A DNA stretch of 64,000 bases. It comes from Candidatus Pelagisphaera phototrophica. GTDB lineage: Bacteria; Verrucomicrobiota; Verrucomicrobiia; Opitutales; Opitutaceae. The stretch spans positions 2,356,001 to 2,420,000 of the forward strand of contig NZ_CP076039.1 in the NCBI RefSeq assembly GCF_014529625.1, read 5' to 3'. A program made the translations under genes and the position numbers. The notes beneath the pieces are model-generated. The model saw nothing but the letters and a program-made list of their open reading frames with translations. It did not search any database and was not told the origin of the DNA. Shown one piece after another: positions 1-64,000 of the stretch (its first letter is position 1; the number at the start of each line of letters is the position of its first letter).

Positions 1-1
1 T

Positions 2-1123
2 GCCATCGACACCTCCGCATTGAAAGTGCGCAATGGTGCTGAAGTGCCTGAGGGACTGGCGGAAGCACGGCTGAAATCCATGGGTCGACGTCCCAGTGAT
101 CGGGCTCTCGACCTGGCGGTCGTTTCTGCCCAAGATGCCCTGCTCAATGCCAAACTCCTCTCTCAAGAGCAGGAAATCGTCCCTCAAGATGTATCCGTTA
201 TTTATGGCACAGGGGTTGGAAGCGCGGAAAGCCACTACAAGTCCATGCAGGCTATGTTTGAGAAAGGACCTCAGAGAGCTCGACCCACTGCAGTGCCTCG
301 CTGCATGTACAACGCGATTTCAGCGGGCATTTCTCTTCAGTTCAAGCTCACGGGTGCCAACTACATGGTCGTATCCGCTTGCACATCGGCAACTAATGCA
401 ATTGGGACCGCTTATCGCATGGTCCGTGACGGATATGCACAGACCGTTCTTACCGGTGGATCGGACGGCTTTTTCGACCCCTTTTTCTATCCTGTCTGGA
501 ATAACATAGGCGTGCTTTCCAAAATTGAGGACCCCATCAAAGCCTGCCGCCCTTTCGCCGCAGATCGGGAAGGTACTATTTTAGGCGAAGGGGCCGGGAC
601 GCTCATCCTAGAAACCTTGGAAAGCGCCCATTCTCGAGGCGTACCTATTCGTGGAGAGGTCCTCGGCTATGGGGAGTCGTCAGATGCGACCCACGTGACA
701 AACCCAAGTTCGGAAGGCCAAGCGAAAGCCATGAGAATGGCCTTGAATGAGGCGGGTGTCTCACCTCAGGACATAGGGCACATCAACGCCCACGGTACTG
801 CCACTCACGGGAATGACGCCTGTGAAAGTAAGTCAATCCGCAGTGTCTTTGGCGATGCCGCCGACGACGTTCCTGTCGTCGCCAACAAAAGCTATTTCGG
901 GCATGCCCTCGGCGCTTCAGGAGCTCTCGAGTGCATATCTGCTTTTCTCGCCCTTGAGCATGGCATCTCCCCTCCCAATCTAAACAATGAAAGTCCCGAC
1001 CCGGAATGCAGAATCCATATGGTCGGAGCAAAACCAGTATCCATTGATTCAAGACCAGTAATGAAAAATAGTTTCGGATTCGGCGGCGGCAACGGCGTAT
1101 TGGTACTCGGACCTAGCAACTAG
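2..1123 (+). CDS. beta-ketoacyl-ACP synthase (KAS II/FabF-like), 5' end cut by window
   Basis: Condensing enzyme that would elongate acyl chains on an acyl carrier protein. The frame is open to the left edge, so roughly the first 40-50 residues are missing. The thiolase-fold catalytic triad is visible: Cys in VVSACTSATNAIG, His in INAHGTATHGND, and His in NKSYFGHALGASGA, followed by the glycine-rich FGFGGGNG end typical of FabF proteins. It lies 9 bp upstream of an acyl carrier protein gene, and an LpxL-like acyltransferase follows. This makes a dedicated secondary acyl or polyene pathway as likely as housekeeping FabF. The exact substrate cannot be told from the sequence. Confidence 0.9.
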   Translation, partial: AIDTSALKVRNGAEVPEGLAEARLKSMGRRPSDRALDLAVVSAQDALLNAKLLSQEQEIVPQDVSVIYGTGVGSAESHYKSMQAMFEKGPQRARPTAVPRCMYNAISAGISLQFKLTGANYMVVSACTSATNAIGTAYRMVRDGYAQTVLTGGSDGFFDPFFYPVWNNIGVLSKIEDPIKACRPFAADREGTILGEGAGTLILETLESAHSRGVPIRGEVLGYGESSDATHVTNPSSEGQAKAMRMALNEAGVSPQDIGHINAHGTATHGNDACESKSIRSVFGDAADDVPVVANKSYFGHALGASGALECISAFLALEHGISPPNLNNESPDPECRIHMVGAKPVSIDSRPVMKNSFGFGGGNGVLVLGPSN

Positions 1124-1132
1124 AAATAATTT

Positions 1133-1390
1133 ATGAGCGACATTTCAAAAGAAGAAAAAATCATCGGGCAGCTTCGAGGCATTCTCGAAGAATCCTCTAC
1201 CACAGAACCGGATTGGGATAATTTCGGTCGAAATTCGACGATCGAATCCCTCGGGCTCGATTCTCTCACCATCCTCGATTTACTCTACGATATCGAGGAG
1301 GAAATTGGAGTCCATTTGGAGGCAAAGGAAGTTCTCAGCATTACTACGCTTGGAGAACTCGTCGATTTGCTCATCAAAAACGGCGCTTGA
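1133..1390 (+). CDS. acyl carrier protein
   Basis: Small acidic carrier protein of 85 residues that would hold the growing acyl chain on a 4'-phosphopantetheine arm. The attachment serine is Ser44 in the motif GLDSLTILDLL, followed by the acidic helix DIEEEIG typical of ACPs. It sits between the ketosynthase and the acyltransferase, and its stop codon overlaps the next start (TTGA), implying translational coupling. The sequence is divergent from FabC/AcpP (GLDSL is followed by TILDLL rather than DxVELVM), which suits a specialised pathway ACP. Function as a carrier is confident; the pathway is not. Confidence 0.85.
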   Translation: MSDISKEEKIIGQLRGILEESSTTEPDWDNFGRNSTIESLGLDSLTILDLLYDIEEEIGVHLEAKEVLSITTLGELVDLLIKNGA

Positions 1391-2268
1391 AACACCTTCG
1401 GCATCTCATCGAGTATGGCTTGTTCCGAGTCGTACTTTTTCTCTTCGATTCCCTCCCCTACACGTTCACTTGTAAAGTGGCTCGCGGCACTGCCAATGTA
1501 TGGTGGGTATTTGACCGCAAACGCCAGATAGTGGGACGCGACAATGTCATTCGCAGCGGGATTGAGTCCGATCCCAAGAAGGCTCGAGCCATCGCGAAAA
1601 AGGCGGCTCACCACATGGCCATTGTCGTCGTAGAGTCTCTTCGTTCTACAGATTTCCTAAGCGATGAAGATACCACTGATAACATCGTGCTCGACATAAA
1701 GCCAGATGTGCTTGCCGTGATGCAGGATCCCGAGCAGAGCCTCATTATTGCATCAGGACACTTTGGGAATTGGGAAGTCGCTGGACATTGGGTCTCTAGG
1801 TTCAAGCCTGTGGCGGGTATCACCCGAGCCATGAACAATCCGCTCATTGAGTCCATGGTCAAGAAAAGGAAGTCCCGGTTCCGGTTTCGCCCAATCCCCA
1901 AACACGATAGCAATACGGGTCGATTTCTTGAGGTTCTCGAAAATAAAGAATTCCTTGCCCTCCTATTCGATCAGCACGCGGGCGACTATGGAATGATGAT
2001 CGATTTCTTTGGTCATCCGGCGTCCACTTTTAAGACCCCGGCCATGTTGCACCTGGTCACCCGCACGCCACTTTGCTTCGCCTCCTGCCGCCGTATTGGA
2101 CCGAGGAAATTCGAGATCTCCACCTCAAACCTAATCCACCAGCCACGCAGTGGGAACAAGAACGAAGATCTCAGAGGAATCCTGGGCAGCTTGAATCGTG
2201 ACCTAGAGGCCGCCATCCGCAAAGACCCCACCCAGTATCTTTGGGGACATCGGCGCTGGCGGGACTAA
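1387..2268 (+). CDS. LpxL/HtrB-family lysophospholipid acyltransferase
   Basis: Membrane-associated acyltransferase of 293 residues that would move an acyl chain from ACP to a lipid acceptor. The family HxxxxD/E motif appears as His125-FGNW-Glu130 in SGHFGNWEVAGHW, followed by FDQHAGDYGMMIDFFG and a late HRRWRD like that of LpxL proteins. The start is a TTG overlapping the stop of the ACP gene by four bases. Because it is coupled to its own ketosynthase and ACP, it probably transfers the product of this cluster, as in aryl-polyene-type clusters, rather than serving only lipid A; that is an inference. Confidence 0.85.
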   Translation: MKHLRHLIEYGLFRVVLFLFDSLPYTFTCKVARGTANVWWVFDRKRQIVGRDNVIRSGIESDPKKARAIAKKAAHHMAIVVVESLRSTDFLSDEDTTDNIVLDIKPDVLAVMQDPEQSLIIASGHFGNWEVAGHWVSRFKPVAGITRAMNNPLIESMVKKRKSRFRFRPIPKHDSNTGRFLEVLENKEFLALLFDQHAGDYGMMIDFFGHPASTFKTPAMLHLVTRTPLCFASCRRIGPRKFEISTSNLIHQPRSGNKNEDLRGILGSLNRDLEAAIRKDPTQYLWGHRRWRD

Positions 2269-2767
2269 GCCCCTCCCACAACCTTTTTCCCATATAGGTG
2301 TGATCGTATCGATTGGCATCGATTTCAGCGTTCCCAGAGAGTCGTCCCCACTCTTCAAATCCGAATTTCAGTAATAGGTTGATGCTCGGAGCATTGGATC
2401 CGAGCAATATGGCGACGATTATCTCGATACCCAGACGGGAACAATCTGAGATCGTTCGCCCGAGGAACCCGGTACCAACTCCCTTGCCTCGATGCGCTTC
2501 TGAAATCTAGTAACTAATTTCTGCAGTTTTATCGAAGGCCGATCGGCCGTAAAGGTAAGGACTCAGACTGCACCATCCCTCCGTCTCTGCATTATTTTCG
2601 GCAACGTAAATGGGATACCTTTCTTCAGAGTGTTCCTTCAGCCAGTTTTCCTTGTTTTCAATTGATACGTATTCCGTATCCGCTGTTGATATACGGGTTT
2701 ATATCGCTTCGTTATAAATCCGAACGATACTCTTCCAGTCACCCACTTCGGCTATTCGTATACCCAT
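2263..2767 (-). pseudogene. GNAT acetyltransferase (phosphinothricin-acetyltransferase-like), two nonsense mutations
   Basis: Read on the minus strand from an ATG at 2767, one frame encodes a near-complete GNAT protein of about 168 codons. It has IRIAEVGDWKSIVRIYNEAI at the start, the acetyl-CoA loop AHRGKGVGTGFL in the middle and INLLLKFGFEEWGRL near the end. Two in-frame stops interrupt it: TAA at 2699-2701 and TAG at 2507-2509, the latter where relatives have Tyr in the SYY strand. The natural stop is also missing, and the frame runs on into the convergent acyltransferase gene as far as 2171. Family identity is clear; the gene is very probably dead. Confidence 0.8.
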
Positions 2768-2994
2768 CTCTGACAAAATCTGCTGATTCTTTAACCTTTG
2801 TAATCTACCCCGTCCGGCCAAATAAAAGTGCAGAAAAGGGGTCCTGACACTAACCTTTTTGTCTTCCCATTGAATCTCCACGGAGCGGCTGCCTCAGAAG
2901 CAGGCTACATCAGTGAAATCTCCTTATTTTCGATCTTGAGTTTTCGAAACGCGTCGTATTTCGTTCCGGCTCGTAACGCGAGAGAGTTACCCGT

Positions 2995-3071
2995 GGGGCA
3001 GTAGCTCAGCTGGATAGAGCACCTGATTTCTAATCCGGTGGTCGGGGGTTCGAGTCCCTCCTGCCCTACCA
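2995..3071 (+). tRNA. tRNA-Arg (anticodon TCT)
   Basis: Cloverleaf with acceptor GGGGCAG / CTGCCCT (one G-U closing pair), D arm GCTC/GAGC, anticodon loop TTTCTAA giving anticodon TCT for AGA codons, T arm around GGTTCGAGTCC, and an encoded CCA at 3069-3071. The anticodon stem CCTGA/TCCGG contains one U-C mismatch (third pair), which is unusual. Confidence 0.93.
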
Positions 3072-3155
3072 TGACTAAAGCTTTATTACAAAGGGTGAAG
3101 GATCGATTAACCGAACGCCGAGGACAACGAAAGACGGACGAGAAACACCATTTAA

Positions 3156-3180
3156 GATCGCGGTGTAAAACCGCTCCTAC
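3156..3180. repeat. REP-like palindrome downstream of tRNA-Arg
   Basis: The minus strand reads GTAGGAGCGGTTTTACACCG followed by CGATC. The stem is GCGGT/ACCGC with a short loop, and the flanks match the GTAGGAGC...GCGATC layout of bacterial REP elements. Only this copy was seen in the window. Confidence 0.55.
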
Positions 3181-3252
3181 TCATGTAAAGGGCCTGACAC
3201 AAACAACATGACGCTAGGTGCTAACAACTAATCGCCAAACGCCCCCTCAGGC

Positions 3253-4353
3253 CTACGCCAACGCGTATTGCTTTTCAGTTAGCTCAGTAAGAGATACCCA
3301 GTTTTTCCAGGCAGTTCGTAGCTCTTTGCGCAGTTCCTTGATTTCGAGCAGCAATACTTGGCGGCGTTCTTCTGTCGCCACTTTCAGTTCACGGTAGGCT
3401 TTGGCCAATTCAGCGGCCTTCCCCTCAAACTGCTTCGACATCTCCTCAAGCTTGTGACGCACCTCTTGCGCACCTTCGTCAAATTCATCTCGAATACGCT
3501 CCAGAAGCAACTGCTTGTCGTTTTTGACCAAGGTTTGCTGGATGCGAATGTTGTTCACCCAACGGAGGTTCTTTACGAGACCGATCTTGGACGAGGTCCA
3601 GATCAGCCATTTGGTAGGGTCAAAATGGTACCAGCGGATACCGTTGCGGTAGTCATTGGCGATCGCGTGGTGGTAGTTGTGGTATCCTTCACCGAAAGTC
3701 ACTACGGCTAGCAGGGCGTTGTCTGCCGCTGTCTGTTCCTTAGAGTAAGTGCGCGAGCCCCAGATGTGGGCCAATGAATTGATGAACCAAGTGCAATGGT
3801 GAATCGTAAAAATACGAAGCAGCACGCAACCGACAAAGGAAGCCAGCGGAGACATGAATAGGCAGCCGAGAGCGAATACAGTCCCATTTACGAGCAGAAA
3901 CAGCTTCCCGTAGTGGTTGTGCTGAAACATGACTCGTTTGTTTTTCAAAAGATCACCGACGATTCGATCATTGATTGGAATGGGCTTTCTGGCGAAAAGC
4001 CAGCCGACGTGAGCGAACCAGAATCCTCGGTTAATATTGTAGGGATCTTTCTCCGTGTCCACGTGGCTGTGGTGGATGCGGTGGTCATTGGACCAGCTCA
4101 AGGCGGACATTTGACCCGAGAGCATCGACATTATGAGCCAAAACCACTCGTAGAACGGGTTCGCGTCATAAGTTTTGTGGGCAAACAAGCGATGATAGGC
4201 GGCAGTAATCGCGAACCCAGAGAGAACAAAAGTCACGAAGTAGATTACGAAAGTCGCGAAGTTGAAATCGCTAATAATGAATGGTAGCAGAGTGAAAAGC
4301 GCGACGTGATAGCCCGCTATCGTGCCAAAGGTTCCCCAGTTTTGTATACGCAT
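3253..4353 (-). CDS. acyl-CoA/acyl-lipid delta-9-type fatty acid desaturase
   Basis: Integral membrane di-iron desaturase that introduces a double bond into fatty acyl chains. The three histidine boxes are HRLFAH, HRIHHSH and GYHNYHH, with hydrophobic segments between them. After the catalytic core there is an unusual C-terminal tail of about 80 residues, rich in Glu, Lys, Leu and Ala, that should form a coiled coil. The frame is open to an earlier ATG at 4431; the ATG at 4353 (MRIQNW) was chosen because the extra 26 residues look unlike the family. Neither start has a clear ribosome binding site. Monocistronic. Confidence 0.88.
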   Translation of the reverse strand: MRIQNWGTFGTIAGYHVALFTLLPFIISDFNFATFVIYFVTFVLSGFAITAAYHRLFAHKTYDANPFYEWFWLIMSMLSGQMSALSWSNDHRIHHSHVDTEKDPYNINRGFWFAHVGWLFARKPIPINDRIVGDLLKNKRVMFQHNHYGKLFLLVNGTVFALGCLFMSPLASFVGCVLLRIFTIHHCTWFINSLAHIWGSRTYSKEQTAADNALLAVVTFGEGYHNYHHAIANDYRNGIRWYHFDPTKWLIWTSSKIGLVKNLRWVNNIRIQQTLVKNDKQLLLERIRDEFDEGAQEVRHKLEEMSKQFEGKAAELAKAYRELKVATEERRQVLLLEIKELRKELRTAWKNWVSLTELTEKQYALA

Positions 4354-4575
4354 GTGTAAAATAGAAGTCCCTAAGTGGGAAGGTTTGTTCAAAAACAGCC
4401 GCATTTGTCGCGATTTTCTTTCATTACGCAACCCTTAGATAACGGTTTTTAGGTTAATTTCCTGAGTATTGGCAAAATCAGTAATAGAAATAAGACCGTT
4501 AAACTGACGAAATACGTAAAATTGAACCGATTTAGGAGTGAATACAAAAGCGGATCCCGCTCGTTAAAACTTTGA

Positions 4576-5085
4576 ATCTTTTCGAGGAATCAGCCTACTG
4601 ATGTTGGACAGCGTCGAATCTTGCCCCTCACCCATAACTCAGTGGAACGCCTAGACTCACCACCAGCTTCGAACCTGCAGAATCCCCTTGATCGACTCAA
4701 GGTTTCTTTAGCTACCCGCCTACACGGGAAAAGCGACGCCATAGACGCGATTGTGACCTGACTCCTTGCGGAGGGCCACATTTTGATCGAAGACGTGCCG
4801 GGCGTTGGTAAAACCACCCTCACCTACGTCTTTGCAAAGTCGCTCGACTGCCAATTCAACCGCATCCAATTTACCATTGATATTCTGCCATCAGGCATCC
4901 TTGGTGTCTCCATTTACAAAGGATCCGATAATCAGTTCGAGTTTTTCAAGGGTCCTGTCTTCTCCAGCATCGTACTCGCCGAAGAGATTAACCGGGCCTC
5001 CCCTAAATCTCAATACGCCCTGCTCGAAGCTCTGGAGCGAGGTTTGGTAACGATCGATGGCGCCTCGCGTCCGATCAAACCGTGA
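4576..5085 (+). pseudogene. MoxR-family AAA+ ATPase remnant
   Basis: The plus frame encodes the first half of a MoxR ATPase: an N-terminal helix region (LHGKSDAIDAIVT), Walker A EDVPGVGKTTL, and Walker B LAEEINRASPKSQ followed by LLEALERG. An in-frame TGA at 4759-4761 interrupts it before LLAEGH. A second stop at 5083-5085 ends it just after the Walker B region, where relatives continue for about 200 more residues with sensor and lid domains. Without the C-terminal half it cannot be a working ATPase. No partner DUF58 or VWA gene is next to it. Confidence 0.8.
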
Positions 5086-5163
5086 ATTAGCCGACCCGCT
5101 ACAACACTTAAAACAGAGGGCGTTACAGCTTCGATACAGCCCCTATCGTTCGGAGGTGGATGT

Positions 5164-5243
5164 ACGGACACTTAGACGGGAATTTCGACGCTCGATCGCC
5201 AAAACGTAAATTTGCCGTTTCGAGTGCGAGTCTAAGTGTCCGT
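5164..5243. repeat. 14-bp perfect inverted repeat flanking ~52 bp
   Basis: Left arm ACGGACACTTAGAC (5164-5177) and right arm GTCTAAGTGTCCGT (5230-5243) are exact reverse complements. It lies between the MoxR relic and the convergent dehydrogenase gene. There is no T-tract, so it is not a standard terminator; it could be a small non-autonomous element or a structured 3' region. Confidence 0.6.
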
Positions 5244-5268
5244 GCTGAAGCACCCGAAGAAAGGCGCT

Positions 5269-6288
5269 CTACTTTTCGAAATCAATCACGACCTTAATCG
5301 ACCCGTCTTGCCGATCTACAAAGAGCTCATAAGCCCTCTGGGCTTCGTCAAAGGGCAGAGAGTGAGTCAGCAAAGGTTTCAGGTCGACCTCTCGCGCAGC
5401 AATCATCCGTGCGGCCTCAATGAAGTCGCCGGCATCCTTTGCCCCCACCGAGTGATGGATCGTCATATTCTTCATAAACGCTTTCCCCAGCGCATAGTGG
5501 TCCCGATAATCGTGATCTACTACGCCAAACGCGAACAGAACCCCATCGACACGCACCAATTCGATCGCTTCATTAATAGCCAGTTCGGCATGTCCGATGG
5601 CTTCAATTACAATGTCGGCCAGTACTCCGCCGGTTAGTTCGGAAACCGCTTCCAGAACATCGGTTTCGGTCGTATTAATCGTATGATCGGCCCCCACGAC
5701 ACGACCCGTCTCTAGCCGGTACTGAAGTCGATCAATTCCAATTACGGCCGCCGCCCCCTTTTGTTTCAACAAGGCGTTGAACATGAGCCCGATCGGCCCT
5801 TGGCCAAGGACCACTACCGTTTTTCCAGCGACGTCTGGCATCTTTCGCCAGGCGTAGAGCAATGTCCCAAAAGGTTGGGCCAGTAGGAGTTCTTCCTTGG
5901 AAACGGGGCTTTCAGGCAACGAAAAAACACGATTTTCCGGCAGTGTCAGGTATTCGAAAAATCCGTACTGATGAAACGGAAGCCCTAGCACGAAGTCGCC
6001 TTCGTTAAATCGATCGGACGCAGACTCCTCTACGACACCCACACATTCATGTAAGGAAAGCCCAACCGGCAATGGGTAAACCTTTTCGCGTTCATAGGTT
6101 ACGTGTCCATAGGGGCTTCGCTTGCCTTCGTCACTCAACCACTGCTGGTCGTAACCGAAGTAGGGAATGTCCGAGCCGCATAGACAGGTCTTCTGCAGCT
6201 TCACCCGGACATCTCCGGGCTTTAGTGTGGGAATCTCAACTTCAATAATTTCCGCTCTGCGCGGTCCTGTAATTTGTACGGCTCTCAC
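5269..6288 (-). CDS. zinc-type alcohol/polyol dehydrogenase (MDR superfamily)
   Basis: NAD(P)-dependent medium-chain dehydrogenase of 339 residues. Catalytic-zinc ligands are suggested by CLCGSD near the N-terminus and by LHECVG, and the Rossmann nucleotide-binding motif is VVVLGQGPIGLM. The four-cysteine structural zinc loop of classical alcohol dehydrogenases is not seen. The start is a GTG at 6288 (VRAVQITGP), the point where similarity to the family begins; the frame is open further upstream to 6423 without family-like sequence. Substrate unknown; polyols or sugar derivatives fit the surrounding carbohydrate genes. Confidence 0.8.
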   Translation of the reverse strand: MRAVQITGPRRAEIIEVEIPTLKPGDVRVKLQKTCLCGSDIPYFGYDQQWLSDEGKRSPYGHVTYEREKVYPLPVGLSLHECVGVVEESASDRFNEGDFVLGLPFHQYGFFEYLTLPENRVFSLPESPVSKEELLLAQPFGTLLYAWRKMPDVAGKTVVVLGQGPIGLMFNALLKQKGAAAVIGIDRLQYRLETGRVVGADHTINTTETDVLEAVSELTGGVLADIVIEAIGHAELAINEAIELVRVDGVLFAFGVVDHDYRDHYALGKAFMKNMTIHHSVGAKDAGDFIEAARMIAAREVDLKPLLTHSLPFDEAQRAYELFVDRQDGSIKVVIDFEK

Positions 6289-6550
6289 GGATTGAATTGA
6301 GCCCAATCCACACCAGCAATGCAACTCCGGAAGTGATTCGATCGCTCTGTCAAGTCGACCTATTCGCATAGTCCTCTCAATTTTCCAGACGCAAGACCTC
6401 AGCGATCCATGTAGAAAAATCAATCAGCCCTTTGTTCTACCTCGTTCTTTGAGTCTTATCCTTATCCACTGAGCGTATAAAATAGACACGAGATCTTTCC
6501 CCCTTTCCTAATCTTGATAATACCCCCACTCTTTATTCCATCACTTCCCA

Positions 6551-8410
6551 ATGTCACTGATCCTCAATCTGATACTTTACACGCTTATACTCGCTGCGAC
6601 ATCCTCGCTGGCGACCCCACGCAAACCCAAGAACCTCGCCGATAAGTTTTTTTTCAAACCCGACATTGAAGATGCCCGCGTTTCACCGGGGAACCACTCG
6701 CTTTCCTTCATTGGGAATAATGGTCAGCGAGCCCTGTTTAGCCACGATTTTGAAACAGGAAAACGCCGCAGCATAAAAGCAGAGAGAGGAAACCAGATTT
6801 ATGACTACTATTGGGTCAGTCCAGATCAGGTCATTGTTTTTGCCGAGAAGCTCGGAATCCCTGCCGAAGTGTTCTCGGTAAACAGACGCCTGAGCGCCGT
6901 AGAGCCCTGTGATTATGTGCAAGTCTACGACCTCATGCCTGACACCCCAGACCGGATCCTCATCAAGGACACTGACAAGAGTGAAAAGTTTTTCGATCTC
7001 GAGCTTTTCAATCTCGATTCCGGATCGCGCAAAAGGGTCGCTAAAAATCCAGGACACGTCATTAGTTGGATTACGGATAAGAACGGTTTTGCGAGGATTC
7101 GCCAGTGGGTAGATGAAGACGAAAATGACCGATTCGAATATCGACTCAATGAGGAGGCCGATTGGAAAGAGATCCATCTCGGAACCGACTCCTTCGGGAT
7201 CCTATTCCTAAATGAGCCTGAGAAAGTCCTTTCCTTTCACCGCCCCGCAGGCAAAAACCGAGTGATCGCCCAGGCCTTCGACTGCGCTCTGAATGAATTC
7301 TACGGCCCGCGTATCGAAGACTCCGATTACGACCTAATTCCCGAGACCTTTATACTCGACCCCGAGACCGAAGACACTTTTGGCTTTAGCTACCAGTCCG
7401 ATCGCCGCCGGACCATTTGGTTCAAGCATGAACACCATGCAATTCAAGAGAAAATAAACGCGGCCTTCCCCCACACCTTGAACGACATTCAAGGCTTTGC
7501 TCTTGATGAAACGCATGCAGTCATACGCCGACACAGTGACCGCAATCCGGGTGTATGGCTACTTTTCGAGATCGATACCGGCCACACGAAACTAATTGGA
7601 AAGGAGCGGCCTTGGATCGATCCCGCAGAAACTGCCTCTACCCAATCGATCACCTTCCCTAATCGGGAGGGCACGCCGATTCACGCCCTTCTCACTCAAC
7701 CGTCTCATGGCGTTGCCCGGAAAGGCCTCCTCACCATGATCCACGGCGGACCCCGAGCGAGAGACTATTGGGACTGGGATAGCGAGGCGCAGTATTTTGC
7801 GGCACTCGGATACACTGTTTTAAAAATCAACTATCGAGGCTCGAGCGAGTATGGCCTTGAGTACAGTCCCTATAGTCATCTCGAAGCGATTCGAAACTCT
7901 GTCGTCGATGTAGCGGACGGTGTTCGCTGGGCCATTGATGAAGGCTTTTCAAAGTCCGGTAAGGCCGCTATCTATGGCTCGAGTTTTGGGGGCCATGTAG
8001 CTTTGAGAACCGCAGCCGAATACCCCGAGCTGTTCTCCTGCGCCATCGGCTACGCCGGTGTCTATGACTGGGTCAAGGAAATGGATCGGGAATTCGCTAA
8101 AGAACCGATCTACTGGAAGCTGAAGCAATTCAAGTACTACGGCGACTACGACAACGAAAAGGAGCTATGGCAGAACGCCTCCGCCGTTACCCTCGCCGAC
8201 AAGATCCAAGCTCCTGTTTACCTCCTCCACGGTGGCGCCGATGAGATCGTCGCCTCCCGGCAATCTCGACTCATGCACAAAGCCCTCAAAAAAGCGGGCA
8301 AGGATGTGACCCTAAAGATCCTCAGCTTCAACAAGCACGGAATGGTCTCCGAAAGGCCCACCATCCGCTTCTACGAAAACCTAGCGAAGTTTATCGGGAG
8401 CGCATTGTAA
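6551..8410 (+). CDS. secreted prolyl oligopeptidase family peptidase (S9)
   Basis: Serine peptidase of 619 residues predicted to act outside the cytoplasm. A signal peptide (about 20 hydrophobic residues ending SSLA) is followed by a beta-propeller-like region and a C-terminal alpha/beta hydrolase domain. The nucleophile is Ser478 in YGSSFGGH, the acid is probably the Asp in HGGADEIV, and the base is the His in FNKHGM; the oxyanion-side motif MIHGGPRARD also matches S9 enzymes. It stands alone between a divergent dehydrogenase and the convergent trpS. Confidence 0.88.
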   Translation: MSLILNLILYTLILAATSSLATPRKPKNLADKFFFKPDIEDARVSPGNHSLSFIGNNGQRALFSHDFETGKRRSIKAERGNQIYDYYWVSPDQVIVFAEKLGIPAEVFSVNRRLSAVEPCDYVQVYDLMPDTPDRILIKDTDKSEKFFDLELFNLDSGSRKRVAKNPGHVISWITDKNGFARIRQWVDEDENDRFEYRLNEEADWKEIHLGTDSFGILFLNEPEKVLSFHRPAGKNRVIAQAFDCALNEFYGPRIEDSDYDLIPETFILDPETEDTFGFSYQSDRRRTIWFKHEHHAIQEKINAAFPHTLNDIQGFALDETHAVIRRHSDRNPGVWLLFEIDTGHTKLIGKERPWIDPAETASTQSITFPNREGTPIHALLTQPSHGVARKGLLTMIHGGPRARDYWDWDSEAQYFAALGYTVLKINYRGSSEYGLEYSPYSHLEAIRNSVVDVADGVRWAIDEGFSKSGKAAIYGSSFGGHVALRTAAEYPELFSCAIGYAGVYDWVKEMDREFAKEPIYWKLKQFKYYGDYDNEKELWQNASAVTLADKIQAPVYLLHGGADEIVASRQSRLMHKALKKAGKDVTLKILSFNKHGMVSERPTIRFYENLAKFIGSAL

Positions 8411-8628
8411 TTTGATAAAATGACAGAAAAGCGGGCCTCGCATGTCCACCTTTCAGGTAGGATATACTCCCCTTCTCTACGCGAGTAGTCTATTCCACGT
8501 AACAAATTCTCGATCATTCGAAGACCAAACAGCGTTCGCGATCTAACTGATTTGGGCAACTCCCTGAATGATAAAGGAATCCGAAGCTATTTCTTCCATC
8601 CATCCATGTCGCTCCGTGGGGAAACCGA

Positions 8629-9594
8629 CTACTCCAAGCCGCAGGCCTTGCGCGCTCTTTGATTCACACTCCGCGCTATTTCTCGAGCTTTCTCTGCCCC
8701 GTTAGCAAGCACCTGGTCCACGTAGTCTAGATTTTGCATGAGATCTGTCCGGCGTTCTCGAGCCGGACGAAAGTACTGCCAGTAAAGTTCAAACAGCCGC
8801 TTCTTAAGGTCTCCGTACCCATAGCCTCCTGCTTTCAGTTTTTCGACTTCCTCACTGTAGATCTCAGGGGTGGTTAAATGTTTGATCAACTGAATGGCTC
8901 GGTTCTCTTCCGCATCCGGCTTGGCCTCGTCTGGAGAACGGCTGTCCATGACGATGCTCATCAGTCGCTTTCGGGTCGGTTTCTCCTCTCCAAAGATCTC
9001 TACCGCGTTATTGTAGCTCTTGCTCATTTTCTGGCCATCGAGGCCAGGAATGACTTCCGCTCCTTCGCGAAATGCAGGTTCTGGTACCCTGAAGGTCTCT
9101 CCATAAGTCTGATTGAACTTGATGGCGAGATCGCGAGTCACTTCGACGTGTTGTTTCTGGTCACGCCCGACCGGCACGCTGTCAGCATCGTAAATGAGAA
9201 TGTCGGCCGCCATGAGGACCGGGTAGGCAAAGAGCCCGTGATTAGCGGAAAGGCCTTTGGCGATTTTGTCCTTGTAACTGTGGCAACGCTCCAATCGACC
9301 CATAGGGCAGATCGAGGACAGTATCCAGGATAGCTCTACGTGTTCCGGAACATCTGACTGTTTAAACAGCACAGCCTTCTTCGGATCCAAGCCACAGGCC
9401 AGAAAATCGATTGCCACCTGCCGTGTGTACTCACGCCTCAAATTCGCATCGTAGAGCGAGGTCATGGAATGATAGTCCGCGATGAAGTAAAACGCGTCTC
9501 CTCGATCCTGAAGCTCGATTGACGGCTTCATCATCCCAAAATAGTTCCCCACGTGGAGGATGCCTGATGGCTGTATACCAGAGAGTATTCTCAT
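8629..9594 (-). CDS. trpS: tryptophanyl-tRNA synthetase
   Basis: Class I aminoacyl-tRNA synthetase that charges tRNA-Trp; 321 residues, normal for bacterial TrpS. The HIGH-type signature is GILHVGNYFG near the N-terminus and the KMSKS loop is GQKMSKSYNN. The tryptophan-pocket region VLMAADILIYDADSVPVGRDQ is present in part as expected. The start ATG is at 9594 with a weak AAAGG 12 bases upstream. It is monocistronic, and no attenuator-like structure was recognised upstream. Confidence 0.95.
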   Translation of the reverse strand: MRILSGIQPSGILHVGNYFGMMKPSIELQDRGDAFYFIADYHSMTSLYDANLRREYTRQVAIDFLACGLDPKKAVLFKQSDVPEHVELSWILSSICPMGRLERCHSYKDKIAKGLSANHGLFAYPVLMAADILIYDADSVPVGRDQKQHVEVTRDLAIKFNQTYGETFRVPEPAFREGAEVIPGLDGQKMSKSYNNAVEIFGEEKPTRKRLMSIVMDSRSPDEAKPDAEENRAIQLIKHLTTPEIYSEEVEKLKAGGYGYGDLKKRLFELYWQYFRPARERRTDLMQNLDYVDQVLANGAEKAREIARSVNQRARKACGLE

Positions 9595-10072
9595 AATTTA
9601 GCTTGGCCTTTGAGTAGAGACCCGCAACGACCAGATCAACCCAGATCTTCATTTTCTTGGGAGATAGGAAACGAGGTAAACCAAGCCCAGCGACAAAAAA
9701 GAGGAACGGGTCAAGGTTGCTGGAGGCAACCTAGCCTCGACTTATAGGGGTCTTCGAATCTCGCTTATGCGACATTGGCTTCGTTTGCTGTTCGCTGCCC
9801 AGCTTCATTTCGCGGCCGCGATAATGATAGGAGAAAGCGGAAACCTTTTCGGCTTTAAAACCGAACTATATTCGCAGCACGGATCCTGACATTCTCTCAG
9901 GTTAGGAAACAATGAAGATTTCGAATGAGGGCTAAGGTCATTAAAATGATACCTTAGAGAACCAACCAGGAAGGGAATAGAGGCGAAATGGTAGGGCCCT
10001 GAGTGCCCGAATCAATCTTCCACCGAGGGGCCCGTCGTCGTTCCCTACCCGCTAACCTCGTCCAGCGCCCCA
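9595..10072. other. intergenic stretch without a recognisable gene
   Basis: Both strands lack a convincing reading frame. The only structure noted is a 7-bp hairpin, AGGTTGC / GCAACCT, at 9714-9732 with no T-tract. Confidence 0.5.
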
Positions 10073-10807
10073 CTAATCCTTCAACGGCATCTTGCGATGC
10101 CCGCCTTTTTCTAGGTATAGCTTTCCTGGCTCCAGATACCCAGAAAAGCTGGTAGTAGGACCAATCAGGGATCCCTTGCCCACTATCGATCCTGGCATTA
10201 CGGCGGTATTGCAGCCAATTTCTGCGTTGTCCCCCAAAATGGCTCCAAACTTCCGCAGGCCAGTGTCTACCCGTTCCCCGTCGAGGTTCACTAGAATATT
10301 CTTCTGGTCGAAACGAAGGTTGGAAAGAATCACCCCTGCCCCTAAATGGGCACCGCTTCCCAGAATCGAGTCGCCCACGTAGGAAAAGTGCGGCGTTTGG
10401 GTCTTCTCCATTAGCAGAGCATTTTTGTACTCGCAGGAATTTCCGATAACGCTGTCCGCCCCGATGATGACGTTTCCGCGAATGTGGGCACTTGGGCGTA
10501 TCTCCACTCCATCGCCGATCCAGCAAGGTCCTTTGATAAAGCAATAGGGCGGCAGTTTGACAGAATCTCCCAGATAAACTTCGCCCTCAATATGAACGCC
10601 TGCAGGGAGTTCACGGATAGCCGTATTGCCCACCAATCCTGAAAGCACTTCCTTGATCTTTGGCAGCCATTCCCACGGTCTGGCTTCTGGACGAAAAAAA
10701 TCCTGAAACGGCATGCTCTCAGGTAAATCAAAAAAGTCTGCGGCAATCACGAGTCGAAACCTAGAGCCTCGAACGACTTCCTCAAGCGAATGTTCTCCTG
10801 AACTCAA
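10073..10807 (-). CDS. left-handed beta-helix (hexapeptide repeat) protein, GlmU C-terminal-like
   Basis: Protein of 244 residues dominated by hexapeptide repeats (for example GVEIRPSAHIRGNVIIG, then ADSVIGNSCEYKN) that form a left-handed parallel beta-helix. The order of motifs, including PHFSYVGDSILG, HLGAGVILSNLR and FGAILGDNAEIGCN, closely follows the acetyltransferase half of GlmU-type UDP-GlcNAc enzymes. There is no nucleotidyltransferase domain, so it is probably a stand-alone sugar-nucleotide acyltransferase or regulator. The start is a TTG at 10807 without a clear ribosome binding site; a later start is possible. Confidence 0.75.
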   Translation of the reverse strand: MSSGEHSLEEVVRGSRFRLVIAADFFDLPESMPFQDFFRPEARPWEWLPKIKEVLSGLVGNTAIRELPAGVHIEGEVYLGDSVKLPPYCFIKGPCWIGDGVEIRPSAHIRGNVIIGADSVIGNSCEYKNALLMEKTQTPHFSYVGDSILGSGAHLGAGVILSNLRFDQKNILVNLDGERVDTGLRKFGAILGDNAEIGCNTAVMPGSIVGKGSLIGPTTSFSGYLEPGKLYLEKGGHRKMPLKD

Positions 10808-11165
10808 ATATTAACCAAGAGTTAGCTAGTTGCTATGTTTTTCTCCGCAAAAGCCCCGAAACACTTCAAGTTAATGGGTGATTTCCAAGCATTGTATATT
10901 AAAAGAATCATATTATACCTAAACACCTTATAGAAAAAGTTTTATGATTTTATATGGGTCATATCAAAGTGGGGATAAAACAATCACTGCCGTATAGCTG
11001 CCACTAAAAGCATTCTACCAGCACTCTGATGTTGGTCTTCTGCAACGGCTGATCTTGCTGAAGCACACCAACGGGGAGGGGGTCAGGGCGGCGGCACCAT
11101 CGCAATGTATATTTATCGACTGACCCCAGAAAAAATTGTCCCTCAAAGGACCTCTGAAGCCGTTC
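10808..11165. other. AT-rich intergenic region at edge of accessory patch
   Basis: No gene is visible. It carries one copy of each of two short repeats shared with 12551-12710 (described separately). Confidence 0.5.
10879..11009. repeat. left copy of direct-repeat pair (TGATTTCCAAGCA ... AGCTGCCACTAAAA)
   Basis: TGATTTCCAAGCA at 10879-10891, preceded by a partly matching AAGTTA context, and AGCTGCCACTAAAA at 10996-11009 both recur in the same orientation at 12698-12710 and 12561-12574. They bracket the VPDSG genes and integrase fragment, so they may be remnants of attachment or integrase arm sites. Confidence 0.5.
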
Positions 11166-11732
11166 TTATCCCAGCCTGCGCCTAGCCGCAGCTAGCACAA
11201 ATACCCCAGCTCCAAGGAGAGCTGCTGTGGAGCCTGTGTCGGGGACGGAGCTGTACTGAACTATAAAAGTATCGCCATTTTTCTCATACGTTCCTATGTT
11301 AAACTGGCCAAAATTATGATTAGCTGACGAAAGGTCTATCGTTGCGCTGCCTGAGAACGTATAAATGTTGTCCATACCAAATAAGTCATCAAAAACAATG
11401 CGCAAATCGTCATCGTTTGATATGGTTCTACCATTATCAGCGTCCAGGTATATCCTAGTTGCTGTTTCTTCCGTGTAATGACTTGCAGTAATCCCAGATG
11501 AAAGATTAAAATATTCATCATCTGGACCAGTGCCGTATGTGATATAATCGCCTATATCAGAAAAAGCCACTTGATTACTTCCATGTGAAATATAAGCGTC
11601 ACCAGTCGCCGTTACTGTTAATTCGGTAGACGAGTTGCTCGGAGCCGAAATGGTAATAGTTATCGCCGATGCCGAAGCAGGGAGAAGCACTAACAGGAGA
11701 CTGATTTTGAGCAGATTCGCGGCAAGTTTCAT
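11166..11732 (-). CDS. VPDSG-CTERM sorting-domain surface/exported protein
   Basis: Exported protein of 188 residues of unknown function. An N-terminal signal peptide (LLKISLLLVLLPASASA) precedes a Ser/Thr/Asp-rich beta-type region. The C-terminus is the VPDTGSTAALLGAGVF signal, a hydrophobic helix and a final ARRRLG. This tripartite tail is the VPDSG variant of PEP-CTERM found in Verrucomicrobiota and handled by an exosortase. The start at 11732 was chosen because GAGGGA lies six bases upstream, giving a good ribosome binding site; an upstream in-frame extension lacks one. Its tail sequence is duplicated at 11838-11906. Confidence 0.8.
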   Translation of the reverse strand: MKLAANLLKISLLLVLLPASASAITITISAPSNSSTELTVTATGDAYISHGSNQVAFSDIGDYITYGTGPDDEYFNLSSGITASHYTEETATRIYLDADNGRTISNDDDLRIVFDDLFGMDNIYTFSGSATIDLSSANHNFGQFNIGTYEKNGDTFIVQYSSVPDTGSTAALLGAGVFVLAAARRRLG

Positions 11733-11837
11733 TGCATTTCCCTCATGCATGTATCGCGCCATCTGAAGCAAAATGCACCCTAATCGTGCCTATCAGGGTT
11801 CCTTGCAAAAAAGAATAATCTCTGAGACAGGAATACC

Positions 11838-11906
11838 CTATCCCAGCCTGCGTCTCGCAAAGGCTAGAGCCGCTACCCCAGCTCCAAGAAGGGCTGCTGT
11901 GGAGCC
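11838..11906 (-). pseudogene. orphan copy of a VPDSG-CTERM tail
   Basis: A 69-bp stretch encodes GSTAALLGAGVAALAFARRR then LG and stop, closely matching the tail codons of the gene ending at 11166. Upstream, the frame meets a TAA with no body or signal peptide, so this is a detached duplicate fragment. Confidence 0.65.
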
Positions 11907-11947
11907 ACAGCCCACTGTGTTCGCCAATGATGGGCGTTAGCCTTGGA

Positions 11948-12238
11948 CTACTTGCTCGCCCTAAGCTTTCGTAGCAAGCGTACCCCAGCGGCTCCCGCCC
12001 CGAGGAGAGCGAGGCCAACGATGCCAGGACCGCTGTCTGGCACTCCAGCGACTCCAGCAACAGTTCCCTGTCCAGCAATGGCTACTTCATTGAGCGTAGA
12101 GTTGTAGCCGTAGCTGTTAAGCGTGAATGAAGATGAACCGTCGATTGTGACTTTAAACCAGCCGTTTGTATAATCGCTTGATCCTTGATTAACCCTAAAC
12201 CCGCCCAAGACTGATGAGCCGAAAAGGTTACTCCAAGC
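11948..12238 (-). pseudogene. 5'-truncated VPDSG-CTERM protein gene
   Basis: The frame encodes the last ~95 residues of a VPDSG-CTERM protein: AWSNLFGSSVLGGF, a beta-rich stretch with DGSSSFTLNSYGYN, then AGVPDSGPGIVGLALLGAGA and a basic end RLLRKLRASK. There is no signal peptide or credible start; only a TTG at 12208 is available. Its 5' end runs directly into the 3' end of the integrase fragment in another frame, which points to a recombination joint near 12230-12240 that removed the beginning of this gene. Confidence 0.6.
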
Positions 12239-12548
12239 TTGTGATGTACTCTGAATAATGCTGAGCGGCGGCCTTTAGTGTGAGTTCATAATCTCCCTTT
12301 GGATTGAGATTCTGGAGTATTTCAATTGCCGCCTTGGCATCGGCACTCTCGCTTGCCGTAAACCGAGTACTGCCAACCCCGTGCTTCTGAACGTGAGTCT
12401 CTATTCTCCTAGATTCGGCGTGGGCCTTTGCCTCTGATGGGAAGTGGAGACGTTGACGTTTACCTGTGCGGGAAACGCTCGGAGGCAGATCAATGAACCA
12501 CCCCCCCTGCTTATTTCTCTTGGGTTTTAGATTAGGTCTTCTTGGCAT
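12228..12548 (-). pseudogene. N-terminal arm-binding domain of a tyrosine recombinase/integrase, truncated
   Basis: Encodes 106 residues resembling the N-terminal DNA-binding part of phage-type integrases: a basic start (MPRRPNLKPKRNKQGGW), RQRLHFPSEAKAHAESRR, then a linker with AAIEILQNLNPKG and the beginning of a core-binding helix (LTLKAAAQHYSEYI). The catalytic domain with the Arg-His-Arg-Tyr residues is absent; the frame stops where a VPDSG gene fragment begins. It lies about 340 bp downstream of tRNA-Gly, a common integration target. Two tandem TTAGTGGCAG repeats sit immediately upstream of its start. Confidence 0.65.
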
Positions 12549-12550
12549 TT

Positions 12551-12710
12551 ACTGCCACTAAGCTGCCACTAAAACGGGGAATTACAAGCTATTTCAGAGA
12601 AGAATGAGGTAGAATGAAAAGTAGCTTCAATACCATTAATATCTCAACATAAGCACTTTACCTATATAAAACGCCTGATAACTTAAAAGTTATTCAATGA
12701 TTTCCAAGCA
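12551..12710. repeat. right copy of direct-repeat pair and tandem TGCCACTA motif
   Basis: ACTGCCACTA and AGCTGCCACTAAAA lie in tandem at 12551-12574, directly upstream of the integrase start; TGATTTCCAAGCA is at 12698-12710. Both are repeated in the same orientation around 10879-11009. Such tandem motifs next to an integrase gene often are its arm-binding sites; this is an inference here. Confidence 0.45.
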
Positions 12711-12841
12711 CCCAAAAATAACCAGTCAACATAGTTAGTAGGTCAATCGGAGATCGGCCGTTTAATATTCCTCCCCGCAAAGATGCTCCTAACCAGCCGG
12801 GGCATCAACACCAAATGAAATGCACTAGCCTTTATTAGAGC
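12711..12841. other. intergenic, no gene seen
   Basis: Together with 12549-12710 this makes a gap of about 340 bp before tRNA-Gly. Apart from the repeats and the tRNA terminator nothing was recognised. Confidence 0.5.
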
Positions 12842-12868
12842 AAAAAAAGTCCTAGAAAAAAGGACCTT
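12842..12868 (-). terminator. intrinsic terminator of tRNA-Gly
   Basis: On the minus strand an 8-bp stem AAGGTCCT / AGGACTTT (one G-U pair) with a T-rich loop is followed by a run of T. It lies 22 bp beyond the tRNA. Confidence 0.65.
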
Positions 12869-12890
12869 TAGCCCCGTTTAAAGCGGAAAA

Positions 12891-12966
<76 letters not shown>

Positions 12967-13121
12967 AAATAATGAACGGTTAAAATCCATTTCAAATGTC
13001 CTAAGTCAATAGAAAATTCCAGATTTTGAATTTGGCATAGTACTAACGGTAAACCTATTCACGAACCATTAGCGGCCGTTGATCCTGCTGTAGCTGACTA
13101 GGAATCCGCAACCTTGCTCCG

Positions 13122-14486
13122 TCACCGATCCACCACATCCAGTTCAGGCCATTGCTGCAGCTTGCGGTGAAGTGTGCGGCGACTGATACCCATAAGCTTT
13201 GCTGCCTTCGTTCGATTCCCCTTGGAATCCGCCAGGGCCTCACGCAGCAAACGCTTTTCATTCTCTTCCTTATCCAAAGGTGAAACGATTACCCGCTCCC
13301 CATCGATCCTAAGCGACTCTCCCCGGAATTTTGCTTCTAAATCATAATCGTGAATTACGCTCCCCCGGTGAATCACCACCGCGTTCTCTGCGAAATTCCG
13401 AAGTTCGCGAATATTTCCCGGCCACGAGTATCGCCGTAAGCATTGCATCGCGCCTGTCTCAAAAGTCGGTGCCTCAATTTCGTTCTCTTCGGCGAACTCC
13501 AGCAAAAAGTGATTCAAAAGTACTGGTAGATCCTCACTGCGATCCCTTAGTGGAGGCATCGTGATCTGCACCACATTCAATCGGAAGAACAAGTCTTCTC
13601 TGAATGCACCTTCCCGCACCATCTCCTGTAAGTCCCTGTTGGTGGCCGCAATCAAGCGCATGTCTACTGTAATGGATTTAGAACTACCAATGCGCTCAAA
13701 CGTACGCTGCTCTAAAAAACGGAGCAGTTTGACCTGAGTCGACAAACTGATTTCGCCGATCTCGTCCAAAAACAGGCTTCCTTCGTGGGCCAGTTCAAAC
13801 CGGCCGATCCGACGCTCCGCCGCTCCTGTAAAGGCACCCCTCTCGTGCCCAAAGAGTTCGCTTTCCAGTAGGTTAGCAGGCAGTGCCGCGCAATGGACCG
13901 CAACAAAGGGACCTTGCGGTCGATTGCTGTTTTGGTGGATCGCTTGCGCGATTCGCTCCTTACCCGTACCCGTTTCACCCTCGATCAAGACACTCGCTTT
14001 CGAAGGCGCCACTAGCTTCACCCGCTCAATGACATTCTTTAGCTCAGCCGAATTTCCTATAATACCATCAAAACTGTACTTCACATCCAGCCGCTCGTGC
14101 AGTTGCTCGACCTCCACCTGGAGCGTTTTCGACTCAAGAGCGCGTTTCGCTAGTATTTCCAATTTTTCCAAATTGACCGGTTTCGTGAGGAAATCATAGG
14201 CCCCACGCTTCATCGCCTCAACCGCTGAGGGCACATTTCCATACGCCGTCACCATGATAACCGGTGGTCTGTTTTTTAGCTCCAACGCTTTGTCAATGAC
14301 CTTGAGACCCGACTTTCCGGGCATTCGCAAATCCGTCAGAATCAAATCGAACGTCTCACTCTCCATGAGTGTGAACGCCTGATCCGCATTCTCTGCCAAA
14401 TAGATGTCGTACTGATCCTCCAGAACTTGCTGGAGCCCCTCGCGGGTGTGCCGTTCATCATCGACAATCAAGACAGTTGGTAGCAT
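13122..14486 (-). CDS. sigma-54-dependent response regulator, NtrC family
   Basis: Transcription activator of 454 residues with three domains: an N-terminal receiver with phospho-acceptor Asp52 in LILTDLRMPGKSG, a central AAA+ domain with Walker A GETGTGKE and the sigma-54 contact loop GAFTGA, and a C-terminal Fis-type helix-turn-helix (GNRTKAAKLMGISRRTLHRK). Phosphorylation should allow it to open RpoN promoters. It lies 113 bp downstream of a histidine kinase gene on the same strand, its likely partner. The regulated genes are unknown; no RpoN promoter was recognised next to it. Confidence 0.93.
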   Translation of the reverse strand: MLPTVLIVDDERHTREGLQQVLEDQYDIYLAENADQAFTLMESETFDLILTDLRMPGKSGLKVIDKALELKNRPPVIMVTAYGNVPSAVEAMKRGAYDFLTKPVNLEKLEILAKRALESKTLQVEVEQLHERLDVKYSFDGIIGNSAELKNVIERVKLVAPSKASVLIEGETGTGKERIAQAIHQNSNRPQGPFVAVHCAALPANLLESELFGHERGAFTGAAERRIGRFELAHEGSLFLDEIGEISLSTQVKLLRFLEQRTFERIGSSKSITVDMRLIAATNRDLQEMVREGAFREDLFFRLNVVQITMPPLRDRSEDLPVLLNHFLLEFAEENEIEAPTFETGAMQCLRRYSWPGNIRELRNFAENAVVIHRGSVIHDYDLEAKFRGESLRIDGERVIVSPLDKEENEKRLLREALADSKGNRTKAAKLMGISRRTLHRKLQQWPELDVVDR

Positions 14487-14599
14487 GTCTCTCGTTAAGA
14501 GCCTAAACCCATAAGGTCAATGAGTAATTATGACACAGTTGTTCAACGTGCATTAACAGCACAAGCCCCGGGCCAATAAGGTGTAGGGCTAAGCAGCAA

Positions 14600-15775
14600 T
14601 TATTCTAGCATGCGAAACTTTTGATTTTGCTTCGGAAATTCTAAGGTTACTAGCGTCCCGATTCCTTCCTTGCTATCTATGCCAACTTGTCCCCCATGCT
14701 CCCGCATAATACGCTGAACAATCATCATACCAAGACCCGTGCCACCTTTTTTTGTGGTATAGTAAGGCTGGAAAACATGGGACAGGTCTTCGTGCTTAAT
14801 TCCTGAACCCGAATCTCCGAACCGAAGGTAGAAGCGCTCTTCATCGGACTGGATTTTGACTCGAATAACACCGCCCGGCTGCATCGCTTCCATCGCGTTT
14901 TTGGTTACGTTGAAAAACACCTGCTTTATTTGCTGCTTGTCCGCTCGAACTATCGGGCTTTCTGCGCCAGTATCGATCTCCGCTGTGATACCACGGTCTT
15001 CTAATTCGTTGGACTGAAACTCAAGCGACTCCTCTAGCACCTCGTTTAGATTGAGGGTCTGGAAGTCTGGGATTTGCGGTCGAACCGCTTCGAGAAAATT
15101 CTTGATGATCCCATCCAGTCGCGAAACTTCATTACGACATACTTCAAGCGAGCCAGCTAGCTTTTCATGGGCAGGAGTCTGCTCAAGCTTTGCCAACTGG
15201 CGTTCCATCAGTTGGAGATGGATGGTTATCGAATTGAGCGGATTCCCCAGCTCATGCGCGACACCAGCCGCCAAAAGCAAAATCGAACCTACCCGTTCTG
15301 ACTCCATCGATTCCCGAGTTGATTGCTTCTCGATCGTTATGTCCGACAAAATCACGACGAATCGCGCATCGCCCCCCTCCTTGCCTTCGCCTTCAAAGGG
15401 CAAAATATAGAGTCGAACGTATCGATTCTCCGGGTACGTTAGCTGTAGCTCCCTCGAGCTCACGGACGACTCCAACCGAGCTCCCTCGTCTAGTCCGAGC
15501 GATCCACGCAATTCCGGAATGAGGCGCCACAAAGAGGCCTCACCAACATCCTTATCCTTGAGTCCTATCATGCGGTGACTAGCCATATTCGCGTAATCGA
15601 TAACGCCCAGGTCGCTAATCACAAGTATCCCCTCGAGCGCCGTATTGAAGATGGTTTCAAGCAGCTCCCTCTCACGAGCGAGCTTTTTGACTAGATTGGT
15701 CAGATTGATTGTGTCCAGAGAATCGATCTGCCCAAGAACACGGTCCAGCGACGATTCCTTCTTTCCAAACTTCAT
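14600..15775 (-). CDS. soluble PAS-domain sensor histidine kinase, NtrB-like
   Basis: Kinase of about 391 residues with no membrane segment, so it should sense a cytoplasmic signal. A short coiled helix leads into a PAS domain (ETIFNTALEGILVIS ... DYANMASHRMIG). The dimerisation/phosphotransfer helix carries the phosphorylated His in AAGVAHELGNPLNSI, and the ATP-binding domain has an N box (FFNVTKNAMEAM) and G boxes (FGDSGSGIK, GGTGLGM). The ATG at 15775 (MKFGKK) was preferred over an upstream in-frame TTG at 15811. It is adjacent to an NtrC-type regulator and likely phosphorylates it. Confidence 0.88.
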   Translation of the reverse strand: MKFGKKESSLDRVLGQIDSLDTINLTNLVKKLARERELLETIFNTALEGILVISDLGVIDYANMASHRMIGLKDKDVGEASLWRLIPELRGSLGLDEGARLESSVSSRELQLTYPENRYVRLYILPFEGEGKEGGDARFVVILSDITIEKQSTRESMESERVGSILLLAAGVAHELGNPLNSITIHLQLMERQLAKLEQTPAHEKLAGSLEVCRNEVSRLDGIIKNFLEAVRPQIPDFQTLNLNEVLEESLEFQSNELEDRGITAEIDTGAESPIVRADKQQIKQVFFNVTKNAMEAMQPGGVIRVKIQSDEERFYLRFGDSGSGIKHEDLSHVFQPYYTTKKGGTGLGMMIVQRIMREHGGQVGIDSKEGIGTLVTLEFPKQNQKFRMLE

Positions 15776-15992
15776 GGAAAGGCTAGTAGAATCAAAAAAT
15801 ACAGATGGCAATCTTTCGTCGCAAGGAAAGCATCTCCTCCAACCCCGACGAACCAGTCACATTCACCGCAAATCAAGTAATACGCGAGCACCCCACCAAA
15901 TCTTGTTCATATAGTATACGACGACATCATCACACACGTGTTAGTTTTTCGCTTGCCTTTCCCTTTTACGGTTATTGATTGATCTGCAAATT

Positions 15993-17093
15993 ATGAGCTC
16001 ACTTCAGCTAAGACCTTCAGAAAAATGCAAATACGATTGTGTATCACTGGGCGAAATCATGCTTCGACTCGATCCGGGCGAAGGGCGAACAAGAACCGCA
16101 CGGTCCTTCACCGCTTGGGAAGGTGGAGGCGAATACAACGTATCGCGTGGTCTCCGTCGCTGCTTCGGATTCAAGACCGCCGTTGTGACGGCTCTGGCAG
16201 ACAACGATGTGGGCCGATTGATTGAAGACTTCATACTTCAAGGAGGTGTCGCAACCGACTATATTAACTGGGTTTCCTACGATGGAATCGGAAGATCTAC
16301 TCGTAACGGACTCAATTTCACCGAGCGTGGCTTCGGGATACGCGGAGCGAAAGGGGTTCCCGATCGCGGCAACACGGCCGCGTCGCAAATGAGACCGGGC
16401 GACGTCAACTGGGAGACTCTTTTTCGAAAAGAAGGCGTTCGATGGCTGCACACAGGTGGAATTTTCGCCGCTCTGAGCGTCACCGCCGCAGACCTTGTCA
16501 TCGAAGCCGCCAAAGCAGCCAAGGCCGCTGGTACCATCGTTTCCTACGATCTCAATTACCGACCTTCCCTCTGGAAAGACATCGGCGGCATAAAAAAAGC
16601 CCAAGAGGTAAACCGCGAAATTGCCCAGCACGTGGACGTCATGATCGGCAATGAGGAAGACTTTACCGCCAGCTTGGGCTACAAAATCGAAGGCGTTGAC
16701 GAATCCCTATCCAATCTGGAGACCGACAGCTTCAAAGCCATGATCAGTCGAGCGGTGGAGGACTATCCCAATTTCAAGGTCGTCGCCACCACCCTTCGCG
16801 GCGTAAAGACGGCGACCGTTAACGATTGGGGCGCGATTTGCTGGGCGGATGGATCTTTCTACGAAGCCACCCACCGTCCCGAACTTGAGATACTCGACCG
16901 CGTAGGCGGCGGGGATTCATTCGCTTCAGGACTTATTTATGGCCTCATCACAAAGGGTGATGCCGCTCAAGCAGTTGAATACGGAGCTGCTCATGGCGCT
17001 CTCGCGATGACAACGCCTGGCGACACTTCCATGGCAACCGTGGCCGAAGTAGAAAAGCTAGTCGCGGGCGGATCCGCACGTGTTGACCGATAA
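15993..17093 (+). CDS. kdgK: PfkB-family carbohydrate kinase, probable 2-dehydro-3-deoxygluconokinase
   Basis: Cytoplasmic sugar kinase of 366 residues that would phosphorylate 2-keto-3-deoxygluconate, an intermediate of uronate and Entner-Doudoroff-type catabolism. The ribokinase-fold signatures are present: the N-terminal GEIMLRLDPGEG and GGEYNVSRGL, and the C-terminal anion hole and catalytic Asp in RVGGGDSFASGL. SYDLNYRPSLW is characteristic of KDG kinases. An in-frame TTG lies 18 bases upstream, but the ATG at 15993 matches family starts. It fits the polysaccharide-degrading genes elsewhere in the window. Fructokinase activity cannot be excluded. Confidence 0.82.
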   Translation: MSSLQLRPSEKCKYDCVSLGEIMLRLDPGEGRTRTARSFTAWEGGGEYNVSRGLRRCFGFKTAVVTALADNDVGRLIEDFILQGGVATDYINWVSYDGIGRSTRNGLNFTERGFGIRGAKGVPDRGNTAASQMRPGDVNWETLFRKEGVRWLHTGGIFAALSVTAADLVIEAAKAAKAAGTIVSYDLNYRPSLWKDIGGIKKAQEVNREIAQHVDVMIGNEEDFTASLGYKIEGVDESLSNLETDSFKAMISRAVEDYPNFKVVATTLRGVKTATVNDWGAICWADGSFYEATHRPELEILDRVGGGDSFASGLIYGLITKGDAAQAVEYGAAHGALAMTTPGDTSMATVAEVEKLVAGGSARVDR

Positions 17094-17347
17094 CAACCCC
17101 GCGGGCCAAGACAGCCTGTCTCAACGATTTGAGCCAATCGCTAGCCCAGCAGCCAATTCTAGCTTTCGAGCGATAGAGGCAAAAAAATTTAAAAGGTTCT
17201 AATGTTTTTGGCCCTGTGCTTTGCTATGCAAGTTTGCATTAGCGGAAATTCTAGATAACTGATGAATATCTTCTACTCGCCTTTTGTATGATCAGAAGTC
17301 CGGTCCTGCTTGCCTAATGCAATTTTTCACATTTTGCTACCGACCTG

Positions 17348-18433
17348 ATGAGGAGATATTTAGGACTTAGCCTAGTGGCTTTAGTTTCCGGTGCTTTACT
17401 TTTAGGAGGTTGCAAACGCTCTTCGGTTGCCGTTTACGATGTGCCGAAGGAATCGGTTGCAGCCACTCCTCTGGCTGCGGCCGCTCCCATTTCAGCCCCC
17501 ACTGAGAGTGGCTGGATCCAGTGGACTAAACCTGCCGCTTGGACCGAACTCGCTCCCACGGCTTTTCGCAAAGGAAATTACCTTGTTGAGGGCAACGACG
17601 GGAAAAAGGTCGAAATCACCGTCTCATCCTTTCCCGGAGCCGTTGGTGGCACTCTGGCGAACGTAAACCGATGGAGAGGACAGGCCGGACTTTCTTCCAT
17701 AAATAGCGAGGAACTATCCCAAGGGCTCACTGAGGTTCGAATCGACGGGCACGACGGCGAAATCGTGAACATCCTTCCCGACAGCGACGACCCCGACGCC
17801 ACTCAGATTGTCGCCGCCATATTCATTTACAAAGGGGAAAGCTGGTTCTTCAAAATGTCGGGACCCCAACAGGGTGTACGTTCGCAAAAACCAACCTTCG
17901 ATCAGTTTATCGATGGTCTCAAGTTTACGGACGCCGCGTCCAAACGTGGGTCTTCAGCCGCCAGCAGCGAGGCACCTAAAGAAGCTGTCCTCGCATTCGA
18001 TGCACCTGAGGGCTGGGCTGAATCCGACGGCTCGTCCATGCGCATTGCCAGCTACGAAGCACCCCTAGAAGGATTTGAGCCCGCAGATTTTTCAATCACC
18101 AGTTTTCCAGGAGATGCCGGTGGGATCACGGCCAATGTAAATCGCTGGAGGCAGCAAATCGGACTTCGCCCCTGGAGCGATTCCGAGGTTAATTCTAAAC
18201 AGGAAACTCTCGAAGTTGGGGGCCTCGACTTTGTGCTTTTCGACCTTAAACCGCAAACGGACGCAGACAAGGAACGTGTTAAAGAACGCATTCTCGCAGC
18301 GATTTTCAAACACGACGGGAAGAGCTGGTTCTACAAGCTCCGCGGCGACGTTTTCCTTGTGGAGACACAACGCAGTAAATTTAGGCAACTTGTCCAGTCA
18401 TCAAGATTCGAAGCGAGCATTTCTAAGAATTAG
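17348..18433 (+). CDS. lipoprotein with two copies of a conserved domain, next to cytochrome c assembly genes
   Basis: Predicted lipoprotein of 361 residues: a signal sequence ends in the lipobox LLLGGC, so lipidation is at Cys22. After a low-complexity Ala/Pro linker come two similar domains, roughly residues 55-195 and 215-355. Each has a Trp-rich start (AAWTEL; EGWAES), the motif SSFPGAVGGTLANVNRWR or TSFPGDAGGITANVNRWR, and a KSWFYK/ESWFFK strand. It lies 12 bp upstream of the ResB gene, so it is probably co-transcribed and may assist cytochrome c or electron-transport function in the envelope. No enzymatic motif was recognised. Confidence 0.75.
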   Translation: MRRYLGLSLVALVSGALLLGGCKRSSVAVYDVPKESVAATPLAAAAPISAPTESGWIQWTKPAAWTELAPTAFRKGNYLVEGNDGKKVEITVSSFPGAVGGTLANVNRWRGQAGLSSINSEELSQGLTEVRIDGHDGEIVNILPDSDDPDATQIVAAIFIYKGESWFFKMSGPQQGVRSQKPTFDQFIDGLKFTDAASKRGSSAASSEAPKEAVLAFDAPEGWAESDGSSMRIASYEAPLEGFEPADFSITSFPGDAGGITANVNRWRQQIGLRPWSDSEVNSKQETLEVGGLDFVLFDLKPQTDADKERVKERILAAIFKHDGKSWFYKLRGDVFLVETQRSKFRQLVQSSRFEASISKN

Positions 18434-18445
18434 CGAAGCCGTACT

Positions 18446-19597
18446 ATGAAGCCTTTCATCAAATTCTTTACTTCATTTGAGCTGGCCATATCCTGCATGG
18501 TTCTGGGGTTGATCCTCGTCTTCATTGGTACACTGGACCAAGTCAACTTAGGGATTCATGGAGCGGTAGAGCAGTATTTCTACACCTTTTTTGTTTACTG
18601 GGCAATACCTGGGAGCGAAATCACTATACCGTACTTCCCTGGTGGATACACAATCGGGCTCTTTCTACTCGTCAATTTAATCACCGCCCTCGTTGTCCGA
18701 TTTCGCTACTCATGGAGAAAGTCTGGCGTTTTGATGGTCCACATTGGAGTGATCACCCTGATTGTCGGCGAGCTAATTTCCAGCATGATGCAGGTCGACA
18801 GCGCCATGATTATCGACGAGGGCGACTCCTCCAATTTCTCGGAAGACCGTCAGATAATGGAACTCGCTGTAATAGACCACAGCGCGTCGAACAAAACCGA
18901 CCGCGTTTACGCGTTCCCTCATGAAATGATGGAGACGATGCAAGACTGCAGGCACGAGGAACTTCCCTTCAAAATCGGGTTCAATCAGTATATGGCGAAT
19001 TCGGTCATCCAGCGGAGAGACGAAAATACCCCCAGCAAAGCACTCATCGCAAACCAAGGAATCGGGCTGAACACGTTTGCCCAAGAAATTCCGAAGACGG
19101 GAAAAATGGACGAAGTGAATCGTACTTCAGCCATTTTGACTATCTTTGACGATTCGGGCGAGGTGCTCGGCACTTGGCTCACTAGTCTGGGATTCCCTCC
19201 GCAAAAATTCACCTTTCAAGAAAAGGAGTACTCTTTAGAAATCCGTCGCAAACGCTACTACTACCCGTTCGATATCCATCTCAACGATTTCAGTCATGAC
19301 CGGTATTTGGGAACAAATATTCCGATGAATTTTTCGAGCGAAATCGAGCTTACACACCCGGTAAGAGGCGAAAAGAGAGAGTTTCTCATCTACATGAACC
19401 ACCCGCTGCGGTACAACGGCCTTACCTTTTTCCAAAGCGGATTCGCCAATGAAGACACAACCACAATCTTGCAGGTCGTCAGCAACCCTGGACGCCACCT
19501 GCCTTACCTGTCCTGCGGGCTCATTTTTGTTGGACTCACTGTCCAGTTCCTAATCGGACTCATCTCATTTGCTGGAAGGCGCCAGAAGAAATCATGA
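18446..19597 (+). CDS. resB: cytochrome c biogenesis protein, ResB/CcsB-like
   Basis: Membrane protein of 383 residues of the System II cytochrome c assembly machinery, which hands haem to apocytochromes on the outer face of the membrane. Three N-terminal transmembrane helices (LAISCMVLGLILVFIGTL; GLFLLVNLITALVV; VLMVHIGVITLIVGELI) are followed by a large outward-facing domain and a final helix before the basic end. YMNHPLRYNGLTFFQSGF is the ResB hallmark containing a conserved His. The stop overlaps the start of the CcsA gene by four bases (ATGA). Confidence 0.88.
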   Translation: MKPFIKFFTSFELAISCMVLGLILVFIGTLDQVNLGIHGAVEQYFYTFFVYWAIPGSEITIPYFPGGYTIGLFLLVNLITALVVRFRYSWRKSGVLMVHIGVITLIVGELISSMMQVDSAMIIDEGDSSNFSEDRQIMELAVIDHSASNKTDRVYAFPHEMMETMQDCRHEELPFKIGFNQYMANSVIQRRDENTPSKALIANQGIGLNTFAQEIPKTGKMDEVNRTSAILTIFDDSGEVLGTWLTSLGFPPQKFTFQEKEYSLEIRRKRYYYPFDIHLNDFSHDRYLGTNIPMNFSSEIELTHPVRGEKREFLIYMNHPLRYNGLTFFQSGFANEDTTTILQVVSNPGRHLPYLSCGLIFVGLTVQFLIGLISFAGRRQKKS

Positions 19598-21477
19598 AAA
19601 AACGATTACCCGCCATTGTCGCAATTTCGTTTCTCCTCTTGTACTTTGCTTCTAACTACATGAAGCAGTCTCCCCGGACGGAGATTGACTACACCGCATT
19701 CGGCAAAACGTCGATCCACCTCAACGGACGTATTCAGCCCCTAGATTCCGTGGCTCGGAACGCGCTTCTTGGCATTCGGTACAAACGGACTTTCATCGGG
19801 GACGACGGGAAGAAAACCCCCGCTATTGTCTGGCTCACGGAGCTAATGATGCGGCCAGATCTTGCCCACGACCGCCCGGTATTCAGGATTCAGGACGAGG
19901 ACGTACAAGCACTACTCAAGCTGCCAAAAAAGCCCAGTACTCGGAGTAAAGTGATGATCGCCCTACTGGGTAAAGGGAGTGAGCACTTTTACTTTACCTT
20001 CAACGAGATAGGTCCCTCCTTGAAGGTCATAAGTGAACAAGCTCAAAGGGCGGGTGAATTGGAGGACGCCCAGAGGTCGCGCTTTCAAAAGGCGGTTATC
20101 CAACTCGCCAGGGCCCTTTCGAACTACACGGGACTGAGCCAATCGATTCATCATGGACAGGTCGCCTCCTTCCGACAAGAACTCGAGGACCTCGAAAATT
20201 TTGCTCCTGCTGGGGTGGAAGCAGTGAACAAACGACAGCTCGGGCAAGAGTACGACGAGAATTCCTTCAACCAAATGATGAGCATTGGGTTTCTCTACCA
20301 AGGCTTCGAGCAGTCAAGCAAACTGCTCGTGCTTCCTTCAGAGGACGCGAATGAGGATATCGAGTGGAACAAGACCAGCACCCTACTCCGCCAAATATTG
20401 CAACAAGGCCAGGCCAACGAGATTGTGCACAGCTACGCCAAAGTCGTGGACGCCTACCGAAACGAGGATGCAGCCGTATTTAATGAGGGCGTTAAAGCGC
20501 TGCACGCAGACCTTAATGGCGTCGAACCGTCCCTCATGCCGCAAGCAGGGGTAGAGCAACTCTTTAACTTTTTAGAGCCGTTTTACATTGCTGCTGCAGG
20601 ATATGTGATCGCGTTTTTAGCCGTGATCGTATCATGGGTGCGTTGGCCGAAAATATTAAATCAAGCCGCTTTTGGACTGATCTGCACCTGTGCCATTATC
20701 CACACTGCCGGGATCCTGTTCCGAATATACATCATAGGATACGCGCCAGTCATCAATCTTTACTCATCGGCTATATTCGTCGGCTGGGGAGCGGTTCTCT
20801 TGGCAATCGCACTCGAGTGGCTTTTCAAGAACAGTATTGGAAACGCGACCGCGGCAATAATCGGCTTTTCCACCCTCCTGGTCGCTCACCATTTATCTGC
20901 CAGTGGCGACACGCTTGAAATGTTGCGGGCAGTACTCGACAACAATTTCTGGCTAGCGACGCACGTGATTATCATTACACTGGGTTACTCAGCTACTTTC
21001 CTCGCTGGTTTCATCGGATTCATCTTCATTCTGATGTCCGTCTTCTCAAATCGAGTCGACAAGAAGACCGCCCGCACATTCGGAAGCATGGTTTACGGCA
21101 TCGTTTGCTTTGCCACCTTGTTCAGCTTTGTGGGCACTATCCTTGGGGGCATTTGGGCAGACCAATCGTGGGGACGCTTCTGGGGCTGGGACCCGAAAGA
21201 GAATGGAGCACTTCTCATCGTAATTTGGAATGCCATCATACTCCACTGCAAATGGGCAGGGTTCGCCCGCACGCGAGGGATCATGATTCTGGCCATATTT
21301 GGCAATGTCGTTTGCAGCTGGTCCTGGTTCGGCACAAACATGTTGGGAATCGGCCTCCATGCCTATGGCTTCATGGACGAAGCCTTCACCTATCTGGTCG
21401 GATTTATGGCTGTTCAGGTTTTAGTGATGGCAATCGGATCCGTTCCCACTCGATTCTGGAAAAGCCAAATTGGCTAG
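19594..21477 (+). CDS. ccsA: cytochrome c assembly protein CcsA/ResC with N-terminal periplasmic extension
   Basis: The haem-handling partner of ResB. Of its 627 residues about the first 330 form one signal-anchor helix plus an external domain that begins with INGRIQPLDS-like sequence (LNGRIQPLDSVARN). The C-terminal half has about eight transmembrane helices and the WWD haem-binding signature SWGRFWGWDPKENGALL, with flanking His residues. The start overlaps the stop of the ResB gene, so translation is coupled. The long external domain is also seen in Verrucomicrobiota and Planctomycetes relatives, where the fusion is common. Confidence 0.9.
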   Translation: MKKRLPAIVAISFLLLYFASNYMKQSPRTEIDYTAFGKTSIHLNGRIQPLDSVARNALLGIRYKRTFIGDDGKKTPAIVWLTELMMRPDLAHDRPVFRIQDEDVQALLKLPKKPSTRSKVMIALLGKGSEHFYFTFNEIGPSLKVISEQAQRAGELEDAQRSRFQKAVIQLARALSNYTGLSQSIHHGQVASFRQELEDLENFAPAGVEAVNKRQLGQEYDENSFNQMMSIGFLYQGFEQSSKLLVLPSEDANEDIEWNKTSTLLRQILQQGQANEIVHSYAKVVDAYRNEDAAVFNEGVKALHADLNGVEPSLMPQAGVEQLFNFLEPFYIAAAGYVIAFLAVIVSWVRWPKILNQAAFGLICTCAIIHTAGILFRIYIIGYAPVINLYSSAIFVGWGAVLLAIALEWLFKNSIGNATAAIIGFSTLLVAHHLSASGDTLEMLRAVLDNNFWLATHVIIITLGYSATFLAGFIGFIFILMSVFSNRVDKKTARTFGSMVYGIVCFATLFSFVGTILGGIWADQSWGRFWGWDPKENGALLIVIWNAIILHCKWAGFARTRGIMILAIFGNVVCSWSWFGTNMLGIGLHAYGFMDEAFTYLVGFMAVQVLVMAIGSVPTRFWKSQIG

Positions 21478-21636
21478 AGCATTTTCCATTGGGACGTAGC
21501 AAAGGCCGGGTGGGACGCCGCAGAGTGGAGTCAGTTCAATATATGCGGCTGGCCGCGTTGGCCGAGCTCTTTCCGTGTTGGCAGAACTCTCTATGCCACG
21601 ACTTATAGATTGGCGAAGACTCAATGAAAAATTCTC

Positions 21637-21660
21637 GCGGCGGCCAAAAACAGCCGCCGC
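21637..21660 (-). terminator. GC-rich hairpin after clpB
   Basis: Perfect 8-bp stem GCGGCGGC / GCCGCCGC with an 8-base loop between two convergent genes. On the minus strand it is followed by GAGAATTTTT, so it probably ends the clpB transcript. Confidence 0.6.
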
Positions 21661-21669
21661 CCTATATCG

Positions 21670-24273
21670 CTATTCCCCTTTCGTCGCGCTCTCCAACTTC
21701 AAGTCGTCCCCATCCAGCAAATACTTAACAGTCATTCCATCGTCCACCCTGCCTTCGATAATTGCTCGAGCGAGAGAAGACTGAATGGACCGTTGCATGA
21801 ATCGCTTAAGGGGTCGAGCGCCGTAGACCGGATCGAATCCCTTTTCCGCAATCCACTCGACCGCATCCTTTTCGAGAACCACGCTGATACGTCGATCGGC
21901 CAGCGTCTTGTTCAAGTCGGCCAGGAGAAGAATCACGATCTGCTCGATTTCCTCGAGTGACAATGGCTTGAATATAATTGTTTCATCTACCCGATTCAGG
22001 AACTCCGGCCTGAAATGGCCGCGTAGTTCGGAGAGCACTGAGTTTTCAACCGACTCAGGGATTTCTCCATCGATTACTCCCTCTAATAAGTACTGGCTAC
22101 CGATATTCGAGGTCATAATGATGATAGTATTTTTAAAGTCGACCATCCGACCCTGCGAATCTGTCACGCGCCCGTCGTCAAGTATCTGCAGCATCACATT
22201 AAATACGTCTGGGTGAGCTTTTTCGATCTCGTCGAAAAGCAAAACCGAATACGGTTTGCGACGTACCGCCTCCGTCAGTTGCCCACCTTCTTCATATCCC
22301 ACGTAACCAGGCGGGGCGCCGATCAATCGAGCCACCGCGTGGCGCTCCATATACTCGGACATGTCGATACGGACCACCGCATCCTCACTGTCAAACAAGG
22401 TCTCGGCCAAGGTCTTCGCGAGTTCAGTCTTTCCCATCCCCGTAGGGCCTAGAAAAATAAAACTACCAACCGGTTTACTGGGATCTTTGATTCCTGCCCG
22501 AGCCCGTAGGACTGCTTCGGATACGAGCCGAACCGGTTCGTCCTGCCCAATCACGCTCTCGTGCATGATCGACTCAAGCTGGAGCAGCTTCTGCTTTTCC
22601 CCCTCGATTAGCCGAGTTACCGGAATCCCCGTCCAACGGGAAATGATGTCGGCAATTTCCTCTTGCGAAACCTCCTCTTTGACCAGCGAACTTTCGCTTT
22701 GATTAGCCTCCGCATCTGCGAGCGTCGCCTCTAGTTGGGGAAGTTTACCGTGTTTCAGCTCTGCAGCCTTATTCAAGTCATAAGCACGCTCCGCCCGCTC
22801 GATCTCAGCTTTGGTCGCCTCGATCGATTCCCGCAATTCTTGTAGCTCCGAAATCGATGCTTTCTCGTTCTGCCATTGTTGACGCTGGGCGGTCTCCTGC
22901 TCTTTCAGGTCCGCAACTTCCTTACGCAGCGTTTCAAGACGTGTCTTGGACGCGTCATCCGTTTCCTGCATCATGGCTGCTTCTTCAATCTCCAGCTGCA
23001 TGATCCTTCGTGTAAGGGCGTCGAGCTCCTCGGGCATGCTGTCCATTTCGATCCGGATACTCGCGCACGCCTCGTCAACAAGGTCGATGGCCTTGTCCGG
23101 TAAAAACCGGTCGGAAATGTACCGATCCGAAAGCACCGCAGCGCTTACGAGCGCGTTGTCCTGAATCCGCACCCCATGGTGGACTTCATAGCGTTCTTTC
23201 AGTCCCCGCAAAATCGATATCGTATCTTCGACATTGGGCTGCTCCACTAGCACGCTCTGAAAACGTCGCTCCAATGCTGCGTCTTTCTCAATATGCAAAC
23301 GGTACTCGTCCAATGTCGTAGCTCCGATACAGTGCAGCTCGCCTCTCGCGAGCATCGGTTTTAGAAGGTTGCCCGCATCCATGGTGCCTTCCGCCTTTCC
23401 GGCCCCGACAATCGTATGGAGTTCGTCGATAAACAAAATGATCTGTCCATCGGAACTTTTCACTTCCTGAAGGACCGCTTTCAAGCGTTCCTCAAATTCC
23501 CCACGAAACTTTGCACCAGCGAGCAAAGAGCCCATGTCGAGTGAAAACACCGTGCGGTCCTTCAGTCCTTCGGGCACGTCCCCTCGCACTATTCTCTGAG
23601 CCAGCCCTTCCACAATTGCGGTCTTTCCCACACCTGGTTCACCAATGAGAACCGGGTTGTTTTTTGTCTTACGGGATAGGATACGGATAACTCGGCGAAT
23701 CTCATCGTCACGTCCAATAACCGGGTCCATCTTACCGCTCCTAGCTCGCTGGACGAGATCCATTCCATATTTCTCGAGAGCTTGAAACGTGGCTTCAGGA
23801 TTCTGATTGGTAACTCGCTGGTTTCCTCTCACTGATTGAAGGGCGGGAAGGACCTTCTGCCTATCTAAACCAAAACTACGGAGTAGATTGGCCAAAGCCG
23901 AAGGCTTGGCAACTTCTACCAGCGCCAGGAAAAGATGCTCCACACTAATGAAGTCATCCTTGAGATTAGCGGCCTCAGTCTCCGCCCTCGTGAATGCGTC
24001 ATTCAATGACGGCGTTATGAAAATCTTGCTGCTGTCAACGGATCCAGAAACGCTCGGCAGCTTGTCAATCACCCGATCCAAGCTGAGAGCCATCGCATTC
24101 GGTGTGATTTCCAGCTTTTGCAACAGGCCTTGGACAATTCCGCCGTCTTGCAGTATGAGAGCTGAAAGTAAGTGAAGCGTCTCCACTTCGTTGTTCTTTT
24201 TTCGCCGCGCGATTGCCTGCCCTTCGGTCAGAGCATTACGGGCCATTTCAGTGAGTCGATTTGGGTCTATCAT
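21670..24273 (-). CDS. clpB: ATP-dependent disaggregase ClpB
   Basis: Hexameric AAA+ chaperone of 867 residues that dissolves protein aggregates together with DnaK. The order is: N domain ([14 protein letters not shown]), first ATPase with Walker [14 protein letters not shown], a coiled-coil middle domain rich in Glu, Leu and Lys, and second ATPase with [16 protein letters not shown] and Walker [14 protein letters not shown]. The start at 24273 (MIDPNRL) was chosen because a strong GGAGG lies eight bases upstream; the frame is open for 12 more codons. Expected to be heat-inducible, but no CIRCE element was seen. Confidence 0.96.
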
Positions 24274-24594
24274 TGGGCTTTCCTCCGAGTCCGGCTGTGC
24301 AAAATCCATACCGTAAACAAGTAGGCGAATTATCCCAGCTCAATTGATGCGGATATCGATATTTATAATATGTTAATGACTTTAATACAATGGGTTATCT
24401 CCCCTCAAGTCGCATGCTAAAGCTTTTCAGAGAACTTGAATGGGAGGTATGGGATGTCGTTAAAAGCGACAGGCTGACTGCGACAAATCTCTCACTGTGT
24501 CTTATTGGCACAAATCATGAGTCTAGCTTGTTGTATTTCTAACGACTGTTATCTGGTGGGGCGATCTTCAACAAAGCAGAGTTTAAGCGAATTA

Positions 24595-25992
24595 CTATCG
24601 CTCATCCCAGAGATAACCAATCCCCGGGCTATTAGCATCTTTCCATCCGTAAAACAGGAATAGATCGTCAAACTCACTCGTCAGTCCATCTGAGACGAAC
24701 TGAATATTCTGATACCGCATTCCTGGCTTGGGGGTCAGGTCTTGAGCCTGTATCCAATCCTTCCCACCGTCGCTTGAAATCCACTTCTCGACCCGCTGTC
24801 CCCAGCCGTACTCGTCCATGTCTTCCTCGACAATCGACTCCCCGCTTCCGGTAATCATATAGGCATGGAAAACACCCTGCCCATCTATTTGGAGGCAGCT
24901 TGCATTGAATGGGTGCAGCGTTTTGGTGATTCTTGTCTTCTCCCACTTACCTGCTCTGCGCTTCAAGAAGTAGAACGCGCTATCTAGCGGGGTCTCCTCG
25001 GATACGGGTAGAAGAAAGTGAGGGCTATCATTCTCGTCCAAACAAATCGAGGGCCCCACCGCTGCCGGACGTTGATCCGTATCCCAGACCAGACATTGCT
25101 CATCCGCTATTTTCTTTCTTACAGGCAGCTTGATCTCCTCACCATCGATATTGTAGCCTTTGCCGGAAGGAAGATCGACATAGAGATAGTATAGGTTGTA
25201 ACGCTGCGTGTGGTCTCCTAAGAATTCATCATACCTCGTATTAAAAAGAGGGTCCTCAACTTTCCAAATAAACGCCACATGAAGGCACTTTCCATCGGCG
25301 CTCACGGCAGTTGTGTTGTAGGATCCCGAATAAGCGGCGTGGTCCCCATCCTGCGGATCGGCCCCGAGGTTCACCACCGGATGACCGCCACCCTGCCAGC
25401 GATTTCCTCCGTCGCTGGAGATATGATACTGCCAAAACCCCAAGTGGCCTGAATAACGCGTATAGACAAGCGTCTTGTCATCGTAGATGCGATGAATCTT
25501 GGGATAGGAAATTGACTCAGAGAAATCGATTCCTCGTCGCCATTCGGTCGAATCCCCCGGCCTTTTGGAAACTAGGTGGATCCCCGTGGTGCGATGGCAT
25601 CCAAAAAGTGCATGCAAATATCCCTCTGGATCCGACCAGATGACAGGTGCAAAATGGTGGTCGCGCTTGTAGTGCTTTGCATCGATCTCGTCTTCATACC
25701 CTTGGATCAGAGAAATCGGTTCAGAGAACTCCCGCGTCTCCATATCGTAGCTAATGCAGTATGGGAAACCCTCGTCGCCTCGCCACACGATATGCGTCTT
25801 GCCGCCTGCCGCAACTGCCAGCGGATACTGCCGATTGTCATAGAACATCTTGAGGCCGCCATTTTCAGCAAAAGGGACTGCTCTCATCTCTTCCCCAATA
25901 ACAGCTTGCGTCGCAGACAAAAGGCAAAGTGCGCCAAAAACCACTTGAGCGAGCCTGATACGAGGTGGTAAAGCCGGTATTGGGATATTCAT
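24595..25992 (-). CDS. secreted BNR repeat-containing protein (BNR_4 family)
   Basis: Exported protein of 465 residues with a signal peptide (VVFGALCLLSATQAVIG). The body reads as a seven-bladed propeller with Asp-box-like turns (SSDGGNRW, SSDGGKDW) and the segments RDHHFAPVIWSDPEGYLH and HLVSKRPG that are typical of the BNR_4 family. That family includes ulvan lyases of PL24/PL25 as well as uncharacterised proteins, so a role in degrading acidic or sulfated polysaccharide is possible but not proven. It stands alone with about 285 bp on the clpB side. Confidence 0.75.
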   Translation of the reverse strand: MNIPIPALPPRIRLAQVVFGALCLLSATQAVIGEEMRAVPFAENGGLKMFYDNRQYPLAVAAGGKTHIVWRGDEGFPYCISYDMETREFSEPISLIQGYEDEIDAKHYKRDHHFAPVIWSDPEGYLHALFGCHRTTGIHLVSKRPGDSTEWRRGIDFSESISYPKIHRIYDDKTLVYTRYSGHLGFWQYHISSDGGNRWQGGGHPVVNLGADPQDGDHAAYSGSYNTTAVSADGKCLHVAFIWKVEDPLFNTRYDEFLGDHTQRYNLYYLYVDLPSGKGYNIDGEEIKLPVRKKIADEQCLVWDTDQRPAAVGPSICLDENDSPHFLLPVSEETPLDSAFYFLKRRAGKWEKTRITKTLHPFNASCLQIDGQGVFHAYMITGSGESIVEEDMDEYGWGQRVEKWISSDGGKDWIQAQDLTPKPGMRYQNIQFVSDGLTSEFDDLFLFYGWKDANSPGIGYLWDER

Positions 25993-26043
25993 TTTTAATC
26001 TTCTTCGCTCTTTCGCTAAGTCACTTTTTGGAAATATCTTTTT

Positions 26044-26352
26044 TTGTGCAACCTAGCGGGTTACCTCAGAAAGTCGAAAGAATTAAAGATTCTCCGTATT
26101 GCTAGAAGAATCCGGCAATCTCTCATGAAAGCCGGCTGCTTCAAACGCTATATTCTGTATGCCGTTGGTGAAGTGATTCTAATTTTAGTCGGCGTACTCA
26201 TCGCCGTCTCGCTCAACAATTCTAACAACTTTTGGGTCAAACGATTGCAAGAGCAACAAATTGTGGTTCGAAACAGCAACGAGTTCAATGCTGGTATGAC
26301 ACTATTTCTTAATTCTAGCCTTCGGTTTAGTGTAGCATCAATGTACTCGTAA
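26044..26352 (+). pseudogene. N-terminal fragment of a DUF6090-type membrane protein
   Basis: About 100 residues. The recognisable core is ARRIRQSLMKAGCFKRYILY followed by AVGEVILILVGVLIAVSLNN, one transmembrane helix preceded by a basic amphipathic segment. This is the start of a family common in Bacteroidota and Verrucomicrobiota whose members are about 250 residues long. Similarity ends after LQEQQIV and the frame stops at 26352, so the remaining two thirds are missing. A possible C-terminal half of such a protein lies inverted at 29.1-29.7 kb. Family assignment is from memory of its N-terminal pattern. Confidence 0.55.
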
Positions 26353-27067
26353 TCTCACCGGGCATACTGGGAATATGGTCAGCCGCTATAATGGGTTACT
26401 TGGTTGTCGAATTTCTCGCAGGGTGACTTCTCTGAGTCGGCAAATGAAGGCCACTCCCCTCCAAGGTCATAGAGTTAGCCGCAGGCTGTATCAGCCAGCT
26501 TTGCAGGCTACAACAGTGGCTGAAATGATTCCGGTAAGGGCGAGGATCTAGGTCTATTTTGCGTCATTCGCTCCTTTTGTGTCATTTTGGACCTAATAAG
26601 GTATCCGAGAAAGCTGAGGAAGCGACTCAGGCTTGTAGAGGGTCGCCATGTTACTCGAGATGGCATGCAAGTGGATGTCTTGCAGGCGCGTAGCGATTAC
26701 TCAAGTCCTAGCTGATCACCTTGAGGCTAATTACAGCTACAACGGAGCGAGCACGAATTTACGCCAGGCGATTTGACAACCCGGACCAGTGATTCGGCAG
26801 TAGTCGATTTATTAGCATAGCTAATTCGGATTACTGAAGAGCCACGGAATCAATCAGTGCAGCGATGCGAAAGAGAGCGGGCGAGTGAAGCTGCTAAGTC
26901 GAACCGCATGATCGGACTTATGCCTCTCTGTATTTGCTTCGCTGATCAGCGATGGAACTCTTGGCTTGGATCAAGGTAGCGTGCTCCGTAGATGACTTCA
27001 TGACCACCGACTTCGAGGGCCCCCAAATAGGGAGCTTTTCCGTTGAAGTTATCATTTACGTTGCGGA
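26353..27067. other. eroded region without an intact gene
   Basis: About 700 bp with frequent stops in all frames. Near 26950-27090 on the minus strand a short open stretch (AVDTGVVIRNVNDNFNGKAP and then YLGALEVGGHEVIYGARYL) looks protein-coding but could not be assigned; it lies in a different frame from the amidohydrolase relic beside it. Confidence 0.45.
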
Positions 27068-27853
27068 TCACGACCCCCGTATCGACTGCCTTCCTTCTGG
27101 GTTGAGGGTGCGGCTGACGTTCGACTGGAGTGATACCACAATTTGAGACCCGACCAATACGGGATCGATGCTTCGATGGCGGGCGGCACCATGACCCGTG
27201 ATACCGTGGACGATGATGTCGACTGTGTCGGCGCCTGAATAAGCGGTTTTCGATCGGACGACTATTTTTCCAAGAGGGATCCCTGAGGCGACGTTAAGGG
27301 CGAGGGCATGATCTGGTTTGGGGAATCGTCTGTAGAGACCATCTTCGATCATCGCTTTGGCTCCGCCGACAGGCTCCTCGGCCGGTTGGTAAATCAGAAC
27401 CAAGGTCCCAGACCACTTGCCCTCACGATTCATTAACTGACGGGCAGTGCCAACGAGTGCGGTAATGTGAAGATCGTGACCGCACGCATGTATGACGTTC
27501 TGGCGTTTCGTGGAAGCGCAAGGCAGACCCGTTTTTTCCTTAACAGGCAAGCCGTCCATATCCGATCGAATCATGACGGTAGGACCATCACCATTTTTCA
27601 ATAAGGCTACGACTCCGGTCTGGCCAACTTCTTCGGTGAAATCGTAGCCCAAGGCTCTAAGCTCGCTTGCCATTCGTTTGGCGATCTCGAATTACACAAA
27701 CGACAGTTCCGGATTCTGGTGAAAGTGAATGAACAAGTCCTTTAGGTTCTCCTGGTAGTCGGCTTCTATCGATTCGCGAAGCGTTGCAGCTTGGCTAAAG
27801 GAAAATACCGAAAGCACAAGAGCTGCTAATTTTAGACGCTCAGGTGTTTTCAT
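27068..27853 (-). pseudogene. M20-family amidohydrolase, interrupted and truncated
   Basis: Starts at an ATG at 27853 with a signal peptide (LKLAALVLSVFSFSQA) and continues as a typical M20D aminoacylase/amidohydrolase: FIHFHQNPELSF, metal-site motifs RSDMDGLP, NVIHACGHDLHITAL and YQPAEEPVGGAKAMIEDG. An in-frame TAA at 27692-27694 interrupts it where relatives have Glu or a similar residue. The coding frame then ends at 27068 inside the dimerisation/second catalytic part, so the last ~100 residues are absent. The metal ligands are intact, which implies recent loss. Confidence 0.8.
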
Positions 27854-27886
27854 ATTGGGGAGGTTGGGGTGTGACAGAAGCGGTTG

Positions 27887-29068
27887 TCAGTTTTTACTGA
27901 GACGTGGGATTGGCGTGTCTTCAAATAGGATACGAGATTCTTTGAGTATATTGGAAATTTTTTCGGCGTGTGGACTATTCCGGAGGGCTTCGCACATCTT
28001 CTTTTCATCGTAGTCTTTCACGATATGCCCGGGGAACCAGTGATCGGCAGTGCCTAGCATGTTGTAGCGCCACTTAGCGAATTCGTTTAGATCGAGGGCC
28101 TTGGCCCAAGTCCAAAGGCGGACCACGTCTTTTACGTTAATCTCACTGGGAACTTTATCCCATTCGGGCAAACCGGTGTGCCAGGTGTCATGCCAGTCGG
28201 GGCCACCCACACGCGCAACTTCCGCGTAGATTTTCTCGAGGGTGGAGGCGATTGCGTCTTTCGCGTCGTCGTAGTGTTCCAAAGCTTTTATATGTGTATC
28301 GAAATCTGAGGGACGTGCGGCTCCGCAGCTGATTGTATGCACATTGGGGTTGGCCCAGCAAAAGAGGTCGTTGAACACCATAGGCTCGAGCGGGTGGCAT
28401 AGGTCGACAATCTTTTGAGGGGGATTGTAGAGCCTCCCACCTTTGTCGTTCGGACTTATGATGAAAACCCCCATATCCTTTTTGGCGGCCGCTTCGATGG
28501 AGGGTCCATTGAGTTGGGCAATAAGGTACCAGTGGAGGTTTACGTAGTCGAAATTCCCCCGCTCGATGAGTTCGGTTATTTCCTCATTAGAAGCATGGGT
28601 TGAAAATCCGATGTGTTTGACCCGGCCTTCTTCCTTGAGCTTGTAGGCTTCCTCGAGACAACCTCCTGGACGGAGAGCGCATTCCATCAGTTCCCGATTG
28701 TTGATACCGTGCAGACTAAACAGTTCCACGTAGTCATGCTGCAAATACTTCATGGACTTCTCGAAGACCTTACGAAACTCCTTTGGGTCTTTTTGGGGGG
28801 CAACCTTGGTCTGGAGAATGTAGGATTCCCTAGAAAAATGCTTCAAGGCAAAGCCGAGCTGCATCTCCGAACTTCCGTATCCTCGGGCCGTTTCAATGTG
28901 ATTGATGCCCAGTTCGAGAGCGCGGGCTAATATCTTCTCAATGTTCTCCTGTCCATCGCGAGGGACTTCTCCCCAAAGAATGTCGTCCCATTTGTGCTGG
29001 TAGCGCATTCCCCCGCAGGAAATAACGGGCATTGAAATTTCAGTTTTCCCAAATCGTCGGTATTTCAT
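27887..29068 (-). CDS. aldo/keto reductase
   Basis: NAD(P)H-dependent oxidoreductase of 393 residues. The TIM-barrel AKR pattern is clear: MKYRRFGKTEISMPVIS at the start, GINHIETARGYGSSE with the catalytic Tyr, FSLHGINNREL, and GFSTHASNEEI. After the barrel there is an extension of about 100 residues with two Trp/Cys-poor helical segments, making it longer than standard AKRs. The ATG at 29068 was chosen because family similarity starts there; the frame extends to 29182. It lies beside a dead amidohydrolase gene. Substrate unknown; sugar aldehydes are likely given the context. Confidence 0.82.
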   Translation of the reverse strand: MKYRRFGKTEISMPVISCGGMRYQHKWDDILWGEVPRDGQENIEKILARALELGINHIETARGYGSSEMQLGFALKHFSRESYILQTKVAPQKDPKEFRKVFEKSMKYLQHDYVELFSLHGINNRELMECALRPGGCLEEAYKLKEEGRVKHIGFSTHASNEEITELIERGNFDYVNLHWYLIAQLNGPSIEAAAKKDMGVFIISPNDKGGRLYNPPQKIVDLCHPLEPMVFNDLFCWANPNVHTISCGAARPSDFDTHIKALEHYDDAKDAIASTLEKIYAEVARVGGPDWHDTWHTGLPEWDKVPSEINVKDVVRLWTWAKALDLNEFAKWRYNMLGTADHWFPGHIVKDYDEKKMCEALRNSPHAEKISNILKESRILFEDTPIPRLSKN

Positions 29069-29096
29069 ATGTTCAAAAAGGTATCCAGATAAGAAT

Positions 29097-29675
29097 TCAG
29101 AATGAGGAGCTGCTAATCCGAAAGTTGGACTCTGATAGCATTCTGGGTTGCCTACGGGCATTGAGCTTCGATTGAAGCTCATTGGACTCGGTCTTCATGT
29201 TGTCCCAAATATCGATCATGATTTTAGCTCGGTTTTGCTCTGAAATGAGATACGATTGCAGACCTGTCTTCAACACGGCTGCAACAATCTCGCTAATCTC
29301 CTCTTTACTCAAAGATTTTTTTAGCTCTTTCTCCGCCTCCCAAGGGATGAGTTTGTAGGCATTTCTAGGAAATTGGCTCATTCGCAGATTGGATCGCTCC
29401 TCGCTTTGAGTTACGAAGTGACAGAAACGGGTGAGCTGCAGTCTCAGTTCGGTATCGAGAATCAAACCTAGCCGGCCGCTATTGAGAACTTCCCTAAATG
29501 TCGTTTGCTCTAAAGGGGGTTTTTCCCTGCCGAAGGTGGACGCGAGGATGACGCCTTCAAGAAAGCTTCTTTTGTCATCAATAACCTTCCCTCGGACGAA
29601 AGGGCCGAAAAGACCGTAACACTTCTTCCTTGCGCCGAAGCCTGTCTTTAAAAATGGATATTCGGCTGATGCCAG
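29097..29675 (-). pseudogene. open frame lacking a start, possible C-terminal half of a DUF6090-type protein
   Basis: The frame is open from a TAG at 29676-29678 down to its stop at 29097 but contains no ATG or GTG at its upstream end; only an internal TTG at 29465 could start a 122-residue product. The sequence reads TTFREVLNSGRLGLILDTEL, then a helical, charged tail (LKTGLQSYLISEQNRAKIMI and ESNELQSKLN). This layout resembles the C-terminal part of DUF6090-like proteins, whose N-terminal part is found on the opposite strand at 26.0-26.4 kb. Assignment is tentative. Confidence 0.35.
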
Positions 29676-29751
29676 CTATTTGGGCTATTTATTTTATTTA
29701 TTGGCTCAAATTTTTATTTATTCTGAACCGATTATTCTTAAATAATGGCTC

Positions 29752-30846
29752 ATGCTTTACAACTGGCAATGGTCTAATTGGCCAAATTTCGGGTTCGAGC
29801 TTCGGGAAATGGAGTCCGATCTCCTCCTATTCTCTGACAAAGCAGGCCAAATCGATGGCCTACTGAGAGGGCTTCCAGAAGTAGAGCGAAACGACGCTCT
29901 GACACGGATAATGTGTCTCGAAGCACACAAAACTTCTGAGATTGCAGGAGAGTTCCTCAGCTACTCGGACATATCATCATCGTTTCGCAATCTCCTGGGC
30001 ATAAATGAACGCCTGGAGGAAGTCGGTAGGCGAGCCGCAGAAGGGATCGCTGAACTCCTACTCACAGCGGGGAATAAGTGGGAGGAGCCCCTATCAGAGG
30101 ATAGCTTGCTCGCCTGGCACCATATGCTGATGAGGGGCAGCAATCGCCTCGATTCAGGTAGTTGGCGAGCTGGAGATGATCCAAAGCTCATCTTCTCCAA
30201 TCCATTTGGGAAAGCGAAGATCCAGTTTCAAGCCCCCCCCTCCAACCAATTGCCAAACAGGATGAAACAGTTTATCGACTGGTTTAATCACAGCAGAAAC
30301 ACGATCCTAAACCCTCCGGTGCGATCCGCCCTCGCCCACCTTTATTTTGAGTCGATTCTCCCCTTTGAAGACGGCAATGGGAGAATCGGTAGAGTTATTG
30401 CGGACATCGCATTATCCCAAGGACTCGGTAGATCGATACCTATCAGTTTATCCGAGACGATAGAATCCAACAAAAACAGCTACTACGAAGCACTGAGAGA
30501 AGCCCGGCAAACCTACGAAGTAACTCCCTGGACACGATTCTTCCTCTCAATCATTCTGGAATCGCAAAAACGGACCGAGGATCAAGTCGAACTTGTGCTG
30601 CGCAAAACACGATACCTTACCCGCCACCTCGATCACCTTAACAAACGGCAACGGATTGCAATAACCGGCATCCTCGACAACGGGCCAGACTGTATTGAGG
30701 AAGGACTAACCGCCCGCTCCTACATGAGTCTAGCAGACGCCTCAAAGGCAACAGCGACGCGCGACCTACGAGACCTCGTCCAAAAAGAGGCCCTAATCCT
30801 CATTGGCAGCGGTCGTGGCGCACACTATGCCTTGATTCTAGATTAG
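29752..30846 (+). CDS. Fic-domain protein (DUF4172-Fic architecture) with altered key residues
   Basis: Full-length protein of 364 residues with an N-terminal DUF4172-like part (YNWQWSNWPNFGF), a central Fic domain and a C-terminal winged-helix-like region. Fic enzymes transfer AMP or other groups to protein hydroxyls, using the motif HPFxDGNGRxxR. Here it reads ILPFEDGNGRIGR, so the catalytic His is Leu203 (codon CTC at 30358-30360). The N-terminal inhibitory motif, normally T-S-E-I-E-G, reads TSEIAG, with Ala65 replacing the inhibitory Glu. The reading frame is otherwise intact, so it may be a pseudoenzyme or an early pseudogene. Not in an operon. Confidence 0.85.
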   Translation: MLYNWQWSNWPNFGFELREMESDLLLFSDKAGQIDGLLRGLPEVERNDALTRIMCLEAHKTSEIAGEFLSYSDISSSFRNLLGINERLEEVGRRAAEGIAELLLTAGNKWEEPLSEDSLLAWHHMLMRGSNRLDSGSWRAGDDPKLIFSNPFGKAKIQFQAPPSNQLPNRMKQFIDWFNHSRNTILNPPVRSALAHLYFESILPFEDGNGRIGRVIADIALSQGLGRSIPISLSETIESNKNSYYEALREARQTYEVTPWTRFFLSIILESQKRTEDQVELVLRKTRYLTRHLDHLNKRQRIAITGILDNGPDCIEEGLTARSYMSLADASKATATRDLRDLVQKEALILIGSGRGAHYALILD

Positions 30847-31263
30847 ATTCTTGGAGCAAATTAGGGAATTGGGCACCATTTGTCAAAATTAGGCCGTTTT
30901 CAATATCGTCGCCAAGCGCTTATATTCTTTCAAGGTTCGCTTTCTTTGCGTAAAATTAACCATTGACCAAGTGCGTCGGGATCACTTCTCGTGGCACCAG
31001 TAGGGTCGCCCCCTGCCCGTAGCTGTTCAAGGTTGAGAAGGACTTTAATCATGCCCGCCAGGCGCCGTTTAGAGCCTCTATCGTTTTGATTCAAATACCT
31101 TATTTTTAAATACTTAGAGTAAATCGAAACATCTCTAGTAAGCCCTTGCCCCTGTTTTTCAACCTGAGACCGACCTCTTTCCCAAATTAGCTTCAAGCCC
31201 ATACTCTTCGAGGGTTGAAATGTATATAAAATTCTCGCTTATCCACGTTGGCCTAAAAATTGC
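30847..31263. other. intergenic region, no supported gene
   Basis: A 90-codon minus-strand frame (30930-31202) exists but shows no recognisable family and no ribosome binding site, so it is not called. The right end leads into the porin promoter. Confidence 0.45.
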
Positions 31264-31292
31264 TTGAGGACATGTGGCTGAAATTCTATAGC
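31264..31292 (+). promoter_or_regulatory. candidate sigma-70-type promoter for the porin gene
   Basis: TTGAGG (31264-31269) and TATAGC (31287-31292) are separated by 17 bases, giving a transcript start about 25 bases before the ATG at 31325. The match is four of six bases in each box. Confidence 0.35.
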
Positions 31293-31324
31293 CCAACTTA
31301 AAAGTATTAAACTAAGAACAAAAA

Positions 31325-31957
31325 ATGATCAGAAAATCCATTAATTTAGCTACCGCATTTATCGCGGCATGCACCATGGTATCAGTAGTGAAAGCTGGAG
31401 TGTCCGGTAATATCGCCATCCAATCCGACTACGTTTGGAGAGGTTATTCGCAGAATCTCGAAGATCCATCCGTCCAAGGTGGTTTCGATTATGAAGACGC
31501 ATCAGGTTTCTACGCAGGCGTATGGGGTGCCAGTGTCGATTTTGGTGGTGATGAGAGCACCGAAGGCGATATCTACATCGGTTTCGCCAACGAAACCGAA
31601 GGCGGATTTAGTTACGATGTAGGAATTATAGAATACACCTACCACGGTGGATCAAGTGCCAGCGACTCCAACTTTACGGAATACTACCTTGGCGGTGGTT
31701 TTGCCGGATTTAGCCTCACCTACTCTATTGGCGACGAGTTCGGCGACAACATCGAGGTGGGCTACGGCTTTGATATCGAAGGGGTCTCGATTGGTGCGGC
31801 TTATGGTGACTACGATGACGCCTGGACTTACTGGACAATCGGTGTGTCAGGAGAGATCGAAGGCATCGGATGGGACTTTTCCTACTGGGATACAGATCTT
31901 GACGATGACCCGATGGGAGATGGCAGACTCGTCTTTACGATTTCAAAGTCGCTCTAG
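31325..31957 (+). CDS. TorF-family putative porin
   Basis: Outer-membrane beta-barrel protein of 210 residues. A signal peptide ending VVKA is followed by VSGNIAIQSDYVWRGYSQ, a start shared by the TIGR02001/TorF porin-like family, then alternating Gly- and aromatic-rich strands (GFYAGVWGASVDFGGD; FTEYYLGGGFAGFSLTYSIG). The final residues FTISKSL fit an outer-membrane barrel end, although a terminal Phe is missing. The upstream sequence is A-rich without a Shine-Dalgarno. Expected role: passive uptake of small solutes. Followed by a strong terminator, so it is monocistronic. Confidence 0.85.
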   Translation: MIRKSINLATAFIAACTMVSVVKAGVSGNIAIQSDYVWRGYSQNLEDPSVQGGFDYEDASGFYAGVWGASVDFGGDESTEGDIYIGFANETEGGFSYDVGIIEYTYHGGSSASDSNFTEYYLGGGFAGFSLTYSIGDEFGDNIEVGYGFDIEGVSIGAAYGDYDDAWTYWTIGVSGEIEGIGWDFSYWDTDLDDDPMGDGRLVFTISKSL

Positions 31958-31992
31958 GTTTTGTAGTATCGAGACCACTTAATTTCGACTCG

Positions 31993-32020
31993 AGGCCGCA
32001 CATGTTGCGGCCTTTTTTTT
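31993..32020 (+). terminator. intrinsic terminator of the porin gene
   Basis: Perfect 8-bp stem AGGCCGCA / TGCGGCCT with loop CATGT, followed by seven T, 35 bp after the porin stop codon. Confidence 0.9.
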
Positions 32021-32170
32021 ATTTGTTGCTAGGGCCGAGGCCTTTCTGCATCCACTGAGTCCGTGTTTTAGCGATTGCTGGGACAGGGATTCGTGCGTGT
32101 CCAGGCAACTTTTCCAGTCACTTCACCGTCCGTTGCACCGAAACTGGAAACGATTCAAATTTCTTTAAAG

Positions 32171-33082
32171 ATGGACTATCAGATGAGGCCCATAAGCCGC
32201 GGCTCGTACGCATCCAAACTGATTTGCCTGTTCTGTCTCGCAATCGCATTGCTCTATCCAATCTCGCTAAATGCGGCCAATCAAGTGGTTATCAATGCCC
32301 AAGCCCACCAAGAATTTTCTATCGCAAGCGAAAACGACGACTCAAGCCAGCCGACGACCTACGCTTTCATGAAAGGGAAATTTCACGGAGGCAATCGTGC
32401 GGATCCCGCCATGGATGACTTCCCCTTTGACGAGGTCCTGCTGGACCTCTCTACGCACCTGCAAAAACAGAATTTCAAAGGAGTCCCAGATCCCAACGGA
32501 GCCAAACTTGTAATTGTAGTCCACTACGGCGTCACCTCCGTCCAAGAGAGTAACGAATCCCTCCTCGGTTACGACTCACTTGAAGACTACGAGTTTTCAG
32601 ATGGAGCAGCCAATTCAGGATCAAGTGGAGGCGTGAATCTCGACGAGCTCAACGGTATCCAGGACATGCAATTCCAAATCAATGTGGAAAATGCGATCAA
32701 GGAAGGCCAACAAGGCGGAGCCTTTTACACTGCCCGCCTCCTGGGAATGGAAAAAGCCTACGTTGGCCCCATCTCCCCTCGAGAAGAATTGGAACTTAAA
32801 AATCTGCTCAGCGATCGGCGGTATTTTATGGTGCTGATGGCTTACGATCTACCGCTCATGAGGCAAGGCGAACTCGTACTGCATTGGACAATTCGATACA
32901 GCATCCAACCCATCGGTCAGAGCTTCGACCAAGCCATCAAAGACATGAACCTAGTGGCCGGCAACTACTTCGGCAAGAACATGGGTGACCTGGTCAAGAG
33001 ACGCTTCACCGACAAGTCCCGCGTGGAACTCGGTAAGATTGAGGTCATTGGAACCGAAGAGATTACTGACTCCAAGAAATAG
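32171..33082 (+). CDS. exported protein of unknown function
   Basis: Protein of 303 residues from the ATG at 32171; the frame is open back to a TTG at 32075, but that stretch looks non-coding. A hydrophobic segment (LICLFCLAIALLYPISLNAA) forms a signal peptide. The mature part has an acidic, Ser/Gly-rich loop (GAANSGSSGGVNLDEL), a charged region and the strand-like LVLHWTIRYSIQPIGQ. No catalytic motif or named domain was recognised. It is preceded by the porin terminator and followed by a 250-bp gap, so it is transcribed alone. Confidence 0.7.
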   Translation: MDYQMRPISRGSYASKLICLFCLAIALLYPISLNAANQVVINAQAHQEFSIASENDDSSQPTTYAFMKGKFHGGNRADPAMDDFPFDEVLLDLSTHLQKQNFKGVPDPNGAKLVIVVHYGVTSVQESNESLLGYDSLEDYEFSDGAANSGSSGGVNLDELNGIQDMQFQINVENAIKEGQQGGAFYTARLLGMEKAYVGPISPREELELKNLLSDRRYFMVLMAYDLPLMRQGELVLHWTIRYSIQPIGQSFDQAIKDMNLVAGNYFGKNMGDLVKRRFTDKSRVELGKIEVIGTEEITDSKK

Positions 33083-33336
33083 CCCCCAGCTAACCCGCGA
33101 TAGCGAGGAATTTCAAGAAATTGAATATACAAGTCGGGTCGCCTAGTACCAACATGGATCAAGATTCAAGCAAGACCTCCGGACTTGCTTTGAAAGTGGG
33201 CGCTCGGATAACTCCAACCACCAAAGACAGTAAAGAGGTCTGCGACAAGTTTCGAGGCATTACCTGAGGGACACAAAGCAGCTCCTGCGACAAAGAAAAA
33301 TGCACTGCCGGAGGACCTATTCGTTCCTCCCTACCC

Positions 33337-34833
33337 TCAATAGTCCCCCCCAGTCAGGCTGTTTAAAACCGAATCCTGCCATTCACGCAGTTCTCTCTGA
33401 AGCCGTTCCACGAGCTTCGGGTGCTTCCCGGCAACATTCGTCTTTTCAAAAGGATCCGCTAGAATATCAAATAACTCCAAGGTCGTGCCCTTCTTACCTT
33501 CGATCACGAGTTTGTATCGATTTCCCAACAACGTTCTCGGTCCGCCATAGTCTGATTTACGGATCTTAGGATGCTTCAGGTTTCTGAATGTCCGGGTATA
33601 CTTGCCATCCATTTTCTTCGCCAAGGGAGTCGTTCCCTCCTGGAGTGTGGGCTCTATGTACGGCGCTCGCTTAACTGAGATCTCCGCTCCGGTATCGTAT
33701 GACCAAAAGAAGATCGGCTTCGGACGCCGTGACATCTCATCTTCGAAAAGCGGTGTTAAGTCGATCCCGTCAATGGGACGATCCGGCAGCGATTGTCCCG
33801 TTAAAGCACAAAGTGTTGGCATGATATCGCTCGTTACCGCATGCACTTGCGAAATGCAATTCCCTGAGATTTTCCGCGGCCACTCAATCACACCCGGTAC
33901 GCGGATCCCACCTTCATAAACGTCTCCTTTAAGGCCATGAAATGGATTGGTCATATTTCCACTCGCCGGGGTGCCGTTGTCTCCGCAATACCAAACAATA
34001 GTGTTTTCACGCAGCCCCTTTTCGTCGAGCGAGTCTCGCAGCTTACCAATCGCTCGATCCATCGCGGTTATCTCCGCGTATCGCTCCTGAAGTACGTCTC
34101 TAAAAGGGCGCGTGGTCCTCTCGCCTGTTTCGACGCTGGTGAGCGAGACTGACTTCTCCGAATACTCCCTTGGAAGGTCTTCATACAAAGCCAAGTCCTC
34201 GGGAAGAGCCATATAGGGCTCGTGAGGAGATCCAAACCAAACCACCGCCATGAACGGCTGGTGATTCTTCTCGATCTCTCCAATAAAGCGTAATGCCTCA
34301 TCAATGACAACTTCCGAACTCTCGCCTGGATACATTTTGGGAGGCCCGCCGTTTTTTGAGAGAATCGGATCGAGCTCGAAAAAATTGTCGTGCGATACCC
34401 ATTCTTCGAAGCCCATGGCTCCCGGGCTGGTGGGGGACTCTTCCTTTACAGGTCCGACGTGCCACTTCCCAAAGTGGCCCGTACGGTATCCTGCCTTTTT
34501 CATTACATGGCCGATCGTGATCTCTTCTGGGCGGATAGACCAATTCGGGGCAAACGTGCCGTATCGATTTGGGTGCCGACCCGTTAGAAAGCTGCCTCGA
34601 GTGGGCGAACAGGATGGGTGCCCCGAATAGAAGCGATCCATGCGCAAACCTGTAGCGGCCATCTTGTCGAGAGTGGGCGTCTTTAAATGAGGGTGACCAT
34701 TATAGGCCACTTCGTCCCACCCATGATCGTCGCCCATCAGCAGAAGGATATTAGGCATCTCCGCTGCCCCGATGCGGGTAATCGAGACGATAAGGATTAG
34801 CGGGAGTAGATAGGACGGGGTGGTCAGCTTCAT
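33337..34833 (-). CDS. secreted formylglycine-dependent sulfatase (S1 family)
   Basis: Arylsulfatase-type enzyme of 498 residues with a signal peptide (LLPLILIVSITRIGAAE), so it acts in the periplasm or outside. The maturation motif is Cys75-SPTR in HPSCSPTRGSFLTGRHP; the Cys must be oxidised to formylglycine. Calcium ligands are in LLMGDDHGWDEV, and GHFGKWHVG and WYCGDNGTPASGN supply other active-site residues. Such enzymes remove sulfate esters from marine polysaccharides. No maturase gene is nearby. It stands alone but in a neighbourhood of carbohydrate genes. Confidence 0.92.
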   Translation of the reverse strand: MKLTTPSYLLPLILIVSITRIGAAEMPNILLLMGDDHGWDEVAYNGHPHLKTPTLDKMAATGLRMDRFYSGHPSCSPTRGSFLTGRHPNRYGTFAPNWSIRPEEITIGHVMKKAGYRTGHFGKWHVGPVKEESPTSPGAMGFEEWVSHDNFFELDPILSKNGGPPKMYPGESSEVVIDEALRFIGEIEKNHQPFMAVVWFGSPHEPYMALPEDLALYEDLPREYSEKSVSLTSVETGERTTRPFRDVLQERYAEITAMDRAIGKLRDSLDEKGLRENTIVWYCGDNGTPASGNMTNPFHGLKGDVYEGGIRVPGVIEWPRKISGNCISQVHAVTSDIMPTLCALTGQSLPDRPIDGIDLTPLFEDEMSRRPKPIFFWSYDTGAEISVKRAPYIEPTLQEGTTPLAKKMDGKYTRTFRNLKHPKIRKSDYGGPRTLLGNRYKLVIEGKKGTTLELFDILADPFEKTNVAGKHPKLVERLQRELREWQDSVLNSLTGGDY

Positions 34834-35111
34834 TTTTGTATATTGAAATGACTTCCAAATTTTTCAAACCACAAAGCCAAGTTCTTTTAGGCACCTAGGT
34901 TGAGAAGACACTTTTTAACGGAAGGAGCATTTTTGTGAAAGGCAAAACTAATAAGATCTGAGTGTTTAAACTGAAGAGGAACACATAGAATTTTTCTCCT
35001 ACTTTCCTTGCCCGCCCGCTATTTTTTAACAGCAACCGAGAGTCGAAAGACTCCGACATTCTTATTCGAACATCGCGGAGACCTAAGATCGAATGGAAGC
35101 TCCTATCACAA

Positions 35112-36065
35112 TTAGCCAATCAATTTGAAGGCCTTCTTTAGCGAATCCACGGTCACCTTGCAGGCGGGATCGTCTTCTAGATCTCGCAGGGGTTGGTTGA
35201 ACGGTTCGGCCCGGACGGGCCCATCGTAGCCGATCTTGGCGAGGGCGTTGAGGAAGCCCTTGGCGTCAATAGTCCCCGTAGCGAGAGGAAGCTCCCGCTT
35301 GCCATCGAGCTGGCGGTTTTTATCGATGCTGGCAGGAGCGTCATTCAGGTCAACCAGGATAATGTCTTCTTTGTTGAGATTCTCTATGTCAGCTACCGAA
35401 TCTCCCGCCTGCCACCAGTGCCAACTGTCCAACACGATACCAGCATTGCCGGTGCCTATCGCCTCGACTAGCTCTAGTATCTCCGCCATCGTATGCACAA
35501 ACGGATACTTACGGGACGCGAGCAAAGTAGCTGTACCCACATACTCCATACCAAATCTTAGATCATAGGCATCGAGCACTTTGCAGATCTCTCTCAGCCG
35601 ATTGGAGTGCTGCTTGAAATTTTCCAGGTAAGTCAGTTCGTCATGGCACGGCATGATCCAAGTATTGACGCGCTTAACTCCTGCCCGTTGCAGGCCAGCG
35701 GCCAGCCTGGGTAATTTCTTGAGACCTCTTTTAAAAGTGTCCTCGTCCTTACGAAAATCCACAGACAACCCCGAGGTACCCCAAACGAGCTTCTTTTCCA
35801 TCAGATCGGCATTGAGAGCCTCTAACTCTCCATCACTTAATTCGGCCAAGTAGCTAGAGTGCGCTTCCACCGACTCGAACCCATGCTTGGCAGCAAGCTC
35901 AATAGCCCGAGTTTGACTGGCTTTGACGCCGATCGCACCGCAAACGAGATTGATCGTCATTTTGCGGTTCGCCGATCTCGACTGGGCAGACGCGGTACGA
36001 TGCAGGGCAAATGGGGCCGCTATGCTGGCGATGGCAGTAGATTTAAGAAAATGTCTTCTTTTCAT
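35112..36065 (-). CDS. exported sugar phosphate isomerase/epimerase-like TIM-barrel protein
   Basis: Protein of 317 residues of the xylose-isomerase-like TIM-barrel family. The N-terminus MKRRHFLKSTA is a twin-arginine-type signal, with a cleavage site after TASA, so it should be exported folded. Metal-binding candidates are spread as usual: FESVEAHSS, FGMEYVG, IVLDSWHWWQAGD, ILVDLNDAP and GPVRAEPF. Families with this layout isomerise or dehydrate sugars, often 3-keto or inosose compounds, but the substrate cannot be deduced. It is divergent from the M50 protease gene. Confidence 0.8.
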   Translation of the reverse strand: MKRRHFLKSTAIASIAAPFALHRTASAQSRSANRKMTINLVCGAIGVKASQTRAIELAAKHGFESVEAHSSYLAELSDGELEALNADLMEKKLVWGTSGLSVDFRKDEDTFKRGLKKLPRLAAGLQRAGVKRVNTWIMPCHDELTYLENFKQHSNRLREICKVLDAYDLRFGMEYVGTATLLASRKYPFVHTMAEILELVEAIGTGNAGIVLDSWHWWQAGDSVADIENLNKEDIILVDLNDAPASIDKNRQLDGKRELPLATGTIDAKGFLNALAKIGYDGPVRAEPFNQPLRDLEDDPACKVTVDSLKKAFKLIG

Positions 36066-36178
36066 ATGGGGTCGGTGTAGTAGACAAAATTGGGGAAGCC
36101 TAATCCAAGGTCAACGCCGTAGATCGTAGCTTGCATGAATTTAAAAAGAAGGCAAAACCATTTCGACGCGTTTTAGTT

Positions 36179-36838
36179 ATGCTCAAATTTACACTATTTA
36201 AGATTCCCATCTCAGTCCATTGGATGTTCTGGCTTCTAGCTGGTTTTCTCGGCGGAGGACTGCAGGCCCAGAGCGCTCCCGACTGGCACAAGGTGCTCGT
36301 CTTCATGCTGGCAGTATTTGCCTCTATCCTGGTTCACGAGCTAGGACACGCCCTGACAGGGTTGAAGTTTGGCGCCGGACAGGCTCAGATACAACTCCAC
36401 GGAATGGGGGGAGTCGCCCAGTTCGGCAGTGGAAGAATGAGCCGAAAACAGCGGATTCTAATGACGATGGCCGGTCCCGGGGCGAGTATCCTGCTAGCGA
36501 TCATTTTTATCTTTGTGGCCGTGAACATGCTTAAAGGATCTCCATTTGATTCATACCCAAAATTCCTAATCGCCTATTTCGTGGATGTCATGGTCACAAT
36601 CAACATTTTCTGGTCCATCATCAATCTGTTCCCTGCCCTACCGCTGGATGGAGGGCAAATCCTCCGTGTTGCCCTAGGACCTGAAAAGATAAAGCTTACT
36701 TGTATAGTTAGTTTCATTACATTGGCGGTACTCGGAATGCTGCTCTGGATTAAGACGCGGTCTCTCTACAACCTGATGGTCATGCTATTTCTTGGATCCT
36801 ACACTTGGAACCTGTACCAGCAAATTCGAGAGAGATGA
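36179..36838 (+). CDS. site-2-type membrane zinc metalloprotease (M50)
   Basis: Integral membrane protein of 219 residues. The zinc site HELGH is in ILVHELGHALTG within the second helix, and the third zinc ligand is the Asp in ALPLDGGQILR, the LDG motif of site-2 proteases. About five transmembrane helices are visible and no PDZ or CBS domain is attached, so it is a minimal M50 protease. The ATG at 36179 (MLKFTLFKIPISVHW) was preferred to one at 36131 because relatives begin with the amphipathic FKIPISVHW. Substrate unknown; possible anti-sigma factor or signal-peptide remnants. Confidence 0.85.
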   Translation: MLKFTLFKIPISVHWMFWLLAGFLGGGLQAQSAPDWHKVLVFMLAVFASILVHELGHALTGLKFGAGQAQIQLHGMGGVAQFGSGRMSRKQRILMTMAGPGASILLAIIFIFVAVNMLKGSPFDSYPKFLIAYFVDVMVTINIFWSIINLFPALPLDGGQILRVALGPEKIKLTCIVSFITLAVLGMLLWIKTRSLYNLMVMLFLGSYTWNLYQQIRER

Positions 36839-37035
36839 GCAGAGCCTAAGGCTAGGCAGGATCTGGAACTTGGTGCCCATCCTCCTGCAACTTCTACACT
36901 TTCTTTGGCAAGAGAACAAACCGGGGTAAACACAAGCGTCACCAATATCAACGGCAGGGCCCTTGTCATTGAAATTCGACTAAAGCAAATTCTGGACGTT
37001 TGTCATGCTTTTTGGGTTTGGACGATCGATTCGGC

Positions 37036-37061
37036 AAAAAAAAGGCGGTCCCAAGACCGCC
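37036..37061 (-). terminator. intrinsic terminator of the DUF2911 gene
   Basis: On the minus strand: stem GGCGGTC / GACCGCC, loop TTGG, then eight T. It lies just downstream of the stop at 37088. Confidence 0.9.
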
Positions 37062-37087
37062 TCCAAAGTAAATCGACTCAAAACACC

Positions 37088-37624
37088 CTATTTCACCGAT
37101 ATGGGTACTGCTACCCAACTGTTCGCCCAACGGAGGTTCATGTGGGCTCCTGCATTTGAAAGCGTGTCGAAATCAATCGTGAACCATTCGTAGTCTGGGC
37201 CATCCTGCAAAGGTAGGGTAATGCGGGCAACGTCCTGCGACTCGTCGTATTGCGTCCCCCAGGACAATTTAGAGTTAATGATAACTATGAATCTACCCCC
37301 TTCAGGTATCGAGTAGATCGAATAAGTTCCGGCGCTAATAGGCGCGTCTCCTACCATAACATCTCCGGAGAAAGTAATGGCTGTGGACTCGTTAGCCCCT
37401 GTTCGCCATACTTTGTTCTGGGGAACCAGCGACTCAACCGAACGACCTTTCAAACCCGGGCGGCCGTAATTGACGGAAACTACTGTGGTTCCTATGGTCT
37501 GGCTGATGGATGCGTTAGGGCTCGGGCGAGCCTTTTTGTCACCGCGTGCTTGGGCAAACGCAGCCATGTTACCCGCAACAAGGGCGGTGAGAGAGATCAA
37601 AGCGATTCGAACAAACAATTTCAT
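37088..37624 (-). CDS. exported DUF2911 protein
   Basis: Exported protein of 178 residues; a signal peptide ends AAFAQA. The family pattern is clear: SVNYGRPGLKGR, VWRTGANESTAITFSGD, SAGTYSIYSIPEGG and the closing LRWANSWVAVPI. Members occur widely in Bacteroidota and Verrucomicrobiota as single-domain periplasmic beta-sandwich proteins of unknown function. It has its own terminator, and the upstream region up to the YHS pseudogene is short, so it is a single-gene unit. Confidence 0.85.
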   Translation of the reverse strand: MKLFVRIALISLTALVAGNMAAFAQARGDKKARPSPNASISQTIGTTVVSVNYGRPGLKGRSVESLVPQNKVWRTGANESTAITFSGDVMVGDAPISAGTYSIYSIPEGGRFIVIINSKLSWGTQYDESQDVARITLPLQDGPDYEWFTIDFDTLSNAGAHMNLRWANSWVAVPISVK

Positions 37625-37837
37625 AATTTAGTTGGTTTAAGATAATTAAGAGCTAGCTCAGATAGTAAAGCTGACCAATGACAATGGAGAGAAAGGCAAT
37701 TGATCGGCAAGCCGAATCGGTGCTGAGAGAAGTTCAACGATTGTCCATATGGGCAAAGAACGGCCCCAAAGAGCTCACTCTTTTACTCGCCAACCATTCT
37801 TTACATAGGTATCACCCTATTTCTCCAATATTTTTCG

Positions 37838-38286
37838 CTACGCTTCATCGGCTTGAGCAACAAGGCCTTGCTTGGGGGTAGCCAACTTCTTGTTCGAGCA
37901 TTTCAGCATGTCTCCCCAAAAGCCATCGTAGAACAGATTGAGGTTCCCATCGATCAGCTTGTAGGTTCCTGCATCAATCTCAACCTTGTCACCATCCAGC
38001 ACGTTATAAGTACACCAACCGCCGTATGCGGGCTCCTATCCCTGAGGGCCCTCGGGAAAGCCACCCGATTCTCCTTGGAGGCAAATCGGTAGACTACGCC
38101 TGCTTGTTCTAAGGTAAGATCCGCATCACCCCTCTGAGGCAAACCTTGGAAATAGCTCGCGGGATCGTATCCGGATAGAGCTTCTGAACTCGAAACGTTA
38201 ACGTGTTCACCCGGAACTTGCGCGAATGCAGTTACCAAAATTGCCAATAGAGATACGATCAGACGCATGCTGGATAGGCACTTCAC
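37838..38286 (-). pseudogene. exported YHS-domain protein gene with frameshift and nonsense mutation
   Basis: From the ATG at 38286 the first frame encodes a signal peptide (SLLAILVTAFAQ) and a YHS domain: ALSGYDPASYFQGLPQRGDA and VVYRFASKENRVAF. The remainder of the family pattern continues in another frame: EPAYGGWCTYNVLDGDKVEI, then YKLIDGNLNLFYDGFWGDML and a Lys-rich end stopping at 37838. A frameshift near 38050-38065 and an in-frame TAG at 38036-38038 (where Tyr is expected before EPAYGG) separate the halves. Both halves keep good similarity, so loss is recent. Confidence 0.8.
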
Positions 38287-38339
38287 GAATCGATTCTATA
38301 CTCATTTTTTGGGTCCTCCAAAACCTCGAATTTTCAGCT

Positions 38340-39353
38340 CTATCGAACTCCAAAACGATAAATCGTAGTGGATCGATACACTTGGCCCGGATTCAAGCGA
38401 GTGGTGGGGAAGTTCGGCTGATTGGGAGAATCCGGAAAATGCTGTGTCTCTAGGCAGAATCCGTTGCGGAAACGATAACGAGCCCCCTCTTTGCCAACGA
38501 CCGAACCGTCCAGAAAATTTCCCGTGTAAAACTGCACTCCCGGTTCTGTCGTCAGGACGTCGAGCGTTCGTCCCGAATGAGGTTCGTATACAGTGGCAGC
38601 CAAATCCAATGAATGAGGCGCTTCTTTGTTCAGAACGAAATTGTGATCGTACCCGCGTCCTCTTTTCAACTGCTCGTGCGAGTCGTCAATCCGATCCCCT
38701 ATTTTGACGCTTCTTCTAAAGTCAAATGGCGTTCCCTCGACCAGAGCAAGCAGGCCGTTGGGAATCAGGTTGGCATCGACAGGCGTATACGAGTCCGCAT
38801 TTATCACCACCTCATGATCAAGATTTTGGCCCGCTGCATGACCGGAAAGATTGAAATAGGAATGCTGAGTTAGATTCACAACGGTGGGTTGATCAGTTGT
38901 GGCATTGTATTCAATGATCCATTCATTCTGATCGGTTAACTTATAAGTTACCACCACATCCAAATTCCCTGGATAACCTTCCTCTCCATCTGGACTAAGG
39001 TGGTTAAGCCGTAGTCCGGTATAGCCCTCGCCAGAAATGGGCTCGGCATTCCATATAACCTTGTCAAACGCCCGAATGCCTCCGTGCAAGTGATTCTCGC
39101 CATTGTTTCGAGCCAGCTGGTAATCTTGGCCATCAAGGCTAAAGCGCCCTTGAGCAATTCGATTCCCGTAGCGACCCACAATAGCCCCGAGATAGGGAGA
39201 CCCTTCGCCGTAATCTTTTGCTGCACTACATCCTAACACCACATCGGAGAAAACCCCATCACGATCCGGTACGTGCAACTCCATGACAATCCCTCCATAG
39301 TCGGAAACACGCATTCGGATTCTGCTCTTATTTTCTAAAATAAACTCGTTCAT
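38340..39353 (-). CDS. galM: aldose 1-epimerase (galactose mutarotase)
   Basis: Enzyme of 337 residues that interconverts alpha and beta anomers of galactose and glucose. Active-site segments are NGENHLHGGIRAFD, with the substrate-binding His, LTQHSYFNLSG, with the catalytic His, and FCLETQHFPDSPNQ, with the catalytic Glu; the FYTGNFLDG strand also matches GalM. It starts at an ATG at 39353 and has no signal peptide, so it acts in the cytoplasm. Single gene, convergent with nothing on the left because the neighbouring YHS gene is a relic on the same strand. Confidence 0.93.
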   Translation of the reverse strand: MNEFILENKSRIRMRVSDYGGIVMELHVPDRDGVFSDVVLGCSAAKDYGEGSPYLGAIVGRYGNRIAQGRFSLDGQDYQLARNNGENHLHGGIRAFDKVIWNAEPISGEGYTGLRLNHLSPDGEEGYPGNLDVVVTYKLTDQNEWIIEYNATTDQPTVVNLTQHSYFNLSGHAAGQNLDHEVVINADSYTPVDANLIPNGLLALVEGTPFDFRRSVKIGDRIDDSHEQLKRGRGYDHNFVLNKEAPHSLDLAATVYEPHSGRTLDVLTTEPGVQFYTGNFLDGSVVGKEGARYRFRNGFCLETQHFPDSPNQPNFPTTRLNPGQVYRSTTIYRFGVR

Positions 39354-39661
39354 TAAACCCAGTTAAATTAAATTCAGAATTAGACATTCGGTCAAGCATC
39401 CTTAGAAAGGCCCGTGTGGTCAAAATACAGAGAAATGATATCGCAACGCTTGAACCGCCTGCTCCCAGTGGCGAGACCACGGGTTATCTAAGCCCTTCCC
39501 GCCCAACCCTTCGGGAGCAGAGCACACAGCGATCTCTTCAGAGGATTCCTGCGACAGAGACCACAGGGAATGTTCTAGTAGATTCAGGAGCTTGACCTTC
39601 TACCTCATTACCAAAAGCCTTTCCCCTATTCAAAGAGACTACCGCTTCCCAATCTAATCCT
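39354..39661. other. intergenic, no gene seen
   Basis: A 308-bp gap between divergent galM and a sulfatase gene; presumably holds both promoters, but no clear boxes were recognised. Confidence 0.4.
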
Positions 39662-41098
39662 GTGCCCAAACCCAATTTCCTCCTAGTCCTATCTGACGAG
39701 CACCAAAAATATGTGGCTGGATGCTACGGAAACCCTCAAAACGTCACTCCTAATTTGGATGCCTTGGCAGAACGAGGGACCCTCTTCTCCCGTGCTTACA
39801 CCACCTGTCCTATTTGCGTACCGGCACGGGCTTCATTGGCCACTGGCAAGTATGTCCACGAAATAGGGAATTGGGACAACGCCTTCCCTTACGATGGAAA
39901 CGAGCGTTCCTGGCACCATGAAGTACGCGACGAGGGGCTGACCGTCGACTTGATCGGCAAACTGCATTTCCGAAGCGAGGAAGACGACAATGGCTTTTCG
40001 AATGAAATCCAACCCCTGCACGTGGTAGGCGGCGTCGGAGATCCATTGGGGTGCATGCGGGACAATCCAGTCCTTCGAACACGCCGCGGAGGAATCAATT
40101 CCGCAGGTGAGGGCGATACGACCTACCAGCAATACGACATTAAAAATGCGGACGAAGCCATCAAATGGCTCGAGCAACATCAGGATGATGAGCAGCCTTG
40201 GATTTTGTTCCTTTCATTCGTCTGCCCGCATCCACCATATAAGGTCAAAAAAGAGTACCTCGATAAGTTCGATCCTGAAGAGCTGCCCCGTCCGCCGCAA
40301 TGGAAGCAGGAGGACTGGCCCATGCATCCACACTACACCTACATGCGGAAGTATTTCGATGCTTCTGAACCGCACACCGATGCCCAAATCAAGAATCTCA
40401 TCCATGCGTACTATGGTCTTACCAATTTTCTGGATGAGCAACTAGGACGAGTACTCAATCGTCTAGAAGCGCTGGGCCTTTCTGAAGACACGAACGTACT
40501 GTACTCAACCGATCATGGTGAATGCCTGTCGGCCCGTGGCTTCTACGGTAAATTCACTCACTATGAAGAATCCGGAGGAGTGCCTATGGTTTTGGCGGGC
40601 CCGAAAGTACCGAAGGGCCAGACTTGCGATACTCCGGTTTCCCTACTGGATGTTCACGCCACTATCTATGATGGACTCGGGCTGGAAAAACCGACTCATC
40701 GCAATGCGCAGTCGCTCATCAAACTAGCGAATTCGCCGGAACAGCAGCGGAGCGTGTTTGGAGAATACCATGCGCTAAACAGTGAGAATGGTTCTTTTCT
40801 CCTTACAGACAATCGGTACAAACTGATCTACTACGCAAACCAGTCGCCGCAGTTGTTTGATCTAAAGGAAGATCCTGATGAGCTAGTTGATTTGTCTTCG
40901 AACGAAGAATACAAGAATGTCCTAAATACGATGATTAGTGAATTACGCTCAATATGCGATCCGGAAAAAGTCGATGCCCAGGCTAAAGCGGATCAGCAAG
41001 CGTTGGTCGACCGATATGGTGGAAGTCAAAAACTGAGGGCACGCGGGTTCTTCGAGAACTCCCCCGTGCCAGGCGAGGCTCCCGCGTTCAAAAACTAG
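39662..41098 (+). CDS. cytoplasmic sulfatase, choline-sulfatase-like
   Basis: S1-type sulfatase of 478 residues with no signal peptide, so it probably cleaves an imported small sulfate ester. The formylglycine motif is Cys52-VPAR in CPICVPARASLATGKY. Metal ligands lie in VLSDEHQKYVAGCYG and VLYSTDHGECLSARGFYGK, and FLSFVCPHPPY carries further active-site residues. The start is a GTG at 39662 with no clear ribosome binding site. It differs strongly from the exported sulfatase at 33.3 kb, so the two are not recent duplicates. Confidence 0.9.
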   Translation: MPKPNFLLVLSDEHQKYVAGCYGNPQNVTPNLDALAERGTLFSRAYTTCPICVPARASLATGKYVHEIGNWDNAFPYDGNERSWHHEVRDEGLTVDLIGKLHFRSEEDDNGFSNEIQPLHVVGGVGDPLGCMRDNPVLRTRRGGINSAGEGDTTYQQYDIKNADEAIKWLEQHQDDEQPWILFLSFVCPHPPYKVKKEYLDKFDPEELPRPPQWKQEDWPMHPHYTYMRKYFDASEPHTDAQIKNLIHAYYGLTNFLDEQLGRVLNRLEALGLSEDTNVLYSTDHGECLSARGFYGKFTHYEESGGVPMVLAGPKVPKGQTCDTPVSLLDVHATIYDGLGLEKPTHRNAQSLIKLANSPEQQRSVFGEYHALNSENGSFLLTDNRYKLIYYANQSPQLFDLKEDPDELVDLSSNEEYKNVLNTMISELRSICDPEKVDAQAKADQQALVDRYGGSQKLRARGFFENSPVPGEAPAFKN

Positions 41099-41231
41099 CT
41101 CAAGAGTCGAGCTCGTTTTCCTGCAGCTGGATACTAGACTTGATTGCTCAACGAAACGGATTCCGGAGCAGATGCAGACCTTGAGTAATAGGCTCTAACG
41201 ATCCTGAACTCTCCTTGGTTTAATCCCAATT

Positions 41232-41996
41232 TCAGGTGCGGCGAGGCGATACCCACGAAGCGACCTTTCCATAGGAAACGCTGCCTCCAAATATATCTAG
41301 AGCACTACCTATTGTCAGGTCCACCTTGCCTTGACCCAGTTGGTCCACGCGGTCCAGATCCTCGATACTACTGGCTCCGCCAGCATAAGTAACCGGAATC
41401 GGGCTGTATTCTCCCAATAGAGAAACCAGTTCGCCCTCTATCCCAGACATTTTTCCTTCGACGTCCACTCCATGAATAAGGAACTCATCGCAGTATTTAG
41501 ATAGCTTCGACAAGTTCTCTGCCGAAACCTCCAATTCTGTGTAGCGAGTCCAGCGATCCGTGACAACCCAGTAGCCATCACCTTTCCTGCGGCAGCTCAG
41601 ATCTAAAACCAGCCGATCGCGCCCAATCCCCTTAACCAGCAACTTCAATCGGTCAAAGTCGACTCGTCCTTCTGAAAACACGTAGGACGTCACAATCACA
41701 TGGCTCGCGCCGGCGTCTAGAAAAGTGGATGCATTTTCAGGTTTTACTCCTCCTCCGTAGTGCATCCCACCTGGAAATGCACCGAGTGCTTCCGTGGCCG
41801 CTTTTTCATTGCCCGGACCTAAAGCGATTACGTGTCCTCCTAAAAGCGCGTCCTTTTGATAGAGCTTGGCAAACTCAGCCGGCTTATCTTCCGTCTCGAA
41901 ATTTGTAAGCGCGCTTGAGCCGTCAATCGTTAGAGAGCCTCCTACGATTTGGACGACTTTGCCGTTCTTAAGATCGATGCACGGACGAAAACGCAT
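41232..41996 (-). CDS. hisA: HisA isomerase of the eukaryotic (HIS6-like) type
   Basis: Phosphoribosylformimino-5-aminoimidazole carboxamide ribotide isomerase, step four of histidine synthesis; 254 residues. The sequence follows the fungal/plant type rather than standard bacterial HisA: FRPCIDLKNGKVVQIVGGSL, HVIALGPGNEKAATEAL, DRLVLDLSCRRKGDGYWVV, FLIHGVDVEGKMSGI and KVDLTIGSALDIFGG all resemble yeast His6. The catalytic Asp pair is expected in CIDL and near HGVDVEG. It is separate from hisG, which lies 20 kb away in this window, so histidine genes are scattered. Confidence 0.88.
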   Translation of the reverse strand: MRFRPCIDLKNGKVVQIVGGSLTIDGSSALTNFETEDKPAEFAKLYQKDALLGGHVIALGPGNEKAATEALGAFPGGMHYGGGVKPENASTFLDAGASHVIVTSYVFSEGRVDFDRLKLLVKGIGRDRLVLDLSCRRKGDGYWVVTDRWTRYTELEVSAENLSKLSKYCDEFLIHGVDVEGKMSGIEGELVSLLGEYSPIPVTYAGGASSIEDLDRVDQLGQGKVDLTIGSALDIFGGSVSYGKVASWVSPRRT

Positions 41997-42065
41997 GCTC
42001 CCTTTGTTTTCAAAATAGCTGGAAGTGCGAGTGTTTAATTAATTCAAGATTCGCTCAATTTTCCG

Positions 42066-42455
42066 TCAGCACGCATCAAGTTCATTATCGTGTACGTCTC
42101 GATCCCTTTCAATGTCATCTCCGATCGGGATCGAGATATTGGCAAACGACTTCGGAATCACAAGCTTATCCCAAGAACTAACCCACCAATACTGATCTGC
42201 ACTACATGACATCAGAATCACCGGTGAACTCTTCGATTTTGCCAACATTATAACCCCCATTTTGGCTTCGCAGATGGGTCCCTTGTAATCGTCTGGTAGG
42301 ATGATCGTCGAGTAGGCCACCTTGTTCATCAGTCGCTAGAAACGCCCAAATCCTTCGTTGCCTGCCCGTGAAGTTGATCCCCGCTCAGCGCGAGCACCGA
42401 TTGGCAACCCAAAAATGGCTCCAATCTCCCCTACCTTAGACAAGCTCGGCATCAT
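42066..42455 (-). pseudogene. DUF374-type lysophospholipid acyltransferase relic
   Basis: One minus-strand frame keeps the family landmarks: SLSKVGEIGAIFGLPIGARA, ERGSTSRAGNEGF, then IILPDDYKGPICEAKMGVIM and YWWVSSWDKLVIPKSFANIS. DUF374 proteins normally read RGSSSRGG, TPDGPRGP and SWDRFLIPKPF at these points. An in-frame TAG at 42336-42338 breaks it, and the N-terminal quarter of the family is missing. The altered DGP triad (LPDDYKGP) also argues that it is dead. Members add an acyl chain during lipopolysaccharide or lipid synthesis. Confidence 0.6.
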
Positions 42456-43117
42456 TGCGATTTTGAACCTTTTTTTGGATGAATCGTTTGCGAATTAAGA
42501 TCGTAAAATAAAAGATCCGGTCATGCTAGGCTGAGAGAATGACGGGATCGCATCCTGAAATCAGTTTCTCAAAACGGTATATACAGCAGGTACTACTATA
42601 GATACAACAATCAGGTGAATCAGAATCGAAGAAAACACGCAGTTAGAAAGGAACCCCGGACTTACCCGAAATCGAGTTTCCCTCTAAAATGATTTTCGTA
42701 CACCAATATACATCTGGGTACATCGTTCTTGTATACCAGCTACAGACTCTAATTTCGCCGCTTCCTCCTCGCTAATATTGACTTACACGTTTTAAAATAC
42801 GAAATCTCTCGGATATCCAAAGGTCAGTCTAGTTCTGCAAATTGCCGAACCAGAGCGGAAATTAGATGAACTAAAACAATGGACCGGCGATGGGATTAGA
42901 AGCTTCCTGATCACATAGCACTTCTTCTGGAAAGCGGTCAATATACCGGTTCGATTACCTACTATCCTACGCTATTCTGCTTTTTTCGGCCCCACCACCT
43001 CTAGAAGACCGCTAAACCCAAAAGTAGCCAAGAGCTCGAGCGGCCGAATCATCCTCCGATTTGCCATTCGAACAAGCTTGCAAATCCCCCGTTATCGTTA
43101 GAGTTGCCGATTAAATC
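42456..43117. other. intergenic stretch upstream of the mla operon
   Basis: About 660 bp with no supported gene on either strand. It should contain the mla promoter near its right end, but no convincing boxes or ribosome binding site were seen before the ATG at 43118. Confidence 0.45.
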
Positions 43118-43900
43118 ATGTTCGTGAGAATTGGCAGAAAAGGGATATCTTTTGTCAGTGAATTAGGAGAATTGACAATCTTCGGAGCGTCTTCCTTGGG
43201 TTCTCTGTTTCGCCAGCGACAAACTTATGAAAAGCTAACGCGCTCAATCTACGAAATTGGGGTAAGATGTATCCCCATAACCTTGATTGTCGGGCTTTTT
43301 ACCGGATTGGTACTGGGGCTTCAGCTCTATTATGTTCTTACAAAGTTTAGCTCTGTAAGCCTTCTAGGACAAGCAGTTGCACTTTCAATCATCATGGAGA
43401 TCGGCCCAGTCTTCACCGCAATAATGATCGTGGGACAAGCTGGATCGGCTCTATCCGCTGAGATTGGAATTCAGCGAAATGCCGAACAGATCGACGCGTT
43501 GCAGACCATGAACATAAATCCGCTGGCGTTCCTGGTTTCGCCGCGACTCTACGCGGCATTGATTTGTTTCCCGATTCTGACAGCGTTTTTCGATATTGTT
43601 GGAATTTACGGGGGGCACTTGACGGGCGTCAGCATGCTTGGAGTCGACCAAGGTGCCTATTGGAGCCGGATCTACGAGGCTGTGAGCGTCAAGAACGTCA
43701 TGGATGGGTTTTACAAAGCCCTGACTTTTGGCCTTCTAACCACCGTTATATGCGCCTTTCAAGGCTACTATACCCATGTGAAAGCGAGCATTCCGGGAGC
43801 TCGTGGCGTTTCCCAGACAACCACTCGCGCGGTTGTGTTCTCAAGCATCGCAATACTCTCAAGCGATTACCTGCTGACCTCTCTCCTTCTCGAAAAATGA
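43118..43900 (+). CDS. mlaE: MlaE-family ABC transporter permease
   Basis: Inner-membrane permease of 260 residues of the phospholipid-trafficking Mla system. Five to six hydrophobic segments are present, with the family signature TAIMIVGQAGSALSAEIG, then QRNAEQIDALQTMNINPLAF and VSPRLYAALI. First gene of a five-gene operon in the order E-F-D-C-A. Its stop overlaps the next start (ATGA), which indicates translational coupling. Together with MlaF it would power lipid movement between inner and outer membrane and keep the outer leaflet asymmetric. Confidence 0.93.
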   Translation: MFVRIGRKGISFVSELGELTIFGASSLGSLFRQRQTYEKLTRSIYEIGVRCIPITLIVGLFTGLVLGLQLYYVLTKFSSVSLLGQAVALSIIMEIGPVFTAIMIVGQAGSALSAEIGIQRNAEQIDALQTMNINPLAFLVSPRLYAALICFPILTAFFDIVGIYGGHLTGVSMLGVDQGAYWSRIYEAVSVKNVMDGFYKALTFGLLTTVICAFQGYYTHVKASIPGARGVSQTTTRAVVFSSIAILSSDYLLTSLLLEK

Positions 43901-44625
43901 GCGTCACCTTTCTCCAACTTAGAGGTCTCAGCAAACGGTTCGGCCCCCAGGTCATATTGGACGCGATCGATCTAGATATTCCGCTGAACTCGCATACCAC
44001 TGTGATTGGGAGAAGTGGCATAGGAAAGTCTGTCTTGCTCAAGTGTATTTCTGGACTCCTGAAACCCGATGCTGGGACGATCAGGCTTAGCAATTCCACG
44101 AAATCCATTCCGCAGTTCGCTTACATGTTTCAGCAGAATGCGCTTTTCGACTCTCTCAATGTTTTTGAGAATATCGCCCTTCCCCTGAGAGAGAAAGAAA
44201 AAGTCTCCGCTCAGAAGCTATCCGAGCAGGTGAACCGTCTGATAGACCAGCTGGACCTTCAAAACGCAGCTACAAAGTACCCCGCTGAAATATCGGGAGG
44301 AATGAAAAAGCGCGTTGCCCTCGCCCGGGCACTCATAACCAAACCCGAGATTATCCTATTCGATGAGCCTACCACAGGGCTCGATCCTGAGAGGAAATTT
44401 TCCGTATTCGACATGATCCGCGACTATCGACAGCAATTCGGATTCACCGTATTGATGGTTAGCCACGACGTACCTGAGGCCTTTGGCATTACGGACCAAG
44501 TTGCCTGGCTGGATGCGGGAAAGATTAGATACTGGGGACCACCTAGCGACCTTCTTGAATCGCCTCCAATGGAGTTGGCTGGATTCCTTAACCCAAAGCT
44601 TTCAACCGACAAACCTGCCGCATGA
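43897..44625 (+). CDS. mlaF: MlaF-family ABC transporter ATPase
   Basis: ATPase of 242 residues for the Mla lipid transporter. Walker A is GRSGIGKSVLLKC, the signature is AEISGGMKKRVALARAL (the GGMKKR form is typical of MlaF), Walker B is PEIILFDEPTTGLDP and the switch His is in MVSHDVPEAF. The start at 43897 overlaps the mlaE stop by four bases; the frame is open upstream, but that part runs inside mlaE and is not coding. The stop overlaps mlaD in the same way. Confidence 0.93.
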   Translation: MSVTFLQLRGLSKRFGPQVILDAIDLDIPLNSHTTVIGRSGIGKSVLLKCISGLLKPDAGTIRLSNSTKSIPQFAYMFQQNALFDSLNVFENIALPLREKEKVSAQKLSEQVNRLIDQLDLQNAATKYPAEISGGMKKRVALARALITKPEIILFDEPTTGLDPERKFSVFDMIRDYRQQFGFTVLMVSHDVPEAFGITDQVAWLDAGKIRYWGPPSDLLESPPMELAGFLNPKLSTDKPAA

Positions 44626-45080
44626 ACCAGAAACGAATCGAATTTTCCGTTGGGATTTTTATCCTCATTGGCATCGCAGCCATTCTGTATCTCGCTATTC
44701 AAATCGGGAGCAGCCGCTTTTTTGGATCCGACGCTAGAGTCATCGATGCAAGATTCACCAATGTCGGAGGTCTCAATGAAGGCAGCAACGTTATGATAGC
44801 CGGAGTTAAAGTTGGTTTGGTGGGTGACATCACTCTTGATACGGAAAACCTCGTCGCCATGGTGCAACTAAAGCTTCACACGGACCTATCCATTTACGAT
44901 GACGCCATTGCGTCGATAAAAACCAACGGCTTAATCGGCGACAAGTACATCGCCCTAGATCCAGGTGGAGGCGGGTTTGAGCTAGAAGATGGCGAACCGA
45001 TCGTGGATACAGAGCCCGCACTCGATATAGAAAGTCTCATTAGCCGTTTTGCATTTGGGAGCCTAGAAAAGGGAGATTAG
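44622..45080 (+). CDS. mlaD: MlaD-family lipid-binding (MCE domain) protein
   Basis: Inner-membrane anchored MCE protein of 152 residues. One N-terminal transmembrane helix (FSVGIFILIGIAAILYLAIQ) precedes a single MCE domain: VIDARFTNVGGLNEGSNVMI, AGVKVGLVGDI and the LIGDKYIALDPGG loop that lines the lipid pore. It should form a hexamer on top of MlaE and pass phospholipid to MlaC. The start overlaps mlaF by four bases. A 138-bp gap follows before mlaC, the only sizeable spacing in the operon. Confidence 0.92.
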   Translation: MNQKRIEFSVGIFILIGIAAILYLAIQIGSSRFFGSDARVIDARFTNVGGLNEGSNVMIAGVKVGLVGDITLDTENLVAMVQLKLHTDLSIYDDAIASIKTNGLIGDKYIALDPGGGGFELEDGEPIVDTEPALDIESLISRFAFGSLEKGD

Positions 45081-45218
45081 TCCAAACCCGGTTCATTTTT
45101 TAAAAAACTATTTTAAACGTAGTCTCCATCTCCGATGCTTGAAATCTTTGGATTTATTTGCGCAATCCAACTCGCTTCCTCGCACGTATAGGAATCGAGC
45201 AGACTTACTAGAAACGCC

Positions 45219-45827
45219 ATGAACTCTTTCTCTCTCCGTTCGCTTTTCGCTATTTTGCTACTAACTGTAGCTGTGCTGCCAAACTTGCGATCCAACGATC
45301 TAAATAACACTAAGGACGCTCTAGAGTCTACCCTCAATCGGCTGCTAGACGTTCTTCACGCAAATCACAGCACTGCTCCATATTCTGTGAAAAAGGATCA
45401 GATTATTGGGATTTTAAACCAGCAGTTCTCTTTCGACGTCATTATTCAACGTTCGCTTGGTCGCAATTGGAACAAGCTCAATGACTCACAGAAAGACGAG
45501 GTCTATACGCTCATAACCGATTTGGTCTTACAAAGCTACACGCTGGAGCTTCAGGACGGACCCCGTCCCGAGCTAACCTTCTACGAGCCCAAAGTGATCA
45601 CCTCGAGTAAAATTGTAATCGAATCCATCGTCCTGCTAAACGAATCAAAAATCAATATTAGCTACCGCTTGGCAAATATCAAAGATCGTGGTTGGCAGGT
45701 ATATGACGTACTTGTCGAGGGTATTAGCATGGTTAGCAACTATCGTAAGCAATTCGACGAGCACTTTCTGAAAAAATCTGCTTCCGAATTAATTGATCTC
45801 CTCAAGACCAAATTTAAGGAGGCCTAG
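45219..45827 (+). CDS. mlaC: MlaC-family periplasmic phospholipid carrier
   Basis: Exported protein of 202 residues (signal peptide with LFAILLLTVAVLPNLRS) that carries phospholipid between MlaD and MlaA. The family (Ttg2D/MlaC) pattern appears as STLNRLLDVLHANH, FSFDVIIQRSLGRNWNKLND and GWQVYDVLVEGISMVSNYRK with a C-terminal helix ELIDLLKTKF. It ends two bases before the mlaA start. The overall length is normal for MlaC. Confidence 0.9.
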   Translation: MNSFSLRSLFAILLLTVAVLPNLRSNDLNNTKDALESTLNRLLDVLHANHSTAPYSVKKDQIIGILNQQFSFDVIIQRSLGRNWNKLNDSQKDEVYTLITDLVLQSYTLELQDGPRPELTFYEPKVITSSKIVIESIVLLNESKINISYRLANIKDRGWQVYDVLVEGISMVSNYRKQFDEHFLKKSASELIDLLKTKFKEA

Positions 45828-45829
45828 TC

Positions 45830-46603
45830 ATGAAACATCTGATACGTTCTGGAATTCTTTTCGCCATGATTGCGATGTGGGCCCTTTGCTCGAAAGCGGC
45901 CGCCGATGACTTCGTCGACTTGGACGACTTATTGGAAATGGATGAACTCTTTGACGACGATGGCACCTTAGCAAGAGGAGCGTCTGCCGCAATTGCAGAT
46001 CCACTCAAGGGACTCAATCAAGCCATTTTCGGATTTAACGATGCGGCATACAAAAAAATCTTTCAACCCTTCACTCGGCAGTACGTTAGAGTCATACCCA
46101 AGGAAGCCAGGAAAGGCGTCGTCAATTTCTTCAACAACCTGGAGTATCCGTTGCGCTTGGTAGGCAGCCTACTCCAATTCCGTTTCGGGCTAGCCTCCCA
46201 GGAGACAGGCAAATTTTTCATCAATACAACTGCGGGCATGGCCGGTTTCATGAATGCCGCCCGAGTGTTTGAAGGTCTACAGCCCCCCAAAGAAGACATT
46301 GGACAGGCTTTCGGAGCGTGGGGATTTAAGCATGGATTCTACTTCGTCCTCCCATTTCTCGGTCCCACAAGCTTGCGTGACTTTGTCGGCAGAATCGGGG
46401 GAAACTATGTCGATCCAATATCCGAGCCCTGGACACAAGTTGACGATTCCACCGACCGCTTAATTCTGACGGCCGTCGACACAGTGAATGATCTTCCCGA
46501 GATCATCGATGTCTATAATTCCATTACAGGATCCGCCATCGACCCATACACAGCAGTACGGGACGCTTATGCCCAACTTCGAGCTGCACAGATAGCCAAG
46601 TAA
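45830..46603 (+). CDS. mlaA: MlaA/VacJ-family outer-membrane lipid transport protein
   Basis: Protein of 257 residues that would extract mislocalised phospholipid from the outer membrane. Family motifs are DPLKGLNQAIFGFND, FFNNLEYPLRLVGSLLQ, FINTTAGMAGF, FGAWGFKHGFYFVLPFLGP and YVDPISEP. Unlike E. coli MlaA, the N-terminus lacks a good lipobox: the only Cys is in MWALCSKAAA, and AAA followed by DD suits signal peptidase I. A very acidic stretch (DLDDLLEMDELFDDD) comes directly after the signal. Last gene of the operon. Confidence 0.93.
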   Translation: MKHLIRSGILFAMIAMWALCSKAAADDFVDLDDLLEMDELFDDDGTLARGASAAIADPLKGLNQAIFGFNDAAYKKIFQPFTRQYVRVIPKEARKGVVNFFNNLEYPLRLVGSLLQFRFGLASQETGKFFINTTAGMAGFMNAARVFEGLQPPKEDIGQAFGAWGFKHGFYFVLPFLGPTSLRDFVGRIGGNYVDPISEPWTQVDDSTDRLILTAVDTVNDLPEIIDVYNSITGSAIDPYTAVRDAYAQLRAAQIAK

Positions 46604-46679
46604 GAATTCGTCCTCCTTTTTTTAGCAATAGTGGAGGCGATAAACTTCCACAGGCAAATTCAACGCAGCGTTCTACCGA

Positions 46680-48650
46680 TCAGTTATCTGACCGGTCTTT
46701 CGCATCGCTGAGGATCGCCTCTTTGAGCCTTTCCAAGTTCTCTCGCGTTTTCGACTTAGTCGCCTCCAGAGTGCTTTCGTCTGCAACCGGCTCGCTCCCG
46801 AACAAGTAGAACTTTATCTTGGGCTCAGTTCCGCTACCGCGTACGGCATACCGATAACCATTCTCAAGTTCGAGGAAATAGAGATCCTGCTTAGGAATCT
46901 CTTTTCCATCAGGATCCACAACAGTCTCCACTCCAAAGTCCGTAAATTTCGACACATTGGCCCCCAGGAATTCGGTCGGAGGATTTGACCGATAACTTTT
47001 CAGAATATTCTCAATCTTGGCGGCTCCCGCCGCACCTTCATACACGATTTGACCGAGATACTCCAGAAAGTAACCATATTGGAGATACAGACTATCAAGG
47101 TAATCAAGGACCGTGCGGCCTTCTTTCTTCAAGCTAGCCGCCAGTTCACAGAAAATCACGCTAGCCGCATTCCCATCCTTGTCTCGAACCGAATCGGTTG
47201 GCAAATAACCGTAGCTCTCTTCTCCACCGAAGACGTAGAAAGTGCTGTATTTTTGCAGCAGCTCAGATCTTTCCTTTTGACTGAGTTGATCATAGTCTAA
47301 GGCACTGCCAAACTCTTTTTCATAGGAGGCTTTAAGCTCTTGCTCGTAAAGATGAAGCTTTTCGCCAATCCACTTGAATCCAGTAAGTGTATTAATCGTT
47401 TTGATACCATGATTCCCGGCGATTGCATCCTGCATGGGCGATGTTACGAAAGTCTTAATCAAAGCCGAAGACTGAGTCCCCTCTTGAGGAATCCAGCCCA
47501 TAGTCTTGAGCTTCCTTATACGGTAATCAGCCATCATGGCTCCGATCTGGTTCCCCGTAACCAAAACCATTTTGCCCTCATCGTTTTTTACCGCAACCCC
47601 CATCCGGTCACAATCCGGATCGGTACCGAGGAGTATGTCCGCACCTTCGAGCTCAGACAATTCAATTGCCAGACTGAGTGCCTCCGCGTTCTCAGGATTG
47701 GGCGACTTAACGGTTGGAAAATTCGAGTCTTGGACCATCTGCGGCTCGACGAGTAGTGGCTCTAGGCCTAACTTCTCAAGGGCCGGAAGCGTGGATACCG
47801 CACCCGTTCCATGAATTGGTGTGAAAACGACTTTCAAATCCGAACCTTCCAGGGCACTACGATCAATAACCGTTTCAACCACTGCTGCAATATAGGCTTC
47901 ATCATGCTCTTGACCGAGTGTTTTCACAGCATCTATATCAATCGCTAGGTAGTCTTTTAATCCACTCAATGGAGCAGACTCCACTTCATGAATTACTCCT
48001 TGATCGTTCGGCGGTACCAGCTGCCCCCCATCTTCAAAATACGCTTTGTATCCATTATCATGAGGCGGATTGTGGCTGGCAGTAACAACAACGCCACAGG
48101 TAGCCCCTAGACTTCGAACCGTAAAGCTCAATTGAGGAGTGGACCGCGGTCCATCAAAGATAAATGCCTCTCCTCCACAACGCGTCCAGACTGATGCAGA
48201 TAATTGACAGAAGTACCGCGAAAAGTGCCTAACATCATGCGCGATGACGAGTTTGGGGACGAATCCAGAACCCTTTTTCTCCAGATACTTCCGAGCATAT
48301 TCGAACAATCCGATCGTGGCCTTGGCCACAGTGTATTCGTTTAGCATGTTGGATCCAACTCCGGGGATAGCTGGGACTCCGGTTTGATCCATGTCACCTT
48401 TTTCTGCGGTGGTGGATGTCGCTCCTATTGTACGACCTCTTAGCCCTCCTGTACCGAACGCGATGTTCTTGTAGAACCTATTGTTTAACTCTTCCGCGTT
48501 GCTGGTCTCAACTAATTCTGTAAGGCTGACCAGAGATTCTGGCGAAAGGAACCCTCCCGTAAGCCATTTTCTAATATTAGTGGCGGCTGACTCCAGTAGT
48601 CCTCCGCCGTTTTGCAGTTCTTCAATCTGCTCGGCTAGTGAAATATCCAT
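46680..48650 (-). CDS. phosphoglucomutase/phosphomannomutase family protein
   Basis: Enzyme of 656 residues that interconverts hexose 1- and 6-phosphates. The active phosphoserine loop is VVVTASHNPPHDNGYKAYFE, metal binding is GTDPDCDRMGVAV, sugar specificity GGEESYGYL and the phosphate-binding C-terminal loop RGSGTEPKIKFYL. The length and insertions match the PgcA/PGM2-like subgroup rather than the short Pgm. The ATG at 48650 (MDISLAEQ) is preferred; an in-frame TTG lies upstream at 48686. Divergent from the pyrophosphatase gene. Confidence 0.92.
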   Translation of the reverse strand: MDISLAEQIEELQNGGGLLESAATNIRKWLTGGFLSPESLVSLTELVETSNAEELNNRFYKNIAFGTGGLRGRTIGATSTTAEKGDMDQTGVPAIPGVGSNMLNEYTVAKATIGLFEYARKYLEKKGSGFVPKLVIAHDVRHFSRYFCQLSASVWTRCGGEAFIFDGPRSTPQLSFTVRSLGATCGVVVTASHNPPHDNGYKAYFEDGGQLVPPNDQGVIHEVESAPLSGLKDYLAIDIDAVKTLGQEHDEAYIAAVVETVIDRSALEGSDLKVVFTPIHGTGAVSTLPALEKLGLEPLLVEPQMVQDSNFPTVKSPNPENAEALSLAIELSELEGADILLGTDPDCDRMGVAVKNDEGKMVLVTGNQIGAMMADYRIRKLKTMGWIPQEGTQSSALIKTFVTSPMQDAIAGNHGIKTINTLTGFKWIGEKLHLYEQELKASYEKEFGSALDYDQLSQKERSELLQKYSTFYVFGGEESYGYLPTDSVRDKDGNAASVIFCELAASLKKEGRTVLDYLDSLYLQYGYFLEYLGQIVYEGAAGAAKIENILKSYRSNPPTEFLGANVSKFTDFGVETVVDPDGKEIPKQDLYFLELENGYRYAVRGSGTEPKIKFYLFGSEPVADESTLEATKSKTRENLERLKEAILSDAKDRSDN

Positions 48651-48783
48651 CGCGATCAGTAGGGCGACATTCTTTTCTAGAATCAATTTCTTTTGTAGGC
48701 GAGATTCCTCAATTTGCCTGTTGCCCGACCCAAAATAATAACCATCTTCGTTTCTCTCATACGAGAGAATAATCTAGCAAGCG

Positions 48784-50457
48784 ATGTCGGAACAAGACTT
48801 CACATACATTATCGGCCACAAAAATCCGGATGCAGACTCAATCTGCTCGGCAATCGCTTACGCGAATCTCAAGACCCTCCAAGGGCACAAAGGGTTCATT
48901 CCTGCCCGATGCGGCAACACCAACGCTCGAATTGAAACGATTCTCAATAAGTTCAGCCAGCCTGTGCCCTTATTCATCGGAGACGTTTCCCCGCGAGTTC
49001 GAGACATAATGGTGCGCGACGTGGTCAAAGTACACGAGAACGCTACCCTGTTTGAGGCATTGGAGTTGATCGATGAGTATGACGTCCGAGTGCTTCCAGC
49101 AGTAAACGACGAAGGCAAATTAAAAGGGTTTGTATCCATTTATCAAATGGGTGACTACTTCATTCCGAAATTCAGCGAGCCAAAGGCGATGCGCCAGGTT
49201 CACACGAGCATCAATGACGTTGCGAATGCGCTTCGCGCAGATGTCAAAGTCACTCGAAATCCTGATAGCCTTGAAGACATGTATGTCAAAATCGGTGCTA
49301 TGGACATTCGGTCTTTTGGGAAGTTTACCGGTTCAGACGAGATCCCTGCCAGCGAAACCATTATTATCGTTGGAGATCGTTGGGATATTCAACAGAGGTC
49401 GATTCAAATCGGGGTACGACTTCTCGTAATCACTGGTAGCCTCGGAGTAGACCCAGAAGTAATCGAGCTCGCTCGTGAAAAAGGCGTCTCCCTCATCATC
49501 AGTCCGCTTGACTCTGCAACCACCGCTTGGACGATTCGAACGGCAACTAGAATTTCAAAAATCATAGAGACTCAAATTGTCGTCTTTAGCCCAGACCAAC
49601 TCGTAAAGCAACTCGGCTGGCGGGTGACAAATTCGAACGCCCAAGCATTCATGGTGACCGACGATTCAGAACGTCTGCTGGGGATTTTCAGTAAAACCGA
49701 CATTCTTAAGCCCAAGAAAACCAAGCTCATACTCGTGGATCATAACGAGATGAGCCAAGCAGTTCCGGGTGCAAAGGAAGTAAATATTGTCGAGGTCATC
49801 GACCATCACCGTCTCGGAATCAACACTGCCCAGCCAATTCGCTTTATCAACGATCCCGTAGGGTCAACATGCACAATAATTGCCGAACAGTTTCGCAAGA
49901 GCGACATCGAACCTTCGCCAGAGATCGCGGGTGTCATGATGTCAGGTATCATCTCTGACACGTTGAATCTATCCGGGCCCACCTCCACGAAGCAAGACTC
50001 GGAAGCGATGCAGTGGCTGGAAAACATCGCGGGAGTTACAGCGACAGATCTTGCAACGGAAATCTTCGATAGTGGATCTATCATTCTTACTATGAGTCCT
50101 GAAGAGATAATAAAGGCCGACCAAAAATTCTATGAAGAAAACAGCTTGAAGTTTTCTGTTTCGCAAATTGAAGAACTCGGATTCCAAAACTTCTGGAGCA
50201 GCGAAGATCCATTGATGAACGCTTTGGATCAAGTGGTTAAATCAGAGTCCCTGGATTTCGCCTGCGTTTTGATTACCGACATCAACAAACACAATTCGAT
50301 CTTGATGGTCTCTGGGCCCGACGAATTCGTGAGCAATATTTCCTACCCCAACATTCACGAGGGTCCGATTTTCGATCTCAAAGGAGTCGTGAGCCGGAAG
50401 AAGCAGCTGATTCCGTTTATTACAAGCACTCTAAAAACGATCGCTCCCGTTCGCTAG
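48784..50457 (+). CDS. ppaC: CBS/DRTGG-containing manganese-dependent inorganic pyrophosphatase
   Basis: Family II pyrophosphatase of 557 residues that hydrolyses pyrophosphate. The N-terminal DHH domain starts with YIIGHKNPDADSICSAIAY, the DHH motif is VEVIDHHRLGI, and the DHHA2 domain ends the protein (SRKKQLIPFI). Inserted after about residue 70 are a CBS motif (VRDIMVRDVVKVHENATLFE), a DRTGG domain (ASETIIIVGDRWDIQQRSIQ) and a second CBS. In characterised relatives these bind adenine nucleotides that inhibit or activate the enzyme, so activity here is likely controlled by AMP/ADP and diadenosine polyphosphates. Confidence 0.93.
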   Translation: MSEQDFTYIIGHKNPDADSICSAIAYANLKTLQGHKGFIPARCGNTNARIETILNKFSQPVPLFIGDVSPRVRDIMVRDVVKVHENATLFEALELIDEYDVRVLPAVNDEGKLKGFVSIYQMGDYFIPKFSEPKAMRQVHTSINDVANALRADVKVTRNPDSLEDMYVKIGAMDIRSFGKFTGSDEIPASETIIIVGDRWDIQQRSIQIGVRLLVITGSLGVDPEVIELAREKGVSLIISPLDSATTAWTIRTATRISKIIETQIVVFSPDQLVKQLGWRVTNSNAQAFMVTDDSERLLGIFSKTDILKPKKTKLILVDHNEMSQAVPGAKEVNIVEVIDHHRLGINTAQPIRFINDPVGSTCTIIAEQFRKSDIEPSPEIAGVMMSGIISDTLNLSGPTSTKQDSEAMQWLENIAGVTATDLATEIFDSGSIILTMSPEEIIKADQKFYEENSLKFSVSQIEELGFQNFWSSEDPLMNALDQVVKSESLDFACVLITDINKHNSILMVSGPDEFVSNISYPNIHEGPIFDLKGVVSRKKQLIPFITSTLKTIAPVR

Positions 50458-50463
50458 GGTGTC

Positions 50464-50980
50464 CTATATAATCTCCGCTAATGCCGAATCCACCACAAAC
50501 CGTTCTCCAAATAGGATGAATTCGGTGCGGACACACTTTTTTACCCCCATTATTGATATGAAAAGCTCCTGCCCGAACAGCGACATGGGTATTGTCAATT
50601 TTGACTCGTGACCGAGCTCTTCCAGAGACCCTTTAAACCCATCTCCAACGACATTGGCCAATTCTCCGCAAACGTCGAAAGCCATGTCCGGAACTGAATG
50701 GGCAGTCGCTTCGCTCGTAATCCGAGTCGCGATTTTCTCAATAAGCGACGGATTGAAAAAGAGGTATACCACTCTATTGATCTCTCCTACGAACCCAACC
50801 AACCCACAAACAAACCGCCCTCTGCATCGTCCCCGAACCTGGGAGTCGAAATCTGAGTCTTTGACAAATCTTCAGAACCGGTAAAAAGACCTTTTCGCCA
50901 ACCATCGTCTCGCATACGTTACAAACAGATTTCGCAATCTTGCTTTCGAGAACTTCGTAGCGAATATCCAGCAGACTCAT
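50464..50980 (-). pseudogene. CheX-like chemotaxis phosphatase gene with frameshift
   Basis: The first part, from an ATG at 50980, reads MSLLDIRYEVLESKIAKSVC then NVCETMVGEKVFLPVLKI. The expected continuation is in another frame: KDSDFDSQVRG, LVGFVGEINRVVYLFFNPSL, EKIATRIT, DMAFDVCGELANVVGDGFKG and SLEELGHESKLTIPM, ending at 50464. Joining the two frames near 50875-50885 gives a normal 160-residue CheX/CheC-like protein with the ExxN-type motif in CGELANVV. A single-base indel, or a sequencing error, would explain it. Convergent with the pyrophosphatase gene seven bases away. Confidence 0.65.
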
Positions 50981-51118
50981 TCGATAAACTAAATTTTCAT
51001 GGATAAGCAAGGAGCGAGCGAACTCAAGCCTGAAGAATTTCAATTATATCCGACTGCTCGTTTGCCAGAATCATCTATAAAATAGCAACACGCCTCCCAC
51101 TTCAAATTTACCAATTTC

Positions 51119-51874
51119 ATGCCGCACAACTTTTACGACTCAGACAAAGCAGTATCAGAGTATCTGTTATTTCATTACGGATCCCATTCGGATTTGCTTT
51201 TCGACCAAATGGGACCGCAGGAAGCACTTGGATTCGCTCGCCGAAGCGGACTCTTACATAAGGGTCAATCCATCTATCGGAAACGAGCCCTGGACCTTGG
51301 CTGCGCAGTGGGCGCTGCCTCCCATGCTCTGAGCGAGTCATTCAGTGAAGTAGTTGGAATTGATTTTTCCCACGCCTTGATTCAAGCGGCTAATCGCATT
51401 TCGAGCAGCCGCGAAGCAACCATCGAAATCGCTACGGAAGGCGATCTGACTCGACGTGTTAAGATCTCGGTACCAGACAGCTCTCAACCTGAACGTATCA
51501 CGTTCGCCCAGGGAGACGCAATGAACCTAAACCCTGAGTTAGGGAAGTTCGATTTCATTTTGATGGCCAATTTGATCGACCGCCTTCCCGACCCCCAAAA
51601 GTGTCTTCAGAATATTCACTCTTTCACCGCCGAAAATGGAGTCCTCGCCATAACCTCACCTTACACTTGGCTTGAGGAATATACGCCCAAGTCGAAGTGG
51701 CTCGGTGGCTATGAGGAAAATGGCATCGCTATCAGAACCGCGGATCAGCTAGAGGGAATATTGGCTCCGTATTTCGAGAAGATCGATTCCCAGAACCTTC
51801 CTTTCCTGATACGTGAACACGACAGAAAGAACCAGTATTCGATTGCCCATGCGACCCTTTGGAGAAAATATTAG
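51119..51874 (+). CDS. putative 4-mercaptohistidine N1-methyltransferase (OvoA C-terminal type)
   Basis: SAM-dependent methyltransferase of 251 residues. The start HNFYDSDKAVSEYLLFHYGS and the GPQEALGF segment match the methyltransferase domain that normally forms the C-terminus of OvoA, which makes the last step of ovothiol synthesis. The SAM motif is ALDLGCAVGAASHAL, followed by VVGIDFSHALI and FDFILMANLIDRLPDP. Here it is stand-alone, with no sulfoxide-synthase domain in the window. It is directly followed by a three-gene amino-acid ABC transporter, with eight bases between stop and next start, so the set is probably one operon. Confidence 0.78.
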   Translation: MPHNFYDSDKAVSEYLLFHYGSHSDLLFDQMGPQEALGFARRSGLLHKGQSIYRKRALDLGCAVGAASHALSESFSEVVGIDFSHALIQAANRISSSREATIEIATEGDLTRRVKISVPDSSQPERITFAQGDAMNLNPELGKFDFILMANLIDRLPDPQKCLQNIHSFTAENGVLAITSPYTWLEEYTPKSKWLGGYEENGIAIRTADQLEGILAPYFEKIDSQNLPFLIREHDRKNQYSIAHATLWRKY

Positions 51875-51881
51875 TGGCGTC

Positions 51882-52694
51882 ATGAGGCTCTTCAGTTTTT
51901 TACCCTACCTTCGCAGGATTTCAACCTCCGGCCTAGGCATTGCTTTGATGTTCCTTTCGGGTTGCTCGAAAGAACGCGATGCGCAGATTCTAGTGGTCGG
52001 CATGGAGTTGTCCTATCCGCCGTTTGAAATGACGGATGAAAACAACCAGCCAACGGGTATCAGCGTGGAAATGGCCCGAGCCCTTGCCGATCGACAGGGT
52101 AAGGCTCTGCGTATCGAGAACATTCCTTTTGCAGGTCTTATACCAGCTCTCAAAACCGGTAAAATCGATCTCATCATTTCATCGATGACTCGAACAGAAG
52201 AGCGGGCCCAGTCCATTTCCTTTTCCAACCCCTACTTGCACACTGGGCTGTGTGTTCTTGTATCCCAAAACGGTGATTCCCATACGATCAAGGACATCGA
52301 TCAGCTTGGTGCCAAAGTTGCAGTGAAGCAAGGAACCACCGGACACATTTACGCGAACGCAAATCTTAAGAATGCTGAAATACTGCTTTTCGACAAGGAA
52401 TCCGCTGCTTCTCTAGAAGTAGCCCAAGGCAAAGTTGATGCATTCATCTATGACCAGATCTCTATTTATTTGAACTGGAAAAAGCATTCCGACACAACCC
52501 GTGCCCTCCTCAATCCATTTAACAGCGAATCATGGGCCATAGGCGTTCGGAAAGGAAATGATGAACTCACAACGCAAGTAAATCAATTTCTAGCTGAATA
52601 CCAGGCGAGCGGCGGATTCGACCAACTTGGCGACAAATATTTGTCGGAACAAAAGCGAGAGTTTAAAGAACTCGGATTCCCTTTCTTTTTCTAG
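51882..52694 (+). CDS. amino-acid ABC transporter substrate-binding lipoprotein
   Basis: Solute-binding protein family 3 member of 270 residues. The signal ends in a lipobox, FLSGC, so it is membrane anchored. The binding fold starts with LVVGMELSYPPFEMTDENN, followed by IENIPFAGLIPALKTGKIDL, and the ligand-gripping SSMTRTEERAQSISFSNPY with the conserved TxxR. The start at 51882 lies eight bases after the methyltransferase stop; a frame extending back into that gene is not coding. The ligand is probably a polar amino acid. Confidence 0.88.
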   Translation: MRLFSFLPYLRRISTSGLGIALMFLSGCSKERDAQILVVGMELSYPPFEMTDENNQPTGISVEMARALADRQGKALRIENIPFAGLIPALKTGKIDLIISSMTRTEERAQSISFSNPYLHTGLCVLVSQNGDSHTIKDIDQLGAKVAVKQGTTGHIYANANLKNAEILLFDKESAASLEVAQGKVDAFIYDQISIYLNWKKHSDTTRALLNPFNSESWAIGVRKGNDELTTQVNQFLAEYQASGGFDQLGDKYLSEQKREFKELGFPFFF

Positions 52695-53488
52695 TGTCGT
52701 TCGTCTCATTATTTTTTGGCTCAAGCCACGCGAGCGAAGCGGAAAGCCCTCCCATGTCTCGATGGGTTTCGTTCGGCGGCGCAATTTTGTTTCTCTCCCT
52801 CGTTTTGTACGCCTCGTTTTCCGCTCTAGAATACCAGTGGAACTGGGAATCCGCTCTAAGATACAAGAAGAAGTTCGCTGATGGCTGGATCGCCACTTTG
52901 TGGATATCCGCTCTTTCATTGTTTTTCGCTTTCCTAATCGGCTCTCTGGCCACGTTGTGCAGTCGGGCTCGCTTCTTGCCTGTTCGCTACCTCTCAATGA
53001 TCTATGTAGAACTGACTCGAGGAACGCCTCTTCTTGTGCAGATCTTCTTTTTCTTCTACGTTGTTGCGGATGCCGCTGGCATCCAAAATCGCTATGTAGT
53101 CGGGATTGCCATTATGGCCATATTTAGCGGCGCTTATATTTCAGAGATTCTGAGAGCTGGTGTTGAAGGAGTTGGCAAATCCCAGCTTTTGTCCGCCAAA
53201 GCCATCGGTTTTACTGAGTATCAAACATTTCGTTACGTAATCGTGCCTCAGGCCCTTCGAAGCAGCCTTCCCGCTCTAGCAGGGCAAACGGCAAATTTAA
53301 TCAAAGACTCCTCACTTCTTTCTGTCATCGCCATCAGCGAATTCACTTTGAATGCTCAAGAAGTCAACGCGATCACCTACAGTTCCTTTGAGAGTTTTTT
53401 CCCTTTAGCCATCGGATACCTCATTCTCACCCTACCTATAATGCGGCTATCCCGATCGATTGAAACCAGACTCAGGTTTGAAACATGA
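52694..53488 (+). CDS. amino-acid ABC transporter permease
   Basis: Membrane component of 264 residues with an N-terminal extra helix and the HisM/GlnP-type core. The coupling-helix EAA motif is SAKAIGFTEYQTFRYVIVPQ, preceded by VELTRGTPLLVQIFFFFYV, the hallmark of polar amino-acid permeases. The start is a GTG whose first base is the last base of the binding-protein stop codon. The stop overlaps the ATPase start by four bases, so all three transporter genes are translationally linked. Confidence 0.9.
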   Translation: MSFVSLFFGSSHASEAESPPMSRWVSFGGAILFLSLVLYASFSALEYQWNWESALRYKKKFADGWIATLWISALSLFFAFLIGSLATLCSRARFLPVRYLSMIYVELTRGTPLLVQIFFFFYVVADAAGIQNRYVVGIAIMAIFSGAYISEILRAGVEGVGKSQLLSAKAIGFTEYQTFRYVIVPQALRSSLPALAGQTANLIKDSSLLSVIAISEFTLNAQEVNAITYSSFESFFPLAIGYLILTLPIMRLSRSIETRLRFET

Positions 53489-54216
53489 AACTAGAGCTTG
53501 AATCGGTTGTTAAGACCTACGGAACCCAGCGAGCGCTAGACTCGCTTGACTTGACTATCGAGGACACCATATGTCTCGCCTTGATCGGTCCTTCGGGTGG
53601 TGGGAAATCGACAACACTCCGTTTAATGGCAGGTCTCGAATCGCCCACTTCCGGAACTATTCGAATCGAAGGCAATGAGATAGCCCACGAAGATTGGCAA
53701 CTGCGAGATTATCGCCAAAGAGTTGGGGTTGTCTTTCAAGCCTATAATCTCTTTCCCCACTTCGACGCGATTACAAATATCGCCCTACCCCTTGAAAAGG
53801 TCCATGGATATAGCAGGGGAAAGTCGCTTGAAAAGGCGGGGATGCTTTTGGACCAATTCCAACTAACGGACCATCGATTTAAAAAGCCCGCAGAATTATC
53901 AGGAGGGCAAAACCAACGCGTCGCCATTGCCCGAGCGATCGCGCCCGATCCAGATATCGTATTCCTAGACGAACCGACATCTGCCTTGGATCCCGAAATG
54001 ACGGCCGAAGTCCTAGAAGCGATTGAAACCCTGATTGAGGCGAAAAAAAAACTGGTCATCGCCACCCATCAAATGGGATTTGCCAAACATGCGGCTGACA
54101 CGGTTGCGATCATCGCAGAAGGTAAACTTGTAGAAGTGGGAAATTCCTCCCAAGTAATCGACTCTCCCCGCACTGCTCGTGCACAGAAATTCCTCAAAGC
54201 GTATTTGAAATTCTAA
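53485..54216 (+). CDS. amino-acid ABC transporter ATP-binding protein
   Basis: ATPase of 243 residues, GlnQ/HisP-like. Walker A is GPSGGGKSTTLRLM, Q-loop VVFQAYNLFPH, signature LSGGQNQRVAIARAI (slightly altered from LSGGQQQR), Walker B DIVFLDEPTSALDPEM and the switch His in IATHQMGF. Overlaps the permease gene by four bases. Last gene of the methyltransferase-transporter operon; tolB follows on the opposite strand only three bases away. Confidence 0.92.
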   Translation: MKLELESVVKTYGTQRALDSLDLTIEDTICLALIGPSGGGKSTTLRLMAGLESPTSGTIRIEGNEIAHEDWQLRDYRQRVGVVFQAYNLFPHFDAITNIALPLEKVHGYSRGKSLEKAGMLLDQFQLTDHRFKKPAELSGGQNQRVAIARAIAPDPDIVFLDEPTSALDPEMTAEVLEAIETLIEAKKKLVIATHQMGFAKHAADTVAIIAEGKLVEVGNSSQVIDSPRTARAQKFLKAYLKF

Positions 54217-54219
54217 AAC

Positions 54220-55437
54220 CTATCCCCTTGGTGGAAGGAAACTTGCCTGATTAATCTTCCCTAGCCCAGAAGGAGAGAGAATAGAACGCTTCTTCGTAAC
54301 CGTATCAAACAAAACGATACGTTCATCACTCCCATTTCGCGAGGTGTAAATCAGGTGGCGGCCATCATTAAGCCAACAGGGCTGAATACCATCACCTCGT
54401 TCATTGGTCAGGAATTCGCTTTTTCTCGTGCTGAATCGGTAGGTGGCCACCTGGAACCGATTTCCCACTCCCACGGTAAAGGCAATCAAGTCCGAGTCTG
54501 CATGGTTCCAATCGGGTTCCGCGCAATAACCGCTTATCTGTGTTGGAATATGGCTAAACTGACCTCCCGCAGCGGACCCTCGGTAGAGGGCAAGGCCTCC
54601 ATTACGATCCGACGCAAATATAATCTCTCTACCATCGCGTGACCAACACGGTGTTGCCTCTAGTCCGTTAGAATTCACAACCCGCTTTAGCCCTTTCGCC
54701 AAACTAGAACCCACGTAAATGTCAGCGTTCCCTGGCCCCGTGAGCACCATTGCAAGCCGCGTCCCATCTGGACTATAGCGAGCGCTGGAATTGGTGCCTT
54801 TAAAATCTACCATGACCTCCGAACGCTGTCCACGGATGTCGATCCGCCGAATATTAGGGAATCCGGATAGGTAGCTTGTGTAGACGATGTAATTGCCATC
54901 AGGCGACCATCTCGGGCGGACGGCTTCAACCCCGTGGCTGGTCAGACGCTTCCCTTCTCCGAAAAGAAAGTCTCGATAGTAAATCTCCATTCCCCTGCCT
55001 ACTTCGCCCACATAAGCGATTTTTCCTCCGAAAAAGCCCCGCATGCCACTGGTTTTGTAAATCGCAAGATCAACCGCCCTGAGAACTGAATTCCGACGCG
55101 ATTCCCCTTGAACTTGAGTCGTGTACTGAAGTCGCTCGGGGATGCCTGAGAATATTTTCAAAGTCGAGTGATTCGATCCGACCGGATCCACCTGTATCGC
55201 AAACGATGCTTCCTGCATAGAATTGGCAACTCGGTAGCGACCGTGGATACTAAATGCCGTCTTTAGAATGTTCAGGGCTTCACCATCCTGCGAACGAGTA
55301 ACCACTGGTACAACATCTCGCTGAACATTCACCTCGCCCACACCGATGTCCCTTTGGGCAAAGGCGGCAGGACCGAGAATGAGGGTAGCCGAAAAGGCAA
55401 TTAATCTGATAAGGGTAATCTTGATGCGTTTATTCAT
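54220..55437 (-). CDS. tolB: Tol-Pal system beta-propeller protein TolB
   Basis: Periplasmic protein of 405 residues with a signal peptide (FSATLILGPAAFAQ), an N-terminal alpha/beta domain (DVVPVVTRSQDGEALNILKT) and a C-terminal six-bladed propeller with repeats such as RPRWSPDGNYIVYTSYLSG, ARYSPDGTRLAMVLTG, CWSRDGREIIFASDRNGG and PCWLNDGRHLIYTSR. TolB couples inner-membrane TolQRA to Pal for envelope constriction. The other tol genes are not in this window. Convergent with the ABC ATPase gene. Confidence 0.88.
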   Translation of the reverse strand: MNKRIKITLIRLIAFSATLILGPAAFAQRDIGVGEVNVQRDVVPVVTRSQDGEALNILKTAFSIHGRYRVANSMQEASFAIQVDPVGSNHSTLKIFSGIPERLQYTTQVQGESRRNSVLRAVDLAIYKTSGMRGFFGGKIAYVGEVGRGMEIYYRDFLFGEGKRLTSHGVEAVRPRWSPDGNYIVYTSYLSGFPNIRRIDIRGQRSEVMVDFKGTNSSARYSPDGTRLAMVLTGPGNADIYVGSSLAKGLKRVVNSNGLEATPCWSRDGREIIFASDRNGGLALYRGSAAGGQFSHIPTQISGYCAEPDWNHADSDLIAFTVGVGNRFQVATYRFSTRKSEFLTNERGDGIQPCWLNDGRHLIYTSRNGSDERIVLFDTVTKKRSILSPSGLGKINQASFLPPRG

Positions 55438-55560
55438 TCGCTATAAGCCTGGACTTGACAGATCCTCGAATGTTTCAGGTTTCTAGTGAGCTCTTTCGAT
55501 TAACTGATCGAAAAGTTGTTTTAAAAGGAAAAGCAAATAATCCAAAAACATCAACAAGCT

Positions 55561-56616
55561 GTGAGTAAAGAAGCTATCAAAAACGCCCTAAGCACCGTGA
55601 AGTACCCTGGGTTTAGTCGGGATATCGTATCCTTTGGCCTAGTACGGTCCGTCGATTTCGAAAATGGGAACGCCGTGATTGGCATTTCCGTAACAACTAG
55701 CGATCACAGTGTGGCTGCCCGAATACGCGATGACGTCGAATCCGCCCTTAAAGCGGTTCCTGAGGTCAAAAACGTCGATGTGAACGTGTTGATCTCCCCC
55801 ACGAAAAAGCCCGAGGAAAGCTCTAGTCCAGGCAGAGCCAATCCTGCCGATCTCCCAGGTGTCAAGAATGTCATCGCTGTGGCAAGCGGCAAAGGAGGCG
55901 TGGGAAAATCTACGTTCTCCTCTAACCTAGCCTGCTCCTTGGCAAAACAGCTTTCAGATGAGGGCAAAAAAGTCGGACTGCTGGACTGCGACATCTACGG
56001 ACCCTCCATTCCGTTGATGATGGGGGTGGGTGGCCGACCCGAAATCGAAGACGAGTCAATCATTCCCCTCGAAAGCCACGGAATCAAGGTCATGTCCATG
56101 GGATTTCTTATCGACGAGGATACACCCGTGGTTTGGCGAGGCCCAATGATTCAAAAAACGATCAATCAGTTTATCAACAACGTCAAATGGGGTGACCTGG
56201 AAATTATCGTAGTCGACCTGCCTCCGGGAACCGGCGACGCCCAGCTTTCTCTCGTCCAAACCATACCCCTCAAAGGGGCCATTATCGTAACGACCCCTCA
56301 ACTGGCAGCCACTCAAGTCGCGAAACGCGGGGCTCGGATGCTGGAGAAGACGAATGTACCCCTCCTCGGAGTGGCTGAGAATATGAGCTATCTCGAAGGG
56401 GAAGATGGATCGAGACAGTACATTTTCGGCGAAGGCGGTGGTGAGAAGACGGCGGCGGAACTCGACATTCCTCTTCTTGGCAAGATCCCTCTCAATCCCA
56501 GCATAAGGGAGGCCGGAGACGCGGGTTCGCCCATCTCAGTTTCTAAACCGGATTCCCCGTCGGCCCACGCGTTCGATCTGATCGCAACCGAAATAATGTC
56601 CCAACTGAACAGCTAA
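55561..56616 (+). CDS. mrp: Mrp/NBP35-family iron-sulfur carrier ATPase
   Basis: P-loop ATPase of 351 residues thought to carry iron-sulfur clusters to target proteins. An N-terminal DUF59/MIP18-like domain (about residues 5-85) precedes the ATPase: deviant Walker A VASGKGGVGKSTFSSNLA, switch DCDIYGPSIPLMMG, and PPGTGDAQLSLVQTIPL. WRGPMIQKTINQFI is the usual Mrp segment. A C-terminal CxxC for cluster binding was not seen. The start is a GTG at 55561. Divergent from tolB. Confidence 0.9.
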   Translation: MSKEAIKNALSTVKYPGFSRDIVSFGLVRSVDFENGNAVIGISVTTSDHSVAARIRDDVESALKAVPEVKNVDVNVLISPTKKPEESSSPGRANPADLPGVKNVIAVASGKGGVGKSTFSSNLACSLAKQLSDEGKKVGLLDCDIYGPSIPLMMGVGGRPEIEDESIIPLESHGIKVMSMGFLIDEDTPVVWRGPMIQKTINQFINNVKWGDLEIIVVDLPPGTGDAQLSLVQTIPLKGAIIVTTPQLAATQVAKRGARMLEKTNVPLLGVAENMSYLEGEDGSRQYIFGEGGGEKTAAELDIPLLGKIPLNPSIREAGDAGSPISVSKPDSPSAHAFDLIATEIMSQLNS

Positions 56617-56925
56617 CCTCTGCGGACTAAAAACTCTCGAATTCCGGAAAGTGCTCAGATTTTTGATCATACTTATTTTGGAAAGTCGCACCTCCTAAGT
56701 AGTACAACGCGTTATCAATAGCATTTAGTACTTATTCAGGCCGAAAAATGTTGGTTTCGCGCAAAAACTTCTCATTGACTCTTTGACCGTGCACGCGGAG
56801 CATTACTCAACCCAGCAGGAATATTCAGCCACGAGAACTCCCTCCCAAAATAGTTCAGTGTCGTTAAGATTCTAATCTAAATTCGAAATACGGTTTGAAG
56901 CAGGCCTGAGCAAGCTAGCTAGAAA
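56617..56925. other. intergenic, no gene seen
   Basis: About 310 bp between mrp and a small conserved gene; no RNA gene or clear promoter was recognised. Confidence 0.4.
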
Positions 56926-57159
56926 ATGGCAAAAGAAGATTCTCAACCAGAAGATCAGCACGAATTCGTGAAACGTTCTAGCCTTTACCAAGAGTTTCTC
57001 GCAGAGAGGGAAGAGATCCTGCGGTACAAGTGGCTCGAATCCGAAAGACTTGGGAAGGATATCGGTTTCGAGCGCGCCCTGCTCGACTGGATTCGAAAAT
57101 ATCGAGATGGATGGCGCAATTCGAGGCGGGACCCAGATCACAAGGAATCCTCTGCGTAG
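56926..57159 (+). CDS. small conserved helical protein
   Basis: Charged protein of 77 residues. The core is EFLAEREEILRYKWLESERL then GKDIGFERALLDWIRKYRDG and WRNSRR, a compact pattern I recall from short proteins of unknown function in several phyla, which makes a real gene likely. No signal peptide, membrane segment or metal ligands. The ATG at 56926 lies 24 bases after a GCAGGCCTGAGC stretch without a clear ribosome binding site. It is convergent with rpmG. Function unknown. Confidence 0.6.
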   Translation: MAKEDSQPEDQHEFVKRSSLYQEFLAEREEILRYKWLESERLGKDIGFERALLDWIRKYRDGWRNSRRDPDHKESSA

Positions 57160-57255
57160 CACTACAGTTCTCAAGGAGTCCAAGGGACACCTACACACAA
57201 AAAAGCGACACACTGCCTGTACCGCCTTCTACTATCCTTTGTCGGGGGAGAGAAT

Positions 57256-57423
57256 CTACTTTATTTCCCGGTGAAGCGTATGGCGCTTCAAGTTCTTGTT
57301 GTACTTCTTTTTCTCTACTCGCTCTGTCACCGTCTTCTTATTTCTTGAAGATAGGTAGCGTGAGACGGGCTTACCTTCCGCCTTCGCTTCTGTGCATTCC
57401 AGTGTGATAACTTCGCGTGCCAT
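57256..57423 (-). CDS. rpmG: 50S ribosomal protein L33
   Basis: Ribosomal protein bL33 of 55 residues, part of the large subunit near the E site. The minus-strand frame reads [20 protein letters not shown], then [20 protein letters not shown] and [15 protein letters not shown], the normal L33 layout. Only one Cys is present, so this is the zinc-free (C-minus) form. It lies 100 bp downstream of the diadenylate cyclase fusion gene on the same strand and may share its transcript. Because of its size it is easy to miss. Confidence 0.9.
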
Positions 57424-57525
57424 AATTCGTTCAATTTAAGGATCAGAGGAAGATCTCTACCTAAAAACAAAATGCAACTGAATTTTTTTCGTGCAATCAC
57501 TAAATTTCAAGGGGCTCCTACGATA

Positions 57526-58884
57526 CTAGCCGTCAAACGACTTTTCCATGAGCGGAAGAGCGATCCCGTTTCTGAAAATCGTTACCTGTCCGTTACTGGC
57601 CGATACCACGATAGCGAGGCATTCCGTTGCAACGGAGACCGCGGCAGCTGCCGCATGTCGGGAGCCGAATCCACTTGGGAGCATATGAAGATATTCCGGT
57701 GCGTGAATAAGCGTTCCAGCAGAAATAAGTACTCCATCGCCCCGAATCACGAAAGCGCCATCTAGACCGGAATACTCTTTGACGGTCTCGTCCATGAAAG
57801 GGCTGAGAACATTGCACTCTTCCTCTTTGTAGCCGTAAAAGGGATTCAGAACGAGCGGCTTCGTCAATTCCTCCACCGCTTTGGTGGCCCCGACTACAAA
57901 CAGCGTGCCCACCGTATGGCCTTCCCTACCCTCAACCGACAACTCCATCGCAATGCCGATCACGCGTTCGAGGACTTCCGGCAATATATCGGGGGGGAGG
58001 AAGCTTTCTTGATCTGCGAGCAATGCTCGAAATTCACTACGTAGATCGATTACCACAATCGTATCGAACTGATCGCTTCCGGGGATTCCTCCCACGCAGC
58101 ATATCTTGTCATTCACCCCAATAATTCCTCGAGTGATTCCAACGAGAAATGCGGAACGAGTCTGAGCAAGCCGGCCTTTTGAGAAAGCTCGAACTTGTAT
58201 GATGTTATCGAACGAGGATGCCTCCACTTTCCCCTCCTTGGCCCGCTTCGTCACGAGAATGGACTTAAAGTCGGCGAAACCTTCGTGAGGATTCAATCTA
58301 TCCGAACTCATCACATCTCCAAAAACTGCGATGAAATCACAATTGGCCCCCTTAGCGATTCGCATAGCCTGATTGAATATGAGCTTATTGATCGAACTCT
58401 CACTACGCTTGGCTGCAGTTGCCTGCATTCCGCCAAATCCAAGTAATAGTTCATCGCAGAGCGCATCCAAGTCTGGCGTGCCAACCAAATCATCAATAAA
58501 AGCCTTGTCCTTTACCAAGCGGGCTACGTCCGCGAGGACCTTCAAATAGTTCTGAGTGCTTTCGCCAGCCAGCATGAGGATGATTAAGTGGATCTTCTCC
58601 TCTTTTTTGGGTCCGTCATGGGAGATGCCAACTTTGCAACGGCCGAACGCAAAGACGTAGCGACGCTTCATCTTTATCCGCAAATGAGGCAATGCGACAC
58701 CGTTACCCAAATAAGTCGTCATCGTCGCCTCTCTCCGGAGAAGTCCTGAGAGAAGGTTCTTTTTTCGGCCTAAATCCTTAAAACTAGCATTGCAGGACTT
58801 GATCAGCTCCTTCAAACACCCTTCGAGCGAATCGCTTTCTAGTTCCAATACACGTTTTCGAGAGAAGTATTTGTCTAGTCGCAT
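57526..58884 (-). CDS. PTS EIIA-like / PK_C-like / diadenylate cyclase (DacZ-type) fusion
   Basis: Predicted c-di-AMP synthase of 452 residues. Residues 1-145: PTS EIIA type-2-like domain, with the phosphorylatable His67 in GNGVALPHLRI. Residues ~165-325: pyruvate-kinase C-terminal-like domain (SSINKLIFNQAMRIAKGANC, TVVIDL-type strands). Residues ~330-452: DisA_N diadenylate cyclase with the DGA motif at Asp375 (LDGAFVIRGDGVLISAG) and PSGFGSRHAAAAAVS in place of the usual RHR motif (here RHA, 409-411). The PK_C-DAC arrangement resembles archaeal DacZ. The ATG at 58884 is preferred to one at 58917. Soluble, so EIIA phosphorylation could tie c-di-AMP output to carbon or nitrogen status; that is inference. 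Confidence 0.82.
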   Translation of the reverse strand: MRLDKYFSRKRVLELESDSLEGCLKELIKSCNASFKDLGRKKNLLSGLLRREATMTTYLGNGVALPHLRIKMKRRYVFAFGRCKVGISHDGPKKEEKIHLIILMLAGESTQNYLKVLADVARLVKDKAFIDDLVGTPDLDALCDELLLGFGGMQATAAKRSESSINKLIFNQAMRIAKGANCDFIAVFGDVMSSDRLNPHEGFADFKSILVTKRAKEGKVEASSFDNIIQVRAFSKGRLAQTRSAFLVGITRGIIGVNDKICCVGGIPGSDQFDTIVVIDLRSEFRALLADQESFLPPDILPEVLERVIGIAMELSVEGREGHTVGTLFVVGATKAVEELTKPLVLNPFYGYKEEECNVLSPFMDETVKEYSGLDGAFVIRGDGVLISAGTLIHAPEYLHMLPSGFGSRHAAAAAVSVATECLAIVVSASNGQVTIFRNGIALPLMEKSFDG

Positions 58885-58934
58885 CAAGTAAGGGCGGTTC
58901 AAACCGTTGCGGGGCACTCGCCCCCATTAACTCA

Positions 58935-59309
58935 CTATTTTTCCCAATCGAGTCCGCCCTTTTTGATTTCGTAAAAAAGCCCAACCACCAAAACCGTAAG
59001 GAAAAAAAGTATCGGCCCCAAAATGGGCAGACTGTTGGCGATGAAATCGCGATAAACCAAAACCCAGGGAATCAGGAACAACACTTCTATATCGAAAAGA
59101 ATGAAGAGCATCGCGGTCACATAAAATTTGACCGAGAACCTCGTGCTGGTTTTTCCCTCTGACTTTATCCCGCACTCGTATGCGGAATTTTTAATACTCC
59201 CTTTCGAGCCCCGCTGACCAAATAGATGGCTAGCCGTTAAGATAACGCCCGCAAGCCCCGCTGCGAAAGCGATCTGAACTAATATTGGGGCGAAATCCGA
59301 AACCTCCAT
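58935..59309 (-). CDS. nuoA: NADH-quinone oxidoreductase subunit A
   Basis: Membrane subunit of respiratory complex I, 124 residues with three transmembrane helices. The conserved loop AYECGIKSEGKTSTRFSVKF with its Cys, and LFILFDIEVLFLIPW with the conserved Asp-Glu pair, are diagnostic. nuoB should follow in an ordinary operon, but the next gene on this strand is the diadenylate cyclase fusion, so nuoA is separated from the rest of the complex I genes here. Confidence 0.94.
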   Translation of the reverse strand: MEVSDFAPILVQIAFAAGLAGVILTASHLFGQRGSKGSIKNSAYECGIKSEGKTSTRFSVKFYVTAMLFILFDIEVLFLIPWVLVYRDFIANSLPILGPILFFLTVLVVGLFYEIKKGGLDWEK

Positions 59310-59420
59310 GACAATCGAAAATCCGCAATAAATTTTACAATTTCAAGGTAAAAGAACTCCCAGAACGAATTAAGCCAATTCCTTTCATCTCAAGACACCG
59401 GTCAGGGGGTCCGGAGACGC

Positions 59421-59453
59421 AAAAAAGGCGAGCCCTGTATCGGACTCGCCTTT
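59421..59453 (-). terminator. intrinsic terminator of rpsA
   Basis: On the minus strand a 9-bp perfect stem AAAGGCGAG / CTCGCCTTT with a 12-base loop is followed by a T run, 28 bp beyond the rpsA stop. Confidence 0.9.
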
Positions 59454-59481
59454 GAAAAAGTAGTTAATCGCAGAATACAAT

Positions 59482-61140
59482 CTACTTGGTCGCCTGATCG
59501 AGAATATCTCCGAGGTTCATCAAGTCGCCGCCATCCTTCATATTATCGTAAGTCTGGGTTTCTGCGGCAAGCTGCTCTTCATCGTAATTAGCCGCCTTGA
59601 TGCTTAATCCGATACGACGTTCTTCGCGATCGATCTTGATTACGCGGGCCGTGACCCCGTCACCGATATTTAGCGAGTCCTTGATCTTCTCGATCCGTTC
59701 TTCGCTGATCTGGCTAATGTGAACTAGTCCATCAATATGGTCCTGAAGCTCAACAAACGCCCCAAACGAAGTAATTTTCGAGATCGTTCCTGTAACCACG
59801 TCACCTATACGGAAGCGACCATCAATGTCTGCCCATGGATCATCTGTAAGCTGCTTAACGCCGAGAGAAATACGCTGGTTCGAAGTATCGACATCCAATA
59901 CGATTGCATCGATTTCGTCGCTCTTCTTTAGGACTTCACTTGGATGGTTGATCTTCCGCGTCCAAGACATGTCCGAAACGTGAACCATTCCGTCAATTCC
60001 CTCCTCCAGCTCGATGAACGCGCCGTAGGTAGTAATATTCCGAACCTTGCCATGAACATGGGCGCCCACTGGATAATTGTGAACCACCATATCCCATGGA
60101 TTCGGATCCAACTGGCGAATGCCAAGCGAGATTTTCTCTTCGTCCTTCTGAATTCCAAGAACCACTGCTTCAACATCGTCTCCCACCTTTAGGAGATCGC
60201 TCGGCTTGGTAATGCGTTTTGTCCACGACATTTCTGTTACGTGAACCAGTCCTTCAACCCCTTCTTCGATTTCGATGAACGCACCATAAGGTACCAAATT
60301 GACGACCTTGCCAGCAACGTGAGCCCCAATGGGATAGCGGTTTTCAATGCTGTCCCATGGATTGGACTTAGTCTGTTTAAGACCGAGTGAAACCCGCTCT
60401 TTTTCGCGATTGATTTCGATAATCATCACGTCGATTTCCTCTCCCTGTTTGAGCATTTCGCTCGGATGCGAGATCCGGCCCCAGCTCATATCAGTAATGT
60501 GAAGCAATCCGTCCATTCCATCGAGGTCGATGAAAGCTCCAAAATCAGTGATGTTCTTAACGATACCCTTAACTACGTCGCCCGGGTTGATCTTATCGAG
60601 AAGTTCGCGGCGCTTGGAAGATCGCTGCTCTTCAATTAGTTCACGGCGTGAGAGAACGATGTTCTTTCTCTCTAGGTTGATTTTAAGAACTTTGTAGTCG
60701 TAAGTTTGGCCAAGGTACTGGTCCAAATTCTTAGGAGGCTGTATATCGATATGCGATGCCGGCAAGAATGCGTCCACTCCCATGCCGACGATCAAGCCGC
60801 CCTTAACTTTTCCCTTAACGCGACCTTGGACAATTGAGCCCTCTTCGCATTTAGTAATGATATTCTCCCAATTCTTCTTTTGCTCAGCCTTGTCAAATGA
60901 CAGAATGGGATTTCCATCCCGATCCTCAAGCTTTTCCAGAAAAATCTCAATTTCCTCGCCAATTTGGAGGTCACCGAGATCGGAGAATTCCGATGCAGAA
61001 ATGAGGCCTTCAGATTTACCGCCGATATCGACAACGACTTCGACTTGGCGGATTTCAGTGATCGCACCCTTGATAATAGATCCTTCCTTGAGCTTGTCAA
61101 AGGTGGTCTGGGCGAGAAGTTCTTCCATTATAGAACTCAT
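59482..61140 (-). CDS. rpsA: 30S ribosomal protein S1
   Basis: mRNA-binding ribosomal protein of 552 residues with six S1 (OB-fold) repeats. Later repeats are clearest: VKNITDFGAFIDLDGMDGLL, VVNLVPYGAFIEIEEGVEGL, VRNITTYGAFIELEEGIDGM and ISKITSFGAFVELQDHIDGL, each followed by HxTDMSW or similar. The first two repeats are diverged and bind the ribosome in relatives. The ATG at 61140 was chosen over 61158; another at 61128 (MEELLAQ) is possible. It has its own terminator. Confidence 0.95.
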   Translation of the reverse strand: MSSIMEELLAQTTFDKLKEGSIIKGAITEIRQVEVVVDIGGKSEGLISASEFSDLGDLQIGEEIEIFLEKLEDRDGNPILSFDKAEQKKNWENIITKCEEGSIVQGRVKGKVKGGLIVGMGVDAFLPASHIDIQPPKNLDQYLGQTYDYKVLKINLERKNIVLSRRELIEEQRSSKRRELLDKINPGDVVKGIVKNITDFGAFIDLDGMDGLLHITDMSWGRISHPSEMLKQGEEIDVMIIEINREKERVSLGLKQTKSNPWDSIENRYPIGAHVAGKVVNLVPYGAFIEIEEGVEGLVHVTEMSWTKRITKPSDLLKVGDDVEAVVLGIQKDEEKISLGIRQLDPNPWDMVVHNYPVGAHVHGKVRNITTYGAFIELEEGIDGMVHVSDMSWTRKINHPSEVLKKSDEIDAIVLDVDTSNQRISLGVKQLTDDPWADIDGRFRIGDVVTGTISKITSFGAFVELQDHIDGLVHISQISEERIEKIKDSLNIGDGVTARVIKIDREERRIGLSIKAANYDEEQLAAETQTYDNMKDGGDLMNLGDILDQATK

Positions 61141-61390
61141 GGTACTTGGTGTCAGCAAATCCGAAATTGCTTCCGAAAATCCCAGGTTTCCTGACTAATT
61201 GCGCGTTGCCTATTAGACAACATTGTTAGAATAGCGGTAACTCGTTCGGAAGCGTCGCGGCGGAACGAGCGGTTGATGAAATGCCACAAAGGCCACGGAA
61301 TGTGACCCATTAATTCTCGGGAGCAAGCGAAATCGAGCGTTCTCTCAAACCCGTTTTCAAATCGGATTCTCTCTTCCACACTTCCCTATC

Positions 61391-62275
61391 TCAGTAGACA
61401 ACCTTGTTGAGCGGATATTCAATGATTCCTTCCGCTCCGAGCTCTTTTAGCTTCGGTATGATGTCGCGAACATCCTTTTCACTCAAAATCACCTCGACCG
61501 CGGACCAGCCTTCATCGCTCAAACGGTTAACCGTAGGGTTTCGCAAGGCCGGAAGGATCTTGAGGATGTGCTCCATGCTATCCTTGGGAGCGTTCAGCTT
61601 CAAACCCACCTTATCGGTCGCTTCGAGAGCGGCTTGAAGCATCATCGCGATATTTTCGATTTTTTGCCGCTTTATCGGATTGGCCCAACTCTCCTTGTTG
61701 GCGATCAACTTGGTGTTGGTTTTTAACAAGGTCTCAACGATACGAAGCTTGTTCGCGATCAATGAATTACCCGTCTCCGTCAAATCAACAATAGCGTCTA
61801 CCATGTCGGGTACCTTCACCTCAGTCGCCCCCCAGGAAAATTCGATCTCCGCCTCGACCCCTTTGTCAGCCAGAAACCTGCGAGTCAGATTCACTACTTC
61901 CGTAGCAATACGCTTACATTGCAAATCTCCAACTGTCTTTATGGGCGAGTCTTCTGGAACTGCCAGCACCCAGTAGGAAGGTCGGTTGGATGCCCGACTA
62001 TATACTAAGTCGCAAACTTCCACAACATCAGACCCATTCTCCACGATCCAGTCGTACCCACAAAGACCCACGTCAAAAAATCCGTGATCTACATAGCGGC
62101 TGATCTCCTGGCTTCTAACAAATCGGCCGTCCAATTCAGCGTCGTCGAAGCTCGGCTTATAGGAACGGGAACTCTTTCGGATATTCCAACCCGCTTTCGC
62201 GAATAGCCGAATCGTTGGCTCTTCAAGGCTGCCTTTTGGCAACCCAAACATGAGTATTGGCTCCTCTTTTTGCAC
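61391..62275 (-). CDS. hisG: ATP phosphoribosyltransferase (long form)
   Basis: First enzyme of histidine synthesis, joining ATP and PRPP; about 294 residues, the long form with a C-terminal regulatory domain for histidine feedback. [33 protein letters not shown] and the PRPP loop [16 protein letters not shown] are characteristic. The start is uncertain: GTG at 62275 gives a ten-residue lead like relatives, ATG at 62251 is the alternative, and the frame is open to 62311. A gap of 230 bp separates it from rpsA. Confidence 0.93.
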
Positions 62276-62506
62276 GCAAAAGGTCGAAATCCATACAAGC
62301 CAAAGTCGCAAGCCTAATCTTTTCCTCTTTTATGGCTTTTTTACATTTTTACATTTTACACTGAGTCATTTAGTAATTGTAAATAATTATTGCATCGCTT
62401 CTACGGCTTTTAACAATTACTTCCTCGAACGGATAAATTTTTAATTTTTCCACACAAAGCCACGCTCTCCATTTTTCGCACTACAATCTATTATTAAATT
62501 ACTCCT

Positions 62507-63262
62507 ATGCCTAGTAAACCCAAGCCATTAGTTCTAATCGTAGAAGACGAAGCAGAGCTCGCGAACGTCATTGCGGAACACCTCGAAGCAACAGGGATGC
62601 AAACCCAGATTTGCAATCGATGTGCTCTGGCAATGCGATTTCTGAAAAACAATTTCGCCAACATCATTTTGTTAGACCTTACGCTTCCAGACCAGAACGG
62701 GTTTGCGTTTATGGAAGACTTAAAGTGCGAGGACATCAACATCCCCACCATCTTTCTAACTGGTAATGATTCTGAAATCTCGAAGGTGAAAGGGCTCGAA
62801 CTGGGAGCAGACGATTACGTCACCAAGCCATTTAGCGCGCCGGAACTTGTTGCTCGTATTCATGCCGTACTTCGAAGAGCAGAGGTCGCCAACGACTTCA
62901 ACGTAACGAAGAACGTGAAACTCACTGACTCGCCCTTCATTTTCAATACGGCTTCCATCAATCCCACCACAATGGAAATCTCCTTTACGGACGGAGAAAT
63001 TGTGGCTATCGGCCGCAAGGAAATCGGTATCCTTTCCTACTTCTATGATAATCCCCAAACGATCATCACGCGCAAAAATTTGATACACTCGGTTTGGGGA
63101 ATTCACGCGGACATCCGCAGTCGCTCTCTCGACCAATACATCGTGAAAATCAGAGATCTGTTTAAGCGTAAGGACGTACCCTTGGACAATCTCAAGACTA
63201 TCCACGGAATTGGCTATCAATACGAGCCGCTCAAAGCTGCGAAGGCTCCACTAGTCGATTAG
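62507..63262 (+). CDS. OmpR-family response regulator
   Basis: DNA-binding regulator of 251 residues. The receiver has acidic residues in LIVEDEAELAN, the phospho-acceptor Asp57 in IILLDLTLPDQNG, and Lys in DDYVTKPFSAPELVARIHAV. The C-terminal winged helix contains IGILSYFYDNPQTIITRKNL, SVWG, RSLDQYIVKIRDLF and LKTIHGIGYQYE. No kinase gene is next to it, so the signal input is unknown. It is divergent from hisG with an AT-rich spacer. Confidence 0.93.
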   Translation: MPSKPKPLVLIVEDEAELANVIAEHLEATGMQTQICNRCALAMRFLKNNFANIILLDLTLPDQNGFAFMEDLKCEDINIPTIFLTGNDSEISKVKGLELGADDYVTKPFSAPELVARIHAVLRRAEVANDFNVTKNVKLTDSPFIFNTASINPTTMEISFTDGEIVAIGRKEIGILSYFYDNPQTIITRKNLIHSVWGIHADIRSRSLDQYIVKIRDLFKRKDVPLDNLKTIHGIGYQYEPLKAAKAPLVD

Positions 63263-63323
63263 GCGTCCGCAAAAAACCGCAGTGCTACTCGTGGAGTCAC
63301 ACGGGCAAACACTGTTTGTAGCG

Positions 63324-63545
63324 TCAGATTCTTGATCGGGCAGCAACGCGGTCCATTCCTGTCGCAATTCTGCTGCCCGAAACGGGTTGCCCAACAGGTC
63401 TGCTCGAATCGTTCGTTTCCTTGAGACTGTAGTGAAATCCAGATTCCGACTGATACCCCTCCGGCGACTTTCTAGAGCATACGATCAAAATAACGATTCC
63501 GGCGACTGAAGAAACCGCAAAAATTATCAGTAAGGATACCATCAT
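63324..63545 (-). CDS. possible small membrane protein
   Basis: Frame of 73 residues starting MMVSLLIIFAVSSVAGIVIL, one transmembrane helix, then a polar tail rich in Ser, Arg and Gly. No homology was recognised and the ribosome binding site is weak, so this may or may not be a gene. Confidence 0.35.
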   Translation of the reverse strand: MMVSLLIIFAVSSVAGIVILIVCSRKSPEGYQSESGFHYSLKETNDSSRPVGQPVSGSRIATGMDRVAARSRI

Positions 63546-63590
63546 GTTGAGATCGACCGGTCGGTTCCGTTCTGAAACTTGTATAGGGGC

Positions 63591-63725
63591 ATGTTACAAA
63601 AATACTTGGTAAACGGCAATGGCTCCTACTTGGAGGCTCGTTACAACGCTGTAACATGGGATACACGCAAGATCATCAAAATCAATCTGAGACAGATCGT
63701 TTCGGTAAATGTAACCAAATATTGA
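63591..63725 (+). CDS. possible 44-residue protein
   Basis: Short frame starting MLQKYLVNGNGSYLEARYNA with GGGG three bases before its ATG. The composition looks protein-like, and the start resembles the strand pattern of small domains that occur as C-terminal repeats, but no family was recognised. Could be a fragment. Confidence 0.25.
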   Translation: MLQKYLVNGNGSYLEARYNAVTWDTRKIIKINLRQIVSVNVTKY

Positions 63726-63871
63726 CAAACCACACGTAATGCTGCCCATACCGAATAGGGTAGGACTTAGGTAACGGACCGCCTTTTAATGCCGAAGCCC
63801 TTGGAAGGCGCCCACTATATTCAGATGAAAGGCAACCTGTAGCTCCCTCCGACAGGCCTCAAACTTCAGCC

Positions 63872-64000
63872 TTAACGAAGCCGATAGTACTGATCTGGAT
63901 TGTACAAATAGTAAAAATCGAATGGCTCAAGCCGAGGAAGGGCCATAAACGGTTTGCCCTCCTCATCAAGACTTTCCTCCAGAGTGCCTTCGGCAAAAAT
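63872..64000 (-). CDS. 3' end of an unidentified gene cut by the window edge
   Basis: The last 42 codons of a minus-strand gene: GTLEESLDEEGKPFMALPRL, then EPFDFYYLYNPDQYYRLR and TAA at 63872-63874. The acidic, aromatic-rich sequence is clearly coding-like, and the frame is open to the right edge. Family not recognised. Confidence 0.5.
   Translation of the reverse strand: MFAEGTLEESLDEEGKPFMALPRLEPFDFYYLYNPDQYYRLR

Follow-up and report, generated by a model that had tools for sequence, protein, structure and literature searches.

How diadenylate cyclases (DACs) sense the state of the cell is, to our knowledge, an open question for most of their classes. It is raised in a concrete form by one gene in the 64,000-nucleotide stretch of Candidatus Pelagisphaera phototrophica DNA analysed here (the window; the host genome is a single contig of 4.09 Mb), the product of which joins an EIIA domain to a DAC domain. 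Its input would come through a phosphotransfer domain of a well-understood type, and the donors for such a module, EI and HPr, are encoded in the same genome. The reading that we favour, with moderate confidence, is that this EIIA-DAC protein is a c-di-AMP synthase of Opitutales whose activity or assembly is changed by phosphorylation of His67 via EI and HPr, with c-di-AMP restraining K+ uptake.

The original prediction placed a 452-residue protein at this locus, and the frame is found with that length and position on the minus strand (Table 1). An alternative longer frame starts with GTG at 58917 and encodes 463 residues; Met1 of the 452-residue form is invariant in the 62 rows of alignment A1, which comprises the window protein and 61 of the 65 homologue rows, the window's own copy, two near-identical rows and one cut row having been left out. 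Homologues that align over the full length, at identities down to about 39% within the order, rule out chance. All six named near relatives derive from metagenome assemblies, under the labels Opitutales, Opitutaceae, Opitutae or Verrucomicrobiia; two share 97% identity in the EIIA-DAC protein. In the class sample, seven members of a second family, f25, carry the full protein at 37–39% identity. The stop codon of nuoA lies 17 bases before the GTG start of the cyclase gene and 50 before the ATG. A NuoA-like frame precedes the cyclase gene, in the same orientation, at 56 of the 64 loci counted (one contig-cut locus was left out) and at 56 of the 57 outside f25; seven of the eight loci that lack it are the f25 loci. 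A search of window positions 50000–64000 against Rfam returned no match.

Table 1 Features of the EIIA-DAC locus in window coordinates
Feature	Position	Strand	Basis or remark
EIIA-DAC gene (very probably DacD-type)	57526..58884	(-)	452 aa, ATG at 58884, stop at 57526-57528
nuoA (NADH dehydrogenase subunit A)	58935..59309	(-)	Pfam Oxidored_q4, E 4e-30; upstream of the cyclase gene
EIIA domain (PTS type 2, PtsN-like), residues 1-150	58435..58884	(-)	Pfam PTS_EIIA_2, PtsN fold
Middle domain, PK_C fold (Pfam DacZ_P), residues about 160-297	57994..58407	(-)	Pfam PF21755, fold match
DAC (DisA_N) domain, residues about 300-448	57541..57987	(-)	Pfam DAC, DAC fold
DGA motif, residues 375-377	57754..57762	(-)	Asp and Gly in 88/88 rows
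RHA motif (RHR in CdaA/DisA), residues 409-411	57652..57660	(-)	Arg and His in 88/88 rows
His67 codon, putative phospho-acceptor by homology to PtsN	58684..58686	(-)	Aligned with the His of PtsN chains

Pfam analysis of the 463-residue frame (residue numbers throughout refer to the 452-residue form) gave three matches above the cut-offs: PTS_EIIA_2 (E 6.1e-19, 68.9 bits, cut-off 27), DacZ_P (PF21755; E 2.4e-9, 37.4 bits, cut-off 27.4) and DAC (PF02457; E 1.2e-17, 64.1 bits, cut-off 27). In the AlphaFold2 model built from A1, the EIIA part matches PtsN (3urr_A; Z 19.6, rmsd 2.1, 148 aligned) and the DAC part matches 2fb5_A (Z 16.6), DisA (9y9y_C, Z 16.3) and CdaA (8c4n_B, Z 15.7). The middle domain, modelled alone (pLDDT 78.9), finds pyruvate kinases in all 50 matches listed (best 5ws9_A; Z 13.8, rmsd 3.4, 127 aligned), and Foldseek agrees on pyruvate kinase (best E 2.4e-5). 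The three-part composition first read from the DNA (EIIA, a PK_C-like domain and DAC) thus stands on both kinds of comparison, including the significant EIIA and DAC matches that the original prediction had called for; its PK_C-like part holds as a fold and not as a sequence family, for which Pfam lists DacZ_P and not PK_C. The histidine that had been described as intact is His67, which aligns with the PtsN histidine. With a mean pLDDT of 82 and a pTM of 0.59, the domains of the full model are predicted fairly well and their mutual placement, including that of His67 relative to the cyclase site, is left unsettled.

The protein very probably belongs to a class already named in print, DacD. Representatives of DacD given in PMC6741144 come from Lacunisphaera limnophila, Puniceicoccaceae, Coraliomargarita, and Verrucomicrobia and Opitutae bacteria. 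Lacunisphaera belongs to Opitutaceae, Opitutales, and we take the EIIA-DAC protein as DacD because the taxa of the representatives lie in or near the group in which it is the usual sole DAC. The class reportedly goes back to Corrigan & Grundling 2013, and it may be defined by an EIIA (PTS) domain. We found no experimental study of the EIIA-DAC protein among the papers listed by literature searches that scarcely covered subscription papers, and the main text of a 2026 review of PTS-Ntr contains neither "c-di-AMP" nor "diadenylate" (PMC13104625); this is a known kind of protein, the regulation of which is apparently unstudied.

The link to archaeal DacZ that the original prediction had drawn is borne out. 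DacZ/DacY (CdaZ) likewise carries a PK_C-fold domain N-terminal to DAC, and EIIA-DAC and DacZ branch together away from CdaA with a split of 100/100, in a tree of 45 rows (two DacZ, no DisA) that leaves the internal order on the DacZ side open and places the long rows, L169 and DacZ, unsurely. The best NCBIfam match is NF041371 (E 1.1e-28), the haloarchaeal DacZ equivalog, for which the 100.3 bits obtained lie far below the cut-off of 430. In contrast to archaeal DacZ, the window protein has an EIIA domain, and Pfam lists no DACZ_N in it. The name DacZ_P is no proof of archaeal kinship, since this Pfam family had no match in any of 14 control genomes, which comprised archaea as well. With CdaA/DacA and DisA, the protein shares the DAC fold, the DGA motif, the Arg-His pair and the Ser, whereas Pfam lists neither the CdaA_N membrane part nor the DisA C-terminal part, RHA replaces RHR, no His precedes DGA, and the SEE of CdaA is SxS. 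Scores fall below the cut-offs of the CdaA (TIGR00159; 26.2 against 188.8 bits), DisA (PRK13482; 25.7 against 201) and PtsN (39 against 138.7) equivalogs. With PtsN (EIIA-Ntr) it has in common the EIIA fold, the phospho-His and a proposed connection with the control of K+; unlike PtsN, it is fused to a cyclase.

The departure from the canonical RHR motif had raised doubt about whether the cyclase is active. Residues were counted in an alignment of 91 rows, obtained after dropping rows with identical last 280 residues and including three contig-cut EIIA pieces, one archaeal DacZ and two pieces from G047, where the gene is split over two contigs. Asp375, Gly376, Arg409, His410 and Ser428 are invariant in the 88 rows that cover the DAC part (one archaeal). 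Position 411 is Ala in 71 of these rows, Glu in seven, Ser in four, Thr in two, Val, His, Asn and Leu in one each, and Arg in none. Neither of the two haloarchaeal DacZ examined has Arg there either, their motifs being RHH and SES. RHR was found in all of the 30 best-scoring other DAC loci of the phylum sample, a set that is biased toward canonical motifs by its choice as the top scores of the search; these loci have CdaA-like motifs (HDG, RHR, mostly SEE) and were called CdaA from HDG, RHR and frame length, with CdaA_N tested for L001 only. Two residues are candidate stand-ins for the absent second Arg, judging from the alignment: Lys369, conserved in 86 of 87 rows (the other one has Arg) and in both DacZ, where at least 31 of the 33 CdaA rows have Phe, Tyr or Asp instead; and Arg438, which is Arg in 78 of 87 rows and Lys in both DacZ. 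Neither could be located near ATP, and no role is claimed for them.

In the published passages seen, losses of activity concern the whole motif or its first Arg, not the last Arg alone: changing all three residues to AAA abolishes activity of M. tuberculosis DisA (PMC3328451), whole-motif replacement has the same effect in PMC4568413, and activity is lost on change of the first Arg in PMC12974146. H. volcanii DacZ is reported to be active with Mn2+ only (PMC6741144). As far as the alignment tells, RHx lacking the second Arg marks the entire DacD/DacZ branch that was sampled and is no private defect of the window protein. The doubt is thereby largely answered, and the genomic context, considered below, favours an active enzyme. 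Seen across this branch, the textbook RHR motif can apparently do without its second Arg.

A match to the EIIA-DAC protein was found in 52 of 57 genomes (its own included). DAC is present in 50 of the 57, and all of these 50 carry the EIIA-DAC gene; from the genomic places of protein matches and DAC-family matches, the EIIA-DAC protein is the only DAC above the cut-off in 47 of them. A second such DAC, of the CdaA type, occurs only in the own genome (G000), G005 and G006, and an additional match in G033 is below the cut-off. Among near-complete genomes of the order, neither the EIIA-DAC protein nor a DAC was found in G053 and G054, and no DAC was found in G285; thus, c-di-AMP does not seem to be needed everywhere in Opitutales. 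In the phylum samples, DacZ_P was matched in 39 of 240 genomes and DAC in 223 of 230, and three genomes of other families (G210, G297 and G262) have both kinds of DAC. The EIIA-DAC protein appears to have replaced CdaA in Opitutales. A protein with the PK_C-fold and DAC parts and no matched EIIA is encoded in G262 (L166), and G308 has a second gene of this composition (L169) besides that for the full EIIA-DAC protein.

The c-di-AMP riboswitch RF00379 (Rfam) was detected in eight of the 57 genomes by a search with stricter filters, which can miss riboswitches, and was not found in the own genome or its 10 congeners. Seven of the eight have no DAC besides the EIIA-DAC protein; G052, the remaining one, is 50% complete, and no DAC was found in it. 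Behind the riboswitch, the first large frame on its strand encodes Kup in one genome (G013), AA_permease_2 in four (G026, G034, G031 and G052) and Band_7 in three (G035, G011 and G024). The permease gene of G031 is followed by KdpA and E1-E2 ATPase genes, and the Band_7 gene of G035 by those for AA_permease_2, KdpA and E1-E2 ATPase. Among PDB chains, the two permeases compared out of the four (G031, E 9.7e-65; G034, E 6.1e-61) match only KimA. Altogether, genes of K+-transporter type (Kup, KimA-like, Kdp) lie behind the riboswitch in five of the seven sole-DAC genomes. Such riboswitches control kimA and kdp, the expression of which is lowered by c-di-AMP in Bacillus, and their occurrence before K+ transporters was predicted earlier, Verrucomicrobia included (PMC6488665). 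That an RNA sensing this messenger occurs where only one DAC exists is good indirect evidence for activity of that DAC, and the EIIA-DAC protein is most likely an active c-di-AMP synthase. A Band_7/SPFH gene lies directly behind the riboswitch in three Opitutaceae-level relatives (L156, L221 and L222), and Band_7 stands alone there in G011 and G024.

The EIIA side of the fusion is well conserved too. His is kept at position 67 in 84 of 87 rows, and Gly62, Pro66 and Arg69 in all 65 homologue rows. In a sample of 80 of the 93 genomes listed (several incomplete ones are among the 13 excluded), the N-terminal domain of EI was found in 78 and HPr in 77. The own genome encodes an EI with GGKTSH and an HPr with GIHARPA, the active-site motifs expected of these proteins. 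No type-2 EIIA besides the EIIA-DAC protein was found in 25 of the 57 genomes, among them all 11 genus members; in G047, this only EIIA is a piece of the split gene. HPr was not found in G044, nor EI in G047.

Two readings would deny the EIIA-DAC protein its role as the principal c-di-AMP synthase. That its DAC domain is catalytically dead and binds ATP or c-di-AMP as a receptor or regulator might be argued from the missing second Arg, the SxS in place of SEE and the published inactivation of other DACs by loss of the whole RHR motif. We regard this as highly improbable: a dead domain would leave 47 of the 50 DAC-bearing genomes with no other DAC above the cut-off, seven of them with c-di-AMP riboswitches, the Asp, Gly, Arg, His and Ser never vary, and RHH and SES are the motifs of two haloarchaeal DacZ, a family with a member reported to be active in H. 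volcanii. The second reading is confined to the host genus, where an added CdaA would be the main synthase and the EIIA-DAC protein minor or specialised. The second DAC of the own genome (L001:1012-2214, at G000:C1 about 1029000) is a CdaA_N-DAC protein of 400 residues, with a long C-terminal extension that contains a hydrophobic stretch and looks CdaR/YbbR-like by eye, with no Pfam match there; CdaA-like DACs are encoded in 402-residue frames in G000, G005 and G006, CdaA_N having been confirmed by Pfam for that of G000. These CdaA-like DACs themselves read RHA, and the genus CdaA pair sits on a long stem of 2.42 changes per column in the tree. Moreover, CdaA was found in three of the 11 genomes of the genus, of which some are fragmented, against 11 of 11 for the EIIA-DAC gene, whole or cut at a contig end. 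A leading role of CdaA in the genus is therefore unlikely, if somewhat less so than a dead cyclase.

A third reading accepts an active c-di-AMP synthase and takes the EIIA domain as a docking or assembly module, comparable to PtsN in its binding of TrkA or KdpD, with phosphorylation mattering little or not at all. The His has given way to Ser in G288 and G311 and to Tyr in G039, a loss in two lineages, and each of these genomes retains the full protein, EI and HPr; conversely, G042 (0.9 Mb, 93% complete) keeps His67, and neither EI nor HPr was found in it. A joint loss of His67 and EI/HPr was thus not seen, which counts against the phosphorelay, and the PK_C-fold and DAC proteins of G262 and G308 with no matched EIIA also fit the docking reading. 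Against docking alone speak the near-constancy of His67 and its neighbours, the almost universal finding of EI and HPr, and the dependence of PtsN action on its phosphorylation (PMC9239096). PtsN regulates K+ transport in Proteobacteria, and the phosphorylation state that is active varies by species (PMC13104625, PMC9239096). Weighing both sides, we consider a purely docking EIIA a minority possibility, and phosphorelay control of the cyclase plausible. G288 and G311 (L170 and L171) provide natural His-less EIIA-DAC proteins, in which the region around position 67 has drifted.

Under phosphorelay control, the idea that the original prediction had raised, phosphate from PEP would pass through EI and HPr to His67 of the EIIA domain, and the phosphorylation state of this domain would alter the activity or the assembly of the cyclase. 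The DAC domains of two chains would meet head to head and convert two ATP to c-di-AMP, with catalysis by DGA, the Arg-His pair and Ser428 and no need, in the DacD/DacZ branch, for the second Arg of RHR. The PK_C-fold domain may act as a core that links the parts or senses a ligand, a role already proposed for archaeal DacZ/CdaZ. The c-di-AMP produced would hold down K+ uptake, in some relatives partly via the riboswitches before kimA-like, kup and kdp genes. We infer that c-di-AMP is made and that His67 is phosphorylated; any sign and size ascribed to the effect would be inferred likewise. The most economical reading of the sequences is that a PtsN-like domain tunes c-di-AMP synthesis within one protein.

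If this holds, the PEP/pyruvate state would set c-di-AMP and thereby K+ uptake, which would connect two systems of K+ control, each so far studied in a phylum of its own. As a broader and more tentative proposal, the PtsN-type phosphorelay and c-di-AMP, which elsewhere are separate K+ regulators, may have merged in Opitutales in the replacement of CdaA, and in the genus may form a PEP-to-c-di-AMP switch that gene order links with respiration through nuoA. Such a direct switch is suggested for the genus by the fact that the only type-2 EIIA found there for EI and HPr is the c-di-AMP synthase itself. Apparent EI-HPr fusions, each in one frame of 825–903 residues, occur beside separate proteins in G016, G087, G096, G105, G173 and G308.
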